Source: Acidobacteriota bacterium
GTDB taxonomy: Bacteria > Acidobacteriota > Terriglobia > Versatilivoradales > Versatilivoraceae
Assembly (NCBI GenBank): GCA_028875575.1
Contig: JAPPDF010000043.1
Location: 1 to 57,322, forward strand
DNA: 57,322 nucleotides
Direction: 5' to 3'
Below are positions 1-57,322 of this stretch, one piece after another. Every line of letters begins with the position of its first letter. Position 1 is the first letter of the stretch. The translations under genes and the position numbers were made by a program. The notes below the pieces were generated by a model. It saw nothing but the letters and a program-made list of their open reading frames with translations, made no database searches and had not been told where the DNA came from.

Positions 1-170
1 GGGAGTGAAGCCGGGAGTGCTCCTTCGGTCGGGCTCCGCCCTCCCTGCGGAGCACGCCCGCTCGTTGCCCATCGACCCCCTTGGAGATATGCTTAGCCCT
101 ACATAAAGAAGACTGGCCGTGTAAACCATGTATGCGGTTTATTGTGTAAACCATGAATGGATTGCACAAG

Positions 171-272
171 GCCAGCACAAGGCTTCCAGTAGATCTCTAT
201 CACTCCCCCCTGGAAGGGGAGTCGCAGAAGCCGAGCCGCAGGCGAAGGCTGATGCGGTGGGGGGCGGCGCCG
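171..272 (+). repeat. Dispersed repeat D, copy 1
   Basis: The stretch reads CACTCCCCCCTGG then GGGGAGTCGCAGAAGCC and ends near GGCGAAGGCTGATGCGG. The same text recurs at 35250-35375, 35421-35470 and, inverted, at 39063-39140. It lies just beyond the stop codon of the CRTAC1-like gene. Bases 1-170 before it hold no gene I can support; they contain a GTGCTCC/GGAGCAC inverted pair and a short duplicated GTGTAAACCATG. Confidence 0.75.
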
Positions 273-295
273 CGCCACCTGGCTGCGGCCCCGAG

Positions 296-2053
296 CTACC
301 GTCCGGTAGAGTCCATCTCCTCCACGACAGCGTGGTAGCGATTGGTTCTCAGGCCAGCCAGGTGCTGCCGCCGGCCGCTGGGCCATTGGATGGTGGCTTC
401 CACTCGATCGGGGCCGGCTTCCCCCAACCCGAAGATCAGGCGCTTGTCATGGGAGGCCAGGAAGCTCCCCCCTCCGGTCAGCCATCGGACGCTCTTGCGT
501 TCCCCCCAGTCGATCTCCACCCGGGCGCCGATGGCGTCCCGGTTGCTTCGGGTTCCCTCCAGCCGGAAACCGATCCAGGTCGAGTCCTGGCCCCGGTTGT
601 TGCGTAGCAGCAGCGGGCGCCGGTTGAGCCGGACCAGCAGCGCGTCGGAATCGCCGTCGTCGTCGAAGTCCCCGGTGGCCAGGCCGCGAGCCGCATGCCC
701 GGTCCTGAAGACCGGACCCGCCCGCTCCGCCAGATCCTGGAGCTTCCCCCGGCCGTCATTGCCCAGCAGCAGGGGAAGCTGCAGGTAGGTGATGTCCCTG
801 CGGGCCAGCTCGATCGTCCGGGTGACATGACCGTTGACGATGAACAGGTCCTGGTGACTGTCGTTGTCGTAGTCGATGAAGCGAACCCCCCATCCCACGT
901 AGGGCACGGTGAACCGGGTGAGCCCCGAACTCCGTGAGAGCTCGCGGTAGGGAAATCTTCCGCCGTTGCGATAGAGGGCGTGAAACTCGTCGTGAAAATT
1001 GGTGACCACGAAATCGGGGTTCCCGTCCCCGTCGAAGTCTCCGGCGTCGATGCCCATGCCCGACCGGGCCACCCCTTCTGAGTTGAAGGCCATGTCGGCC
1101 TCGAATCCCACTTCCCGGAAAGTTCCGTTCTGCTTGTTGAGCAGCAGCAGGTTGGGGGTGGCGTCTCCCGCGACCAACAGGTCCTGCCACCCGTCGCCGT
1201 CGGCATCGATGCTCACCACTCCGAAGGCCCGGCTCTTGTGCCGGTCAATCCCCGAGGCCTCGCTGACGTCGTCAAAGGCGCCGTCGCCCCGGTTGCGGAA
1301 CAGCCTGGACCGGCTGGGAGTGTAGGACTTCTGATCGCAATAGGCGGGGATTCCCTTGTGATCACAGGTGATGGGATTGGCGAACGACAGCTCGGCGTAG
1401 TTGCACACGAACAGGTCCAGCAGGCCGTCACGGTCATAGTCGATCCAGGCCGCACTGGCTCCCCAGCGTTCCGGATTTCCGACACCCGCACTTTCCGTTG
1501 CATTCTCGAAGGTGCCGTCGCCGTTGTTGCGAAACAGCGTCGAGGATGGAAACCCGGTGACGTAGAGATCCTGATCGCCGTCATTGTCGTAGTCGGCGGC
1601 CGCCGCGCCCATGCCGTAGAAGCCGACCTGTCCCACCCCCGCGCCTTCCGCCACCTCCTCGAACCTGCCCTCTCCCAGATTGCGATAGAGCGCATTGCGC
1701 ACCGGGGCCGGGCTCTTGCCCCTCGGCGTCTCGCCTCCGTTGACCAGGTAGATGTCCAGCAGTCCGTCGCCGTCGAAATCCAGGAAGGCCGCTCCTCCGC
1801 AGGAGGTTTCAATCAGGAAGCGGTCCGGGGATTCGCCGTTGAAGTGCTTCCAGGCAATGCCGGCAAAACCGGTCACATCGGTGAAGACGGGGGTCTCGGC
1901 TGGTACACCGCCCGGCCCGGCCCGGCCCGGCGGAATCAGGGAAAGGGCTCCCAGGATCCCAAGCAGCAGCCCCATCCAGGGCAGACGGGACCGGGTAACG
2001 ATGCGACTATGGCAAGACAGGGTCAAGGGAGTTTGCCCCCAGGTGGGTCCCAT
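296..2053 (-). CDS. CRTAC1-family FG-GAP/ASPIC-UnbV protein, exported
   Basis: A 585-residue exported beta-propeller-type protein. A hydrophobic stretch around residues 27-45 after an Arg-containing N-terminus looks like a signal sequence. Calcium-binding DxDxDG loops recur along the chain, for example DFDGDG near residue 92, then DYDNDG, DYDRDG, DADGDG, DFDGDG and DFDDDG. The last 80 residues (IGARVEIDWG, FGLGEAG, IQWPSGRRQ) match the ASPIC/UnbV C-terminal domain, so the architecture is that of the CRTAC1 family common in Acidobacteria and Planctomycetes. The molecular function of this family is unknown; surface or periplasmic binding is inferred. The start used is the first ATG; an internal ATG at 1975 would also leave a signal peptide. 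The gene stands alone. Confidence 0.9.
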   Translation of the reverse strand: MGPTWGQTPLTLSCHSRIVTRSRLPWMGLLLGILGALSLIPPGRAGPGGVPAETPVFTDVTGFAGIAWKHFNGESPDRFLIETSCGGAAFLDFDGDGLLDIYLVNGGETPRGKSPAPVRNALYRNLGEGRFEEVAEGAGVGQVGFYGMGAAAADYDNDGDQDLYVTGFPSSTLFRNNGDGTFENATESAGVGNPERWGASAAWIDYDRDGLLDLFVCNYAELSFANPITCDHKGIPAYCDQKSYTPSRSRLFRNRGDGAFDDVSEASGIDRHKSRAFGVVSIDADGDGWQDLLVAGDATPNLLLLNKQNGTFREVGFEADMAFNSEGVARSGMGIDAGDFDGDGNPDFVVTNFHDEFHALYRNGGRFPYRELSRSSGLTRFTVPYVGWGVRFIDYDNDSHQDLFIVNGHVTRTIELARRDITYLQLPLLLGNDGRGKLQDLAERAGPVFRTGHAARGLATGDFDDDGDSDALLVRLNRRPLLLRNNRGQDSTWIGFRLEGTRSNRDAIGARVEIDWGERKSVRWLTGGGSFLASHDKRLIFGLGEAGPDRVEATIQWPSGRRQHLAGLRTNRYHAVVEEMDSTGR

Positions 2054-2148
2054 GTAGCAAAGCCGGAGGGCACGCTTTCACATAGGCCGGGCCCCCGCTC
2101 TGGCAGACGGTTTATTCAGAAGAAAAACAGCCAACCGCCAATTAAGAC

Positions 2149-2250
2149 GAACCACGAATGAACACGAATAATCACGAATACAGATGGACTGCCTTCAACG
2201 ACAAGCGATACTAAAATGCTTCTCCAATTTTGTTACTTTGGTATCCCTTG
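2149..2250 (-). repeat. Repeat C, copy 1
   Basis: About 100 bp that reappears inverted at 13340-13440, with shared landmarks GATGGACTGCCTTCAAC and AAAATGCTTCT and CACGAATGAACACGAAT at the outer edge. It abuts a truncated MITE at 2251-2326. The remainder of the 537-bp gap between 2054 and 2590 has no gene that I can support; short frames reading NHEWTR come from the repeats. Confidence 0.75.
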
Positions 2251-2326
2251 AGCACAAACGTCACAATTTGTGTTTTGTGCCTTTTGTGGCCATTCCCGAT
2301 AAACGTCCCGCTGCCGGGTTTTGCAA
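2251..2326 (-). mobile_element. MITE-like element, truncated copy
   Basis: This is the terminal portion of the 180-bp element described at 13098-13277, in inverse orientation. It keeps the terminal repeat (GGGTTTTGCAA at its right edge), the GGCCATTCCCGATAAACG segment and one arm of the CAAAAGGCACAAA hairpin, and then stops abruptly against repeat C. It is followed at 2327-2384 by repeat B (GTGTCCATTCGTGGTTC), the same outer neighbour seen at 13040-13097. Confidence 0.8.
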
Positions 2327-2590
2327 ATGGCTCAACTCATCAATCAGTCTATTGGTGCTCATTCGTGTCCATTCGTGGTTCGTCGTTCCCCTTCGTGGAT
2401 TGCTCTTTTTGTCCGTCGTGGATAGCTCTTCAATCGCTTCACGCAAGAAGCGTTTGGCAGGAAGGACGCGCAACGACATGGCCTTGGCGCCATGACCGGA
2501 GGCTGGGCGTCGCAAGGGCACCAGAATTTAACAGGAAATTATACCAGCAAGGGAGGGAGCCCAATCCGAGGGCCGGTCGGGCCGGAGCTT

Positions 2591-3949
2591 TCAAGACGCA
2601 GGCAGGGGGGCCGGGCTCACGGGGACCGTCTGTTGTTCCCGTTCCTGCCTGACCTCGGCCTCCAGCCAGGAAAGGACGCGACTCAACTTCTCCATGCCCT
2701 CCCGAATCTGGCCGGCGGTGACAATCAGAGGCGGGGCGATCATCAGCAGATTGGCCCGAGCCAGCAGGTGCAACCCCTCCGCCCAGGCACGACGGCGAAT
2801 GCGGATGGGCAGCTGGGCATCCACAACCGGCGGAGCCAGCGGCTGCTTCGTAGCCCGGTCGGTCACCAGCTCGAGGCAGGCCAGCAGCCCCTTGCCCCGG
2901 ACGTCGCCGATAATGGAGTGCTTTCGCTTGAGGGCCTGCAATCCCTCCATCAGCACTCGACCCATCCCTTGGGCATTGTCCACGCAGCCTTCCTCTCGAT
3001 AGGCTACCAGACAGGCTCGGGCGGCAGCGGTGGCCAGCGGGCTGCCCGCATAGGTGCTGCCGATGGGAAGCATCCGACTCTCGAAATGGCGGCTGATGTG
3101 GGGACGAACCACCACCGCCCCCATGGGGACATAGCCGGAGGTGATCCCCTTGGCCATGACCATGATGTCGGGAACCACCGAGTCGTGGTTGACGCCGAAC
3201 CAGGCACCGGTGCGTCCGAAGCCGGTGATGACCTCGTCGGCGATCAGCAGGATCCCGTGGCGGTCGCAGAGATCCCGCAGACCGGCCAGGTAGCCCTCCG
3301 GAAGGGGAAATCCGCCGGCGGCCCCGGTGAACGGCTCCACGATCACCGCGGCCACGGTAGCGGGGTTTTCCAGCTCGATCTGGCTCTCCAGGGCCTTGAG
3401 ACAGTGAATGCCGCAGTCGGGGTTGCTGAGCCCGAAATCACAGCGGTAGCAGTAGGGGTCGAAAAAGCGTACGGACCCTGGCGGCCCGGGCTCCACCGCC
3501 ATGCGCCGGGGATCCCCGGCCGTGCCCAGGGTCGCGAAGGTCGTCCCGTGGTAGCTGCGGTACTTGGCAAAGATCTTGGGCCGGCCGGTCACCATGCGGG
3601 CCATGATGAAGGCCAGTTCGTTGGCCTCGCTGCCGCTATTGACGAACATGCACTTGTCGAGGTCGCCCGGAACCAGAGCGGTCAGTTCGTCCGACAGCAG
3701 CGACCTTTCGGCGGTCAGGAGCTGGGGGGAGATGCAGCAGGCCTGTTCGGCCTGCCTCTTGATGGCCTCGGTGACCCGGCGGTTACCGTGGCCCAGGTTG
3801 CAGTTGAACAACTGGGAGAGGAAGTCGAGGTAGCGCCGGCCCTGCCGGTCCCGGAAGTAGACTCCTTCGGCCCCGGCAAACTCCAGCACCGGATCCTCGC
3901 ACTCCTGGACTGTCCAGGGAATAAAGATATGCTGGCGGTCGGCTGGCAT
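2591..3949 (-). CDS. Class III aminotransferase (aspartate aminotransferase family)
   Basis: A 452-residue PLP enzyme of fold type I, class III, close in style to alanine-glyoxylate/omega-amino acid aminotransferases. Visible family marks are NSGSEANELAF, the cofactor-pocket motif DEVITGFGRTG, and MAKGITSGYVPMGAV with the Schiff-base lysine, followed by GSTYAGSPLATAAA. Size is normal for the family. The ATG at 3949 is preferred because the more distal GTG at 4006 lies within a strong hairpin. No clear Shine-Dalgarno is seen. It follows the ammonium transporter on the same strand, but a hairpin separates them, so co-transcription is uncertain. The substrate amine cannot be read from sequence. 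Confidence 0.9.
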   Translation of the reverse strand: MPADRQHIFIPWTVQECEDPVLEFAGAEGVYFRDRQGRRYLDFLSQLFNCNLGHGNRRVTEAIKRQAEQACCISPQLLTAERSLLSDELTALVPGDLDKCMFVNSGSEANELAFIMARMVTGRPKIFAKYRSYHGTTFATLGTAGDPRRMAVEPGPPGSVRFFDPYCYRCDFGLSNPDCGIHCLKALESQIELENPATVAAVIVEPFTGAAGGFPLPEGYLAGLRDLCDRHGILLIADEVITGFGRTGAWFGVNHDSVVPDIMVMAKGITSGYVPMGAVVVRPHISRHFESRMLPIGSTYAGSPLATAAARACLVAYREEGCVDNAQGMGRVLMEGLQALKRKHSIIGDVRGKGLLACLELVTDRATKQPLAPPVVDAQLPIRIRRRAWAEGLHLLARANLLMIAPPLIVTAGQIREGMEKLSRVLSWLEAEVRQEREQQTVPVSPAPLPAS

Positions 3950-3987
3950 TTTTTGATTCGGCGGCACTCCATCCGGGAACCGGCCGG

Positions 3988-4018
3988 GTCGCCGGCGGAG
4001 CCCCACTCCGCCGGCGAC
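3988..4018. terminator. Perfect 13-bp hairpin between amt and aminotransferase
   Basis: GTCGCCGGCGGAG, loop CCCCA, then CTCCGCCGGCGAC: a perfect 13-bp stem with a 5-nt loop, 66 nt beyond the amt stop on the minus strand. There is no T-run after it, so it is either a non-canonical terminator, an mRNA-stabilising hairpin or part of the aminotransferase leader. Confidence 0.5.
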
Positions 4019-4084
4019 CGCAGCCGATGCCGCCCTTTCAGGTCACTGCAGCTCCACTCCTTAGCCGGCCGGAGCCCGGAGCCA

Positions 4085-5461
4085 TCAGACCTCCAGGTTG
4101 TACCCCTGCTCCTCGTGGAGAGAGATATCCAATCCCTCGGTCTCCACCTCTTCGGAGGCTCGCAGGCCGATGATCCCATCCACCACCTTCAGGAGGATGA
4201 AGGAGATCACGCCGCTGTAGACCAGGGTAACCACCACGCCGATGACCTGGACTCCGAACTGGGAACCGATGGTCATGCCTTCGGCGAGACCCTGCCCGCC
4301 CAGACTTTCGGCGACAAAGACTCCGGTCAAGAGGGCTCCCACGATTCCGCCGACGCCGTGGACACCAAAGACGTCCAGGGAATCATCGTATCCCAGCTTG
4401 TACTTGAGGATGGTGGAGGCCCAGAAACAGCAGGCCCCGGCCGCGATCCCGATGACGATGGCTCCGAGAGGCCCCACGCTGCCGGAGGCGGGCGTGATCG
4501 CCACCAGGCCGGCCACGGCGGCGGTGACGATTCCCAGCACGCTGGGTTTGCCGTTCCTGACCCACTCGATCAACATCCAGGTGAGGGCAGCGGCTCCGGT
4601 GCACACCTGGGTGACCAGCATGGCCATGCCGGCGGCGCCGTCGGCGGCCAATGCGCTGCCGGCATTGAAGCCGAACCAGCCCACCCACAGCATGGAGGCC
4701 CCCACCACCGTCAGGGTCATGCTGTGCGGCGGCATGGGAGCCGTGGGATAACCGCGCCTCTTGCCGATCAGGATGGCTGCAACCAGTGCCGCGATGCCGG
4801 CATTGATATGGACCACGGTGCCCCCGGCGAAATCGAGAATGCCCAGCTCGCCGAAGAAGGAACCGTCACCGGCCCAGGTCATGTGGCAGATAGGGGCATA
4901 GACCAGCAGGGACCAGGCCGCCATGAAGACCACCATGGCCGAAAACTTCATGCGTTCGGCAAATGCCCCCACCATCAGGGCAGGCGTGATGATGGCAAAA
5001 GTCATCTGAAAGGTGAGAAACACCGTTTCCGGAATGGTGCCGCTCAGGCTGTCGGCGGTAATGCCACTGGCAAAGGCCTTGGAAAAACCTCCAACGAAGG
5101 AATGGATGTTGGTCACTCCCGCCTGCATGCCGGTGGTGTCGAAAGCCAGGCTGTAGCCGAACAAGACCCAGAGTATGGTGATCAGGGCTGTAAGCGCAAA
5201 GCACTGCATCAGCACGGAGAGGACGTTCTTGGCCCGGACCAGGCCGCCGTAGAACAAGGCAAGTCCGGGAATATTCATGAAAAGCACCAAAGCCGTCGCG
5301 GTCAGCAGCCAGGCGGTGTCTCCGGAGTCGAGTTGCGGGTGGGCGTCGGCAAGCGCCAAGGAAGGCATTCCGAAAACCAGCGCCAGCACCGACGCCAACG
5401 TAAACCGAAGCCGCCGCAGGCCTGGCCTGCAGCCAACCGATGATCTTTGAATAGGTAGCAT
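4085..5461 (-). CDS. amt: Ammonium transporter Amt
   Basis: A 458-residue inner-membrane ammonium channel of the Amt/Rh family, starting with a cleavable-looking leader (residues about 18-38) and followed by about 11 hydrophobic segments. Diagnostic stretches are NIPGLALFYGGLVRAKN, AERMKF, the first pore His in GGTVVHINAG, WVGWFGFNAGSA, and the second pore His in DVFGVHGVGG. The start is supported by GAGGAG about 10 nt upstream. The cytosolic tail is short (EEVETEGLDIS). No glnB/glnK gene, the usual partner, is adjacent on either side. I saw no clear sigma-54 promoter upstream. Confidence 0.97.
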   Translation of the reverse strand: MLPIQRSSVGCRPGLRRLRFTLASVLALVFGMPSLALADAHPQLDSGDTAWLLTATALVLFMNIPGLALFYGGLVRAKNVLSVLMQCFALTALITILWVLFGYSLAFDTTGMQAGVTNIHSFVGGFSKAFASGITADSLSGTIPETVFLTFQMTFAIITPALMVGAFAERMKFSAMVVFMAAWSLLVYAPICHMTWAGDGSFFGELGILDFAGGTVVHINAGIAALVAAILIGKRRGYPTAPMPPHSMTLTVVGASMLWVGWFGFNAGSALAADGAAGMAMLVTQVCTGAAALTWMLIEWVRNGKPSVLGIVTAAVAGLVAITPASGSVGPLGAIVIGIAAGACCFWASTILKYKLGYDDSLDVFGVHGVGGIVGALLTGVFVAESLGGQGLAEGMTIGSQFGVQVIGVVVTLVYSGVISFILLKVVDGIIGLRASEEVETEGLDISLHEEQGYNLEV

Positions 5462-5855
5462 GGTAGGTCTAACTCCTCAGTGGATTAGTTTGAAACCAAA
5501 TTCTCGGCCCATGGGGCTTCGAATTCGAAAACTAAAGGGATGGATGGGGAGGCCGCTGTGAGGCGGTGAGTTCTTGCGAGTGGCCAGCGTTTGTATACTA
5601 CAGAAACGCTCCTGCTTCAAACGAATTGTTGGCCAAAAACCCGGATTTGGCGGGGCAAACCCTTCTCTACCCGATTCTGCGGTTGGGCTACCTCATTGGG
5701 GACCTGATTTCAACCGGAAGCCCCTAAGGCAGGCGGGAAACCGGCTTGAAAGGGGAAGTTTGAAGGAGGAAGTTTGAAGGGGGAAGTTTGAAGGGGGCGG
5801 CGCAGGCGGGAAACCGGAGGAGGGCTACGACCAGTCTTGCCGGTTCGGACTTTCC
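5462..5855. repeat. Intergenic region with 14-bp tandem repeat
   Basis: No gene is supported in this 394-bp gap. It holds three consecutive 14-bp units, GGGGAAGTTTGAAG with one variant GAGGAAGTTTGAAG, at 5752-5793, flanked by two copies of GCAGGCGGGAAACCGG. The same GAAGTTTGAAG wording appears at 30187-30210 at the edge of repeat F. A 12-bp palindrome TTCGAATTCGAA lies at 5518-5529 upstream of amt; its meaning is unknown. Confidence 0.6.
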
Positions 5856-7286
5856 CTAACCCATCTGGAAGGCGCGGGCCCGAAACAGGAAATCGACGAT
5901 GTTGCCTTCATGGGGTTGATGCCAGTTGAGGCGAATGGTGGGAACCGGGCCCAGATTGAGACGGTCGATGTTGCGGGCATCCACCAGAGCCCGCCGAAAG
6001 GACTCGTCTCGGGTGATCCCGCTGGCCACCAGGGTGGGACCGATGGAGTCGATCATCTTGGCCTGTGGACAGCGCACCACCGAGACGAAGGGGTACATGT
6101 ACTCCTTGCCGGCCAAGCCGGCTTCGGGCGACTGGCAGTGCACCACCGTGGGCCGAAGGTAGTCGCACCGCTGCCGGCGGACCAGGCGGTCCCCCTCCCT
6201 GAACCTGCGGGTCACTTCCTCGACCCCCTCCTGCTGCAGCCCGGCATCGATGTCGTTTGAGATGGCTTCCGCCTGCCCGGGTACCGTGAAGGCGGCCAGC
6301 GCGGCCCTGTCATCCTGGGGCGGCAGCGGTTCGATCGGCCCCAGCCGGCGAGCCAGGGCTTCCGCGATTTCCTCCGTGTGGCGGGAGGCCCAGATGCCCG
6401 AGCAATTGATGCAGCTCCGGCCGCTGTTGATCAGAACGCTGTCCACCAACAGGTCCAGGACCTCTTCCCAGTCGTCGACCTGGTCGTCGCCGATCAGGAT
6501 CTTGCTGAATCCGGGACCGTGGACTTGTACCGCCGGATTGGCCTTGTACCGCTCCACCGTGGGTGTCCCGCCGAAAATCAGACTTCTGGGACAGTGGCCG
6601 ACCACGGCGGCTCCCACCTCCCCGCCACCGGGATAGAGCGCGATGGCCTGTTTGGGGATCCCCGCCTGAAAGAAGGCCTGGGCCATGCGCCAGGGCGTCC
6701 AGGGCTCCTGGGGACCGGGCTTCAGAACCAGACCGATCTGAAGCGGGATGACCGGGAGCCAAAGGCTGTGGACACCGGGGGAATTGGAGGGCAGCACCAT
6801 GCCCAGTACCGGAGTGTTGGCCTGGTAGCTGCGCATCAATCCATCTTCTTCTCCATATCCTCGACCCAGAAGATCCAGATCCAGGCCCCGCGTCAGTGAG
6901 CGCAGGATATTCCCGATCTCGTCCAGGACATACCTGAGCTTGGCCATGTTCATGCGGCACATGTGCTCCGGAAGGCCCGTGGTCGCCGACTGTTGGCGGA
7001 CAAACTCCTCGGGAGTCTGAGTCCCTTCTCCCAGGGGCAGCTCGGCCGAGGAAAAGAGGCTGCCGGCCTTTTGGATCCGGGTCAGAAGCTCCTCGGATGG
7101 GATCTCGCGCAAGACCTGGCGCGCCCGCTCCGCACGCCGCATGTCCCTGGCCACCAGACCGGGATTGGCCTGGCTGACCTCGGCTACCGGCTCTCCGGTG
7201 GCGAAGTGGACCACCTTCTCGACTTCCAGGCTCTTGTATGGCTCTCCCCAGCGCAGGACCGGAAAGTGAATCACGTCATCCTCCAT
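5856..7286 (-). CDS. LuxC-like acyl reductase (aldehyde dehydrogenase superfamily)
   Basis: A 476-residue aldehyde-dehydrogenase-fold protein of the size of LuxC, the NADPH-dependent acyl reductase subunit of fatty acid reductase. NAD(P)-binding landmarks are GMVLPSNSPGVHS (about 162-174), LVLKPGPQEPWTP and ALYPGGGEVG. The catalytic cysteine lies in SGRSCINCSG (residues 288-297). It is immediately downstream (54 bp) of a LuxE-like acyl-protein synthetase on the same strand, which is the main reason for choosing LuxC over a generic aldehyde dehydrogenase. A purine-rich GGGGATGGA precedes the ATG. The product is probably a long-chain or aromatic aldehyde, but the chain length is not readable. 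Confidence 0.8.
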   Translation of the reverse strand: MEDDVIHFPVLRWGEPYKSLEVEKVVHFATGEPVAEVSQANPGLVARDMRRAERARQVLREIPSEELLTRIQKAGSLFSSAELPLGEGTQTPEEFVRQQSATTGLPEHMCRMNMAKLRYVLDEIGNILRSLTRGLDLDLLGRGYGEEDGLMRSYQANTPVLGMVLPSNSPGVHSLWLPVIPLQIGLVLKPGPQEPWTPWRMAQAFFQAGIPKQAIALYPGGGEVGAAVVGHCPRSLIFGGTPTVERYKANPAVQVHGPGFSKILIGDDQVDDWEEVLDLLVDSVLINSGRSCINCSGIWASRHTEEIAEALARRLGPIEPLPPQDDRAALAAFTVPGQAEAISNDIDAGLQQEGVEEVTRRFREGDRLVRRQRCDYLRPTVVHCQSPEAGLAGKEYMYPFVSVVRCPQAKMIDSIGPTLVASGITRDESFRRALVDARNIDRLNLGPVPTIRLNWHQPHEGNIVDFLFRARAFQMG

Positions 7287-7340
7287 TCCATCCCCGGCGC
7301 CGCCCCACCCTTCCCTCCGGCGGTCCCGCGGGCGCCTGAC

Positions 7341-8447
7341 TCAATAAACCCCCACCGTGGTGGCGGTGGCGAACCGGCTATAGGGCCGCAGCCCGCTCAC
7401 CCCATCCCAGGAGTAGGCCTCGCAGGGCGGCTCGCGTTCTCCCTCGTCCCGTTCCAGAAACCGGGGCAGGAAGAACTCCCTGGTCAGTGTGGTCAGCATG
7501 ACGCGGCCAGTCTCACCGTAGTCCACCTGCCGCGACGTGTCGTCGAAATCCACCAACTGGATCACCGCCCTGGGCTGAGGCGGGTAGTAGGTAATCTTGT
7601 AGCCGTTCTCGGGACCGCTGGGCCCACTGGCGGCCAACCCCATCAGCGTATTGCCGTAGGTGGGAGTCAGGTAGACGCTTCCCAGCAGCTCCTCTCTGGC
7701 GAAGCGGTGCCACTGGGGAGTGAACTCGGTGCCTCCCGAAAATATCCCCTTGATTCCGGACTCCTCCAGGCTGGAATTCTCCTCCTCCAGGCGGTTGGCC
7801 AAGGCCTCCAGAAGCTTGGGCGTGGTGAACAGGCACTGGATATCGTGCCCGGCCCCCAGGAGGTTTATGGCCTGGTCGATGACATGGTCCTGGTAGGCCT
7901 TGAGATGATCCATCCATCCCTTGTTGATCAGCTTGATCACCCAGCGCGGGTCCAGGTCCACGCAGAAACAGATGCCCCCGCGGTAGTGGGCCAGATGCTC
8001 GACGGCCAACCTCAGGCGGCGAGGGCCGCTGGGACCCAGCATCAGCCAGTTGGAGCCTCTGGGAAAATACTCCTCCGGAAGGGTCTCGGAAAAAAGCTCG
8101 TAGTCGATGCGAAAATCTTCGATGTTGATCCGGCTCTTGGGAATACCGGTGGTGCCGCCGGTTTCAAAGACATAGACGGGACGGTCGGCCAGGGCCTTGG
8201 GCACCCAGCGGCGCACCGGGCCCCCTCGTAGCCACTCGTCCTGAAAATGCCCGAACCGGACCAGGTCGGAAAAGCCGCGCACTTCCCGGCGGGGGTCCCA
8301 ACCGGCTGAAGATGCCCACTCCAACCAGAACGGACAGCCGGTGGCGGGATCGAAGTGCCATTGCACCATCTCCACCACGTGGGCATCCAGTCGTCTCCGG
8401 GACTCCTCGATTTTTTCACGGTCGGATTCACCGGTGACCATGCTCAT
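7341..8447 (-). CDS. LuxE-like acyl-protein synthetase / adenylate-forming ligase
   Basis: A 368-residue member of the adenylate-forming superfamily with the length of LuxE rather than of full acyl-CoA ligases. The phosphate-binding loop is FETGGTTGIPKS (residues 94-105); later FSGGTEFTP and TPTYGNTLMG match the A5-type region of phenylacetate-CoA ligase/LuxE proteins. It would activate a carboxylate as acyl-AMP for transfer to itself and then to the LuxC-like partner encoded 54 bp downstream. Both genes form a two-gene unit with no luxA, luxB or luxD nearby. Annotation as a phenylacetate-CoA ligase-like protein is the main alternative. Confidence 0.78.
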   Translation of the reverse strand: MSMVTGESDREKIEESRRRLDAHVVEMVQWHFDPATGCPFWLEWASSAGWDPRREVRGFSDLVRFGHFQDEWLRGGPVRRWVPKALADRPVYVFETGGTTGIPKSRINIEDFRIDYELFSETLPEEYFPRGSNWLMLGPSGPRRLRLAVEHLAHYRGGICFCVDLDPRWVIKLINKGWMDHLKAYQDHVIDQAINLLGAGHDIQCLFTTPKLLEALANRLEEENSSLEESGIKGIFSGGTEFTPQWHRFAREELLGSVYLTPTYGNTLMGLAASGPSGPENGYKITYYPPQPRAVIQLVDFDDTSRQVDYGETGRVMLTTLTREFFLPRFLERDEGEREPPCEAYSWDGVSGLRPYSRFATATTVGVY

Positions 8448-8641
8448 GAGCCTGTTCGGGGGTTCAACGAAACTGCTTCGGACCCTGGCAGTGCAGCCAC
8501 TGGGTCTTCCAATGCGGGCGCCGTCCCTCTACCGATGCCGGCGGAAGGCGGATTATAGCCCAACTCGGACGAAAACGGCATCTTTCGGGATGGACGGGAT
8601 GAATTTCCGGGAGATCCTGTTTATTCTGTCTGTCGAGCTTG

Positions 8642-8821
8642 ATGCAAGATTCGCAGCGGCGCAGGTCATCTTGCCGGCAAACCCGAGCTTCTGCCTGTTT
8701 CAATATCAGGTGCGACCGGATGAACAATGATGCCTAACCACAAAACGCACAAAAGGCACCATTGGTGTTTTTGTGCCTTTTGTGGCTATTCCCGGTTAAC
8801 GTCCCGCTGCCGAATTTTGCT
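8642..8821 (-). mobile_element. MITE-like element, full-length copy
   Basis: A 180-bp copy of the element family described at 13098-13277, in inverse orientation, starting ATGCAAGATTCGCAGCGG and ending GCTGCCGAATTTTGCTA. It contains the hairpin around CACAAAAGGCACC/TGTGCCTTTTGTGG and the ATATCAGGTGCGACC segment. It lies in the 718-bp gene-free gap 8448-9165 upstream of the LuxE-like gene. Confidence 0.85.
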
Positions 8822-8911
8822 AAAGGCCTTGTCTTGCCTTACCCGAAACAAACGCTGGCGCCTGGTGGCTGGAAACCAGTTCAAAGTCGGGCATGGGCAG
8901 ATTCTTGATTC

Positions 8912-9058
8912 ACATCGATGCACAGGATGCACAGGATTTTTTCAGCATTAGCTTCTTATTCCGGGAATCCGCAAAATCGCACCGGATCATCGCCTGAGCC
9001 GGCTTCTCGTGCAGGAAGCTCTCATCCTGTTAATCCTGTGCATCCTGTGCATCGATGT
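8912..9058. repeat. 147-bp element with perfect 27-bp inverted arms
   Basis: Bases 8912-8938 and 9032-9058 are exact reverse complements over 27 bp. Each arm is itself a near-tandem of GATGCACAG/GATGCACAG. The 93-bp centre has no open frame of interest. A related phrase, GATCCTGTTTATTCTGTC, occurs at 8612-8629. No transposase gene is present, so this looks like a REP/BIME or MITE relic. Confidence 0.8.
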
Positions 9059-9165
9059 TCAATCATCTTGTTCCCGACAGGCCATGAACTTCTCTTGTTT
9101 CACTCTCGGATGATCCGCCCACCAGAGCGGGGGTGGCACTTGTTTCTATTTCATGGAGGACCTCA

Positions 9166-10044
9166 ATGACCTCGTTCCCCTTGCCTCAACCCGATGCTGT
9201 CCAGCCGGTCAGGGCACTCACTCTCGAATACTACTCCGAAGGTCCGGTGATCGATTTGGAGGGCAACCTCTATTTTTCCCACGGAACTTCGATTTCCAGG
9301 ATGGCCCCCGGCGGCGAGCCCATGGTCTGGGCCACCTGTGCGGCCCCCAACGGCCACAAGATCCTGGCCAATGGAGAACACCTGGTCTGTGACGGCACGG
9401 AGCACGGTGTGCTGCGGTTCGATCCGGAGGGAGGCCGGCTGGGTCGGGCCGCCGGGGGACGCTGCCAGGACCTGGAGATCGACGGCCCCAACGACATCTG
9501 CCTGCACCCCGGAGAGGGGTTCTACTTCACTGACTGCCTGCCCGGGAAGGGCGCCGTCATCTTCGTGGACCTGGAGGGAAGGCAGACCGTGGTGGCCCGG
9601 GACATGGACACCCCCAACGGCATTGCGCTGTCGGCCGACGCTCGAAGCCTGTTCGTCTCCGAAAGCCTCCCCAACCGGGTGATCCTCATTCCCCTTGCCG
9701 GGCCGGGCCGGGCCGCGGGACCTCCCCGGGTCTTCGCCGACCTTCCCCGCCATCCCGACGGCGAAGAGGGTGGCAAGAATCTGCCGGACGGCATGGCCCT
9801 GGACCGGGACAAGCGTCTCTGGGTCGCCCACTACGGAATGGCGACGGTGCAGGTGCTGTCTCCCGAGGGACGGCTGCTGGCCAGCTACGACACCGGCATG
9901 CGCTGCACCAGCAACATCTGCTTCGCCGGCCCCGACCTGGCCACCGCCTTCGTCACCGGCGGCGACGGGGAACCCAGCCCCGGCGGCCTGGTTCGTCTGG
10001 ATGTGGGCGTTCCGGGATTGCCAATTCTTCCCGCCGGAAGGTAG
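9166..10044 (+). CDS. SMP-30/gluconolactonase/LRE-family protein
   Basis: A 292-residue six-bladed beta-propeller hydrolase of the SMP-30/gluconolactonase family. Signature stretches are GPVIDLEGNLYFS, DGPNDICLHPGEGFYFTD (metal-binding Asn/Asp region), TPNGIALSADARSLFVSES and LPDGMALDRDKRLWVAHYG, each giving one propeller strand with a conserved Asn or Asp. The start is set by GGAGGA five bases upstream; an upstream ATG at 9133 lacks a site. No signal peptide, so cytoplasmic. Probable role is hydrolysis of a sugar-acid lactone; the substrate is unknown and strictosidine-synthase-like activity cannot be excluded. Confidence 0.88.
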   Translation: MTSFPLPQPDAVQPVRALTLEYYSEGPVIDLEGNLYFSHGTSISRMAPGGEPMVWATCAAPNGHKILANGEHLVCDGTEHGVLRFDPEGGRLGRAAGGRCQDLEIDGPNDICLHPGEGFYFTDCLPGKGAVIFVDLEGRQTVVARDMDTPNGIALSADARSLFVSESLPNRVILIPLAGPGRAAGPPRVFADLPRHPDGEEGGKNLPDGMALDRDKRLWVAHYGMATVQVLSPEGRLLASYDTGMRCTSNICFAGPDLATAFVTGGDGEPSPGGLVRLDVGVPGLPILPAGR

Positions 10045-10179
10045 AGGAATTCAGTCGAAACAACATCGGCGGACGGGTCAAGTATTGTGAGGTCAGGATT
10101 TTCGATTGTTGATTGCAGATTTGAGGCAGAATCGATCGTCCTTGCTCCCCAATCAGATATCAAGAATCATCAGAGCCTT

Positions 10180-10296
10180 TTGCAAATTTCGGCAGGGGGA
10201 CGTTTGCCGGGAATGGCCACAAAAGACACAAATCCCAATTTATGACTTTTGTGCTTTTTGTGGCTAGACATCATTTTTCACCAGGTCGCACCCGAT
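10180..10296 (+). mobile_element. MITE-like element, 3'-truncated copy
   Basis: It begins TTGCAAATTTCGGCAGGGGGA, proceeds through GGGAATGGCCACAAAAG and TTGTGCTTTTTGTGGCTAGA and breaks off right after GTCGCACCCGAT, about 117 bp into the 180-bp element. The pilin promoter begins 22 bp beyond the break. The rest of 10045-10399 has no gene. Confidence 0.8.
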
Positions 10297-10318
10297 GCGG
10301 TATTGGACGAATCGACAA

Positions 10319-10346
10319 TTGACAGCACCGGAGGCGATGGTAGTCT
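10319..10346 (+). promoter_or_regulatory. Putative pilin promoter
   Basis: A perfect -35 TTGACA at 10319-10324 is followed after 16 bp by TAGTCT (10341-10346), preceded by TGG as an extended -10. This would give a leader of about 50 nt before the pilin start. The -10 match is weak. Confidence 0.4.
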
Positions 10347-10399
10347 GTAAGACTCAGACGAAAAACAACGATTTCAGGAAGGCACGTCCAGAGGGCACG

Positions 10400-10834
10400 A
10401 TGCGCAAGGGATTTTCTTTAATCGAGTTGCTGATCGTGGTGGCGATTATCCTGATCATCGCCGCCATAGCGGTCCCGAACCTCCTCAGGGCGAGGCGTTC
10501 GGCCAACGAAGCCTCCGCTACCGCTTCCATGAGAACGATCGGTACCGGCCAGCTCATGTACCGGTCCACCCACGGCACCTTCACCAACCTGGCGGGTCTG
10601 GCGGAGGACGGCGTGATCCCCTCCGATCTGGGATCGGGGACCAAGAGCGGCTACAAATTCACCAGCGAACCGGGCGACAACCCGGCTCAGCAGTTCACCG
10701 TAACCGGGGTTCCCGAAATCGCCGAAGGGGCCACCGCTACCGGAACCAGGACCTTCTTTACCGACGAAACGCAGGTGATCCGGTTCGCCATCGGATCCGA
10801 AGCCAACGCTGCCAGTACGCCTGTCGGGAATTAG
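10400..10834 (+). CDS. Type IV pilin PilA-like (prepilin)
   Basis: A 144-residue prepilin. The leader peptide is MRKG followed by FSLIELLIVV: cleavage after Gly4 by prepilin peptidase and N-methylation of Phe5 are expected, and Glu9 of the motif (fifth residue of the mature pilin) is present. The hydrophobic alpha-helix runs to about residue 25 and continues as NLLRARRSANEASATASMRTI, a wording typical of acidobacterial major pilins. The C-terminal domain has no disulfide-forming cysteines. The ATG at 10400 is chosen because AGAGGG lies six bases upstream and because the motif must be N-terminal. It is a lone gene; the assembly machinery is not in this window. A GspG-type pseudopilin is less likely. 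Confidence 0.92.
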   Translation: MRKGFSLIELLIVVAIILIIAAIAVPNLLRARRSANEASATASMRTIGTGQLMYRSTHGTFTNLAGLAEDGVIPSDLGSGTKSGYKFTSEPGDNPAQQFTVTGVPEIAEGATATGTRTFFTDETQVIRFAIGSEANAASTPVGN

Positions 10835-10904
10835 CGAACAGCGGCCAGCGGCCCACGCATCAGCCTTCTACCCGCTTCTTGGACGCCGTCTCCATGGGGG
10901 AATG

Positions 10905-11272
10905 ATGGGCAGGTCTGTAAGCCGAATTCTGTTCCCTCGTAGAGGGCAACGGTCATTCCTCTAGCCCGGGAGTTGCCTCCCGGATCCAGCATTCTACCCG
11001 GATGTCAAGCGGCGCGGGTCACGCCTCCATCCCTATTTGAACTTGCTCCATGTGGGGTTTGCCAGGCATGCCCGTTGCCGGGCACCCGGTGCGCTCTTAC
11101 CGCACCATTTCACCCTTACCCCTTGCGGGGCGGTATCTTTTCTGTTGCACTTTCCGTACCCATGGAGAAACTCCATGAGCCCCCCGTATTACGGGGCACA
11201 CTGCCCTGTGGAGTTCGGACTTTCCTCCCGCCCAATGCGCTGGCATTGAACCGGCGACCGTTCGACCTGCCC
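10905..11272 (-). ncRNA. rnpB: RNase P RNA, bacterial class A
   Basis: On the minus strand the sequence contains the conserved GGAGGAAAGTCCGAACTCC, CACAGGGCAGTGTGCC, AGTGCAACAGAAA, GTAAGGGTGAAA, GGTGCGGTAAGAGCGCACC and the 3' landmark AATTCGGCTTACAGACC. The ends are set by the P1 helix: GGGCAGGTC (11272-11264) pairs exactly with GACCTGCCC (10915-10907). The length of about 368 nt and the layout match type A RNase P RNA, the catalytic subunit for tRNA 5' maturation. It converges on the pilin gene. I saw no canonical terminator below 10905. Confidence 0.96.
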
Positions 11273-11278
11273 GACGGC

Positions 11279-11284
11279 ATTTTA
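11279..11284 (-). promoter_or_regulatory. -10 box of the rnpB promoter
   Basis: Minus-strand TAAAAT ends six bases before the first base of helix P1, so it fits a -10 box that sets the RNase P RNA 5' end at 11272. A matching -35 is poor (GCGACC, 17 bp upstream). Confidence 0.55.
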
Positions 11285-11795
11285 GCCCGCATTTCCCCCC
11301 AGGTCGCTACCGAAACCATCAGAGACTGTTTATTTTCAGCAGCATATTGGTCCTGTCTTGTGGTCAATCGGAAACAGACTGCGTTGGGCATGCCCCGGCG
11401 TGTCCTATTCCCTCCAGCGGGAACACGCTCTCCCGACCGAAGCGACCGCTTTGCTCTTCGCTCGCAAGCGCGCGCTGGAGAAAATCCGGTACCTTGATCA
11501 TGTTCGCTTATCCGAAACAAACGAAAAAGAGTAATCCACTAAGTTACACGAAGGAATACCAAGGGCAACGAAGGGATTTTCAAATCGGGATTCAAGGAGA
11601 CCATCCAGCCACTTCGGTTGCACTGACTCTTCCTTGAAGGGTAATCGTGACGAAAGCGGCTCCCACGACGTCGTGATATCAATGTCACGATATCGCAGCA
11701 GCGTTCGGGTGCCGTTGGTCATTGAATCAGGCCCATCCCAATCCCTGTTCAATCGTGTCCATTGGTGGTTCTTCTTCAAGAAGGCGCTGGCCGGA
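11285..11795. other. Gene-free intergenic region
   Basis: No gene is supported here. The stretch 11525-11580 contains the CACGAAGGAATACC wording found at repeat borders elsewhere, and 11748-11778 is a degraded copy of repeat B (TCGTGTCCATTGGTGGTTC). An imperfect duplication of CACGATATC is seen near 11675-11695. A frame reading MKKNHQWTRLNRDW on the minus strand derives from the repeat and is not considered a gene. Confidence 0.6.
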
Positions 11796-12833
11796 TCAAT
11801 CGAGCCCGGCAGCGGAATCAGGCCAGGGAGGCGAACCCTCTCCGCTCCAGTCCAGCGGCAGCAGGGACTGTCGCCACAGTCCCGGCTCCAGCAGCGGCCC
11901 GGCCGAGGGAGGCTTTCTCCCGAGTTGGTGCCGGTCGCACAACCGGCGGATGAGATCGGAAATCCGCTTGCGATAGATCTTCAGTCTGCCCTGTGGCGGC
12001 CCGTAGAGATCCCGGTAGACCGGCACCAGCTCCGGAAATTGCTCCCGCAGAAAGGGCACCCAGACTTTCTCGATGGAGGAGGTGACAAACAGGACCCTGG
12101 CAGCCAGATAGACTGCGCCCCGGCGCTTGACGCCGCGTACCAGGGCTTCCAGGTCTGCCGGTCGGTCGGTAATCCGGGGAAGCACCGGCATGACCAGCAC
12201 CCCTGTGCTCATACCCACCCTTGACAGCTCCTCGAGGGCGAGTAGCCTCCGCCGGGGTGTAGCCGCCCGTGGTTCCAAGGCTCTGGCCAATTGGGTGGAG
12301 AGGGTTGTGAGAGTGATATTGAGGTGCACCTCATTGCGGGAGGCAATTTCCTTCCACAATTCCAGGTCCCGCAGGACCAGGTCGGACTTGGTGGTCAGTG
12401 ATATCCGGAGCCCGCGCCACTCGGCCAGCCTCTCCAGAATCGCCCGGGTCAGCTTGAAGCGCCTTTCAGCCGGCTGATAGGGATCGGTGGCGGTGCCAAT
12501 GGCAATGGGCCGGTCTCGCAGCCGGGCCGACAACAGGTCCTTCTCCAGAACGGCATCCCCGTTACGCTTGGCATAGATCTCGGACTCGAACTGGCCTGCC
12601 TCCTCCCGGCCCATGTATTCGTGAGTATAGCGAGCGTAACAGTACTTGCAGCCGAACTCGCAGCCCCGGTAGGGATTGATGGTCCAGTAGAACGGCATTT
12701 CCGGATTCGAGCAACGGTTCAGCACCGATTTGACCTCGATGGACATATAGCGTGCACGCCGCTTGCGCACCAATTGGGTGCTCTCCGCCGCCAGCCGGGC
12801 GATCCCCACCAGTTTTCCGGGCTCCTTGAGCAT
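11796..12833 (-). CDS. SplB-like radical SAM protein (Rv2578c family)
   Basis: A 345-residue radical SAM protein. The [4Fe-4S]-binding CxxxCxxC cysteines are C58, C62 and C65 in CEFGCKYCYAR, preceded by FYWTINPYRG, a context typical of the Rv2578c/SplB-like subgroup rather than true spore photoproduct lyase. Further family marks are AIGTATDPYQPAERR, LTTKSDLVLRD and VLVMPVLPRITD. The reaction is unknown. The ATG at 12833 is chosen because a TTGACA/-10 pair places transcription start on that codon; an upstream extension to 12920 would contain the promoter. The gene stands alone, with repeat material on both sides. Confidence 0.85.
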   Translation of the reverse strand: MLKEPGKLVGIARLAAESTQLVRKRRARYMSIEVKSVLNRCSNPEMPFYWTINPYRGCEFGCKYCYARYTHEYMGREEAGQFESEIYAKRNGDAVLEKDLLSARLRDRPIAIGTATDPYQPAERRFKLTRAILERLAEWRGLRISLTTKSDLVLRDLELWKEIASRNEVHLNITLTTLSTQLARALEPRAATPRRRLLALEELSRVGMSTGVLVMPVLPRITDRPADLEALVRGVKRRGAVYLAARVLFVTSSIEKVWVPFLREQFPELVPVYRDLYGPPQGRLKIYRKRISDLIRRLCDRHQLGRKPPSAGPLLEPGLWRQSLLPLDWSGEGSPPWPDSAAGLD

Positions 12834-12839
12834 AGCTAT

Positions 12840-12868
12840 ATATTCGCTTTTTATTCGCCCTTTGTCAA
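12840..12868 (-). promoter_or_regulatory. Putative leaderless promoter of the radical SAM gene
   Basis: Minus strand: TTGACA (12868-12863), 17-bp spacer, GAATAT (12845-12840), then six bases and the ATG. Transcription would begin at the start codon; no Shine-Dalgarno exists upstream of the ATG. The -10 is a 3/6 match, and an overlapping TATATA with 20-bp spacing is the alternative. Confidence 0.5.
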
Positions 12869-13039
12869 GTTTTGTTGAATCCTGCAGCCAAGAAGAAATG
12901 AGTGATCCACCCAGGAACACGAAGGACTACCAGGGGGCACTAGGGAGTTGGTGGAGGCTGGGGAGGGAAACGCCAAGGATCGGGAAGGGGATCCAAGAAG
13001 AGCACAAAGGAGTCAAGAGAGTTATTCACGAGGGGTAAA

Positions 13040-13097
13040 GACGAACCACGAATGGACACGAATGAACACCAATGAACGGATTGATGGGTTGAGCCTC
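13040..13097 (+). repeat. Repeat B, copy 2
   Basis: GACGAACCACGAATGG through ATTGATGGGTTGAGCC, lying directly against the left terminus of the full MITE at 13098. Inverted copies are at 2327-2384 and 49318-49359, in each case next to a MITE terminus. Confidence 0.75.
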
Positions 13098-13277
13098 TTG
13101 CAAAATTCGGGAGCGGGACGTTTATCGGGAATGGCCACAAAAGGCACAAAAACACCATTTGTGCCTTTTGTGCTTTTTGTGGTTAGGCAGCATTCTCACC
13201 AGGTCGCACCCGATATCGAAAAAGGCAGAACCTCGAGTTTGCCGGCAAGACGACCTGTCCCGCTACGAATTTTGCAA
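13098..13277 (+). mobile_element. MITE-like 180-bp element, full-length reference copy
   Basis: It begins TTGCAAAATTCGGGAGCGGG and ends with the reverse complement, CCCGCTACGAATTTTGCAA, giving terminal inverted repeats of about 20 bp. Inside, CACAAAAGGCACAAA is followed by an exact reverse complement TTTGTGCCTTTTGTG after about 8 nt, a 15-bp hairpin. It encodes nothing. Full copies of the same 180-bp length sit at 8642-8821, 49138-49317 and 55662-55841; truncated ones at 2251-2326 and 10180-10296. It is a non-autonomous element; the mobilising transposase is not in the window. Confidence 0.88.
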
Positions 13278-13339
13278 GAAGCTTGAATTGTCAATTGGAG
13301 GGGAAACCGATATCTAGGAGGTTCCCCACGAAGGACACG

Positions 13340-13440
13340 AAGGGATACCGAAGTAACAAAGTTGAAGAAGCATTTTGGTGTCTCTTGTGGTTGAAGGCAG
13401 TCCATCTGTATTGGTGTCTATTCGTGTTCATTTGTGGTTC
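13340..13440 (+). repeat. Repeat C, copy 2
   Basis: Starts AAGGGATACCGAAGTAAC and ends TTCATTTGTGGTTC; it is the inverted partner of 2149-2250. Together with repeat B and the MITE it makes the composite order B-MITE-C, found in opposite orientation at 2.1-2.4 kb. The gap 12834-13590 otherwise has no gene. Confidence 0.75.
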
Positions 13441-13552
13441 TTTATTGCGGGTTTCTCCTAACGAATAGTCCAGTGTTTCGCCTCGAATGGCCCCCGCGGC
13501 GAGGCGGAGGCCCGACCAGTCCCATTTCGGACATGGCCTGGGACGAGCCCGG

Positions 13553-13581
13553 TTTACAGTATTGGCGATCTGGGCTAATCT
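13553..13581 (+). promoter_or_regulatory. Putative thiD promoter
   Basis: TTTACA (13553-13558), 17-bp spacer, TAATCT (13576-13581), then nine bases to the ATG at 13591. No Shine-Dalgarno is visible in GTCCGGGCC, so the transcript is leaderless or nearly so. Confidence 0.45.
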
Positions 13582-13590
13582 GTCCGGGCC

Positions 13591-14424
13591 ATGCCCTTCC
13601 TGAAAGCCCTGACCATTGCCGGCTCGGACTCGAGCGGCGGAGCCGGGATCCAGGCGGACCTGAAAACCTTTGCCGCGCTGGGGATTTACGGCACGTCTGC
13701 CATTACCGCGGTGACGGCTCAGAACGCCCTGCGGATCGATGCCCTGACCTGTCTTCCGGTGAGCCTGGTGGTCTCGCAAATCCGGTCAGTGCTATCCCAT
13801 ATCGGAGCCGAGGCCATCAAGACCGGGATGCTGGGCGGTCCCGAGATCATTCAGGGCATAGCCTCGTCTCTGAGCCGCTACCCCTCCATTCCGCTGGTAG
13901 TGGACCCGGTCATGGCAGCCACCAGCGGCAGCGCACTTCTTCAGAAGAGCTCGCTGGAGGTCCTGCGCCACAGGATGTTGCCCCTGGCACGGATTGTCAC
14001 TCCCAATCTGCCGGAAGCCGAGGCGCTGGTCGGAAGCCGATTGCGGGATGAATCCGACTGCATCCGCGCCGCCCGGGAAATCCATGGGATGGGTCCGGGT
14101 TGGGTCGTCCTGAAAGGCGGCCATCGGCGGGATGTCGGATCCGGTCATGCCGGCGCCCGGGAGGTGGTCGACCTGGTCTACGACGGCAGCGAGATACACA
14201 GAGTCGCCGGACCTTATCTCCACGGAGGCCCCAAGCAGGGCACCGGATGCACCTATTCGGCGGCCATCGCGGCCTTCCTGGCCAAGGGGCACCCGGAACT
14301 GGAAGCGGTGCACGCGGCCCGGGAGTATTTGAGCGGGACCTGGCGGTCTTCCGGCGAGTCCGGTCAAGCCGGAGGCCCACTGCACCATTTCCACGAATTC
14401 TGGCTGAAGTCCGGCGATGGTTAG
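13591..14424 (+). CDS. thiD: Hydroxymethylpyrimidine/phosphomethylpyrimidine kinase ThiD
   Basis: A 277-residue ribokinase-fold kinase that phosphorylates HMP and HMP-P in thiamine pyrophosphate synthesis. Family marks are [20 protein letters not shown] at the N-terminus, [47 protein letters not shown] and the ATP/catalytic motif [12 protein letters not shown]. Length is normal, with a short C-terminal extension after the kinase core. No other thiamine gene and no TPP riboswitch are seen next to it. It converges on adk. Confidence 0.95.
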
Positions 14425-14436
14425 GGGTTAGTTGTT

Positions 14437-14595
14437 AGTGGAGAGTGGAGGGTGAAGAGTGGAGAGTTGTCCGTGAAGAGCTTCGGGACCAAGCAAGCGG
14501 CGGTGAGCTGATTGCAACCTATTGGGGAGTGCGCCGAGATCTACAACAGCCTTATACGATTCGATTCAAATAACTATCCACTAGTCACTGATCAC
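14437..14595 (+). repeat. Dispersed repeat F, copy 1
   Basis: Starts with AGTGGAGAGTGGAGGGTGAA and ends with ACTAGTCACTGATCAC, filling the gap between the convergent thiD and adk genes. Related copies are at 17666-17804 and, inverted, 30187-30379. The centre reads like a short protein remnant (REELRDQASGGELIATYWG) comparable with the centres of the other copies. Confidence 0.55.
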
Positions 14596-15213
14596 TCAGA
14601 CGGCTTCCGCCGTCTGCCCCAGGCTGCCCAGCAGTTGATCCAGGACCGAGCCGATGCTGCCGGAGGCATTGACCGTTATCAGCATCCCCCGCTGGCGGTA
14701 GTGGCTGAGAATGGGTTCGATCTCCAGGAGATATCCCCGAAAACGGCCCTGGACGACCTCAGGGCGGTCGTCGTCGCGGCGCTTCGTTTGGACCCCGGCG
14801 GGAGGGCGATTGCTGTTCAGGTTGTAGGTCCGTCCCTCGGCGTCCACCACCCGGCCGGCCACACGTGACAACACGCCTTCCTCGGTGATCTCGAAGAGAA
14901 CCACTGCCGACAAGCTCAGGAGGGCGTCCAATGCCTTGGCCTGAATCAGGGTGCGGGGATAGCCGTCCAGAATATGTCCTTGATCGCCGTTTCGGCTGAC
15001 GTAGGCCCTGAACAGGTCCAGGACGATGGGTTCGGGGACCAGCTTGCCCGCTTTCAGATGGGTTTCGGTCTTCTTTCCCAGTTCCGTTCCCTTGCCCACT
15101 TCCATTCTGAGCATTTCCCCGAGAGAAAAGTGCTTGAGACCGAAATGGGCGGCCAGGAGCTTGGACTGGGTTCCCTTGCCGCATCCCGGCGGGCCGAGTA
15201 CAGCTACATTCAT
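14596..15213 (-). CDS. adk: Adenylate kinase
   Basis: A 205-residue nucleoside monophosphate kinase, ATP + AMP to 2 ADP. The P-loop GPPGCGKGTQ is at residues 7-16, the AMP-site region has SLGEMLR and GKLVPEPIVLDL, and DGYPRT replaces the usual DGFPRT. The lid (about 116-155, GRVVDAEGRTYNL to RRDDDRPEVVQGRF) lacks the four zinc-binding cysteines of Gram-positive enzymes. Length is slightly short of the usual 214. The ATG has AGAGGT about nine bases upstream. Not in the common secY-adk ribosomal operon; here it is a single gene. Confidence 0.93.
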   Translation of the reverse strand: MNVAVLGPPGCGKGTQSKLLAAHFGLKHFSLGEMLRMEVGKGTELGKKTETHLKAGKLVPEPIVLDLFRAYVSRNGDQGHILDGYPRTLIQAKALDALLSLSAVVLFEITEEGVLSRVAGRVVDAEGRTYNLNSNRPPAGVQTKRRDDDRPEVVQGRFRGYLLEIEPILSHYRQRGMLITVNASGSIGSVLDQLLGSLGQTAEAV

Positions 15214-15445
15214 CGTCGGTGACCTCTAACGTTCAGCCGAGTGGCGGACTGGATGTGGCCAGGCACAGACCCCCAAGGCCGCTCGACCAAGCGCTCAGTT
15301 TATCCCAAGCGGCCTCTATTCCGGAACCCTTTTCCCTGCGCCGGACCGCTCGCACCTCAGGGGGTGAGTTGCTCTGCTGAGCGGAGCGATTCTTCCGGCG
15401 TGAGTGCGCAGACGGAGGGGGCCGACCGTCATTCCCGTATTGAAC

Positions 15446-15474
15446 TTGACAGCCGTTCAGGCGACAGCCACAAT
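15446..15474 (+). promoter_or_regulatory. Putative promoter of the GT4-ABC gene group
   Basis: Perfect TTGACA at 15446-15451, 17-bp spacer, CACAAT at 15469-15474 (4/6). A start near 15481 would leave a leader of about 70 nt before the GT4 gene. The remainder of the 336-bp divergent region 15214-15549 shows nothing I can name. Confidence 0.5.
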
Positions 15475-15549
15475 CGCCTCGTCTTCAGTGAAGACCGATG
15501 TGCACCGAGTGCTTGACGGCAACTCCCCGGCATCGGACCAATTGAATTC

Positions 15550-16848
15550 GTGAAGATCCTCTCGATCACCGCAGGTGCAGCCGGCATGTATTGCGGCAGC
15601 TGCCTGAGAGACAATTCCCTGGCCGCGGAATTGACGCAGCTGGGGCACGATGTAACCCTCCTGCCCATCTATACCCCTACCCTGACCGATGAACCCAACG
15701 TGAGTCAGAGCCGGGTGTTCTTCGGTGGACTGAGCGTCTATCTCCAGCAGCTCTACCCCCTTTTTCGGAAAACTCCGTGGCTCCTCGACAGGGTCTGGGA
15801 TTCCCGACCCGTGTTGAATTTCTTCTCGGGACTGGGGGTCAAGACCGATCCCCGCCAACTGGGAGCCCTGACCCTTTCCATGCTGCAGGGGGAGTCCGGC
15901 TATCAAAAAAAGGAGCTGCTCAAGCTGATCTCCTGGCTGCGGCAGCAGCCTCCGCCCGATGTCATCGTTCTGCCCAACTCCCTTCTGATCGGACTGGCCG
16001 AACCTCTTCGGGCGGCGCTTCGACGACCGGTGTGCTGCACCCTCCAGGGAGAAGACCTGTTTCTCAAGGAACTACCGGAACCCTACCGCAGCCAGGCCCT
16101 GGAATCGATACGGCGACAGGTCCGATGGGTGGACGGATTCGCCCCGGTGAGCCGGTACTGCGCCGGCATCATGCAGGAGCTGTTGGGGATCGAACCGGAC
16201 CGAATGCACCTGATACCGCTGGGAGTCCGGTCCGGGGATTATGGAAACCGGCGCTCGCCACGGTCAGAGACCTTCCGTGTCGGCTACCTTTCCAGAATCG
16301 CTCCGGAGAAGGGTTTGCACGAGCTGTGCCGGGCCTACCGGCGCCTGAAGCAGCTAGAGGATGTCGGTCCGACCCGGCTGGACGTGGCCGGTTACCTGGG
16401 GCCCGAACACCGCACCTATCTGCAACAGATCCGCAAGCAGTTCCGCCAATGGGGGCTGGAACGGGAATTCTGCTATCATGGCTCTCTGGATCGCCCGGCC
16501 AAATTGCGTTTCCTGGAAAACCTGGACGTGCTCTCGGTGCCGGCCACCCACGACGAGCACAAGGGGATACCCATCCTGGAAGCCATGGCCAGCGGCATTC
16601 CGGTGGTGCAACCCCGGCGTGGCGCCTTCACCGAGATGATCGAGAAGACTTCGGGGGGACTGCTCACCGACCCGGACCAGGAACACAGCCTGGCGGAAGG
16701 GCTCCATGCCGTCTACCGGGATCCAGGTCTGGCCGAGCGCCTGGCCCAAAACGGCCGGCAGGGAGTGCAGGATCACTACAGCCTGCCCCGCATGGCTGTA
16801 GCGGCGGTGGAGGCCTACCGCGCCATCGTGCAGAGAGCTTCCTCGTAG
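15550..16848 (+). CDS. GT4-family glycosyltransferase
   Basis: A 432-residue GT-B glycosyltransferase. The N-terminal Rossmann half opens with SITAGAAGMYCGSCLRDN, a wording typical of a GT4 subgroup in Acidobacteria and Planctomycetes, then LGHDVTLLPIYTP. The nucleotide-sugar half carries GYLSRIAPEKGLHELC, FLENLDVLSVPATHDEHKG and the EX7E-type motif PILEAMASGIPVVQPRRGAFTE. The start is GTG; there is no obvious ribosome site. Followed after 88 bp by an ABC ATPase and a giant permease on the same strand, an arrangement suggesting export or envelope glycan work. The sugar and acceptor are unknown. Confidence 0.9.
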   Translation: MKILSITAGAAGMYCGSCLRDNSLAAELTQLGHDVTLLPIYTPTLTDEPNVSQSRVFFGGLSVYLQQLYPLFRKTPWLLDRVWDSRPVLNFFSGLGVKTDPRQLGALTLSMLQGESGYQKKELLKLISWLRQQPPPDVIVLPNSLLIGLAEPLRAALRRPVCCTLQGEDLFLKELPEPYRSQALESIRRQVRWVDGFAPVSRYCAGIMQELLGIEPDRMHLIPLGVRSGDYGNRRSPRSETFRVGYLSRIAPEKGLHELCRAYRRLKQLEDVGPTRLDVAGYLGPEHRTYLQQIRKQFRQWGLEREFCYHGSLDRPAKLRFLENLDVLSVPATHDEHKGIPILEAMASGIPVVQPRRGAFTEMIEKTSGGLLTDPDQEHSLAEGLHAVYRDPGLAERLAQNGRQGVQDHYSLPRMAVAAVEAYRAIVQRASS

Positions 16849-16936
16849 GCATCGGGGACAATCCACCGACCCACTGCCTTCCTGCCTCTTCTCATGTCGG
16901 CGGCCTGCTCTCGTGCGAGCCCTGTCTACCTGACCC

Positions 16937-17647
16937 ATGCTCGAAATCAGCCGGCTCTCCAAGGACTATCCGACACCGCGGGGCCCGCTCCATCTGCTCG
17001 AGAACGTCTCGCTATCCCTGGCCCGGGGCGAAGCCGCCGCCATCATGGGACCCTCCGGCAGCGGCAAGAGCACCCTGCTCTACATCCTCGGCACACTGGA
17101 GCCTCCGACAGCCGGTGAGGTGGTGCTGGAGGGATGCCATCCCTTCCAACTGGCGGAGCGGGATCTGGCCAGGTTCAGAAACCGCCACATCGGGTTCATT
17201 TTCCAGGACCACTGCCTGCTGCCCCAGTGTTCGGTGCTGGAGAACGTGCTGGCTCCGACCCTGATCGAGAAAGCAACCGAAGACTACCGGCAGCGAGCAC
17301 TGGAACTGCTGGACCAGGTGGGCCTCAGGGATCGGATGGACCACCGTCCCGCCGAACTCTCGGGCGGCGAGAAACAGCGGGTAGCCATGGCTCGCGCCAT
17401 GGTTCGAAAACCCTCGCTGCTGCTTTGCGACGAGCCGACCGGCAATCTGGACAGCCGCTCGGCAGCCTCGGTGGCCGACCTGCTGGTGGAGCAACACCGG
17501 CAGCATGGCTCCATTCTGCTGGTGGTAACCCACAGCCCGACTCTGGCCGCTCGCTTCCCGGTGCAATACCGGTTGACGGATCGGCAATTGGAGAAAGTGA
17601 TTAGCCGCCCCACCGTCCCCGACGACGGGACGGATCATACGGAGTGA
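16937..17647 (+). CDS. MacB/LolD-type ABC transporter ATPase
   Basis: A 236-residue ATPase of the LolD/MacB/FtsE class. Walker A GPSGSGKST (about 38-46), Q-loop FIFQDHCLLPQ, signature LSGGEKQRVAMARA, Walker B LLLCDEPTGNLD and H-loop VTHS are all intact. Its partner is the FtsX-type permease beginning 161 bp downstream, with a copy of repeat F in between. This class couples ATP hydrolysis to mechanotransmission across the membrane (lipoprotein release, toxin or antibiotic export) rather than classical import. The substrate is unknown. Confidence 0.93.
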   Translation: MLEISRLSKDYPTPRGPLHLLENVSLSLARGEAAAIMGPSGSGKSTLLYILGTLEPPTAGEVVLEGCHPFQLAERDLARFRNRHIGFIFQDHCLLPQCSVLENVLAPTLIEKATEDYRQRALELLDQVGLRDRMDHRPAELSGGEKQRVAMARAMVRKPSLLLCDEPTGNLDSRSAASVADLLVEQHRQHGSILLVVTHSPTLAARFPVQYRLTDRQLEKVISRPTVPDDGTDHTE

Positions 17648-17665
17648 AACAGGGATGCTTCAGAC

Positions 17666-17804
17666 GAGTGGAGAGTGAAAAGTGGTCGGTGGAACGCTTC
17701 GGGTGTGGCCAAGCGCTTGACGAAATGGTTGCACTACTTGAAGGACTGAACCGAGACCGCCCAGTTGCTTGACGTGTCGATCCCATTAACTAGCCACTAA
17801 TCAC
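17666..17804 (+). repeat. Dispersed repeat F, copy 2
   Basis: Starts GAGTGGAGAGTGAAAAGTGG and ends CTAGCCACTAATCAC. The centre resembles copy 3 (30187-30379): both keep AACGCTTCGGG/AGCGTTTCGGG and GAAGGACTG, and can be read as ERFGCGQALDEMVAL against ERFGNGQAPDELTAL. It separates an ATPase gene from its permease gene. Confidence 0.65.
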
Positions 17805-17808
17805 CAAA

Positions 17809-20800
17809 ATGGCCTCCCTCCCCCTGACGCGACGCAGCCTGGCCCACTACTGGCGCACGCACCTGGCGGTGGTGGCCGGCGTGGCCGTGGCGGTAGCGGT
17901 CCTGACCGGATCGCTGCTGGTCGGAGACTCCGTGCGCGGCAGCCTCAGGCAGCTGGCCCTGCAAAGGCTGGGCGCCGCCCACTGGGTGATTGCCTCGAGC
18001 ATTTTCTTCCGGGAGTCCCTGGCCGGGGATATGACCGCCCATCCGGACTTTTCCGGGTCCTTCGGCACCGTCTGCCCCCTTCTGGTTCAGGAGGGCCGGC
18101 TCACCCAGCCCGAGACCGGGCGCCGCGCCGCCGGCGTTTCGGTCTATGGAGTGGATGAACGATTCTGGGGATTTCAGGGCGTGGAGCCCGATCCGGACTT
18201 CGGTTCCGGCCCGCGGTCGGGCCGTCGGGTCCTGCTCAGCCCGGAGGCCGCCAGAGACCTGGGGGTCGAGCCAGGCAGCCCGGTTCTGCTGCGTCTGGAG
18301 CAACCCTCCAACGTGCCCCGCGATTCCTTGCACGGCCGCCGGGACCGGGTGGGACGAACCCTGCGCCTTTCGGTCAGCGGCATCCTCGAGCCCTCCCGCA
18401 TGGGCGAGTTTTCGCTGAGCCCCGGGCAGGGTCCGGTACGGGCCGTCTTCGTCCCCTTGCGTCGCCTGCAGCGGGATCTGGATGTCCCCAACCGAATCAA
18501 CACCCTGCTGGTCAGCCGAGCCGACCCGGGCCGGCAGCCGACCTCCGACCCGGTGCAACCGGACCAGTTGGCGGGAATCCTCCGGGACGTCTATTCACTG
18601 GAAGACACCGATCTGAAGCTGCGGGTACTGGACCGACAGCAGTGCCTGTCGGTCGAAACCGAGGGCACTCTCATCGGCGAGGGACTGGCCGACCACGTTC
18701 GCAATGCCGCAAATGCCCTGGGACTTCGCACCCGCTTCCTGTTCACCTACCTGGCCAATACCATCCGAGCCGGCGGCCGCGAGATCCCCTATTCGCTGGT
18801 GACCGGCCTCGACTTCCCATCCTTCGGCCTGCCGCCGACAAGTCCCGGCCGCGAACTGCCTCCGGTGGTGCTGAACCGATGGGCCGCGCAGGACCTGGAG
18901 GCGCGCCCCGGAGATCTGCTGGAGCTGGAATACTACCTCTGGGCCGAGCAGGGCCGGCTGCTGACCCGGTCCGCCAGGTTTCGTCTGAGCGACGTGGTCC
19001 CCATGGGAGGCTCGCTGGCAGACAGGGACCTGGCGCCTGCCTACCCCGGCATCACCGAATCCAGGACCCTGGTGGATTGGGATCCTCCCTTCCCCATGGA
19101 GTTGGGACGCATTCGTCCTCGGGACGAGGACTACTGGGAGGAATACCGCACCACTCCCAAGGCCTTCATCCCCCTGACGGTCGGACAGCAGCTGTGGCGG
19201 TCCCGCCATGGCCAATTGTCCTCGATCCGGGTCTACCCTCCCCCCGGGGCCCCGGCCGCTGGGCCGGAGGCGCTCCGGAGTCTTCGCTTACGCCTGGAAT
19301 CCGAACTCAAGCGCACCACCGATCCCGCCCAATTCGGATTCTCGTTGCGGTCGGTCGGAACTCAAGCCGAGCAGGCCTCGCGGGGAGTCACCGACTTCGG
19401 ACAGTATTTCGTCTACTTCAGCTTCTTCCTGGTGGTATCGGCCCTGCTGCTCACCAGCCTCTTTTTCAGGCTGGGGCTGGAGCAGCGTGTCCAGGAGATC
19501 GGATTGCTTCGAGCCCTGGGGTTCGACCCTGCCGGGATCCGCCGCCTGTTTCTCAAGGAAGGAGTTCTGCTGGCCGGGCTGGGCACGTTGTTGGGCCTGG
19601 CGGGGGCTCTGGGCTACACCTCCCTCATCATGCTGGGACTGCGCACCTGGTGGGTGGATGCCGTGGGCACCACCCAGTTGAGACTCCATGTCTCGGGCTT
19701 CTCCCTGTTGGCCGGCGGTTTGGGCGGGATCCTGACCGCCCTGATCTGCATCGCCTGGAGCCTGAGGAGGATGGTGTCCATCAGCCCGCGCAGTCTGCTG
19801 ACGGGCTCCTGGCTCTACCAGGAGGCCGGGCCGGTGGCTGCCTCGCCGGCTTCCGGCAAGAAGAGTGGGAAGAGCGGCGGCGTGGCGGAACGCTGGAGAT
19901 CCCGAAGCCGCCGGCGCAGCCCGGGCCGGAGCCGAACCGCCCTCCTGCTGGCCGCTGCGGCCGTGGGGTTCCTGCTGGCCAGCCTGGCCGGCGGGCTCAG
20001 CCGGGAGCTGGGCTTCTTTGCCTCCGGCAGCCTCTGCCTGCTGGCCCTGCTTGCCTGGCAGTCGGGATGGCTGCGACGGACGCGCCGTCCGATCCTGCAG
20101 TCCCAGGGCGGCTGGGGCGTATCCCGGCTGGGATTCCGAAACGCCACCATCCGTCCGGGCCGCAGCCTGCTGTGCATCGCGCTGATCGCTTCGGCCACCT
20201 TCATCATCGTCACGGTTGAAGCCTTTCGCCGCACCGACCGCTCCAGCCCTCGGGACCGCCAGTCGGGAACCGGAGGATTCGCCCTGGTGGCGGAATCCCT
20301 GCTTCCAGTCCACGACGACCCCAACTCCCCTTCCGGCCGGGAGGCGCTGAACCTGTCTTCAGACGACAAGGACGCCCTGGCCAAGGTCACCTTCAGCGCC
20401 TTTCGGCTGAGGCCGGGCGACGATGCCAGCTGTCTCAATCTCTATCGACCGTCCAGTCCCAGAATCCTGGGAGCTCCCGACTCCTTTCTCTCCCAGTCCC
20501 GCTTCCGGTTCCAGGCCACCCTGTCGGGTTCGCGCGAGCCCGAGAACCCCTGGCAGCTCCTGCACCAGGAGTTGCCGGACGGCGTCATTCCCGTCATCGC
20601 CGACGCCAACTCGATGCAGTATGTCCTCCACCGGCAACTGGGGGAAGAACTGGTCCTCAACGCCCAGGGAGAGGCGCCCCTGCGCCTTCGCCTGGTGGCA
20701 GCCCTGCAGGACAGCCTGTTCCAATCGGAGCTGATCATGTCGGAGAAGCACTTCCTCAGAGCGTTTCCGCGAATCGACGGCTTCCGTTTCTTTCTGGTGG

Positions 20801-21300
20801 ATACGCCCCCCGGAACCGGTAAGGAAATTACGGCGACGCTGGAGGACCGGCTCTCCGACTACGGATTCGACGCGGTTCCCACGGCCGTGAGGCTGGCCGC
20901 CTTTCATCGCGTGAACAACACCTATCTCTCCACCTTCCAGGCCCTGGGCGGCATGGGGCTCCTGCTGGGCACCTTCGGTCTGGGTGTGGTGCTGTTGAGA
21001 AACGTGCTGGAACGCCGCAGGGAATTCGCGCTGATGACGGCCGTCGGTTACCACTCCGGCCACCTGGCCCGACTGGTGATCTCGGAGAATTTCCTGCTGT
21101 TGGGTTGGGGCCTGCTGTTCGGGATCTTCTCGGCGGTGGTGGCCATCCTCCCGGCCTGGCGGTCCACCGGAGGACACCTCAGTCCGACGGCCCTGGCATG
21201 GCTGTTGCTGGCGGTCCTGGCCGCCGGCCTCATCTCCTCGCTGGCCGCCGTCCGGGCGGTGACACGGTCACCGGTGGCGCCGGCCCTGCGCGCGGACTGA
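17809..21300 (+). CDS. Giant FtsX-like ABC permease (two FtsX blocks)
   Basis: A 1163-residue inner-membrane permease containing two FtsX/MacB-type halves in one chain. An N-terminal membrane helix (about 20-42) is followed by a periplasmic domain of nearly 500 residues, then three helices near 530-655, a second anchor set near 710-800, a second periplasmic domain, and three closing helices near 1045-1150. This 10-helix plan matches the large duplicated FtsX permeases of the MacB type. It pairs with the ATPase immediately upstream. A Gly/Ser/Arg-rich basic segment (about 685-708) links the two halves and should be cytoplasmic. The transported or released substrate is unknown. Confidence 0.9.
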   Translation: MASLPLTRRSLAHYWRTHLAVVAGVAVAVAVLTGSLLVGDSVRGSLRQLALQRLGAAHWVIASSIFFRESLAGDMTAHPDFSGSFGTVCPLLVQEGRLTQPETGRRAAGVSVYGVDERFWGFQGVEPDPDFGSGPRSGRRVLLSPEAARDLGVEPGSPVLLRLEQPSNVPRDSLHGRRDRVGRTLRLSVSGILEPSRMGEFSLSPGQGPVRAVFVPLRRLQRDLDVPNRINTLLVSRADPGRQPTSDPVQPDQLAGILRDVYSLEDTDLKLRVLDRQQCLSVETEGTLIGEGLADHVRNAANALGLRTRFLFTYLANTIRAGGREIPYSLVTGLDFPSFGLPPTSPGRELPPVVLNRWAAQDLEARPGDLLELEYYLWAEQGRLLTRSARFRLSDVVPMGGSLADRDLAPAYPGITESRTLVDWDPPFPMELGRIRPRDEDYWEEYRTTPKAFIPLTVGQQLWRSRHGQLSSIRVYPPPGAPAAGPEALRSLRLRLESELKRTTDPAQFGFSLRSVGTQAEQASRGVTDFGQYFVYFSFFLVVSALLLTSLFFRLGLEQRVQEIGLLRALGFDPAGIRRLFLKEGVLLAGLGTLLGLAGALGYTSLIMLGLRTWWVDAVGTTQLRLHVSGFSLLAGGLGGILTALICIAWSLRRMVSISPRSLLTGSWLYQEAGPVAASPASGKKSGKSGGVAERWRSRSRRRSPGRSRTALLLAAAAVGFLLASLAGGLSRELGFFASGSLCLLALLAWQSGWLRRTRRPILQSQGGWGVSRLGFRNATIRPGRSLLCIALIASATFIIVTVEAFRRTDRSSPRDRQSGTGGFALVAESLLPVHDDPNSPSGREALNLSSDDKDALAKVTFSAFRLRPGDDASCLNLYRPSSPRILGAPDSFLSQSRFRFQATLSGSREPENPWQLLHQELPDGVIPVIADANSMQYVLHRQLGEELVLNAQGEAPLRLRLVAALQDSLFQSELIMSEKHFLRAFPRIDGFRFFLVDTPPGTGKEITATLEDRLSDYGFDAVPTAVRLAAFHRVNNTYLSTFQALGGMGLLLGTFGLGVVLLRNVLERRREFALMTAVGYHSGHLARLVISENFLLLGWGLLFGIFSAVVAILPAWRSTGGHLSPTALAWLLLAVLAAGLISSLAAVRAVTRSPVAPALRAD

Positions 21301-21420
21301 TTGCCCCCCGCCGGGACAAGGGCCCGGCGCCGCTGCAAGCGCACGCCTGTGATACCATGCGGGCGGCAAACGGTCCGGCCGCGGCAGTCCGACCGACCAC
21401 GCAACGGAAAGGAACCAAGC

Positions 21421-22194
21421 ATGAGCAATCAGTCGTTGTTCGATCTCTCGGGACGGGTGGCCCTGGTGACCGGAGGCAGCAAGGGTCTGGGCAAGGCCAT
21501 GGCGCTGGGATTCGCCCGAGCCGGAGCCGACGTGGTCATCAGCAGCCGTCACCAGGACGAGCTGGACAGGGCCCTGGTCGAGATCCTGGAGGGAACCGAC
21601 AGCAAGGGCCTGGCGCTGGTGGCGGACCTGACCCGGCGGGAGGAGGCCGAGGACCTGGCCCGCCGCACCCTGGAGGAAATGGGCCGGGTGGATATCCTGG
21701 TCAACAATGCCGGTTCCAACACTCCCTCGCTCATCGACGAGATCCGGGACGAGGACTGGGACCGGATCGTGGAACTGAACCTCAGCTCCTGCATGGTGCT
21801 GACACGCGCCCTGGTCCCCCAGATGAAGGAACGCCGCTGGGGCCGGGTCATTCACATCTCCTCCATCATGGGGCTGGGAGGCAAGTCCACCCGCAACGTC
21901 TACAATGCCACCAAGCACGGATTGATCGGCCTGTCCAAGGCCAATGCGCTGGACCTGGGTCCCTACAACGTTACCGTCAACTGCATCGCACCCGGTCCCT
22001 TCTGGACCGATCTGCCGGCGTCGCTGCTCAACGAGGACCAGAAGGCCGTCTTCGCCCGTCGAACGGCTCTGGGGCGCTGGGGCGAGTCCGAAGAACTCAT
22101 CGGTCCGGCCCTGTTGCTGGCCAGCGAGGCCGGCAGCTACATCACCGGGGAAACCCTGGTGGTCGACGGCGGCGTGATGATCAATACGCTGTGA
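21421..22194 (+). CDS. Short-chain dehydrogenase/reductase (SDR)
   Basis: A 257-residue classical SDR. Cofactor motif TGGSKGLGKA near residue 15, NNAG near 93, catalytic Ser in HISSIMG and YNATKHG (Tyr-x3-Lys), with the C-terminal family wording ITGETLVVDGGVM. The start at 21421 is set by AAAGGAA eight bases upstream; the frame extends further but without a site. It follows the permease after 120 bp and precedes the Tat-signal aminotransferase. Likely an NAD(P)-dependent oxidation of a sugar or hydroxy acid (gluconate 5-dehydrogenase-like); the substrate is not readable. Confidence 0.92.
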   Translation: MSNQSLFDLSGRVALVTGGSKGLGKAMALGFARAGADVVISSRHQDELDRALVEILEGTDSKGLALVADLTRREEAEDLARRTLEEMGRVDILVNNAGSNTPSLIDEIRDEDWDRIVELNLSSCMVLTRALVPQMKERRWGRVIHISSIMGLGGKSTRNVYNATKHGLIGLSKANALDLGPYNVTVNCIAPGPFWTDLPASLLNEDQKAVFARRTALGRWGESEELIGPALLLASEAGSYITGETLVVDGGVMINTL

Positions 22195-22324
22195 CCGGAC
22201 TGCATGGCGGACGCCCTCGGGACCGGCTGACCGGGTGATCCGCCAAAGCCGTCCCGTTTGCCGGCAGCGGGCTTGCGCCGCCCCTTTTCCGGAATGATCG
22301 GCTCCATGCCGGGGTGAACCCATC

Positions 22325-23596
22325 ATGACCGATTTGTCCCGACGCTCGGTCCTGCACAGGCTGGCCCAGGGAACCGCTTTCCTCTCGGCCGGCCTCCCCT
22401 CCCTTTCCGCCCTGACTTCCAGCCTGGGCGCCGCTCCCGACCATGAAGCCTTTTGGGAGATGGTGCGGCGACAGTTCCCCTTTCGCGAAGCCAGCGTCCC
22501 CATGAACGCCGCCAACCTATGCCCGGCTCCGCGGGTGGTCGCGGAAGCGGTAGTGGAACTCACCCAGGACATTGACGTCGACTGCTCCTTCAACAATCGC
22601 CGGAAGTTCACGACCATGCTGGAACTCTCCCGCAAGCAGGTCGCCGATCAACTGGGGGTGGACAGCGACGAGGTGGCCCTGGTCCGCAACACCAGCGAGG
22701 CCAACAACATCATCAACAACGGCCTTCCGCTCAAGGAGGGAGACGAGGTCCTGCTTTGGGGCCAGAACCATCCCACCAACAACGTGGCCTGGCAGGTGCG
22801 GGCCGCCCGCTTCCACTCAAGCGTCAAACGAGTCGAGACTCCCACCGAGCCCACCCGGATCGATCAACTGGTGGAGCCCTTCCAGGCGGCTCTGGGCCCC
22901 CGAACCAAAGTCCTGGCCCTGACTCATGTTTCCAACGTCAGCGGGGTGCGGCTTCCCATCCGCGAACTCTGCGAACTGGCCCACCGCCGAAATATCCATG
23001 TTCATGTCGACGGCGCCCAGACCTGGGGCGCTTTCAACCTCAATCTGAGGGAGCTTCAATGCGACTCCTTTGCGGCCAGCAGCCACAAGTGGTTTTGCGG
23101 CCCCAAGGAAGTCGGACTGCTCTACGTCAAGAGGAGCCGCATCGAGGAGATCTGGCCCAACCTGGTCTCGCCCGGCTGGGGGAGCGACGTGGATCCGGAC
23201 GTGAAAGGCGCCAGGAAGTTCGAATCCTTCGGCCAGAGGGACGACGCTCGACTGGCCGCGATCGCCACCACCGTCGATTTCCACCGCCGCCTCGGCTTCG
23301 ATCGAGTGGAGTCCCGGATCTTCGAGCTGGCCGGGGCGCTCAAAGCAGGGTTGAAGGCCGAGGGCTGCCGACTGGTCACTCCCGAGGACCCGGAACTGAG
23401 CGGAGGGGTCTGTATCATCCAGGTGCCGCCGGAAAAGCGCGGGGAGGTCTTAAACCGACTCTACACCCGCTACGGCATCGCCGGGTCTACCGCGGGGGGC
23501 TTGCGCCTGTGCCCCCACGTCTACAACACCATGGCCCACATCGACCGGGCCATTGGCGCCGTTCGGGAGATGCGCTCGATGATGGGCCAGGCGTGA
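22325..23596 (+). CDS. Exported class V aminotransferase-like PLP enzyme (Tat)
   Basis: A 423-residue fold-type I PLP enzyme of class V (cysteine desulfurase/isopenicillin N epimerase group). It opens with LSRRSVLHRL followed by a hydrophobic run, a twin-arginine signal, so the folded holoenzyme should be exported. PLP contacts are HVDGAQTWG (Asp229) and SSHKWFCGPKE with the Schiff-base Lys255, then KEVGLLY. Related Tat-borne members are annotated as aminotransferases of unknown role in Acidobacteria and Planctomycetes. The substrate is unknown. 130 bp separate it from the SDR upstream. Confidence 0.85.
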   Translation: MTDLSRRSVLHRLAQGTAFLSAGLPSLSALTSSLGAAPDHEAFWEMVRRQFPFREASVPMNAANLCPAPRVVAEAVVELTQDIDVDCSFNNRRKFTTMLELSRKQVADQLGVDSDEVALVRNTSEANNIINNGLPLKEGDEVLLWGQNHPTNNVAWQVRAARFHSSVKRVETPTEPTRIDQLVEPFQAALGPRTKVLALTHVSNVSGVRLPIRELCELAHRRNIHVHVDGAQTWGAFNLNLRELQCDSFAASSHKWFCGPKEVGLLYVKRSRIEEIWPNLVSPGWGSDVDPDVKGARKFESFGQRDDARLAAIATTVDFHRRLGFDRVESRIFELAGALKAGLKAEGCRLVTPEDPELSGGVCIIQVPPEKRGEVLNRLYTRYGIAGSTAGGLRLCPHVYNTMAHIDRAIGAVREMRSMMGQA

Positions 23597-23787
23597 TTTT
23601 TTGCGACGGGGTGTTGAAGGGTTGAGAGGAACGGCCCGTTTGGAGGTGTTGGGAAGGAGCAGCGCGGTTCGGAGCGAAGTTGTTAATCCGTTGCTGCGGG
23701 GTATTGTTGTTTTGGAAGGGCTGTGGGTACCGGGACGGGTGCTGCCTATTCGCCGCATTCGCGGCTAGGTTGACGCAGAACCCATAC

Positions 23788-23937
23788 GACCCCGGGCTGC
23801 CGCCCGGGGCTACACGAGGGCGCTGCTTCGCAGCTCTATAAGGATGGCTTGTAGTCAGCGTTTCCTTGCCTACCCACTCCAACCGCAGCTTCGCAGCTCT
23901 CCCTAAACCCACGACACTGCCGGGGTATAGGATTTTT
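23788..23937 (+). repeat. Inverted-pair repeat G, left copy
   Basis: About 150 bp with CCCCGGGCTGCCGCCCGGGG at the left edge, two GCAGCTTCGCAGCTCT-type palindromic units, ATAAGGATGGC and ACTGCCGGGG near the right edge. It recurs in inverse orientation at 28128-28279. It occupies the 449-bp gap 23597-24045, which otherwise holds no gene. Confidence 0.85.
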
Positions 23938-24045
23938 TTGAGTGTTCCTCTGACCCTAGCCGCAGGGATCCGGTTAGGCGTGTTTGCCGGTTCCGCACCT
24001 TGCCATTGGTGTAAGCCGGGCCCAAGCCAATCGAAACCGCATATC

Positions 24046-24843
24046 ATGAAGATCCCGGCAATAGTCTTCCCAACGCTGGTTCTGCTCGTGGGACTGGGTG
24101 GTTGTGCGGATTCGCCTTCGGTCGGGCAGCCCACCTATGTCGATCTGACCCATCCTTTTGACGAGCACACCATCTTCTGGCCCACCGAAGAGGGATTCTC
24201 CCTGGAGCGGGCCTTCCACGGCATCACCCCGGGAGGCTACTTCTACTCGGCCAACCGTTTCCGCACGGCTGAACATGGCGGCACCCACCTGGACGCTCCC
24301 ATCCATTTCTTCAAGGACAGGGAGACAGTGGACGAGATCCCGCTGGAGCGGCTGATCGCTCCCGGAGTCGTCATCGACGTCCGCGCCCAGTGCCGCCAAG
24401 ACCCGGACTACCAGGTTGGCATCGACGATTTTGGAGAGTGGGAAGAGCGCTTCGGCTCCCGCCTGGAGGAAGTGATCGTCCTGCTGCAAACGGGCTTTGG
24501 CGACTACTGGCCCGATCGGGCACGCTATCTGGGAACCGAGGAGACCGGGCCGGCGGCGCTACCCAAGCTTCACTTCCCGGGCCTGCACCCCGAGGCCGCC
24601 CGATGGCTAGTGGACCACCGCCGCATCAGGGCCATCGGGCTCGATACCGCCAGCATCGACTATGGCCAATCCAAGGACTTCAAGACTCACGTCATCCTGG
24701 CGGAACACAGCATCCCCATTTTCGAGAACGTGGCCCGAATCGACGAGCTGCCTCCCAGGGGTTTCACCATCCTGGCCCTTCCCATGAAAATCAAGGGCGG
24801 CAGCGGTGGCCCCCTGCGCATCCTGGCCCGCCTCGATCCCTGA
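24046..24843 (+). CDS. Cyclase/kynurenine-formamidase-family lipoprotein
   Basis: A 265-residue metal-dependent hydrolase of the cyclase family (PF04199 type). A lipoprotein signal with lipobox LGGC (Cys about residue 20) predicts anchoring in the envelope, which is unusual since KynB-like enzymes are generally cytosolic. The metal-binding motif HGGTHLDAPIHF is intact, followed by LLQTGFGDYW and IRAIGLDTASIDYG. The reaction is likely hydrolysis of an amide or ester bond. The ATG at 24046 has no strong ribosome site. It is convergent with the methyltransferase 21 bp away. Confidence 0.88.
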   Translation: MKIPAIVFPTLVLLVGLGGCADSPSVGQPTYVDLTHPFDEHTIFWPTEEGFSLERAFHGITPGGYFYSANRFRTAEHGGTHLDAPIHFFKDRETVDEIPLERLIAPGVVIDVRAQCRQDPDYQVGIDDFGEWEERFGSRLEEVIVLLQTGFGDYWPDRARYLGTEETGPAALPKLHFPGLHPEAARWLVDHRRIRAIGLDTASIDYGQSKDFKTHVILAEHSIPIFENVARIDELPPRGFTILALPMKIKGGSGGPLRILARLDP

Positions 24844-24864
24844 CCGAGCCGCTGCACCGTCCCA

Positions 24865-25452
24865 TCAACGTTCTTTCCGGGCCACCATCAGGTAGAGCTT
24901 GGGTTCGTCCCGATAGGTGATCACCTCCAGCCCCAGCGGCTGGAGCAGCGACTGGAACTGGGTGCGCTGGGGGAACGACTCAATGGCCAGGGGGCTGGTG
25001 CGGCGAAGCTCTTCCACGAATGCCCTGCCCTCGGGATGGCTCACCACCATGCGGCCTCCCGGCCGTAACATGCGGCTTAGATTCCTGCAGGCTCGGGGTT
25101 TGTCGGCGATGTTCCCGAACATGGCGTTCAGAAAGGCGACATCCACCGAGTCGTCTTCCAGTGGAAGATCGGCCACGTCCGAGTGAATGGTCTGAACCAG
25201 GGGATGTTTCTGCTGCAGCCGCTGCAACATTTTCTCGGCGATGTCGCAGGCGACGATACGGGAGGGATTGAAGGACTGGATTAGGGGGACGAGAACGCCC
25301 ACACCGGTTCCGATATCCAGCACCACTTCGCCGGGGTGCAACCCGGCCGCGCCGACCACCTCCGCCAGGCGTTCGATCACAGGCGCCGGCTGGGGCACAT
25401 CGAAGTCGCCCACCCGCTCATTGAAGTATTCACGTTGAGAGGGAGCAGCCAT
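24865..25452 (-). CDS. Class I SAM-dependent methyltransferase
   Basis: A 195-residue methyltransferase. SAM-binding motif I is VLDIGTGVGVLVPLI, with ACDIAEKML as motif II region, DVADLPLEDDSVDVAF as motif III/IV and LRPGGRMVVSHPEG after it. The ATG at 25452 is used as start; the upstream extension to 25557 has no homology character. Its first about 27 codons and upstream 58 bp are duplicated at 27908-28046, where the reading is interrupted after VIEG. The substrate is unknown. Confidence 0.88.
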   Translation of the reverse strand: MAAPSQREYFNERVGDFDVPQPAPVIERLAEVVGAAGLHPGEVVLDIGTGVGVLVPLIQSFNPSRIVACDIAEKMLQRLQQKHPLVQTIHSDVADLPLEDDSVDVAFLNAMFGNIADKPRACRNLSRMLRPGGRMVVSHPEGRAFVEELRRTSPLAIESFPQRTQFQSLLQPLGLEVITYRDEPKLYLMVARKER

Positions 25453-25510
25453 GACAGGAGAGCATGTCTCACCGAGGGGGAGCAACATTAATGGGAGAAA
25501 CGTGTTCGGC
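25372..25510 (-). repeat. 139-bp direct repeat, copy A
   Basis: Covers the first 27 codons of the methyltransferase and 58 bp ahead of it. The second copy, in the same orientation and of the same length, is at 27908-28046; my hand alignment finds about 16 differences, so they are about 88% identical. The segment between them contains an integrase remnant and an amine oxidase. Confidence 0.88.
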
Positions 25511-25710
25511 TTCTTGTGTTGTCTCTGATTGCCAGTAACTCCATCCGCTCGAATCATCCCTTATAACCCACTGCCATCCCCCATACAACGTGGGAATGGT
25601 TGATGTAGACGACTCCGCCCGACTGCTAACCAAAAGCAAGCCCGCCAGCCCCCATCCCCAAATGGCCCTTTCGTCCTCTTTCCTCCGCTCCGCCCGGAAG
25701 AAACGCCGCC

Positions 25711-26004
25711 GGCAACGACCTCAATCTCTTCGTCCAACCTACCGGAACCCGGAGTTGGATTCAACGCCTCGTGATCCGTGACCGCCACCGTGAGTTCGGA
25801 CTCGGCAGCCTCGCCCTGGTCTCCCTGGCAGAGGCTCGAGAGAAGGCGCTCGCCAACCGCAAGCTCGCCGGCCAGGGCGGGGATCCACTGGCGCAGAAGC
25901 GTCGCGCGGAGTGCATCCCCACCTTCGCCGAAGCTGCCACCCGTCTGCCGGAACAGTAGCAGGCCGGATGGCGCAACCGGGAACACGCCCGCGAGTGGCT
26001 GTAG
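25711..26004 (+). pseudogene. Decayed phage-type tyrosine integrase (Arm domain)
   Basis: Read in one frame this gives GNDLNLFVQPTGTRSWIQRL, then FGLGSLALVSLAEAREKAL, ANRKLAGQGGDPLAQKRR, IPTFAEAA, a stop (TAG at 25957), then QAGWRNREHAREWL and another stop (26002). This is the Arm DNA-binding domain and start of the core-binding domain of P4-type integrases. The catalytic C-terminal part is absent. No start codon context is visible upstream. The rest of 25453-26358 has no gene I can support. Confidence 0.82.
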
Positions 26005-26358
26005 AACTGAGGCGGACCAGACTGCCTCCCTTCCTCATGGTGTTCAAGACGCCGGCGGTGGCGCCGTATTGGACCTCGATGGGCTGCTCGGCACATCCGC
26101 AGCAGAGGCCGCCCACTCCATAAAAGAGTCGGTCTCCAGCCACATTGAACGGCACTCGTCTCAGTTTGGGATATCCAGTCGAACATTCACGTAACAGGCA
26201 CGTTATTAGACCGTTAATTCACTTTAAGTGCACCTTCTATTGTTAGCCTCCAGGTTCGATTTCTTTGAGAACAACTCTGCCAGGCAATCGGATCCAACAC
26301 TGTCAAAGTTGGACAAAGTAGCAGCCTCATTTCTTCGGTGCATTGCGAGAGCCATGCC

Positions 26359-27801
26359 ATGAGCGGTTCTGAGATTAATGTGAGTCACAACCGATCTCGG
26401 TTTCCGAACGGATCAGAGATCGTAGTGGTGGGCGCGGGTGCGGCCGGTCTCGCCGCAGCCTGGACACTCGCTGGCCGCCGCAAGGATAGCAAATGCCGCG
26501 TTAGAGTGCTGGAGGCCTCGGACAAGATCGGCGGGCGCATGTTCTGCGAGAAGGTCGACGGCTTTCACGTGTATAGCGGTGCCAGCGTCATCCATGAATC
26601 CTTCGCAACAACAAGAGAATTGGCGCGCGAACTGGATGTGGAACTGCGGCAAAGTCCGAAAAAGAAAGGTGGCCAAAGCTACGTTGGCGACCGATTCTGG
26701 GGCCTGTACATCGGTGGTTCGCTGAAGCAGACCCTGCAGACCCTGCAGACCCTGTTCTTTTCGCCGCAACACACGCTGTCTGGAAATCTGGAATTCATGC
26801 GCCTGTTCGCGATGCTCAGGAAACGCGCCAAGGATCTCGATTTCGAAGACCATACCCGCATGTTGGACCTGGACACAGGGGAAAGCTTCGCTGAATTCGC
26901 TCGCGCCAACTCGCTTACCCGCTACTTGAAACAGGCGGGGGAGTTGGACCTCAACTGCTTCACCGCAGGCAGTTCCGAGCAAGTGGGGGCCGCATATGGA
27001 ATGGCGTTACTGTGGCTGTGGACCATCAATCCAGCGACGCGCAACTATTTGCCCAAACAGGGAATCAGTGCCTTCGCCAATGCCCTTTCGGATTCCTGCG
27101 CGAGTTTCACCCAAGTTTCCACGAGAGTCGCACGGATCACAATCGAAGATGGGAGGGTAAGAGGCATCGTTACGACGAGTGGAGAAAAGATCGAGGCCGA
27201 TGCGGTCATATGCGCCACCACGGCTTCGACTGCCGCACGAATCATTCCGGAATCACTAGGCGAACTTCGCGCTGTCCTTGAGCAGGTTAGCTACAGCTCA
27301 TGCTGCAATGTAGCGTTCGGGCTGAACGCGAACATTCTGGCCGATGGATCACATGCTGCGCTGTTTCCTTCTGAATCTCCGTCCTTCCTGACCATGGTCA
27401 CCAATTTGGCAGCCATGACTCCGGACGCAGCGCCTTCAGGCAAGACGCTAGTTCACGCATTGATCATCGGCAAACATGCAAGAGCGTTCTTCGCGTTGGA
27501 CGATGGCGAAATCGTGCGTCGGGTGATCGAAGAAATGCGCCGGTTCTTTCCGGCCATGCCGGAACGCCCCCTGTTCGCGAGGGTCTACCGCTGGCCGGAA
27601 GCCTTATGTCTGTCGCCTGGCGGCATGCTTAGCGATATGCATGACATGCGTACGCGACCACACAAATACATGGGTGGCCTTTTCCTCGCCGGCGACTACA
27701 CTCGCTTGCCGTCGCTGAATGGAGCCATAAAAAGTGGCGTCGAGGCAGCCGAGGCGAGCCTATCCTATATCGCCGAGGCGGAAGCGGCGAAATTGAGGTG
27801 A
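26359..27801 (+). CDS. FAD-dependent amine oxidase / PPO-like oxidoreductase
   Basis: A 480-residue flavoenzyme of the amine oxidase/protoporphyrinogen oxidase fold. The dinucleotide-binding GAGAAGLAAAWTLAG is near residue 27, then VLEASDKIGGRM; the C-terminal FAD contact is LFLAGDYTRLPSLNGAIKSG. The reaction and substrate are unknown. GAGAG about eight bases ahead supports the ATG at 26359. Its base and codon use look different from neighbours: more A and T at third positions, e.g. AAAAAGAAAGG, and its 150-bp leader is A+T-rich. Together with the integrase remnant and flanking repeat this points to acquisition by transfer. Confidence 0.88.
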   Translation: MSGSEINVSHNRSRFPNGSEIVVVGAGAAGLAAAWTLAGRRKDSKCRVRVLEASDKIGGRMFCEKVDGFHVYSGASVIHESFATTRELARELDVELRQSPKKKGGQSYVGDRFWGLYIGGSLKQTLQTLQTLFFSPQHTLSGNLEFMRLFAMLRKRAKDLDFEDHTRMLDLDTGESFAEFARANSLTRYLKQAGELDLNCFTAGSSEQVGAAYGMALLWLWTINPATRNYLPKQGISAFANALSDSCASFTQVSTRVARITIEDGRVRGIVTTSGEKIEADAVICATTASTAARIIPESLGELRAVLEQVSYSSCCNVAFGLNANILADGSHAALFPSESPSFLTMVTNLAAMTPDAAPSGKTLVHALIIGKHARAFFALDDGEIVRRVIEEMRRFFPAMPERPLFARVYRWPEALCLSPGGMLSDMHDMRTRPHKYMGGLFLAGDYTRLPSLNGAIKSGVEAAEASLSYIAEAEAAKLR

Positions 27802-27907
27802 CCTGCCGCCTGAAATCGCAGGCACTGCGGCATAGTGCTACATCTGGAAATCAGGCAGGCTTCGAAAATCTCCGGCCCATGCAGTACCCCCAAGACCGAA
27901 GATACCC

Positions 27908-28046
27908 TTCGATCACAGGCGCCGGCTGGGGCACATCGAAGTCCCCTACCCGCTCATTGAAGTATTCACGCTGAGAAGGGACGGCCATGGCAGGAGAGCG
28001 TATGTCACCGAGAGGACGCAACACTAATGGGAGAAACCTGTTCGGC
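27908..28046 (-). repeat. 139-bp direct repeat, copy B (methyltransferase 5' fragment)
   Basis: Second copy of the 25372-25510 segment. It reads MAVPSQREYFNERVGDFDVP on the minus strand, equal to the methyltransferase N-terminus apart from one substitution, but continues into unrelated sequence. Copy B lies 81 bp from the inverted repeat at 28128. In the 595-bp gap 27802-28396 no gene is supported; 27804-27832 holds a small hairpin (TGCCGC/GCGGCA) after the amine oxidase. Confidence 0.85.
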
Positions 28047-28127
28047 GTTTTTGCGGAGCGCGACGCCCTCCACCGAGGTAACGGCTAAGCTCGAATTCCG
28101 GGCTGGTGCCCGGGGAAAATCCATTAG

Positions 28128-28279
28128 AAAATCCTGTCCCCCGGCAGTGTTGTGGGTTAGGGGAGAGCTGCGAAGCTGCGGTTGGAGTGGATAGGCAAGG
28201 GAACGCTTACTACAGGCCATCCTTATAGAGCTGCGAAGCTGCGGCTTAGGGTAGCCCCGGGTGGCAGCCCGGGGTTGTG
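28128..28279 (-). repeat. Inverted-pair repeat G, right copy
   Basis: Reverse-complement partner of 23788-23937: on the minus strand CCCCGGGCTGCCACCCGGGG, then GCAGCTTCGCAGCTCT, ATAAGGATGGCCTGTAGTA and CACTGCCGGGGG. The two copies bracket the cyclase, methyltransferase, integrase remnant and amine oxidase. Confidence 0.85.
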
Positions 28280-28396
28280 GGAATTCAGCACCCGCGCAGC
28301 CGCGTATGCGGCGAATCAGTAGCATCCGTCGGAAACGCACCGCCTCTCCAAGAGGGCGCCAAACGACATGGGAGACCCGTTCACGCCAACCCGCCC

Positions 28397-29242
28397 TCAC
28401 TGCGCGGGCGGCAGCTCCACCACCTGCTCCTTGCCGTCCCGGCTCACCCGCAAGCGGACGGTCTGCCCCTCCATACCGGCCAGCATGGATTGGAATATGC
28501 CGACGCCGGTGACGGGGCTCGAATCGACGGCCAGGATGACGTCCCCCCGCTTCAGACCGGCATTCTCATTCCCGCTGACGTCGGAGACCAGAACCCCATC
28601 CGTGCTGGACAGGCCAAGGGATGCGGCCAATCCCCGGCTGATCTCCTGCACGGTGATTCCCCGAACGCTCTTGACCAAGGGCTCGCTCCGACCTTCGGAC
28701 TCGCTCCGGTCTTCCAGATCCATGGCGGTGTTCCCCTCCATCAGCGACCGGGCCACCAGGATGGGTTTGCGAAAGCGAAGGGCCAGGGCAATGGCGTCGC
28801 TGGGCCGGCTGTCCACTTCGAAATCCTTTCCGGACGAGGTCAGGAAGATGCGGGCGTAGTAGGTTCCCTCCTTGAGCTCGCTGACCAGCACTTTCTCGAA
28901 GACCACCCCGGCTCCCTGCAGGATCGACTTCAGCAGGTCATGGGTCAGAGGACGGGGCGCAGCCGCACCCTCGAGCTCCATGGCGATGGCCCGTGCCTCG
29001 AAGGGACCGATCCAAATGGGAATCGCCCGGGAATCTCCCTTGTCCCGCAGGATGACCACCGGCATGTCGGTAGTGCGGTCGAAGCCCACCCTCATGACTT
29101 CCACGGCCACCGGTCCCTGGTCAGCCTCTTCGGCCTGGCAGCCCATGATGGTCTGGCTCAAAAGCACCAGCAGGAGCAAGATCCGCCACAACGCCCGTCT
29201 CCCCGTCCACCCTCGGTGCCTGCCGTTGACAATCCCGTTCAT
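28397..29242 (-). CDS. BFN-domain (DUF151) plus PDZ lipoprotein
   Basis: A 281-residue envelope protein. The N-terminus has a hydrophobic run ending LSQTIMGC, a plausible lipobox. Residues about 45-175 are a bifunctional nuclease (BFN, DUF151) domain: VILRDKGDSRAIPIWIGPFEA, ELEGAAAPRPLTHDLL and DFEVDSRPSDAIALALR. Residues about 195-275 form a PDZ domain (ITVQEISRGLAASLG, VLVSDV, AGLKRGDVILAVDSSPV). BFN domains are normally cytosolic, so an exported BFN-PDZ is noteworthy; the family is mainly of unknown function. The ATG at 29242 has GGGG upstream and is chosen over a TTG 24 bases earlier. Confidence 0.85.
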   Translation of the reverse strand: MNGIVNGRHRGWTGRRALWRILLLLVLLSQTIMGCQAEEADQGPVAVEVMRVGFDRTTDMPVVILRDKGDSRAIPIWIGPFEARAIAMELEGAAAPRPLTHDLLKSILQGAGVVFEKVLVSELKEGTYYARIFLTSSGKDFEVDSRPSDAIALALRFRKPILVARSLMEGNTAMDLEDRSESEGRSEPLVKSVRGITVQEISRGLAASLGLSSTDGVLVSDVSGNENAGLKRGDVILAVDSSPVTGVGIFQSMLAGMEGQTVRLRVSRDGKEQVVELPPAQ

Positions 29243-29311
29243 GTTCAACCCCAGTCTGGTTGGCAATTCCCACCGCAGCGACGCAAAAGGATCCGGCTGG
29301 GCCGGTCTTGG

Positions 29312-30097
29312 TTAAATCGCCGTCCAGCCGCCGTCCACCAGCAATGTATGCCCCGTGATCAGATCCGCTGCCGGGCTGGACAGAAATACCACGGCGCCGG
29401 CAACGTCCTCCGGCTTCCCCAGGCGTCCGAGCGGAATGCGGCTCAGGATCTCACGGCTGAAGCTTTCGTCCTGAAACAGCTTCTCGGTCAACGGCGTCCG
29501 CACGAAAGTGGGTCCCACGGCGTTGACGTTGATGTTCTGCCCGGCCCATTCGATCGCCAGCACACGAGTAAGGTTGACCACCCCGGCCTTGCTGGAGCAG
29601 TAGGCCGCACGGTTGAAATAGCCGATGACCCCGTTCTGGGAGGCGATGTTGACGATCTTGCCGGACTTTCTCCGAATCATCCCACGAGCCACCGCCTGGG
29701 AGCAAAAGAAAACCCCCTTGAGGTTGACGTCCAACACCCGGTCCCAGTCCTGCTCCGTCACCTCCAGGGCGGGCTTGGAGATATTGATGCCCGCGTTGTT
29801 GATCAGAATATCGATCCCTCCGAACCGCTCGGTGGCTTTCTCGACCATGCGTTCGATGCTCTTGAGCGAGGTCACGTCCAGGGACACCGCCATGCACTTC
29901 CTGCCCAGTTTCCGGATCCCCTTTCCGGTCTGACGCGCATTTCCAATCCTGCCCGGCAAATCGGTCACCACCAGGTTGGCTCCGGCTTGAGCCAGGGCCA
30001 ATGCGATGCTGCGTCCGAGGCCCGATCCCGCACCGGTCACCAGGGCCACCCGGCCGTCAACACGCATCGAGGGCAGCGGTGCGTCGTGAGAATCCAT
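29312..30097 (-). CDS. Short-chain dehydrogenase/reductase (SDR)
   Basis: A 261-residue classical SDR with VTGAGSGLGRS (cofactor), NNAGINISKP, Ser in IVNIASQNG and YCSSKAG catalytic Tyr/Lys, ending ITGHTLLVDGGWTAI. The ATG has GGAG ten bases upstream. It ends 70 bp ahead of the BFN-PDZ gene on the same strand. Best guess is a 2-deoxy-gluconate/gluconate 3- or 5-dehydrogenase-like oxidoreductase; substrate unproven. Confidence 0.92.
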   Translation of the reverse strand: MDSHDAPLPSMRVDGRVALVTGAGSGLGRSIALALAQAGANLVVTDLPGRIGNARQTGKGIRKLGRKCMAVSLDVTSLKSIERMVEKATERFGGIDILINNAGINISKPALEVTEQDWDRVLDVNLKGVFFCSQAVARGMIRRKSGKIVNIASQNGVIGYFNRAAYCSSKAGVVNLTRVLAIEWAGQNINVNAVGPTFVRTPLTEKLFQDESFSREILSRIPLGRLGKPEDVAGAVVFLSSPAADLITGHTLLVDGGWTAI

Positions 30098-30186
30098 CGG
30101 CCTATCTCCAGTCTGTCCGGAACTCCGCTGTTTCGTCCCCTATGAGCCGCCCCGTCGAATGGGACGGCTGCGCGCCTGGGTGAAGG

Positions 30187-30379
30187 GGGAAGTTTGAAGT
30201 TTGAAGTGTGAAGTGTGAAGAGCTGTACGGTCGACACGCGTAGCATCTTGTCGGTTTCGGCGCAGTCCTTCCAATAAGCGCGGTCAGTTCGTCAGGTGCT
30301 TGCCCGTTCCCGAAACGCTCGGCTGACGACTCTTCCCTCTGTACTCTCCACTCTTCACTCTTCACTCTCCACTCTTCGC
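30187..30379 (-). repeat. Dispersed repeat F, copy 3, overlapping the symporter 3' end
   Basis: On the minus strand it begins GCGAAGAGTGGAGAGTGAAG and runs through AGCGTTTCGGGAACGGGC and GGAAGGACTGCGCC to tandem CACTTCA-type units. The final codons of the symporter (AKSGE and TGA) are made of this repeat, so the element has replaced or extended the gene's terminus. Confidence 0.65.
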
Positions 30380-31894
30380 TAAAGTCAGCCCCTGCACGGA
30401 TGACTTCGGCGGTCGGGGGAAGCAGTAGGCCAGCAGCCCCGCCAGGGCCAACCCGACCAGAAACGGCAGGGGAACCACCCAGACGAAGGAGAGGCTCTTT
30501 TCCATGCCGAACCACTCCTTCCCGAAACAGATGAAGAGACTGGCCAGCGTCCCGGCCAGGAACCCAAGCAGGGCGGCCTGTTTGCCCGCGCGGCGAAACA
30601 GGATTCCGGCAAAGAACAGCACTCCCAGGGGGCCCACGAAAATGTGGTTCAGGCGTCCGGTGAGCTCGACCAGGTTCCAGTCGGTGCGGGTAGCCATCAC
30701 AGCGGTGCCGGTCGCGGTGGCGATTCCCACCAGGCCCGCCAGCAGAGACACCGCCCGGTCGGCCCACAGGGTCCGCACCTGGGCCTTGAAGAGCCCGAAT
30801 CTCTGAAAGAAGTCGGAGACCACCACTCCCGAGATGGAGTTGATGCCGGAACTCAGGCTGGACATGGCGGCGGCCAGCAGGGCAGCCAGCAGCAGCCCCG
30901 ACACCCCGGCCGGCAGCTCTTCCACGATGAAAATCGGCATCACCCGATCGGCCCTGGCAGCGATCTCCTCCTGAAAGGCCTGCACCGGCGCGGCCGACTG
31001 GCTGGCATAGAAGGCAAACAACGACAACCCGCAGAAGAGCAGCGCCAGCATCACTGCAAAATTGAAGCCGGCGAACATCCAGACACTCTTGCGTGCGGCC
31101 GACAGATCGGGGCAGCTCAGATAGCGCTGAACCGCCACCTGGTCGCCTCCCAGGGTGCAGATGTTCCAGAAGAAGTTGCCCATGACGATTCCGACCACGG
31201 TGATGCGAACGGTCAGGTCCCAGCTGAAGGTCTGAATCTCGGTCCTGCCCGCTTCGGAGAAGGTCTGCCACCAGGTTGCCGGGCCGCTCCCCAGCGAGAA
31301 TCCGATCAGCACCGGAATGGCCAGGGCGCCGCCCAGCAGAATCATCAACTGCAGGTTGTCCGTCCAGACCACCGTTCGCAGCCCACCGGCAGTGGTATAG
31401 AAAGTGGTCACCAGGCCTGTGGCGATGATGGTGAAGTAGAGGTCCCAACCGGTGATCTCGGCCACGGCGAAACTGCAGGTGTAGATGATCAGTCCCATCC
31501 AGATGATGGTCCGCAGCACGAAGAGAAAGGAGGCCAGGCTGCGAAAGCTCACGTCGAAGCGCTTCTCCAGGTACTCGTAGACGCTGGTGATGGGAAGGCG
31601 CCGCAGCACCGGAATCAGAATGCGATTGGCCACCGGCACGAACAGGGGCATGGCGATGATGCCGGACAGGTAGGCGATGCCGTAACGCATCATCTCGCCC
31701 GGCACCGACAGGAAGGTGATGGTGGAGAGCAGGGTGGCCATCATGCTGCCGCCCAGCAGCATCCAGTGCATGCTGCGGCCGCCCAGCAGATATTCCTCCC
31801 TGGAAGTCTGGCGGCGGGAGAAATAGATGCCGATCCCCGACAGCGCCGCCATGTAGACGACGACCACCACCAGGTCCAGCGTCGTCAGTTGCAT
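30362..31894 (-). CDS. Sodium:solute symporter (SSS family)
   Basis: A 510-residue inner-membrane symporter with about 13 hydrophobic segments. SSS hallmarks are SREEYLLGGRSMHWMLLGGS, TFLSVPGEMMRYG, FYTTAGGLRTVVWTDNLQ (sodium-site region), GGDQVAVQRYLS and AAMSSLSSGINSIS. Such carriers import sugars, organic acids or amino acids with Na+. The start is supported by AAGGGG ahead of the ATG. The last few residues derive from repeat F. It lies just downstream of the HpcH/HpaI aldolase gene on the same strand, 45 bp apart, so catabolic coupling (uptake plus cleavage) is plausible. Confidence 0.95.
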   Translation of the reverse strand: MQLTTLDLVVVVVYMAALSGIGIYFSRRQTSREEYLLGGRSMHWMLLGGSMMATLLSTITFLSVPGEMMRYGIAYLSGIIAMPLFVPVANRILIPVLRRLPITSVYEYLEKRFDVSFRSLASFLFVLRTIIWMGLIIYTCSFAVAEITGWDLYFTIIATGLVTTFYTTAGGLRTVVWTDNLQLMILLGGALAIPVLIGFSLGSGPATWWQTFSEAGRTEIQTFSWDLTVRITVVGIVMGNFFWNICTLGGDQVAVQRYLSCPDLSAARKSVWMFAGFNFAVMLALLFCGLSLFAFYASQSAAPVQAFQEEIAARADRVMPIFIVEELPAGVSGLLLAALLAAAMSSLSSGINSISGVVVSDFFQRFGLFKAQVRTLWADRAVSLLAGLVGIATATGTAVMATRTDWNLVELTGRLNHIFVGPLGVLFFAGILFRRAGKQAALLGFLAGTLASLFICFGKEWFGMEKSLSFVWVVPLPFLVGLALAGLLAYCFPRPPKSSVQGLTLAKSGE

Positions 31895-31939
31895 TCTTTG
31901 CCCCTTCGGTCGCGGCTCAACCGCGCATCGCCCAACCCG

Positions 31940-32731
31940 CTAGGTCTGCCTGGCCTGGGCTTCGGCATGGACCTCCCGAATCTGACCAACCAGCTCTCGG
32001 GCGCGGTGCCGCACCATGCCCGAGATCTCGGAGCAGATCAGGAAGGAAAACCCTCGATCGATCCAGAAGCCGGCCTGCTCCAGGGTTCCCACCACCATGC
32101 CGCAGTTCTTGCCCATGTCCCGGGCCTGGCGCCACACCCGCTCGATGGCCGCCACTACCTCGGGGTGATCGGTATGGCTCCAGCGGCCCATGTTCAGGGA
32201 AAGATCGTAGGGACCCAGCATGGCCGCATCGATCCAGTCGTGGGGGATCAGCGAGGCCATGTCCTCGATCCCGGCGGGGCTTTCGAACTGGGTCGTGATG
32301 AACAGGCCGGACTCCACTTCGTCCCAACCCTGGCGGTCCAGGCCTCGATTGGCAAAAATGGCGGGTCCGCCGGGGCCTCGGCGGCCCTTGGGAGGAATGA
32401 AGGCTCCCTCGCGAATGGCCCGGACCTGGTCCTGACTCTCCGTCCAGGGGACCATCAGGCCGGCCGCTCCCATGTCCAGGTACCTCCGAATCAGGTGATA
32501 GAGGGCGGCTTCCGGACGAATCAATAGGGGAAAGTCGAGCAGTCGTGCCGTGCGGCAGAGCTCCTCGGCGGTGTGCAGGTCGGCCGAGCTGTGCTCCATG
32601 TCCAGCACGGCGAAGTCCAGGCCTTCGGACTTGAAGATCTCCAGGTATCCCGCCCAGTGATCGAAGGTCATAAGGATTCCCAGGGTCAGCTCTCTTTGGT
32701 GGACTTTGGATTTCAAGCGGGTGGCCAGCAA
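31940..32731 (-). CDS. HpcH/HpaI-family aldolase
   Basis: A 263-residue class II pyruvate/oxaloacetate-type aldolase of the HpcH/HpaI family. Key stretches are LDFAVLDMEHSSADLHT, PLLIRPEAA, DMGAAGLMVPW, TTQFESPAGIEDM (metal Glu) and MLGPYDLSLNMG (metal Asp). It should cleave a 4-hydroxy-2-oxo acid to pyruvate and an aldehyde. The start is a TTG with GGAGGA four bases upstream. It precedes the sodium symporter on the same strand. A second, divergent member of the family lies at 48203-49006. Confidence 0.92.
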   Translation of the reverse strand: MLATRLKSKVHQRELTLGILMTFDHWAGYLEIFKSEGLDFAVLDMEHSSADLHTAEELCRTARLLDFPLLIRPEAALYHLIRRYLDMGAAGLMVPWTESQDQVRAIREGAFIPPKGRRGPGGPAIFANRGLDRQGWDEVESGLFITTQFESPAGIEDMASLIPHDWIDAAMLGPYDLSLNMGRWSHTDHPEVVAAIERVWRQARDMGKNCGMVVGTLEQAGFWIDRGFSFLICSEISGMVRHRARELVGQIREVHAEAQARQT

Positions 32732-32927
32732 GGGTCCTCCTTGGCTTTTCGGGACTTTGAGGCAGGCTGAGGTGAGGCGGCGCCAGCCGGGGGCGATTCC
32801 AGGGGCCGCCGGAGCGGTGCCGTCCCGGCGGCCCCCAGCGAGGGCCGGCCGGACACCACAACCGGGGCGGGCTGAAAAGGCCGTATTCTACCCAGTTTGC
32901 CCGTCGACATTCCAGTGAAATAGAATG

Positions 32928-32956
32928 TTGGGGACGACTGAGAGATCCTGTACACT
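32928..32956 (+). promoter_or_regulatory. Putative promoter of the second SDR gene
   Basis: TTGGGG at 32928-32933, 17-bp spacer, TACACT at 32951-32956. Transcription would start near 32963, leaving a short leader with GAGAGGT before the ATG. The -35 is a 3/6 match. Confidence 0.35.
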
Positions 32957-32980
32957 GAGGAACCTTTCCGAGAGGTAACC

Positions 32981-33763
32981 ATGGCCGTGCTGGAACAATT
33001 TTCCCTCAAGGGCCGGATCGCTCTGGTGACCGCCGGAGCCGGGCCCCAGTTCGGCAGCAGCCTGTCGGAAGGCCTGGCCGAAGCCGGAGCCACGGTGATC
33101 GTGGCCTCCCGCTCCCTGCAACGAAACCTGGATTTCGCCCGGGGGTTGAAGGAGCGGGGCTACGACGCCCACGGCATGCAGGTCGACATCTGCGAGACCG
33201 ACTCCATTCAGCGACTGCACGACCGCATCCTGGAGCAGTTCGGCCGCCTGGACATCCTGGTCAACAGCGCCCTGGCCCGGGTCGGAGGCGGTTTCGAAAC
33301 CCAGACCTCCGAGGACTGGCTGGAGAGCGCCAAGGGAGACATGGTGGGTCTGTTCACCATCTGCAGGGCCTTCGTTCCCGACATGGTGCGGCAGAAGCGG
33401 GGATCGATCATCAACATCTCCAGCATCTACGGCGTGGTGGCCAACGACCCCTCCCTCTACGAAGGCACCGACATGCTGCAGGCCCCGACCTACAACTTCG
33501 TCAAGGCGGGCATGATCAACTTCACCCGGCACATCGCCAACTACTATGGGAAAAGGGGCGTGCGGGCCAACTGCATCTCCCCCGGAGGCTACTTCAACCA
33601 CCAGCCCAAGCCCTTTCTGGACAACTACTGCAAGCGGGTCCCCATCGGGCGCCTGCTCGACAACGAGGACATCAAGGGGGCGGTGGTCTTCCTGGCCTCC
33701 GACGCTTCGGCCTACGTCACCGGAATCAACCTCATGCTGGACGGAGGCTGGACCACCCTGTAA
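32981..33763 (+). CDS. SDR with atypical cofactor motif
   Basis: A 260-residue SDR. The usual TGxxxGxG is replaced by TAGAGPQFGSS near residue 17, and NNAG by VNSAL; Tyr-x3-Lys is kept (YNFVKAG), as is IINISSIYG and the terminal YVTGINLMLDGGW. Start ATG has GAGAGGT five bases ahead. It is the first gene of a plus-strand pair with the class III aminotransferase 29 bp downstream. The substrate is unknown; the altered glycine motif may reflect a different cofactor fit. Confidence 0.9.
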   Translation: MAVLEQFSLKGRIALVTAGAGPQFGSSLSEGLAEAGATVIVASRSLQRNLDFARGLKERGYDAHGMQVDICETDSIQRLHDRILEQFGRLDILVNSALARVGGGFETQTSEDWLESAKGDMVGLFTICRAFVPDMVRQKRGSIINISSIYGVVANDPSLYEGTDMLQAPTYNFVKAGMINFTRHIANYYGKRGVRANCISPGGYFNHQPKPFLDNYCKRVPIGRLLDNEDIKGAVVFLASDASAYVTGINLMLDGGWTTL

Positions 33764-33792
33764 CCCATCCGTCAATCTCCACGGAAAACCCC

Positions 33793-35109
33793 ATGACCCT
33801 GGAAAAATCCGCCCGCTGGTTTGAAGACAACAAAGAGTTTCTGGCCGGAGGTGTCAGCAGCGACGTGCGCAAGGCCGAGCTCCCCCACCCCCTCTACTTC
33901 GAGTCGGGCTCGGGGAGCCGCATTCGCGACGTGGACGGCAACGAGTACATCGACTACGTCCTGGGACAAGGACCGCTGCTGCTGGGCCACAGCCCCCGAC
34001 CGGTGCTGGAGGCCGTCCACCGGCAGTTGGACCGGGGCCTGGTCTTTGCCGGTCAACACCAGGCCGAGGCCGAACTGGCCCGGCTGCTGACCCGGGCGAT
34101 CCCCTGCGCCGAGAGGGTCAGGTTCAACAGCACCGGCTCCGAGGCCGTGATCACGGCCCTTCGGGCGGCCAGGGCCTACCGGGGGCGCAACCTGGTGGTC
34201 AAGTTCGAGGGGCAATGGCACGGCTGGTACGACAGCCTCTTCGTCTCGACGGCTCCCGGACCCGATCAGCAAGGTGACCGCGGCAGCCCCAACCCCGTCT
34301 TGCCCAGCAAGGGCCAGGTGGCCAACGCCGCCGACAACCTGATCATCATGCCCTGGAACGACCTGGAGCTTCTGGAAGACCTGTTTGCCCGGCGCGGCAG
34401 CGAGATCGCGGCCATCCTGACCGAGCCGGTCATGTGCAACTCGGGAAGCCTCATGCCCCGTCCCGGCTTTTTGGAGGGATTGCGCAGCCTCTGTGACCGC
34501 TACGAGTCCGTCCTGATCTTCGATGAGGTGATTACGGGCTTTCGCCTGGCCCTCGGAGGGGCCCAGGAGATCTTCGGCGTCACCCCCGATCTGGCCACCT
34601 ACGCCAAGGGTATCGCCAGCGGGTTCACCTTGAGCGCCGTGGTGGGCAAAGCCGAAGTCATGGACCTGATTTCCAGCGGACAGGTGGTGCACGCCGGAAC
34701 CTACAACAGCAACCCGGTGGTCATCGCCGCCGGCCTGGCCACGCTTCAAACCCTCAGCGGCGACCGGGAAGCCGTCTACTCACACCTCAACCGCCTGGGC
34801 GACCGCTTGCGCCAAGGGCTGGAGGAGCGGCTGCGGCGGGCTGAAGTCCCTGCCCTGGTGGGCGGTCTGGGACCGGTGGTGCAGGTCAGCCTCACCGAGC
34901 GGGAGGCCCTCCACGACTACCGCGAATGGGCCACCCGGGACGACCGCACCTACCAGCAACTGGTCACCGACCTGGTCTACAGGGGGGTCCGCACCACCGG
35001 CCGGGGCACCTGGTACGTCTCCACCGCCCACACCGACGCCGAGGTGGACCAAACGCTGGATGCCTTTGACAAAGTCCTGGAGGGGCCGGGCATTGGGGCC
35101 GCCTTTTGA
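33793..35109 (+). CDS. Class III aminotransferase, glutamate-1-semialdehyde-mutase-like
   Basis: A 438-residue fold-type I PLP enzyme. It has RFNSTGSEAVITALR, the pocket motif IFDEVITGFRLALGG, TYAKGIASGFTLSAVVG containing the Schiff-base lysine, and HAGTYNSNPVV. The layout resembles GSA aminomutase (HemL) and related aspartate aminotransferase-family enzymes, but with substitutions that make a catabolic aminotransferase more likely. No heme genes are adjacent. It is probably co-transcribed with the SDR just upstream. Confidence 0.9.
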   Translation: MTLEKSARWFEDNKEFLAGGVSSDVRKAELPHPLYFESGSGSRIRDVDGNEYIDYVLGQGPLLLGHSPRPVLEAVHRQLDRGLVFAGQHQAEAELARLLTRAIPCAERVRFNSTGSEAVITALRAARAYRGRNLVVKFEGQWHGWYDSLFVSTAPGPDQQGDRGSPNPVLPSKGQVANAADNLIIMPWNDLELLEDLFARRGSEIAAILTEPVMCNSGSLMPRPGFLEGLRSLCDRYESVLIFDEVITGFRLALGGAQEIFGVTPDLATYAKGIASGFTLSAVVGKAEVMDLISSGQVVHAGTYNSNPVVIAAGLATLQTLSGDREAVYSHLNRLGDRLRQGLEERLRRAEVPALVGGLGPVVQVSLTEREALHDYREWATRDDRTYQQLVTDLVYRGVRTTGRGTWYVSTAHTDAEVDQTLDAFDKVLEGPGIGAAF

Positions 35110-35147
35110 TTCGCCGCCCGGTTGTCGCTAATGGGGCGCCGCGTTTG

Positions 35148-35249
35148 CCCCCCTCCGGTTCGACCGCGGGCTGAATCTCCTGAGTCGCGATCCAGCGGAT
35201 TCCGTCCCCCCCTCCGGTTCGACTGCGGGCGGAGCCCTTGTCTCACCGA
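35148..35249 (+). repeat. Dispersed repeat E, copy 1
   Basis: Two staggered copies of CCCCTCCGGTTCGACYGCGG, the second followed by GGCGGAGCCCTTGTCTCACC. A matching double unit occurs at 57183-57299. The stretch lies in the 395-bp gap 35110-35504, which contains only repeats. Confidence 0.7.
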
Positions 35250-35375
35250 TTCCCCCTCCAGGGGGGAGTGATAGAGTTCTACTGGGAGCCTTGTGTTGGC
35301 CTCAAGAATCACTCCCCCCTTGAGGGGGAGTCGCAGAAGCCGAGCCGATAGGCGAAGGCTGATGCGGAGGGGGGC
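35250..35375 (+). repeat. Dispersed repeat D, copy 2
   Basis: Contains GGGGGGAGTGATAGAG, about 35 bases, then AATCACTCCCCCCT, forming an inverted pair, followed by GAGTCGCAGAAGCCGAGCC and GGCGAAGGCTGATGCGG. The left half is the reverse complement of the corresponding part of copy 1 at 171-272. Confidence 0.75.
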
Positions 35376-35420
35376 CAACGCCGAGGTCCCAGCCAGGGGG
35401 CACCCGCAGCCCAAGGCCGT

Positions 35421-35470
35421 CAGGAGTCGCAGAATCCAAGCCGCAGGCGAAGACTGATGCGGAGGGGGGC
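35421..35470 (+). repeat. Dispersed repeat D, copy 3 (partial)
   Basis: AGGAGTCGCAGAATCC through GGCGAAGACTGATGCGGAGG: a partial, slightly diverged copy of the right half of repeat D, 45 bp beyond copy 2. Confidence 0.65.
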
Positions 35471-35504
35471 AGACGCCAAGCAGGCAAATAACCCCCACCC
35501 CCAT

Positions 35505-36647
35505 TCAGAATCGCCCTTCAAGCCTCAGGAAATCGGCGGGCTGGGCGGTCTTGCCCTCCAGGGCCAGGTCGGCCAGGACTTCTCCCATCACGGGCGCGAA
35601 CTTAAACCCGTGGCCGGAAAAACCGGCACCGAACAGGACCTGCTCGTAGTGAGGATGGCGATCGACGATGAAGTGGCCGTCGGGCGTCATGGTGTAGAGG
35701 CACGTCCTGGCGGCCAGCATCTGGTCCAGCCAGGGACGGTCGGGGTCCAGCAGACCCGGGACAAACCGGGCGATATCCCGCACCAGGGGGGCCAGGTCGG
35801 CTTCTGACGGCGGCGCAATTCGGACAGGAAATTCCGGCAGGGGATCCCCCTTCTCGTGATAGGCGATCTTGACCCCGGCGCCGGCGATCTCGGGAAAGCC
35901 ATAGAAGCCGCCGGGGGCGAAGACGAAGATGGGGCTCGCTCCGGGCTGAAACCATTGCGGCCGGCGGGGTCTGAACCAGGTCAGCACCTGGCGCCGCACT
36001 ACCAGCGGCAGCTTCAATGCCGTCAGGATGGCGCCGCTCCAGGCGCCGGCGGCAACCACCAGCCGCTTGGCCCGGATGCGTTCTCCGCGGGTGCTTACCT
36101 GGACCTCCCGGCCCTCAACCGACCACTCCAGCACCTCTTGGTTCAGCCGAAGCTCAGCCCCCGAGCGGCGGGCTCCCCGTAGAGCGCAGCCCAGGGCGGC
36201 CGCCACGTCGATCAGACCGGCCCGGTCGTCCAGCAGCCCCGCAAAGTTCTCCAGGGGATTCAAGGCGGGGAAACGGCTCCGGACCTCATCCGCCGACAGG
36301 ACCTGAACCGGCAGACCGTGAACGTCGGCGCTTTGCTGGACGCCGTCGAGCAGAGGGCTGTCGGACTCTCCCAGACTCAGCACCCCCGTCCAGGTCAACA
36401 ACTCGGGGCGGTCTTCCGCAGCCAGGTGCTCCCAGAGCTCCAAGGCCCGCTTCATCAGCGGCACGTAATCGGGATGTTCCGTGTAGATGGTGCGAAAGGC
36501 CCGGGTCTCGCCTCCGTGGCTCCCCTGCTCATGGGGTGGCGAGAACCGGTCGAAGCCGATCACCGAGGCTCCCCGGCGGGCCAGCTCCAGGGCGGTGAAG
36601 CTTCCCATGGCTCCCAAGCCGATTATGGCCACGTCGTAACCTGGCAT
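35505..36647 (-). CDS. SolA-like N-methyl-amino-acid (sarcosine/N-methyltryptophan) oxidase
   Basis: A 380-residue FAD oxidoreductase of the DAO family, closest in style to SolA/monomeric sarcosine oxidase. It opens VAIIGLGAMGSFTALELARRG (shown over two segments: GLGAMGS is the FAD loop). The covalent-flavin cysteine is in RTCLYTMTPDGHFIVD and the active-site lysine region in GAGFSGHGFKFAP. The reaction expected is oxidative demethylation of a secondary amine, giving formaldehyde and H2O2. It stands downstream of the OCD-family gene, 221 bp away, same strand. Confidence 0.9.
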   Translation of the reverse strand: MPGYDVAIIGLGAMGSFTALELARRGASVIGFDRFSPPHEQGSHGGETRAFRTIYTEHPDYVPLMKRALELWEHLAAEDRPELLTWTGVLSLGESDSPLLDGVQQSADVHGLPVQVLSADEVRSRFPALNPLENFAGLLDDRAGLIDVAAALGCALRGARRSGAELRLNQEVLEWSVEGREVQVSTRGERIRAKRLVVAAGAWSGAILTALKLPLVVRRQVLTWFRPRRPQWFQPGASPIFVFAPGGFYGFPEIAGAGVKIAYHEKGDPLPEFPVRIAPPSEADLAPLVRDIARFVPGLLDPDRPWLDQMLAARTCLYTMTPDGHFIVDRHPHYEQVLFGAGFSGHGFKFAPVMGEVLADLALEGKTAQPADFLRLEGRF

Positions 36648-36868
36648 GCTCGCTGCCTTGTCGGTTCCCGGATTTCTCTATGTTAGATGCTTGAGTGGAA
36701 GCTGCGTTGACGAATGAGGCAGGAACTGTGGATTTAGGAATGTAGACTCTTGATTTGATCCGAGGCCAAACCGGTTGTCCTTACCCCCCAATCTACAATC
36801 AGAAATCAACAACAATTCCCTTCGTGGAGATTTCCATTGCCTGCTTGTGGGCCCGAGGCACGGCCTCC

Positions 36869-37849
36869 CTAGCTGAAGGCCACTCTCCGGCCCAAACCCT
36901 TGGCCAGCGCCTGCTCGTAGATGCTGGCGGCCACGGTGGTGTCCTGGACCCCCAGCCCGATCCCGTCAAAGAGGGTGATCTCGTCCCGGCTGCGGCGGCC
37001 CTCCACCTGGCCCAGGATGACCTGCCCCAGGCTGCCGGCGTAGCAATCCTTGCCCAGGATGCCCTGCTCCACCGCCTGGCTGGCCTCGCCCCGCTGCAAG
37101 CAGTGCTCCACCTTGTCGGCAAAGAGCCGGCAGCGCGGCAACAGCTCCGGCTCACATTCGATCTTGGTGTGCAGGTCGGACCCCATGCAGGAGAGGTGGG
37201 TCCCCTTCCTCACCCACTCGCTCCGCACGATGGGTTCGGTGCTGTTGGTGGCGGTGCAGATCACGTCGGCTTCCCGGCAGGCGCTTTCGGCATCGGTCAC
37301 CTCGATAGGCGCCGGCGCCTCCTCGGCCAGGTCAGCCGCCAGTCGCTCGGCCTGATCTCGCCGGATATCGAAGAGCAGGATGCTCTGGAAGGGCCGAACC
37401 CGGCTCAGGGCCCGCACGCACTGGCGCCCCAGTTGGCCCGAGCCGATGACCGCCAGCACGGCCGCCTCCCGGCGGGCCAGATGTTTGGCGGCCACGGCCG
37501 CGGCCGCGGCCGTGCGATACATGGTCGCCAGCACCGATTCCACGATGAGCAGCAGCTCGCCGGTGTCCGGATCGTAGAGATTCATGGTGCTGAAGATGGT
37601 GGGCAGCCCCCGCTCGACGTTGCCCTTGCGCTCCTGTCCCATCTTCATGGAGAACATGTGGGTCGCCTTGGTGTAACCGGTCAGGCAGGCGGCGATGCCT
37701 CCGGGCAGATCCACGATGCACTTGGGGGGTAGCAGGTCCTCTCCCTTTTCGAACGCGGACAGGCACTTCTCGATGGCCGGCACGATTTCCTGCAGGTCGA
37801 TCTGCGCCGCCACTTCCCCGCGAGTCAGAACGATTGTTTCTCTAGCCAT
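36869..37849 (-). CDS. Ornithine cyclodeaminase/mu-crystallin-family dehydrogenase
   Basis: A 326-residue NAD(P)-binding enzyme. The core has LAVIGSGQLGRQCVRAL, then TATNSTEPIV and THLSCMGSDLHTKIECEP, with EITLFDGIGLGVQDTTVA near the C-terminus, all typical of the OCD/alanine dehydrogenase group. It could deaminate, reduce an imine or make a keto acid from an amino acid. It begins 25 bp inside the aminotransferase gene upstream (37825-38994), so the two are translationally coupled. Confidence 0.92.
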   Translation of the reverse strand: MARETIVLTRGEVAAQIDLQEIVPAIEKCLSAFEKGEDLLPPKCIVDLPGGIAACLTGYTKATHMFSMKMGQERKGNVERGLPTIFSTMNLYDPDTGELLLIVESVLATMYRTAAAAAVAAKHLARREAAVLAVIGSGQLGRQCVRALSRVRPFQSILLFDIRRDQAERLAADLAEEAPAPIEVTDAESACREADVICTATNSTEPIVRSEWVRKGTHLSCMGSDLHTKIECEPELLPRCRLFADKVEHCLQRGEASQAVEQGILGKDCYAGSLGQVILGQVEGRRSRDEITLFDGIGLGVQDTTVAASIYEQALAKGLGRRVAFS

Positions 37850-38994
37850 GGAATCATCCTTTCAAAGGCAGCCTCGATCCGTTCCAGCGAGGTGGCGTAG
37901 CTCAACCGCAGGCCGTTGCGGCAGGATTCCCCGAAGGTATCCCCCGGGATGGCGCAGACCCGGATCTCCCGCAGCATCCTGAGCGTGAACTCCGACCCGT
38001 CCTCCCCGACGGGCAGCGAAGGCATGATGTAGAAGGCGCCCTGAGGACGGTAGCCCTGCAGGTGGCGGCACTCCTCCAGCAGCTCCACGATGCGGTCCCG
38101 GCGCTTCCGGTACTCGCCGACCATTTGATCGACGCAGCCCTGGTCACCCTGCAGGGCCGCCACCGAGGCCCACTGTCCCGGCGTGTTTCCCACCGTGGTT
38201 GTATAGGTGTGATAGCGCCTCAAGGTCTGGAGGTTCCTGCGGCTGGAGATAAGCCAGCCCACCCGCATGCCAGGCATGCTGTAGGTCTTGGAAACACTGC
38301 TGGCCACGATCAGGTGGTCCAGATCCACATCGCAGTTCAACACGCTGGAAGACTCCATCTCGTCCAGGACCAGGCGGTCGTAGACCTCGTCGCTGATCAC
38401 GGTGATCCTCCGCCTGGCGGCGGCCTGACAGATAGTCTCCAGGGTCGAGGCGGGATAGACGGTACCGGTGGGGTTGCCGGGGGAGTTGAGGATGACGGCG
38501 CAGGTCCGGGGACCCATGGCGTCGATCACCTCCTGGGGATCCACCTGGTAGCCCTGCTCGGCAGTGGTGACGATGCGCCGCACGCTGCCGCCCGCCAGAC
38601 CCACCAGGGGCTGGAAGAGCACGAAGCTGGGCTCGATGACGATCACCTCCCGCCCCGGCGCGGCCAGGCTGGTGACCGCCAGGAAGATGGCCTCCCCGGC
38701 TCCGGTGGTTTCCAGCAGGTTCTCCTCCACCAGTTTCCGGCCGCTGAGTTTCCCATAGATTTGCGCCAGGACGGAAAGCAGCTCCGGCAGGCCGGCATCC
38801 AGGGTGTAGTGGGTCTTGTCCTGGCGCAAGGCCTCCACGTGAGCCTCGACGATGTGCGGGGGCGTGGGAAAATCGGGCTGCCCGATGGAGAGGTGGATGA
38901 CCTCCTCCATGGTGGACGCCAGGTTGAACATCCGGCGAATTCCCGAAACCGGCAGCGCCGAAAGCGCGGGATTCCACTGAAGGGATGGAGTCAT
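37825..38994 (-). CDS. Class I/II aminotransferase
   Basis: A 389-residue fold-type I aminotransferase with ILNSPGNPTGTVYPAST (PLP/Asn), ISDEVYDRLVLDE, and the Schiff-base lysine in ASSVSKTYSMPGMRVGW, then GAFYIMPSLP and LSYATSLERI. Aspartate/alanine-type specificity is typical, but the substrate is not readable. The stop lies 25 bp inside the following OCD-family gene. Together with the SolA-like oxidase they form an amino acid/amine catabolic group. Confidence 0.92.
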   Translation of the reverse strand: MTPSLQWNPALSALPVSGIRRMFNLASTMEEVIHLSIGQPDFPTPPHIVEAHVEALRQDKTHYTLDAGLPELLSVLAQIYGKLSGRKLVEENLLETTGAGEAIFLAVTSLAAPGREVIVIEPSFVLFQPLVGLAGGSVRRIVTTAEQGYQVDPQEVIDAMGPRTCAVILNSPGNPTGTVYPASTLETICQAAARRRITVISDEVYDRLVLDEMESSSVLNCDVDLDHLIVASSVSKTYSMPGMRVGWLISSRRNLQTLRRYHTYTTTVGNTPGQWASVAALQGDQGCVDQMVGEYRKRRDRIVELLEECRHLQGYRPQGAFYIMPSLPVGEDGSEFTLRMLREIRVCAIPGDTFGESCRNGLRLSYATSLERIEAAFERMIPWLEKQSF

Positions 38995-39062
38995 GGATGG
39001 AATGAAGTGTCCCGGTAATGGATGGGCCGGTGGGCCGACTATTGCGGCTCTCCCGGTGGCTG

Positions 39063-39140
39063 GGCGTTTGCCACCCTCCGCATCAGCCTTCGCCTCCGGC
39101 TCGGCTTCTGCGACTCCCCCTCAAGGGGGGAGTGATAGTT
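39063..39140 (-). repeat. Dispersed repeat D, copy 4 (inverted)
   Basis: Reads CCGCATCAGCCTTCGCC, GGCTCGGCTTCTGCGACTCC and AGGGGGGAGTGATAG, the reverse complement of copies 1 and 2. It lies in the 328-bp gap 38995-39322, which has no gene I can support. Confidence 0.75.
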
Positions 39141-39322
39141 GAGCGGCCTGAGGGGGCTTGCCGTAACCAACCGCCCCAGAATGCCCCAAGCCGTCCCCCA
39201 AGTCGAGCCTTTTTGGATTGGGGCTGTTGCTCCAGCTTTGGACGGGGGCATGGTTGGTCTGCTTGGGGAGATGCGTGTCTGGCCAGGGGAGGCCGGTAAA
39301 AGTCAGGAGGGGTTCTTCCCCG

Positions 39323-41068
39323 TTAGGGTCTCGGGATGCGATCCATGACGAAGTCCTCGATGCGGATCGTCTTCGCGAACCATCCCAGGTTCCTGGTCTC
39401 GACGCGAACCAGCTCGGCTCCTTGCAGCCAGGTTGCATCGATGGGGGAAGTCCCTGAAGGCAAATCGAACGAGAGAGTTGGCCGTCTGATTTCCAGCATC
39501 TGGTAGATATCCGAGAACAGCAGCAAACTGGAAAGAGAATCGGGGCCGAAGCTTCTTTGCCCGAAGAGCGCTTCTTTCCTCGAAAAGTTGACCAGGAAGT
39601 ACCGTACGGCCTCCCAGTCATCCAGCGTTAGTTTGTGGGAGGTCTCGCGGAGGTGGACGATCCAGGCGTCATTCTGAGAGGTGACCGCAAGGATAGCTGC
39701 ATGGTCGGAGCCTCGATCATAGCGAACACCGGGTTCCAGCCGCATCCTTGTAATCGCGTCTCTCTGGACCAGAAAGTGCATCTCTGCCTCATAGGCCATT
39801 TCGTCACCGGAATAACATTTGTGAACCTCTTGGCTGATCCGTAGCAATTCCAGATGAGGCTTCCACCTAAATTGCTCAGAGTTCAGGAAATCCAGGCCTC
39901 CAAGGGCCTGCGACAGCAAGGCGGCTTTCTTCGTGTGCAAATCCATCTCACGGTAACGCTGAAATCGCGGCGACGGATTACGGAAGGCGTACGAAGTACT
40001 CCCTCGATACTGGTCCAGGGTTTCGCCGGATGTCGAGAAGAGGTTCGCGGTGAAACGTCCTGGCAATACCACGAGGCCCGCAGGTAGATTGTCCACCGTG
40101 ACATCCCCTTGCAGTAGCCACCCTTCTTCACGTCCCTGCTTGTGCCATCGATGCAACTCGAGACTCTTTTCATGGATGCGGGCCGTGACTTGCTCCGGGT
40201 CCAGGATTCCCTCGGCCAGAGGATACTCGTCCGGCCAGAAGTCCCACCTCCAGAAGGTCATGAACAGCAATACCCCGGGAAACACCGACGAGGCCAGGAT
40301 CATGCTCTTCTTCGTCCGCTGGGTCAGATACTGATGGCAAACAACAACCACGGCCACTACGAGAAGGAACAGCAAGAACCCGATCAAGCCTGAAAAATAG
40401 AGGGAGTCGTCCCATCTGATCCGCCTGACCACTTTGACCGCTTCGGCGATGGCCTGCATCACTGCATTTTTTGGGGGTTGAAAGACATAGGGGTCCAGCC
40501 AGCGCAGGAACTGCAAAAACGTGTATTGAACCAGCAGCAGGCCAATAGCCCCGAGGATGCCGAGAAAAATCATACGAGCAAGGTCACGGGTCAAAGCTGC
40601 CAGCATCATGAGCAATGCCAGCACCAGGCACTGGAATAGCAAAATCTGTGGAATGGAGCGGACGGTGTCGTACAGCGTGACTCCATGGAGAAGGAGGAGC
40701 AGAACTTCGGTCAGAAAAGCGGGAAGAATCACCGTTAATGTCAGGAAGAGAGACTTGCCGGCCAGGAGCCGCTTCCCGGAAATGGGACGGCTCAACCAGA
40801 AGGCGGTGCTGCCTACCGTCGAGTCCTGCTGCACCAATTGGGAGGCGATCAAGACCAACAGGGCAATCTTCAGCAATGCCACCAGCCATGCCAGCAGGGT
40901 GATGGAGACTTCGAGCATCATATCGGCCGGAGGTGGATGGTGAGGAAGACGCGCAAAGGTTGAGATCAAGAATCCTTGCAGGATGACCAGTCCCCACCAG
41001 CCGATGAGCGGGAAAAGGAGGTGCGAACGACGAAAGTCGTTGGCCATGAGGTGAAGAGTCAGGTTCAT
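39323..41068 (-). CDS. Multi-span membrane protein, ABC-2-like, with C-terminal soluble domain (paralogue 2)
   Basis: A 581-residue protein with seven hydrophobic segments in the first about 270 residues, then a soluble region of about 300. Shared wording with the next gene is extensive: MNLT.HL.ANDFR at the start, STAFWLSRPIS, LLAGKSLFL, DTVRSIPQI, then GILDP..VTA and, at the end, ELVRVETRNLGWFAKTIRIED. The N-half resembles ABC-2 permease cores; with an odd helix number the C-terminal domain should face outside. It is the last gene of the gntR operon. The function of the soluble domain is unknown. Confidence 0.75.
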   Translation of the reverse strand: MNLTLHLMANDFRRSHLLFPLIGWWGLVILQGFLISTFARLPHHPPPADMMLEVSITLLAWLVALLKIALLVLIASQLVQQDSTVGSTAFWLSRPISGKRLLAGKSLFLTLTVILPAFLTEVLLLLLHGVTLYDTVRSIPQILLFQCLVLALLMMLAALTRDLARMIFLGILGAIGLLLVQYTFLQFLRWLDPYVFQPPKNAVMQAIAEAVKVVRRIRWDDSLYFSGLIGFLLFLLVVAVVVVCHQYLTQRTKKSMILASSVFPGVLLFMTFWRWDFWPDEYPLAEGILDPEQVTARIHEKSLELHRWHKQGREEGWLLQGDVTVDNLPAGLVVLPGRFTANLFSTSGETLDQYRGSTSYAFRNPSPRFQRYREMDLHTKKAALLSQALGGLDFLNSEQFRWKPHLELLRISQEVHKCYSGDEMAYEAEMHFLVQRDAITRMRLEPGVRYDRGSDHAAILAVTSQNDAWIVHLRETSHKLTLDDWEAVRYFLVNFSRKEALFGQRSFGPDSLSSLLLFSDIYQMLEIRRPTLSFDLPSGTSPIDATWLQGAELVRVETRNLGWFAKTIRIEDFVMDRIPRP

Positions 41069-41190
41069 TGGCGTTCCCCACCGTCCTGCAACCGTCGGAT
41101 CAGGGCTAAAGACCGCAAGATGGCGATACCAATATTGGATTCACGCTCCAGGCCTTCATCCCGAGCGCGTCCTGCCTCCCGATCTCCTGT

Positions 41191-43002
41191 TCAGCTGTCT
41201 TTCCCGGGCTGTGATAGTGCAGCAGCGGGTCGGGCGATACGTTCCATGACGAGGTCCTCCAGGCGGATGGACTTGGAGAACCAACCCAGATCCCTGGTTT
41301 CAACCCGAATCAGCTCGGCACCGTCCATCCAGGCCGGGTCGAGGGGAGATCCCTCAAACCTCGGACCGAAATTCAGTCGCCCCTGTTCAACCTTCAGCAT
41401 CGGGAAGACCATTGACATCAAGGGAGGAATCCGAAGGGAACTCCCTCCACGACGGCCTTTCAGGCCGAATATCCCTTCCCGCCGGGACGGGTTGATCAAG
41501 AGATAGGTAAAGGTGTTCCGGTCGTCCACAGGGAGCCAATGGGTAAACTCCCTGAAGCGGATGATCAAGCCGTTCGGATCGAGTCGTTCACTCGGGGGGA
41601 TCTTGAATCGGAAGGTGTTTGACCCGTCCGAATAGTATCGGTCAATCGATAGGATCTCCACCTGGTCCGAGCCTCGATGGTAACGAGCCCCCTTTTCCAA
41701 CCGTATGTTGGCGATTTCGTCCCTTTGCACCAGATAATCCACCTGGGCCGAATATTGCAATCTGTCTTCTCCATAGCGCTCATAGAGATCCTTGCTGATC
41801 TCAAACAGTTCCGGAGGTCCTTCTCCCAATAAATGCTCACCGTCCAGGAATTTGACGTCGTCCAACGCCTGACTGAGCAACTCGGCTCTATCCCCGCCAA
41901 GCGGTCGACCGGAAAAATGAATGGGACTCATGGCCTGGAATGCATAGGCGCTACGACTGACATGGTGGGCCAGGGATTCTCCGGAGGGCAGGAGGAGGCT
42001 GGCGGAGATCTGAGCCGGGAGCACAACCACGCCCGGAGGTAGATTGTCCAGCGCTATGCTGCCTTTGAGGAGCAGCCTCTTTTTTCCTGCCGGGTCAAAG
42101 TGCGTACGGGAAGTTGTGACTGGAGCGATGATCAGACTCTTTTCCTCGATCCAGGCCGTGACCCGGGTCGGATCCAGAATCCCTGTGTCGAGTTTGGGTG
42201 CCGTTCCCCGCCAATGCGGGTTCCAGAACCCTATAGAGATCAGCGCAAGGGAGAGGGCCGAGAAGAGAAGGATCCTGCTGCGCAACCTCCGTCGCGTCAG
42301 ATACTGATGGACAACGACCATCGCGGCTATTCCCAGAAGGACCGGAAGCATGCCCATCAGGTGCAGACTGAAACTGGGAGGGGGAACAGGCATCACAACG
42401 GGAACGTCTTGGCTCGGAAATTGCAGAGTGCTCAGGACCAGGGAGAAAGAAGTGGAAAATAGCAGAAACAAGATGAACCAAAGCGGCGGCACGGCGACCA
42501 GCGCAGCGATCCCAAAGAAGATCTGTCGGGGAAGGCTGGTGGTTAAAACCGTCAGCATCGTTAGAACGACGATCGTGAACAGGGTCAGAAGGACGATCTG
42601 TGGAATAGAGCGGACGGTATCCTCCGGGGCGACTCCACGGACCAGGAGCAAAACGACCTGCACCAGAAGGTCTGGAAGCAAGACAACCAAAGCCAGGAAG
42701 AGGGACTTGCTCGCCAGCAGCCGACCCTTTGAAATGGGGCGGCTCAACCAGAAGGCGGTGGTACCTGTGGTGGCATCCTTCCGTACCGCCTCCGATACGA
42801 TCAGCGTCAACAGGCAGAGCTTGAGTATTGCGACCAGCAACCCCAGGAAAGACGGGCTGAATAGCCACATCCGTTCGCCGGAAAACAATTGGGCGTAAGA
42901 TCCCATCAAAACGGCCTGCAAGATCAACAGAGCCCACCACACGCTCAGATAAGGCCGCAGGTAGCGAAAGTCGTTGGCAATGAGGTGTCGCGTCAGGTTC
43001 AT
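41191..43002 (-). CDS. Multi-span membrane protein, ABC-2-like, with C-terminal soluble domain (paralogue 1)
   Basis: A 603-residue paralogue of the next gene, with the same layout: seven membrane helices near 20-40, 48-70, 103-122, 135-155, 170-190, 215-235 and 245-262, then a soluble half. Common cores are TAFWLSRPISKGRLLASKSL, HQYLTRRRLRSRI and GAELIRVETRDLGWFSKSIR. The ATPase gene ends 10 bp upstream, so this is the likely membrane partner. Its stop is 122 bp from the start of paralogue 2. No family name is recognised for the C-terminal half. Confidence 0.78.
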   Translation of the reverse strand: MNLTRHLIANDFRYLRPYLSVWWALLILQAVLMGSYAQLFSGERMWLFSPSFLGLLVAILKLCLLTLIVSEAVRKDATTGTTAFWLSRPISKGRLLASKSLFLALVVLLPDLLVQVVLLLVRGVAPEDTVRSIPQIVLLTLFTIVVLTMLTVLTTSLPRQIFFGIAALVAVPPLWFILFLLFSTSFSLVLSTLQFPSQDVPVVMPVPPPSFSLHLMGMLPVLLGIAAMVVVHQYLTRRRLRSRILLFSALSLALISIGFWNPHWRGTAPKLDTGILDPTRVTAWIEEKSLIIAPVTTSRTHFDPAGKKRLLLKGSIALDNLPPGVVVLPAQISASLLLPSGESLAHHVSRSAYAFQAMSPIHFSGRPLGGDRAELLSQALDDVKFLDGEHLLGEGPPELFEISKDLYERYGEDRLQYSAQVDYLVQRDEIANIRLEKGARYHRGSDQVEILSIDRYYSDGSNTFRFKIPPSERLDPNGLIIRFREFTHWLPVDDRNTFTYLLINPSRREGIFGLKGRRGGSSLRIPPLMSMVFPMLKVEQGRLNFGPRFEGSPLDPAWMDGAELIRVETRDLGWFSKSIRLEDLVMERIARPAAALSQPGKDS

Positions 43003-43012
43003 TTCCCGCTTC

Positions 43013-43918
43013 TCATTCGTACAGCCGATAGGTTCGGGCCAGCGCCATGAAGATGGCTTTAAGGGACATGGGACGCACCGTCAAGTCCTTGAGACCCGGC
43101 AGAGAGCTCCGAATGGCCTGGTCGCCGGCTTCCTCCCGGTAGCGGCTGTCCACGAACCGAACCACCTGCCCCGCCCTCTCCGCCAGCAGCCAGGAATCGG
43201 GGAGGGTCTCCGGCATTTCCCCACCCGGCTCCAGGGTGGCCTCGCATTGACGGAAGCGGGCCTGCAGCGCGGCGGTGGGCTCCGCCAGCCGCTTCTCGCC
43301 CCTGTCGATCACGCCCACCCAGTCGGCCAGGCGCTCCACCTCGTCGATGTCGTGGGAGGCCACCAGAATGGTCCATTGGCTGCGACCGCTCAACTCCAGC
43401 AGGCCCCGAATGAACTCGTCCCGGACCAGCGCGTCCAGGCCGGTAAAGGGCTCGTCCAGGATGACCAGCTCGGGCCGGTAGGAGAGCGAGGAAAGCAGGG
43501 AGGCCTTGACCTGCATGCCCCGGGAAAAGGTCTTGATCTTCCGGTTCAGGGGCAGCTCGAACTGGCGGATCAACTGCCCCGCCAAGTCCGGGTCCCAGGT
43601 GGGATACATGGGGCGGCAGTAGTCGATCAACTGCTGGACCGTCATCCATTCCAGTACTTGCTGGTTCTCGGAAACGTAGCCGATCCGGGACAGTTGGGCC
43701 GGACCCAGCCGCAGCGAATCGACACCCATCATCCGCGCCCCGCCGCTGGTCGGGCGGATCATGTTCATCAGCATCTTGATCACGGTGGTCTTGCCGGCGC
43801 CGTTGGGTCCCAGAAGGGCGAAGACGCTTCCCTCGGGGACCTGCAGCGACAGGTTGCGCACGGCCATTGTCTTGCCGAATCGGCGCGTCAGCTCGTGGGT
43901 CTCAATGATGGCGTTCAT
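43013..43918 (-). CDS. ABC transporter ATPase, YtrB/ABC-2 type
   Basis: A 301-residue ATPase. Walker A is LLGPNGAGKTTVIKM, signature is the relaxed FSRGMQVKASLL rather than LSGGQ, Walker B is LVILDEPFTGLD, and the H-loop VASHDIDEVERLADW. The C-terminal extension (residues about 220-300) is typical of ABC-2 drug/antibiotic-type and YtrB-like ATPases. Its ATG overlaps the last bases of the regulator gene (43915-43918), so the genes are coupled. It should energise one or both membrane proteins downstream. Confidence 0.92.
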   Translation of the reverse strand: MNAIIETHELTRRFGKTMAVRNLSLQVPEGSVFALLGPNGAGKTTVIKMLMNMIRPTSGGARMMGVDSLRLGPAQLSRIGYVSENQQVLEWMTVQQLIDYCRPMYPTWDPDLAGQLIRQFELPLNRKIKTFSRGMQVKASLLSSLSYRPELVILDEPFTGLDALVRDEFIRGLLELSGRSQWTILVASHDIDEVERLADWVGVIDRGEKRLAEPTAALQARFRQCEATLEPGGEMPETLPDSWLLAERAGQVVRFVDSRYREEAGDQAIRSSLPGLKDLTVRPMSLKAIFMALARTYRLYE

Positions 43919-44340
43919 TTCGAGCCTTCCTTGCCGGGGTTCTCCCGGGCGTTGACCAAAACTTCCGACAGGCCGTTCCAGTGGTCCTGAACGGCTTCCA
44001 GGACCTGATCCAGAGTTAGCGAGAGCCTTCTGGCCTCTACGACCAGTGCTTCCGCTTCCTGCTCCAGCAGCGCCGAGCGCTCCCGCGGGGAGGCTTCCGG
44101 CAGGCGGGCCACCATGGTGCCGACTCCCGGCTTGACCTCCAGCAGTCCCTGGTCCACCAACCGCGTCACCACCTTCTGGGCCGTGTTGGGATTGATCCGC
44201 AGCTCCTGGCTCAGCTTGCGGACCGAAGGGAAACGGTCTCCCGGGAGCAACTGGCCCGAGATGATGGCCTTCTGGACGGCGTAGACCAGTTGCTGGTAGA
44301 TCGACAGGCCCGTTCGGAACTGTACGGTGAATGGCAACAT
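43915..44340 (-). CDS. GntR-family regulator, YtrA subfamily
   Basis: A 141-residue repressor-type GntR protein. The winged helix-turn-helix (SIYQQLVYAVQKAIISGQLL, PGDRFPSVRKLSQELRINPN) is followed by a short effector region without a large ligand domain, as in YtrA/BldR-type members. The ATG at 44340 is preferred over one at 44367 because the operator-promoter places transcription at this codon. Its own operator-like palindrome covers the bases just upstream, so it should be autoregulated and control the ATPase and membrane genes that follow. Effectors are often antibiotics or envelope stress in the family. Confidence 0.9.
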   Translation of the reverse strand: MLPFTVQFRTGLSIYQQLVYAVQKAIISGQLLPGDRFPSVRKLSQELRINPNTAQKVVTRLVDQGLLEVKPGVGTMVARLPEASPRERSALLEQEAEALVVEARRLSLTLDQVLEAVQDHWNGLSEVLVNARENPGKEGSK

Positions 44341-44375
44341 ATGTGTACTATGGATGCTAGTACACATAATGTCAA
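44341..44375 (-). promoter_or_regulatory. Operator palindrome within the gntR promoter
   Basis: Exact arms ATGTGTACTA (44341-44350) and TAGTACACAT (44358-44367) with a 7-nt spacer. On the minus strand TTGACA (44375-44370), a 17-bp spacer and CATAGT (44352-44347) form a near-ideal promoter; six bases later comes the ATG at 44340. The palindrome covers the spacer, the -10 and the start point, so binding would block RNA polymerase. Confidence 0.85.
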
Positions 44376-44395
44376 GGAATATTTTGAAATATTCC
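44376..44395. promoter_or_regulatory. Second palindrome adjoining the gntR -35
   Basis: GGAATATTT, TG, AAATATTCC: a perfect 9-bp inverted repeat directly upstream of the TTGACA box, with A+T-rich centre. It could bind an activator or act as an A+T-rich upstream element. The remaining 44396-44691 stretch holds no gene. Confidence 0.55.
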
Positions 44396-44555
44396 CTGAT
44401 GGTCGGACCGGCGACAACAGCGAGCTCGGGTTCGCGGCGCTCGGCACCGTCGGCCGCCCCGGGGAGTTGCGATCCTCGGGAATTCCGGCAGTCTCTGACT
44501 GCCGCTGCGCTGGCCCGGCGTCGATTTTCCTCCGGGGTGCAACCTGGAGACCGGC

Positions 44556-44561
44556 TATAAT
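44556..44561 (+). promoter_or_regulatory. -10 box ahead of the first ankyrin gene
   Basis: TATAAT, a consensus -10, lies 131 bp ahead of the ATG at 44692. I cannot find a good -35 at 16-18 bp (CCGGGGTG region), so this is only suggestive. Confidence 0.35.
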
Positions 44562-44691
44562 CGATATATAGAACGTCCTCTTCATGAAGCTCAACGACCG
44601 TTCCGACAGCGGCAAGCAGCCAGCCGCCGGAGATCCGGCAAGCAAACAGGGGACGGATCCGTTACCGCGGGCTCGGCCGTCCGGAGGCGTG

Positions 44692-45921
44692 ATGAAACCA
44701 ATGGCGATAGCGATTCGGCAGGTCGCTTTGCTCCTCATGCTGGCGATGGGCGCACTATCAGCACCGGCTGCTACGGCCGCCCAGGCGGCTGCCGAGGGAA
44801 GCGCAAGCTGCGACCAGTGGAACACCAAGGAGTTTTTCCAGGTCGCTACTGTCGAGGAGGTGGCCATATGCATGAAGCAGGGCGCAGACCTCCGGGAATT
44901 CAACCAGTATGGACAGACGGCCCTGCATACCGCGGCCGGCTACAGCCCAGACCCGGGCGTCATCACCGCTCTGGTAACCGCCGGCGCCGATCCCACGGCG
45001 TTGGACAAGCGGGAAGTGGCCCCGCTGGAGGTGGCGGCAGCCTTCAACGTCAATCCTGAAATCATTGCCGTTTTGGTCGACGCCGGAGCCGATCCCACGG
45101 CCCGGGGAGGCGGCCCCTATGGTCGAGTGCCCTTGGAAAGGGCGGCCAGGTCCAACGTCAATCCCGACATCCTCACCGTCCTGCTCAAGGCCGGCGCCGA
45201 CCCCAACGAGAGAGGCAACCACGGTTCCACGCCCCTGCATTGGGCCGCCCAGCGCAATCCCAACCTCGAAGTTCTGACCCTGTTGCTCAAGGCCGGGGCC
45301 GACCCCAACGCTCAGGATGAAGGCGGCCGGACTCCCCTGTACATGGTAGGCAGTTACGGAAACGACTATTCTCAGGTCATAGCCACCTTGGTGAAGGCGG
45401 GAGCCGATCCCAACGCACGGGATGAAGACGGGCAGACTCCCCTGCACCAGGTAGCCCCGACCCGCACTCATCCTAAAACGGTGACCGCCCTGATCGAGGC
45501 GGGCGCCGACCCAAATGCGCGCGACGAGGATGGCGATACTCCGCTGCACAGGGCCGCTTTGCACAGCACCAATCCCCAAATCCTGGCAGCCCTGTTGGAG
45601 AAGGGGGCCGATCCCAATGCACGGGATGAAAATGGATCAACCCCCCTGCACACGGCGTCCGGATACAACTACGATCCCGCCATCATCTCTGTTCTGCTCG
45701 AGGCGGGTGCTGACCCAAAGGCCAGGAACGAGCGGGGCCAGACACCCCTGCACGAGGCCGCGCAGTCCAACGGTAATCCCGAGGTGATCACCCTGTTGCT
45801 GGAGGCGGGCGCCGATCCGCGGGCGCAAGACGAGCTGGGCCGTACGCCGGTGAGCCTCTTGGAAGAAAACGACCAGCTCAAGGACACCGACATTTACGGC
45901 CGCTTGACCCAAGGGCCGTGA
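44692..45921 (+). CDS. Exported ankyrin-repeat protein (paralogue 1)
   Basis: A 409-residue protein with a Sec signal (residues about 8-30, ending APAATAAQ). The mature N-terminus has a C-x-x-WNT-x-x-FF motif with a second cysteine 20 residues further on, then nine ankyrin repeats and a C-cap (GRTPVSLLEEN). Most repeats are 34 residues, with wording GADPNARDEDGQTPLH and NPEVI-type helix 2, one more than the 33-residue consensus. The ATG at 44692 has GGAGG just ahead. It is divergent from the gntR operon and 35 bp from the second ankyrin gene. Ankyrin proteins bind partner proteins; here in the periplasm or outside. Confidence 0.9.
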   Translation: MKPMAIAIRQVALLLMLAMGALSAPAATAAQAAAEGSASCDQWNTKEFFQVATVEEVAICMKQGADLREFNQYGQTALHTAAGYSPDPGVITALVTAGADPTALDKREVAPLEVAAAFNVNPEIIAVLVDAGADPTARGGGPYGRVPLERAARSNVNPDILTVLLKAGADPNERGNHGSTPLHWAAQRNPNLEVLTLLLKAGADPNAQDEGGRTPLYMVGSYGNDYSQVIATLVKAGADPNARDEDGQTPLHQVAPTRTHPKTVTALIEAGADPNARDEDGDTPLHRAALHSTNPQILAALLEKGADPNARDENGSTPLHTASGYNYDPAIISVLLEAGADPKARNERGQTPLHEAAQSNGNPEVITLLLEAGADPRAQDELGRTPVSLLEENDQLKDTDIYGRLTQGP

Positions 45922-45956
45922 TGGCTGCAGGACTCAACTTTGAATCGGGAGGAACC

Positions 45957-47885
45957 ATGAAGTGTAGAGGGAGTGGACCTCGATGGATCGCTCGGATGCT
46001 CATTGGTATCCTGGGGGGATTTACGGGCATTGCGGCAATTCCAGTAGCTGCCTCGGGCGAAGAAATCGGCGATAGCTGCACTCATTGGAACACGCACAAA
46101 TTCTTCGAATCGGCCTCGCTCGAGGACGTCACCACCTGTCTCCAAAACGGCGCCGATCCCGAGGCCCGGGATGTAGACGGCCGGACTCCCTTGCACCATA
46201 TCGCCCGGGCAAACGCCAATCCCTCCCTGGTTGCCGTGCTGGTCCGGGCAGGTGCCGACCCCAATGCTCGGGCAGAACTCGGTTGGACCCCCTTGCATGG
46301 AGCCGCCCTGTCTGCCGCCGCCAGCATGGAAACCGGCAGTCCTGAAATCATCTCGGCATTGATCGATGCAGGCGCCGATCCCAACGCTCGGGATTCAAGT
46401 GGAAAGACTCCCCTGTTCAATGCAGCCTGGTTCGGCGCCGAGAATCCCGCTGTCATCGCCGCACTGGTGGAGGCCGGCGCCGACCCCGGGGTTCGGGATG
46501 AAGACGGGCAGACGCCCCTGCACACGGCGGCCTCGGCCGCCAGCAGGGTTGACGTCGTCACAGCCCTGTTGAAGGCCGGAGTAGACCCCAAGGCTCAGGA
46601 TGAGGACGGCTCTACCCCCCTGCACCAGGCGGCCATGCACAACGAAAATGTCGAATTCACCTCCGTCCTGGCAAAGGCGGGCGCCGATCCCGATGCGCGG
46701 GATGAAACCGGCGCGGCTCCCCTGCACAAAGCGGCCGGGTACAACGACAATCCCCAGGTCATCGCCGCACTGATCCGGGCCGGTGCCGACCCCAATGCCA
46801 AGAACCAATATGGGCACGCTCCCCTGCATGAGGCGGCCAGGGCTTATTCCCATAGACCTGACAGGATCGACGAGGCGGCCGAGATGCAGGCCAAGCACAT
46901 GCTGCGCGTCTTCAGGGACCGTCCCGAAGAGATCGCTGAAACAATCGAGATGTTGGAGGACCCATCGGCCCTCGCCCAGTTGACGGATCCTTCCTACTGG
47001 TTCGCACTGGCCAAGGTGTTCTCCGAGCCTGACATCGCCAAATCCAGCAACGATCCCGAGATCGTCGCCAAGTTGACCCAGGCCGGCAGGAATGCGGCCA
47101 AGACCAAGGCTGCCGCCAATCTTGCCAACATCGCCGAACTGCTCAAGGGGGGCGCCGACCCCAATGCCGGGACGGATGGGGGCGGGACTCCACTCCATTC
47201 GGCAGCCGCGTCCAACACCAATCCCGCCGTAATCGCCGCCCTGGTCAAGGCGGGCGCCGATCCCGAGGCCAGGGACAGATACGGCTCCACCCCCTTGCAA
47301 GCGGCAGCCGCGTCCAACACCAATCCGGACATCATGGCTGCTTTGGTCAAGGAGGGGATGACGCTCAACGTACACGAACGGGATCGCCGTGGACGAACCC
47401 TGCTGCATCGGGCTGCCAGGTCCAACACCAATCCTGACTTTTTTGCTTTCCTGCTAGAGCAAGGCGCCGACCTGAACCTGGAGGATGAGCACGGTTGGAC
47501 CCCCCTGCACTGGGCGGCCGGATCCAACAGCAATCCCGAGGTCATCAATGTCCTGATCGAGCGGGGCGCAGATCCGATAGCTCCGGATAAACATGGCAAC
47601 ACCCCCCTCCACATGGCGGCCCAACTCAACCAGAACCCCGAGATCATCGGCGCCCTGCTGGAGGCCGGCGCCGACCTCAACGCACGCGAGCCCGCTCGCG
47701 GCCGAACCCCCCTTCACCTCGCCGCCGATTCCAATTTCGACCCGTCAATTGTGTCGTTTCTGCTGGAGGCGGGAGCGGATCCCAAGGCTCAGGACAAGGA
47801 AGGCAAGACGCCTGTGGACCTCGCCGAGGGCAACCGCGGGCTCAAGGGGACTGCGGCCTACCGAAAGTTGAAGGCGGCGCGGTGA
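45957..47885 (+). CDS. Exported ankyrin-repeat protein (paralogue 2)
   Basis: A 642-residue protein with a Sec-type N-terminus (to about 34) and the same C-x-x-WNT-x-x-FF cap with cysteines 20 apart. About 14 ankyrin repeats in two blocks, separated by a non-repeat helical insertion of about 90 residues (HRPDRIDEAAEMQAKHMLR to NLANIAELL). The ATG at 45957 is supported by GGGAGGA six bases upstream; the frame extends 13 codons further with no site. It is probably co-transcribed with paralogue 1. The repeats are near-identical at the DNA level in places, which favours recombination between them. Confidence 0.9.
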   Translation: MKCRGSGPRWIARMLIGILGGFTGIAAIPVAASGEEIGDSCTHWNTHKFFESASLEDVTTCLQNGADPEARDVDGRTPLHHIARANANPSLVAVLVRAGADPNARAELGWTPLHGAALSAAASMETGSPEIISALIDAGADPNARDSSGKTPLFNAAWFGAENPAVIAALVEAGADPGVRDEDGQTPLHTAASAASRVDVVTALLKAGVDPKAQDEDGSTPLHQAAMHNENVEFTSVLAKAGADPDARDETGAAPLHKAAGYNDNPQVIAALIRAGADPNAKNQYGHAPLHEAARAYSHRPDRIDEAAEMQAKHMLRVFRDRPEEIAETIEMLEDPSALAQLTDPSYWFALAKVFSEPDIAKSSNDPEIVAKLTQAGRNAAKTKAAANLANIAELLKGGADPNAGTDGGGTPLHSAAASNTNPAVIAALVKAGADPEARDRYGSTPLQAAAASNTNPDIMAALVKEGMTLNVHERDRRGRTLLHRAARSNTNPDFFAFLLEQGADLNLEDEHGWTPLHWAAGSNSNPEVINVLIERGADPIAPDKHGNTPLHMAAQLNQNPEIIGALLEAGADLNAREPARGRTPLHLAADSNFDPSIVSFLLEAGADPKAQDKEGKTPVDLAEGNRGLKGTAAYRKLKAAR

Positions 47886-48103
47886 ACATTGGCAGGCCTT
47901 GCCATGGCACGGAGGGTTGCCCGAACAGCGGGCGTCCCGACTGAGGAGGAGTTACCTGAAACCAGTGAAAAAGGGGTGATCCACGAAGGGACACGAAGGA
48001 CAAAGAAGGGTCACCAAGCGTGACGGATCTGCCGCATCAGCACGGGCGCGGCCCGGTAGGCCGGCGTGTGCCCCTTGAGGCGCAAGAGTGATGGGCGGAG
48101 GCG

Positions 48104-48123
48104 CCACCCGCGCTCGCGGGTGG
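48104..48123. terminator. Hairpin between convergent genes
   Basis: CCACCCGCG, CT, CGCGGGTGG: a perfect inverted repeat (effectively 8 bp with a 4-nt loop) in the 317-bp gap between the ankyrin gene and the minus-strand aldolase. There is no T-run, so termination is a guess. The same gap holds TGATCCACGAAGGGACACG, a repeat-border phrase, and no gene. Confidence 0.35.
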
Positions 48124-48202
48124 ACTTCATCCCCTGACGTCATCGCAGCCAAGGAGGTCCATCGGTGATCGTGTTTATTCGTGCGAGCCGGGGACATCCC
48201 CT

Positions 48203-49006
48203 TCAGGGCAGGAACCGGTCGAGCCCGTCTGAGCAGCGCTTCATGCGCTTGAAGGCCTCGATCATGTCGGTGATGTCGTGGCCGGGGCAGACCATGCGGA
48301 ATCCCTCGGCGGCCCGCTCTTCCGCTTCGCTCGGGCTGTTGGTGACGTATCCCGCGGCCACACCGGTCTCTCCGGAAGCCTTCAACACCTCCCGCACCAG
48401 CGCCTCGGCCTCCTCCGAGGGCCTGAACTCCCGCGTCGGCTGCCCGCCCAGGGATTCGGCCCCCACCGCCCGCTCCAGGTCGTAGGGACCGATCAGCACG
48501 CAGTCCACGTCGGGCACCGCCATCATCTCCCTCACGTTCCGGACCCCGGTGGGCGTCTCCACCATCACCACCGTCAGGATCTGGTCGTTGGCGTTCTCGG
48601 TGTAGTCGAAATAGCTGTGGCCGGCGTGGTAGGCGGTCCGCAGACCGGTGGCCGAGCGGTTTCCCCTGGGAGGGAACTTGGCCGCCCGCACGATGCTCTC
48701 GCACTGCTCGGCCGTCTCTACCATGGGAATGATGACCCCCAGGGCCCCCAGGTCCAGCACCTTCCCGATCCAGGCCGGATCGGGCCCCAGCGGCCGCACC
48801 AGCGGAACGGTGTCCCGGTGGACGAAGGGCGCCATGGAGGCGTTGATGCTCGACTCCGACCAAGCCCCGTGCTGCCAGTCGATCCACACGAAGTCGAATC
48901 CGTGCTGAACGGCTTCCTCGGCGATCTCGGGCGAGGGATAGTAGAGGGAGGGGCCGGAAATGATGCCCCCTTCAAGCAGCTTCTTGCGAGCCAGATTGAC
49001 TTTCAT
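48203..49006 (-). CDS. HpcH/HpaI-family aldolase, second copy
   Basis: A 267-residue HpcH/HpaI aldolase. Family stretches are FDFVWIDWQHGAWSES, PLVRPLGPDPAWIGKVLDLG, GVIIPMVETAEQCESI, VVMVETPTGVRN (metal Glu) and DCVLIGPYDLERAVG (metal Asp). It differs clearly from the copy at 31940-32731 (QHG in place of EHS). The ATG at 49006 has AAGGAAAGG about nine bases ahead. It probably cleaves a 2-oxo-hydroxy acid to pyruvate. No neighbouring gene is close enough for an operon. Confidence 0.92.
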   Translation of the reverse strand: MKVNLARKKLLEGGIISGPSLYYPSPEIAEEAVQHGFDFVWIDWQHGAWSESSINASMAPFVHRDTVPLVRPLGPDPAWIGKVLDLGALGVIIPMVETAEQCESIVRAAKFPPRGNRSATGLRTAYHAGHSYFDYTENANDQILTVVMVETPTGVRNVREMMAVPDVDCVLIGPYDLERAVGAESLGGQPTREFRPSEEAEALVREVLKASGETGVAAGYVTNSPSEAEERAAEGFRMVCPGHDITDMIEAFKRMKRCSDGLDRFLP

Positions 49007-49137
49007 CGACGTTGCCTTTCCTTGATATCCATTTCTTGTTGGTGTCGTTCTTCGTGCCCCTTCAGGTTCCCCTTCTCCAATCTTTTCCAACCGCTTGGAA
49101 TCCCTTCGCAGATTAATCTGTTACTCCCTTGAGCCCG

Positions 49138-49317
49138 TTGCAAATTCGGCAGCGGGACGTTTGCCTGGAATGACCACAAAAGGCACAAAAACACAAATTG
49201 TGCCTTTTGTGCTTATTGTGGTTAGACAGCATTTTTCGCCAGGTCGCACCCGATTTTGAAAAGGCAGAACCTCAGGTTTGCCGGCAAAACCACGCTGCCC
49301 CGCTACGAATTTTGCAA
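49138..49317 (+). mobile_element. MITE-like element, full-length copy
   Basis: 180 bp, beginning TTGCAAATTCGGCAGCGGG and ending CCCGCTACGAATTTTGCAA. Inside are CACAAAAGGCACAAAAAC and TTGTGCCTTTTGTGC. It is upstream of the HpcH aldolase and 43 bp beyond the end of the phytanoyl-CoA dioxygenase gene. Repeat B (49318-49359) adjoins its right terminus. Confidence 0.88.
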
Positions 49318-49359
49318 AAAGCTCAATTCATCAATCCGTTTATTGGTGTTCATTCGTGG
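49318..49359 (-). repeat. Repeat B, copy 3 (partial)
   Basis: CTCAATTCATCAATCCG then TTATTGGTGTTCATTCGTGG, an inverted, shortened version of 13040-13097 that touches the MITE's right terminus, as at 2327. Confidence 0.65.
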
Positions 49360-49360
49360 A

Positions 49361-50305
49361 TCAGCAGGTCACACCCTTGCCCTCGGATCCGAACACGGAC
49401 AGGCGATCCTCGTCACCGGTCTCCCGGCTGTCCGGCGCCACGTAGTGGTACTGCACGGCCCAGCGCTGCCGGTCGGTGCGGTTGGCGGGAGTCCCGTGAG
49501 GCAGGAGCGCATCGAACAACAGGCACCCGCCGGCCCCCATGGGAATCGCCACCCGGGGGAGCCGCGCCACCTCGCTGTCGCAGATCTGCCAGTCACGCCT
49601 CATGAAGTGCACCCGGGGGCCTTGTCGATGCCCCCCCTCGACCACCTGCATGCAGCCGTTTTCGGGAGTAGCCTCGTCCAGGGCGATCCAGACGCCCAGG
49701 ATGCGGGTGGTCTGCGTGAGGTTGAAGTAGGCGCGATCCTGGTGCCACGGTTTCTCCCTGCCGCCGGGAGGCTTGATCAGCGCCATATCCTGGTAGAGTC
49801 CCGGCTTCCCTCCCAGAATCCGGCCTGCCACCCGGATGAGAGAGGGATCCTCCGCCAGGGCCTTGAGGGCCGGGTTCTCCTCCCGGGTGAATCCCATGAA
49901 CTTGCGGACAAAGCGCATCCGGGTTGCCGGATCGAGCGGCGGCAGCCGTCTCCCGGTGTGCCCCAGGGCCAGATCGACGAATCGACGGCCTTTGGGCGCG
50001 GCGACGGACTTCCCCTTCAGAGCCGGCAACTGCTGCCTGACCGCACCCTCGAAATAGACCGACTCGCAATCCGGCCGCGGGCTGGTCCCCAATCGATAGA
50101 GCTCCTGCCTGGCCGCCTCAATCCGGGCCGTCGAAAAAGCCCCGTGTACGACCAGGTACCCGCGTTGCCCAAAGAGGACCATCTCCTCCTGACTGACGGA
50201 TTCGAAACCGGTGATTCCCTCGGCCACCCTCTGGTATCGGTACAGTTCGGGATCGTAATCGGGTATTTCGGGCTCCAGAACCACTCGGAGATCGGGACTG
50301 TTCAT
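49361..50305 (-). CDS. Phytanoyl-CoA dioxygenase family (PhyH) oxygenase
   Basis: A 314-residue 2-oxoglutarate/Fe(II)-dependent oxygenase of the PhyH family. The iron triad is HQD in KPWHQDRAYFN and the distal His in ALLPHGTPANRT followed by the 2-oxoglutarate Arg (NRTDRQRW). PENGCMQVVEGGHRQG is also characteristic. The ATG at 50305 is chosen because GGAAGAG lies five bases ahead; an upstream extension to 50593 is overlapping MenC-like sequence in another frame and lacks PhyH character. It is 38 bp downstream of the MenC-like gene, so probably the second gene of an operon. The substrate is unknown. Confidence 0.9.
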   Translation of the reverse strand: MNSPDLRVVLEPEIPDYDPELYRYQRVAEGITGFESVSQEEMVLFGQRGYLVVHGAFSTARIEAARQELYRLGTSPRPDCESVYFEGAVRQQLPALKGKSVAAPKGRRFVDLALGHTGRRLPPLDPATRMRFVRKFMGFTREENPALKALAEDPSLIRVAGRILGGKPGLYQDMALIKPPGGREKPWHQDRAYFNLTQTTRILGVWIALDEATPENGCMQVVEGGHRQGPRVHFMRRDWQICDSEVARLPRVAIPMGAGGCLLFDALLPHGTPANRTDRQRWAVQYHYVAPDSRETGDEDRLSVFGSEGKGVTC

Positions 50306-50343
50306 GAAACTCTTCCTTCGTTTGCCGGCGACCGGGCTGACAC

Positions 50344-51450
50344 TCAACCCAGCCGACAGGACTCCACCACCAACCTCTCCAGCTCGCCCCGGTCGGGAAC
50401 GCACCCGATCCCCGGCCCCGGCAGGGCTCGGATTTGCCCGGGCGCGGAAAGCTCGATTTCCGGAACCGAAAGGTCTTTGCGGTAGAACCGGCTGGAGGGG
50501 AAGATGTCGGCGGGATAGCCGATGTTGGGAAGGGTGGCCAGGGCAATGCAGTGACAGGACCCCACCGCCGATTCCAGCATCCCCCCGACCCAACAGGGAA
50601 TACCGCCCTTCTCGGCTTCTCGCAGTATTTGAATCGCCGGGGTCAATCCACCCACGCGCGCGGGCTTCAGGTTGATCCAGCCGCAGGAGCCAAGATCGAT
50701 GGCCTGGCGGGTGCGTTCCAGCGAAACGATGCTCTCATCCAGACACAGCGGGGTATTCAGGCGCCGCTGCAACTCGGCATGATCCAGCAGATCGTCGTGT
50801 CTCAGCGGCTGCTCGATCATTGCCAGCCCCAGCGAGTCCAGAGCCTCGAAAACGGGCAGGTCCTGGAGGCGATAGCCGCTGTTGCAGTCCACATGCATCA
50901 CCAACCCCGGAAAAGTCTCGCGCACGCTTCTAACCATCTCCACGTCCCAGCCGGGCCTGAACTTGAGCTTGACCCTGGGAAAGCCGGCCTCGACCGCGCC
51001 GCCGATGGTGTCCAACAGCTCGGGGATGGTGTCCATCACCCCGAAGTCGGCCCCCACCTCGATGGTGTCGCCCCGTCCGCCCAACACTTTCCAGAGCGGC
51101 ATTTCCCGCCTCCTGGCTTCCAGGTCCCACCAGGCCATATCCAGGCCGGCCTTGGCAAAGGGGTTGGCCTTGAAGGGCGCCAGTTGCTGCTGCAGGGCCT
51201 CTCCCGAATCGATCTCCTGCCCCAGAAGCCGGGGCGCCAGCCAGTCCCGAATCAGGGCGAAGACCCCTCCGGCCCACTCCGGGGAATAGAGGGGCGATTC
51301 CCAGGGAGTCGTCTCCCCCCAGCCCTCCACCCCCTCGGCCGACATCCTGACCAGCACGCTTTCGATCACGTGCCCGTCGCCATAGGCCGTGCGGAAGGGG
51401 TAGATCACCGGCATGGCTACCCGGTGGAGTTCGATGGCCTCGATTTTCAT
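50344..51450 (-). CDS. MenC-like o-succinylbenzoate synthase / N-acylamino acid racemase (enolase superfamily)
   Basis: A 368-residue member of the MLE/OSBS subgroup of the enolase superfamily. Catalytic motifs are VKLKFRPGWD (KxK lysines), HVDCNSGY, MIEQPL, LCLDESIV and the second lysine in NLKPARVGG; WVGGMLESAVG is the conserved end loop. The same fold performs o-succinylbenzoate synthesis in menaquinone biosynthesis or N-succinylamino acid racemisation. No other men gene is close, so racemase or promiscuous activity is equally possible. The ATG has GGAG five bases ahead. Confidence 0.85.
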   Translation of the reverse strand: MKIEAIELHRVAMPVIYPFRTAYGDGHVIESVLVRMSAEGVEGWGETTPWESPLYSPEWAGGVFALIRDWLAPRLLGQEIDSGEALQQQLAPFKANPFAKAGLDMAWWDLEARRREMPLWKVLGGRGDTIEVGADFGVMDTIPELLDTIGGAVEAGFPRVKLKFRPGWDVEMVRSVRETFPGLVMHVDCNSGYRLQDLPVFEALDSLGLAMIEQPLRHDDLLDHAELQRRLNTPLCLDESIVSLERTRQAIDLGSCGWINLKPARVGGLTPAIQILREAEKGGIPCWVGGMLESAVGSCHCIALATLPNIGYPADIFPSSRFYRKDLSVPEIELSAPGQIRALPGPGIGCVPDRGELERLVVESCRLG

Positions 51451-51549
51451 GGATCTCCAGGAAAAGAGGGACTGGGGCACAGGCTGAACGGCCCCGAATA
51501 AGGTCTCTGGAGGGGCTGGCAACCCTCACCGCGAAAAGGGGCAAATCCC

Positions 51550-51577
51550 TTGACTCGAGGTCAAAATACAGTATTCT
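51550..51577 (+). promoter_or_regulatory. Putative promoter of the FG-GAP gene
   Basis: TTGACT (51550-51555), 16-bp spacer, TATTCT (51572-51577), in the divergent gap 51451-51721. The leader would be about 140 nt. Confidence 0.45.
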
Positions 51578-51721
51578 GTGCGCGATTTACAACCTGCATC
51601 TGACCCCCATTCGATCCTCCCAAGGGGAATCCGTGCAACGGCCCCTCCGGAACGTCCCGGTGGCCGCTCTCGAAGGACCATCCCCTACGGAGGACCCGTT
51701 CTCACTGGAGGCCCAGGACCC

Positions 51722-54517
51722 ATGAAATTCGCCACGCGAGCCGCTGCGGCCGCCGCCATTTTGACTCTGGCCCTCACTTCAGTCGCCCTGCGGGCCGGAG
51801 AACCCATCCTCTGGGTGGAGGATTCCTTCGAGGACTTTGCCGACGGGAAGTTGGACGCGGCCGGACAGAACCTCTACGTCAGCCGGGACGGCGCCCTGCG
51901 TACCATCCACCGCTTCGATCTCAACCGGGACGGGTATCTGGACCTGATCTTCAACAGTACCCACGACAACTCCACCTACATTCCGGCCACGCTGGGCCTG
52001 TTGGAACCCTCACGCCGGGTTCGGCGGGCCGAACTGGCGGTGGAGGGCAGCCTCCGGGTGGTGCTGGAGGATCTGAACCGCGACGGCCACCTGGACGCTG
52101 TCTTCTGCCCCAACCGCAGTGGCCTCCAGAATCCGAGACGACTGCTCACCATCCTGTGGGGGGCTAAGGACGGCTGGTCCAACCGGCGAAGCCACGGCCA
52201 ACTGCCGGTCTACGGCGCGCTGGCGGTGGCAGCGGCCGACCTGGACCGGGACGGTTGGCCCGACATCGTCACCCTCAACCAGGCCGCCTGGCTTCCCGGT
52301 CAGCCCGAGGGGAACATCCTGAGAATCTTCTGGGGCAGCCCGGAAGGATTCCTCCTCACCGACACCAGCGAACTCGGCATCCCCCAGGCCCTGGACCTGG
52401 CTGCCGGCGACTTCGACGGCGACGGATTCAAGGAAGCGGCCCTGCTGAGCGGACGCGGGGTGGTGGAGGTGGTCCGTGGAGGGGCCCCGGGGGCGACCCG
52501 GGAACTGATCCGACAGGAGGTGGTGCTCCCGGGCGATGAGGGCCTGTGCCTCACGGCCGCCGACGCCGACGGCGATTCCCGAATCGACCTGCTGGTGGGG
52601 ACCGATCGGGGCAAAGTCTACTTCGTGGGCGGAAGAGCCGGAACCGGCTGGGGAGAGCCCGGCGCCTGGGCCGCTCCCAACGCCTCCCACATTGCCGTGG
52701 GCTATCTCAACGGCGACGGGCATCCGGACCTGGTGCTGACCGACTTTACCCTGGCCCGCGCCGGAGGGGGTGAAGCCGCCGGAGCTTCCGAAAGCGTGGC
52801 CGAGCCCATCCAAATTCTCTGGGGATCGACGGACGGGTTCGACTCCGGCCGCTCCACCGGCCTGGCCATTGCCTACGCCCGGTCCAGCGCGGTGGGAGAC
52901 CTGGACGGAGACGGCCACCAGGACCTGTCTGTGGCGGTCCATCAGAGCTCGAAACAGTTCGAGACAGATTCACTGGTGTTCCTTGGGACCGGCAGCAGCG
53001 TGCTGGACCAGCATCCCCTGACCCTTCGGACCGTCGGCGCCACCGACACGGCCATCGTTCCTCCGCGCGGCTCCCTGCCGGGCCGGGTTCTCTTCTGCAA
53101 CAGCCTGGGAGGCAGCGTGGCCGAGCGGGTGCCGCTGTACGTCTACTGGGGCGGCTCCGGGGGCTTTTCCGCTTCCAACCGTTGGGAAATTCCCTTCCAG
53201 AGCGGTTATGAAGCCAGCGCCGCCGACCTCAACCGCGACGGCTACCCGGACCTGATCGTCCTGAACTCCCAGCATGCGGGCGAGGCCGCCGCAATGGATC
53301 CCACCGCTGGAGCCAATATCCTGTGGGGCGGCCCCGGCGGCTTCGACCTGGAAGAACGCCGAACCGTGGTGCGGGAGCGCAACCTGGGTTCCAGCAACGT
53401 GGCCGACCTCAACCGTGACGGCTACCTGGACCTGGTCCTGGGCGCTTTCGAAGCCAAGAAGGGAAAGAATTTCCTGGTGATCCGCTACGGATCCAAAGAC
53501 GGTTTTCTCCCGGCCGACCGGCTGGCGCTGCCCTTCGACTATCGCACCGTCGGCAGCCTGGTCGCCGATCTGAACGGGGACGACTGGCTGGACACCGCCT
53601 TCGTCTCCTCCCAGCAGAACCGCCTCCACATCCTGTGGGGCGGCCCCGAAGGGTTTTCGCCGGAGCGCCGCAGCCAGCTCCGCATTCCCTTTCCCATCAG
53701 CCTGGAAACCGCCGATTTCAACGGGGACGGGCAACTGGATTTGGCTGTGGGCAGCTACAGTGACCCGGTGTCCCACCACCACGACATGGGACTCTCCATC
53801 TTCTGGGGAGACCGTGGGGAATTCCGACCCTCCAACGCCCAGTGGCTTCCCGGCTTCACTCCCATCGGCATAGCAGCGGCCGATTTCGACGGCGACGGCT
53901 ACCTGGACCTGTTCTCGCCTCACTACCTGGGGGAGCTGACCCGTGAATCGGTGGCCTCCTACCTCTACTGGGGAGGCCCCCAGGGGTTTGAAACCCGCAA
54001 CCGCACCATCCTCATCACCGATTCGGCCCACGACTCCATGGCCGGCGACTTCGACCAGGACGGACGCCTGGACCTGGCTGTCTCCTGCCACACCCGGGAC
54101 GGGAACCACCACACTGACTCCAAGGTCTTCTACAACGACGGAAACCGCTTCCGTAATCCGCGGGTGGAGCACTTGCCCACCATCGGCACCCACTGGATGT
54201 GGATTCAGGACGTGGGCCACATCCACCACCGCCAGTGGAAACAGGTCTACGGCTCCTCGGTTTTCGCCTGGGACCGGGAGGTCTCGGCGGGCCGGCTGAC
54301 CTTCCTGGCCGAGCAGCCCAAGGGAACCGGACTGAGCTTCCAGGTCCGCTCCTCCGCCGACTCAAAGGGTCTGGCCGACCAGGCCTGGCGCTCGCTGAGG
54401 GATGGAGTCTTCGATCTAAGTCCCGCGGACCGGCGCCTGCAGTACCGGGCGGTGCTGGAATCTGGCAACGGAGACCTCTTTCCGGTCCTGGACCGGGTCG
54501 AGATCCAACTGAAGTAA
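51722..54517 (+). CDS. Large FG-GAP/VCBS repeat protein, exported
   Basis: A 931-residue exported beta-propeller-rich protein. The signal peptide (residues about 3-25) ends near LRAGEP. At least 13 calcium-type loops follow: DLNRDGYLD, DLNRDGHLD, DLDRDGWPD, DFDGDGFKE, DADGDSRID, YLNGDGHPD, DLDGDGHQD, DLNRDGYPD, DLNRDGYLD, DLNGDDWLD, DFNGDGQLD, DFDGDGYLD and DFDQDGRLD. Most are preceded by ILWGGPEGF-like strands. A start at 51722 is favoured because AGGACC lies close ahead. Predicted role: carbohydrate or protein binding at the surface. It is followed, 30 bp later, by a Kelch lipoprotein. Confidence 0.92.
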   Translation: MKFATRAAAAAAILTLALTSVALRAGEPILWVEDSFEDFADGKLDAAGQNLYVSRDGALRTIHRFDLNRDGYLDLIFNSTHDNSTYIPATLGLLEPSRRVRRAELAVEGSLRVVLEDLNRDGHLDAVFCPNRSGLQNPRRLLTILWGAKDGWSNRRSHGQLPVYGALAVAAADLDRDGWPDIVTLNQAAWLPGQPEGNILRIFWGSPEGFLLTDTSELGIPQALDLAAGDFDGDGFKEAALLSGRGVVEVVRGGAPGATRELIRQEVVLPGDEGLCLTAADADGDSRIDLLVGTDRGKVYFVGGRAGTGWGEPGAWAAPNASHIAVGYLNGDGHPDLVLTDFTLARAGGGEAAGASESVAEPIQILWGSTDGFDSGRSTGLAIAYARSSAVGDLDGDGHQDLSVAVHQSSKQFETDSLVFLGTGSSVLDQHPLTLRTVGATDTAIVPPRGSLPGRVLFCNSLGGSVAERVPLYVYWGGSGGFSASNRWEIPFQSGYEASAADLNRDGYPDLIVLNSQHAGEAAAMDPTAGANILWGGPGGFDLEERRTVVRERNLGSSNVADLNRDGYLDLVLGAFEAKKGKNFLVIRYGSKDGFLPADRLALPFDYRTVGSLVADLNGDDWLDTAFVSSQQNRLHILWGGPEGFSPERRSQLRIPFPISLETADFNGDGQLDLAVGSYSDPVSHHHDMGLSIFWGDRGEFRPSNAQWLPGFTPIGIAAADFDGDGYLDLFSPHYLGELTRESVASYLYWGGPQGFETRNRTILITDSAHDSMAGDFDQDGRLDLAVSCHTRDGNHHTDSKVFYNDGNRFRNPRVEHLPTIGTHWMWIQDVGHIHHRQWKQVYGSSVFAWDREVSAGRLTFLAEQPKGTGLSFQVRSSADSKGLADQAWRSLRDGVFDLSPADRRLQYRAVLESGNGDLFPVLDRVEIQLK

Positions 54518-54547
54518 CCGCGACTGCGCGGCTGAAAGGGTGTCACC

Positions 54548-55615
54548 ATGAACGAAAGCAGGCGATTGGGCGGAGCGATCCCGTTTCTGGTCGGGCTGGC
54601 GGTCCTCTGCTCCGCTACGGGGTGCGCTCCCGCCTCGGACCCGACGGCTCCCGGGGCCAAGCTCCACTGGAGGAAATCCACGCCCCTTCCCGAGCCGCGG
54701 GCCGGCCATGCCGCCGGCCTGCTGGACGGCAGGTTCGTCATTGCGGGCGGCACCTGGTGGGAGGGAGAGAAGGGCAACTGGACCCAAAAGATCTTCTCGG
54801 CCAGCACCCACGCCTTCGATCCCGAAACCGAGAGCTGGGAGAGGCTGCCGGATGCCCCCTTCCCCTTCGGCTACTCGGCCTACGCCGTGGTGGAAAACCG
54901 ACTCTACGTTCTGGGCGGCTTCGACGGCAAGCAGGAGATCCGAAAGATCCTGAGGCTGTCCAGGCAGGGTGACGAATATCAGTGGGAGGTCTTCGGCGAG
55001 CTGCCCCGGACCCGCCTGTTCGGATGGGCCGGCAGTTCCGGGTCTTCCCTCTATCTGCTGGGCGGCGTGGAGCGCTTCGAACCCACCGACGAGGCAGGCA
55101 CCTGCTGCACCTCCAAGACGGCCACCAACAGCTTGAGCGTCCTGGACACGGCCGCGCCCGACAAGGGCTGGCGGGAGCTGTCGCCCTATCCCGGGGGCAA
55201 GCGGTGGCTGTTCGCGGCCGAGGGTGACGGGGAGAGCTTCTGGTTGTTCGGCGGCGTCGACACCCCCGAGGCCGGGGCGCCGCCCCTCCGGTTCAACCAG
55301 GCCCTTCACTACGACCTCAAGCAGGACCTCTGGGAGGAACTCCCTCCCCTGCCCGACGAAACCCTGGAGGCCAGGCCGCTGGTTCCGCTTCACATTCCGG
55401 GGAGAATCCTCTTCATGAGCTTTGCCAAAACGGTGTGGCAGCTCGACCTGCAGAGCCTGGAGTACAGCCGGCTGACACCCCTGCCCGAAGAAGCCTTCGT
55501 GGACAAGTTTGCCCTGCTCGACGGCCGCATCATCGGCGCCGGAGGAGAAAACAAGATCGAATCTTTCCGGCGGCGGTCGGAATGGACCTTCATCGGGGAG
55601 TTCCGGCCGGAATAG
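54548..55615 (+). CDS. Kelch-repeat lipoprotein (galactose-oxidase-like propeller)
   Basis: A 355-residue Kelch-type beta-propeller. The N-terminus is a lipoprotein signal with lipobox SATGC (Cys about residue 26). Kelch hallmarks are RAGHAAGLLDGRFVIAGG, LYVLGGFDGKQ, LYLLGGVERF and FWLFGGVDTPEAG. Some family members are N-acetylneuraminate epimerases; no catalytic residues can be confirmed here. AAAGGG about 7 bases ahead supports the ATG. It is probably in one operon with the FG-GAP protein. Confidence 0.9.
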   Translation: MNESRRLGGAIPFLVGLAVLCSATGCAPASDPTAPGAKLHWRKSTPLPEPRAGHAAGLLDGRFVIAGGTWWEGEKGNWTQKIFSASTHAFDPETESWERLPDAPFPFGYSAYAVVENRLYVLGGFDGKQEIRKILRLSRQGDEYQWEVFGELPRTRLFGWAGSSGSSLYLLGGVERFEPTDEAGTCCTSKTATNSLSVLDTAAPDKGWRELSPYPGGKRWLFAAEGDGESFWLFGGVDTPEAGAPPLRFNQALHYDLKQDLWEELPPLPDETLEARPLVPLHIPGRILFMSFAKTVWQLDLQSLEYSRLTPLPEEAFVDKFALLDGRIIGAGGENKIESFRRRSEWTFIGEFRPE

Positions 55616-55661
55616 CCGCTGGGGGCCGTCAATCCACCAAACGGAATGAAATACGAGCCTC

Positions 55662-55841
55662 TTGCAATATTCGCCAGCGGAACGTTTGCCCGGAATGGCC
55701 ACAAAAGGCACAAAAACACAATTTGTGCCTTTTGTGCTTTTTGTGGTTAGACAGCCTTTTTCACCAGGACGCACCCGATATTGACAAACGCAGAACCTCA
55801 GGACTGCCGGCAAGATGACCTGTCCCGCTACAAATTATGCC
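55662..55841 (+). mobile_element. MITE-like element, full-length copy
   Basis: 180 bp, starting TTGCAATATTCGCCAGCGG and ending CCCGCTACAAATTATGCC, with CACAAAAGGCACAAAAAC and TTTGTGCCTTTTGTGC inside. It fills the 275-bp gap between the Kelch and M20 genes. Confidence 0.88.
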
Positions 55842-55890
55842 GAAAGTTCATACAAACAAGATTTCCACGAAGGGACACGAAGAAAAGAAT

Positions 55891-57072
55891 ATGGCCCCTA
55901 ACACCCTGCCCTCCTCAATAACCGAGACGCTACTGGCGTCCGTCAATCCGGAGCGCCTCCTGCAGACGGCCACGGCCCTGGTGGAGGTGCCCAGCCGCAC
56001 CCGGAGCGCCGGCGCCGCGGCCGACCGACTTGCCGCCATTCTTGGGGAGGAGGGATTCAAGGTGGAACGCCCGGTCGCCGATTGGCCCGATTCCCCGGCG
56101 GTGGTCACGCGTCTCGACAGCGGCAAGCCCGGCCGCACCCTGCAGTTCGACGGACACCTGGATACGGTCCACCTGCCCTTTGTGCCTCCCCGCTTCGAGC
56201 AGGGCGTGCTGCACGGCTCCGGCGCCTCCGATATGAAAGGGGGCATTGCCGCCTTCGTGGAGGCTCTGCGGGTCCTCCGGGAAACCGGAGCCCTGTCGGG
56301 CGGAGGCATCCTGCTGACCGCCCACGACCACCACGAGGGCCCCTGGGGGGACGGCCGCCAGGTGCGAGCCCTGATCGATGCCGGCTACACGGGAGACGGA
56401 GTACTGCTTCCGGAGTACCTGGGGGATCGGCTGCCCCTGGCAGGACGGGGGTCGGGCATCTTCGAAATCACCGTCAGCCGGGAGGAACCGCCGGTGCACG
56501 AGGTGCTGCGCCCGGAGGGATTGCCCGACGTGCTGGGGACCGGGGTGGAGCTGGCCGCCCGCTTTGCCCGCTGGCATCAGGAGCTGGAGCAACAGCGGGA
56601 TCTCTACGCCGGGAACGACTCGGTCTTCATCGGCAAGATCCAGGCGGGCGAGATCTATAACCAGTCCCCCCGGGAATGCCGCCTCAACGGCATCCGGCGC
56701 TGGGTGACTCCGGGCTCGGGCGAGCAGGTGGAGGCCGACTTTCACCGGCGATTGCAGGACTTGGCGCGTGAAACCCGGACCCGAATCTCGGCCAACTACC
56801 TCTTCATGGCCGAAGCCTTTCGCATCGACCCCGCCGATCCCCTGGTTTCGGCGCTTCAGTCGGCCCACACGGCCGCCGCCGGAAAGCCCCTGCCCCTCGG
56901 AGGCAAGCCCTTTGTGGACGACGGCAACGCCTTCTGCAACCGGGCCGGCATTCCCGCCTTGACCCACGGCCCCCTGGCTCACGGCGCCCACACCGTCAGC
57001 GAGACGGTCACGCTCGACGAACTTGTCCGCGTGGCCCGGGTCTATGCCCTGACGGCCGCGGCCTATTGTTAG
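55891..57072 (+). CDS. M20-family metallopeptidase/deacylase (ArgE/DapE-like)
   Basis: A 393-residue zinc peptidase of the M20 family. The metal ligands are in LQFDGHLDTVHL (His, Asp with catalytic Asp), GSGASDMKGG (bridging Asp), HDHHEGPWGDG (catalytic Glu) and the C-terminal HGPLAHGAHTVSE (His). The dimerisation domain is in the middle. It removes an N-acyl group or an amino acid from a small peptide; specificity is not readable. The ATG at 55891 has a weak GAAGAAAAG ahead. The annotated start is after a repeat-border phrase (CCACGAAGGGACACGAAG). Confidence 0.92.
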   Translation: MAPNTLPSSITETLLASVNPERLLQTATALVEVPSRTRSAGAAADRLAAILGEEGFKVERPVADWPDSPAVVTRLDSGKPGRTLQFDGHLDTVHLPFVPPRFEQGVLHGSGASDMKGGIAAFVEALRVLRETGALSGGGILLTAHDHHEGPWGDGRQVRALIDAGYTGDGVLLPEYLGDRLPLAGRGSGIFEITVSREEPPVHEVLRPEGLPDVLGTGVELAARFARWHQELEQQRDLYAGNDSVFIGKIQAGEIYNQSPRECRLNGIRRWVTPGSGEQVEADFHRRLQDLARETRTRISANYLFMAEAFRIDPADPLVSALQSAHTAAAGKPLPLGGKPFVDDGNAFCNRAGIPALTHGPLAHGAHTVSETVTLDELVRVARVYALTAAAYC

Positions 57073-57182
57073 GGGTTGGTGGTTGGCCCCTGCCCCCGCC
57101 CCAGACGACGGGGCGGATCATACAGGATGAAACCGGGTGGTTTCAGACAAGCCTGCGTTTCTCTGTGTGAGGTCGGCGTTGG

Positions 57183-57299
57183 CCCCCTCTGGTTCGACTG
57201 CGAGCGGGGCGTCCTATCTGACGACCTTGCTCATTCCGTCCCCCCCACCGGTTCGACTGCGGGCGGAGCCCTTGTCTCACCGACTCCTGTACCGTTCTG
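57183..57299 (+). repeat. Dispersed repeat E, copy 2
   Basis: Double unit, CCCCTCTGGTTCGACTGCG and CCACCGGTTCGACTGCGGG, followed by CGGAGCCCTTGTCTCACCGA, repeating the 35148-35249 arrangement. The remaining sequence from 57073 to the window end has no gene. Confidence 0.7.
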
Positions 57300-57322
57300 A
57301 GAAGGACCTTTGGCGGATAATC

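Follow-up and report, generated by a model that had tools for sequence, protein, structure and literature searches.

Why the 5' end of a methyltransferase gene should be present twice, in the same orientation, on either side of an integrase remnant and an oxidase gene is the question raised by this locus. It lies in a stretch of 57,322 nucleotides (the window), which is contig 43 of a 4.49-Mb genome in 101 contigs (G000). The genus belongs to the Acidobacteriota, Terriglobia, Ca. Versatilivoradales, and the six congeners open to search (G001–G006) are Ca. Versatilivorator; the assemblies G002, G003 and G006 are more fragmented than G001, G004 and G005. The original prediction proposed a site-specific or repeat-mediated insertion into the methyltransferase leader, with fragments that were not recent or came from different alleles. 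The features of the locus are collected in Table 1.

Table 1. Features of the insertion locus in window coordinates, with strand and supporting evidence.
Feature	Coordinates	Strand	Evidence
Intact gene for a class I SAM-dependent methyltransferase (195 aa), with repeat copy 1 at its 5' end	24865–25452	-	PF08241, E=1.3e-19
Direct repeat copy 1: leader and codons 1–27 of the intact methyltransferase	25372–25515	+	Repeat comparison
Tract nearly identical in both carrier species (30/2803 differences), flanks 10–12% divergent	25382–28184		Comparison of G000 with G005
P4-type tyrosine integrase relic with its upstream region; outer ~73 bp and catalytic part absent	25515–26015	+	PF13356, E=5.3e-13; left-end model
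Non-coding segment; 70–76% identical copies elsewhere in the genus, two beside AbrB/MazF-like genes	26008–26280		Sequence comparison
Oxidase cassette; CDS 26359–27801, 480 aa, flavin amine-oxidoreductase superfamily	26340–27828	+	PF01593, E=3.7e-46
Joint between oxidase cassette and repeat copy 2	27829–27907		Direct inspection of the sequence; no match found
Direct repeat copy 2: leader and codons 1–27 of the displaced methyltransferase 5' end	27908–28051	+	Repeat comparison; 144/144 identical between G000 and G005
Dispersed intergenic repeat with Acido-Lenti-1-like unit (28229–28274); right block edge (28184) inside	28110–28350	-	Rfam RF01687, 35.4 bits
Native upstream neighbour of the methyltransferase: gene for a protein with bifunctional-nuclease and PDZ domains	28397–29266	-	PF02577, E=2.5e-37, and PDZ domains; adjoins the methyltransferase in congeners

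The direct repeat and the empty site

The repeat spans 144 nt at a spacing of 2536 and its copies are 88% identical (E = 9e-46 in a search of the G000 assembly, in which a third copy was absent). Over the first 139 bp exactly 16 differences were counted, in agreement with the predicted number of about 16, and the predicted coordinates and orientation were correct. The repeated sequence comprises codons 1–27 and about 60 bp of leader, with the start codon at 25452 on the minus strand; outside the repeat the sequences at the two loci show no relationship (7/40 and 6/40 positions agree). The coding part of copy 2 continues as a 45-aa frame on the minus strand. The methyltransferase is kept in the congeners with a conserved start at 25452; the listed open frame begins at 25557, and the extra part extends into the integrase relic. 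The protein met no NCBIfam cut-off. A viral contig with a 20-mer in common with the repeat was dismissed as a chance match of only 20–21 bp.

In four congeners (G001, G003, G004 and G006) the methyltransferase directly adjoins the bifunctional-nuclease/PDZ gene. In the alignments to these empty sites homology ends at about 25459–25479 and restarts at 28390–28396, with 4 to ~125 bp between. The whole insertion, with the same joints, is present in one congener, G005 (assembly Candidatus Versatilivorator vitaminiformans m_rhlh7), whose contig stops at 29069 in window coordinates; a search of G002 for the methyltransferase gave no match. Since the arrangement is uninterrupted in four congeners, the state in G000 and G005 is an insertion, and so ~2.9 kb were gained in the G000/G005 lineage or exchanged between G000 and G005. 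The comparison with related genomes, which the original prediction had proposed as a check, thus upholds an insertion into the methyltransferase leader; the identical order in a relative, named there as evidence against it, occurs in one congener and the other four lack the insertion.

The flavin oxidase

PF01593 matches the oxidase over its full length (158.7 bits, residues 30–467), and the FAD-binding GxGxxG motif is present as GAGAAG at residue 25. The best solved relative is the protoporphyrinogen oxidase 2ivd (E=1.7e-15), and the nearest characterised kinds are protoporphyrinogen oxidase, hydroxysqualene dehydroxylase and desaturases, none at cut-off. The predicted 'amine oxidase' was right as to the superfamily profile, but with no NCBIfam equivalog cut-off reached that name exceeds the evidence; judged by its profile matches, the protein is a putative flavin oxidase of the PF01593 superfamily.

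The gene is of foreign origin and was acquired horizontally. Its G+C content (57.2%), GC3 (65.7%) and relative codon adaptiveness (0.45) all lie below the values of nine neighbouring genes (62–67%, 74–89% and 0.58–0.81, respectively), which agrees with the less G+C-rich codon use remarked on in the prediction. Among 200 genomes of the class only G000 and G005 carry it, and relatives that are 66–80% identical occur in Pseudomonadales and other Gammaproteobacteria, Nitrospira, Nitrospinae and Alphaproteobacteria MAGs. Four relatives (L151–L154) are located near genes for an NHLP leader peptide, an NHLM exporter or a SagD-type YcaO protein: L154 has a Rieske oxygenase, an NHLP precursor and a SagD-type YcaO, and L151–L153 have NHLM exporters. 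With NHLP-type neighbours in several phyla, the family is a candidate RiPP tailoring enzyme. The original setting of the oxidase was probably an NHLP-type RiPP gene cluster in another, presumably sponge- or reef-associated, bacterium.

The window oxidase stands alone, with no RiPP genes beside it. A second copy in G005 (90% DNA identity over 26340–27828) likewise has no RiPP-type genes beside it. The two G005 copies differ by a dN of 0.056 and a dS of 0.27; the ratio of ~0.2 indicates that the protein has been under selection. Between G000 and G005 the values are 0.009 and 0.020, based on 17 changes, which are too few to judge present selection. Because the reading frame is intact and the protein is selected in the family, the oxidase may still be in use.

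The integrase relic

A domain search confirmed the predicted decayed Arm domain of a P4-type integrase between the repeats (49.3 bits against a cut-off of 27, at ~25705–25908). The reading frame of the relic terminates at 25957, and similarity to integrases goes no further than 26015, short of the catalytic domain. Full-length members of the family have the Arm, central and catalytic domains (Arm-DNA-bind_3, Phage_int_M and Phage_integrase); the core-binding and catalytic domains are absent from the window copy. The nearest plasmid and phage integrases are ~40–46% identical to the family. Matches to the Arm query number 11 in G000, the relic being one of them, 12–14 in each of G001, G004 and G005, and 1–6 in each of the more fragmented G002, G003 and G006.

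The left end of the element was described by a model of 166 columns, with leave-one-out tests, on 23 other copies. All 23 match the model from column 1–7, whereas the relic enters only at column 74, which corresponds to base 25515, the last base of repeat copy 1. The relic is without the outermost ~73 bp, and thus the end expected to carry the recombination site is missing here. The other integrase copies lie at different loci, the upstream kilobase being common only to L093 and L096, and at those tested no long direct repeats adjoin the element. For the closest relative of the relic, on contig 66 of G000, an empty site was found in five congeners, and no long repeat was visible in the empty-site comparison. 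With the outer end missing at the repeat edge and no such repeat at the other copies, the repeat is not the normal attachment site of this integrase; the integrase therefore does not explain the repeat.

Several candidate targets and element ends were not adopted. There is no tRNA near the window insertion, and near other integrase copies there are only two, both distant. The shared 128-bp right end of the contig 66 insertion is in the opposite orientation in G002 and was dropped as an element end. The segment 26008–26280 is a doubtful candidate for the right end of the integrase element, as its copies adjoin AbrB/MazF-like genes and do not regularly mark the ends of elements.

The integrase islands of the genus have features of their own. 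In L090, L092, L093, L097 and L121 a structured palindrome of ~111 bp lies just downstream of the integrase, and it recurs inverted at the far end of the island (e.g. L093:8401–8512 and 18726–18836). Its sequence is GTGGAGGGAGCGACC...GGTCGCTCCCTCCAC plus inner stems, and among 17 copies 12 predicted pairs have changes on both sides with pairing kept. Four loci searched gave no Rfam match at cut-off, and a pattern search found the palindrome absent from the window; it may represent a structured RNA or DNA element of a kind not yet described. Pieces of the integrase 3' end occur again 0.6–2.3 kb past the full integrase in L090, L092, L093, L094, L103 and L104, and in L103 additionally at 3 kb, which gives the impression that elements piled up at one place.

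Divergence between the two carriers

G000 and G005 differ by ~4% genome-wide and are 94–96% identical elsewhere in the window. Around the insertion the divergence is ~2% over 19600–25059, ~12% over 25060–25381, 1.1% within the low-divergence tract of Table 1 and 10.6% over 28185–29060. With 40/402 and 93/876 differences in the two flanks, a three-segment model was preferred by a margin of 92 log units. On the left the tract begins inside repeat copy 1, and on the right it ends inside the dispersed repeat; the right edge is less certain, as past copy 2 (28052–28184) there is one difference in 133 bp, which is also compatible with plain background. A tract divergence of 1.1%, against 10–12% in the immediate flanks and ~4% genome-wide, indicates that the block was exchanged recently; taken as a unit, the block contradicts the predicted 'not recent'. 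It was most simply passed between lineages by homologous recombination at these two repeats. As the left genes (19600–25059) are only ~2% divergent, 28052–28184 could be background and not belong to an exchanged tract.

Further copies of the dispersed repeat at the right edge were found elsewhere. Its unit scores just under the Rfam gathering score of 37; an Acido-Lenti-1 RNA above the cut-off (43.8 bits) is present at 23790–23835 (plus strand), inside another copy of this repeat. A second dispersed intergenic repeat, ~185 bp long and present dozens of times across the genus, occurs at 2253–2335, 8635–8827, 10173–10296, 13089–13283, 49128–49324 and 55655–55835. The window also encodes a bacterial class A RNase P RNA (10902–11273, minus strand, 281.8 bits).

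Origin of repeat copy 2

Six of the seven coding differences between copies 1 and 2 of G000 are at third codon positions (P = 0.007 against equal use of the three positions, a value that rests on seven sites). The sole amino-acid change, A3V, occurs also in G006. Copy 2 matches G003 alone at 25408 and 25411, and two or three of G001, G004 and G006 at 25435, 25447 and 25454. The divergence between the copies is as large as that of different-species alleles in the flanks of the exchange tract. The third-position pattern and the variants of other species point to copy 2 as a 5' end from another allele, as had been suggested as one possibility. On these sequence grounds, divergence as coding sequence in another lineage of the genus fits better than drift after duplication. 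At 25381 (27917 in copy 2), copy 1 of G000 has the copy-2 base and copy 1 of G005 and all other species have another; this is a possible trace of conversion between the repeat copies.

Mechanism of insertion

The block is an insertion of 2.5 kb of foreign DNA, which holds a doubly truncated integrase and an intact oxidase, with an allele-like second copy of the methyltransferase 5' end, and it is young. We favour, with moderate confidence, a mosaic insertion that came to lie between the methyltransferase and the bifunctional-nuclease gene through repeat-mediated homologous insertion of an eroded island; the insertion was probably placed by recombination between the repeats and not by the integrase. 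The incoming molecule, probably a circle or concatemer, or else chromosomal DNA of another strain, would already have borne the methyltransferase 5' fragment, the integrase relic and the oxidase, and homologous recombination would have joined it to the 5' end of the resident methyltransferase gene. One crossover within the fragment would keep the resident gene whole at one end and place the cargo between it and the displaced 5' end, which is exactly the observed order. The integrase fragment would be a passenger. The finished block would later have moved from one species to the other by ordinary homologous recombination, with the methyltransferase repeat serving at one edge and the dispersed Acido-Lenti-1-type repeat at the opposite edge. 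No donor molecule joining the methyltransferase 5' fragment to the integrase was found.

Alternatively, one insertion in the common ancestor of G000 and G005 could have duplicated 139–144 bp of target, with copy 2 drifting afterwards and both flanking genes replaced later in one lineage, leaving the divergent tracts. The identical joints in both carriers, the close left neighbourhood (2%) and the lack of a donor would all suit such a history, but in a non-coding copy under drift the differences should not be concentrated at third codon positions, copy 2 is the same in both species while copy 1 differs at 4 sites, and two independent replacements would need to stop at the two insertion edges; we regard it as rather unlikely. 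Entry of the integrase into the methyltransferase 5' end, with the repeats as attL and attR and a substitute 5' end supplied by the island, seems improbable to us. The start of the integrase adjoins the repeat and points inward, which is the usual layout, and imperfect gene-end repeats with island-supplied 5' ends are known from dusA islands. Yet all 23 other copies tested have the ~73 bp that the relic lacks at the end abutting the repeat, copies of the same family occupy unrelated loci without gene-end repeats, and the repeats of dusA islands measure 21 bp, not 139 bp. A chimeric join of the methyltransferase alleles of two strains during metagenome assembly is very hard to credit: both carriers are metagenome-type assemblies and the alleles differ by species-level amounts, but the joints are identical in two separate assemblies.

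Repeat-mediated insertion is thus the better of the two mechanisms in the original prediction, of which the leader insertion, the integrase Arm domain, the foreign oxidase and the different alleles are also supported; the site-specific event is not supported, and the age does not hold for the block as a whole. A bolder extension, which we consider quite unlikely, is that the methyltransferase 5' fragment is a carried homology arm and that elements of this genus collect 5' ends of genes and re-enter there via host recombination. If true, this would be a recombinase-free counterpart of an attachment site that leaves the target gene intact.

Comparison with known systems

The locus is a genuine, well-preserved and unusually legible insertion scar of gene transfer, essentially ordinary in kind. 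The empty site, the occupied sister genome and the mapped exchange tract together document how a foreign gene, accompanied by the remains of a mobile element, can become established in a leader without damage to the gene behind it, and how the block may then be handed on through ordinary recombination. They also correct the tempting inference that an integrase beside a repeat marks an attachment site.

Among P4-type tyrosine integrases, the intact family members of the genus carry all three Pfam domains; of these the window copy has kept the Arm alone. The oxidase resembles PF01593 oxidoreductases of the protoporphyrinogen oxidase and desaturase kind, and four of its close relatives lie beside NHLP-type RiPP genes whereas the window gene is solitary; it draws attention to a family of uncharacterised flavoenzymes associated with NHLP-type peptide clusters in several phyla. 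The motif in the right-edge dispersed repeat resembles Acido-Lenti-1 RNA (RF01687; PMC2864571), at 35.4 bits against the cut-off of 37.

The dusA-specific genomic islands enter the 5' end of a protein-coding gene by means of a target-specific integrase and are flanked by 21-bp repeats (NAR 2015, PMC4482086). As in these islands, the gene has received a replacement 5' end with the original displaced, the direct repeats are imperfect and an integrase is nearby; the 144-bp, 88% identical repeat would take the place of attL and attR. Here, however, the repeat is 139–144 bp long and its edge falls at column 74 of 166, not at the natural end of the integrase element; the integrase is reduced to its Arm domain, and its family is not tied to the methyltransferase, the leader being empty in four congeners. 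Of the published islands that exchange a gene's 5' end, those at dusA come closest.
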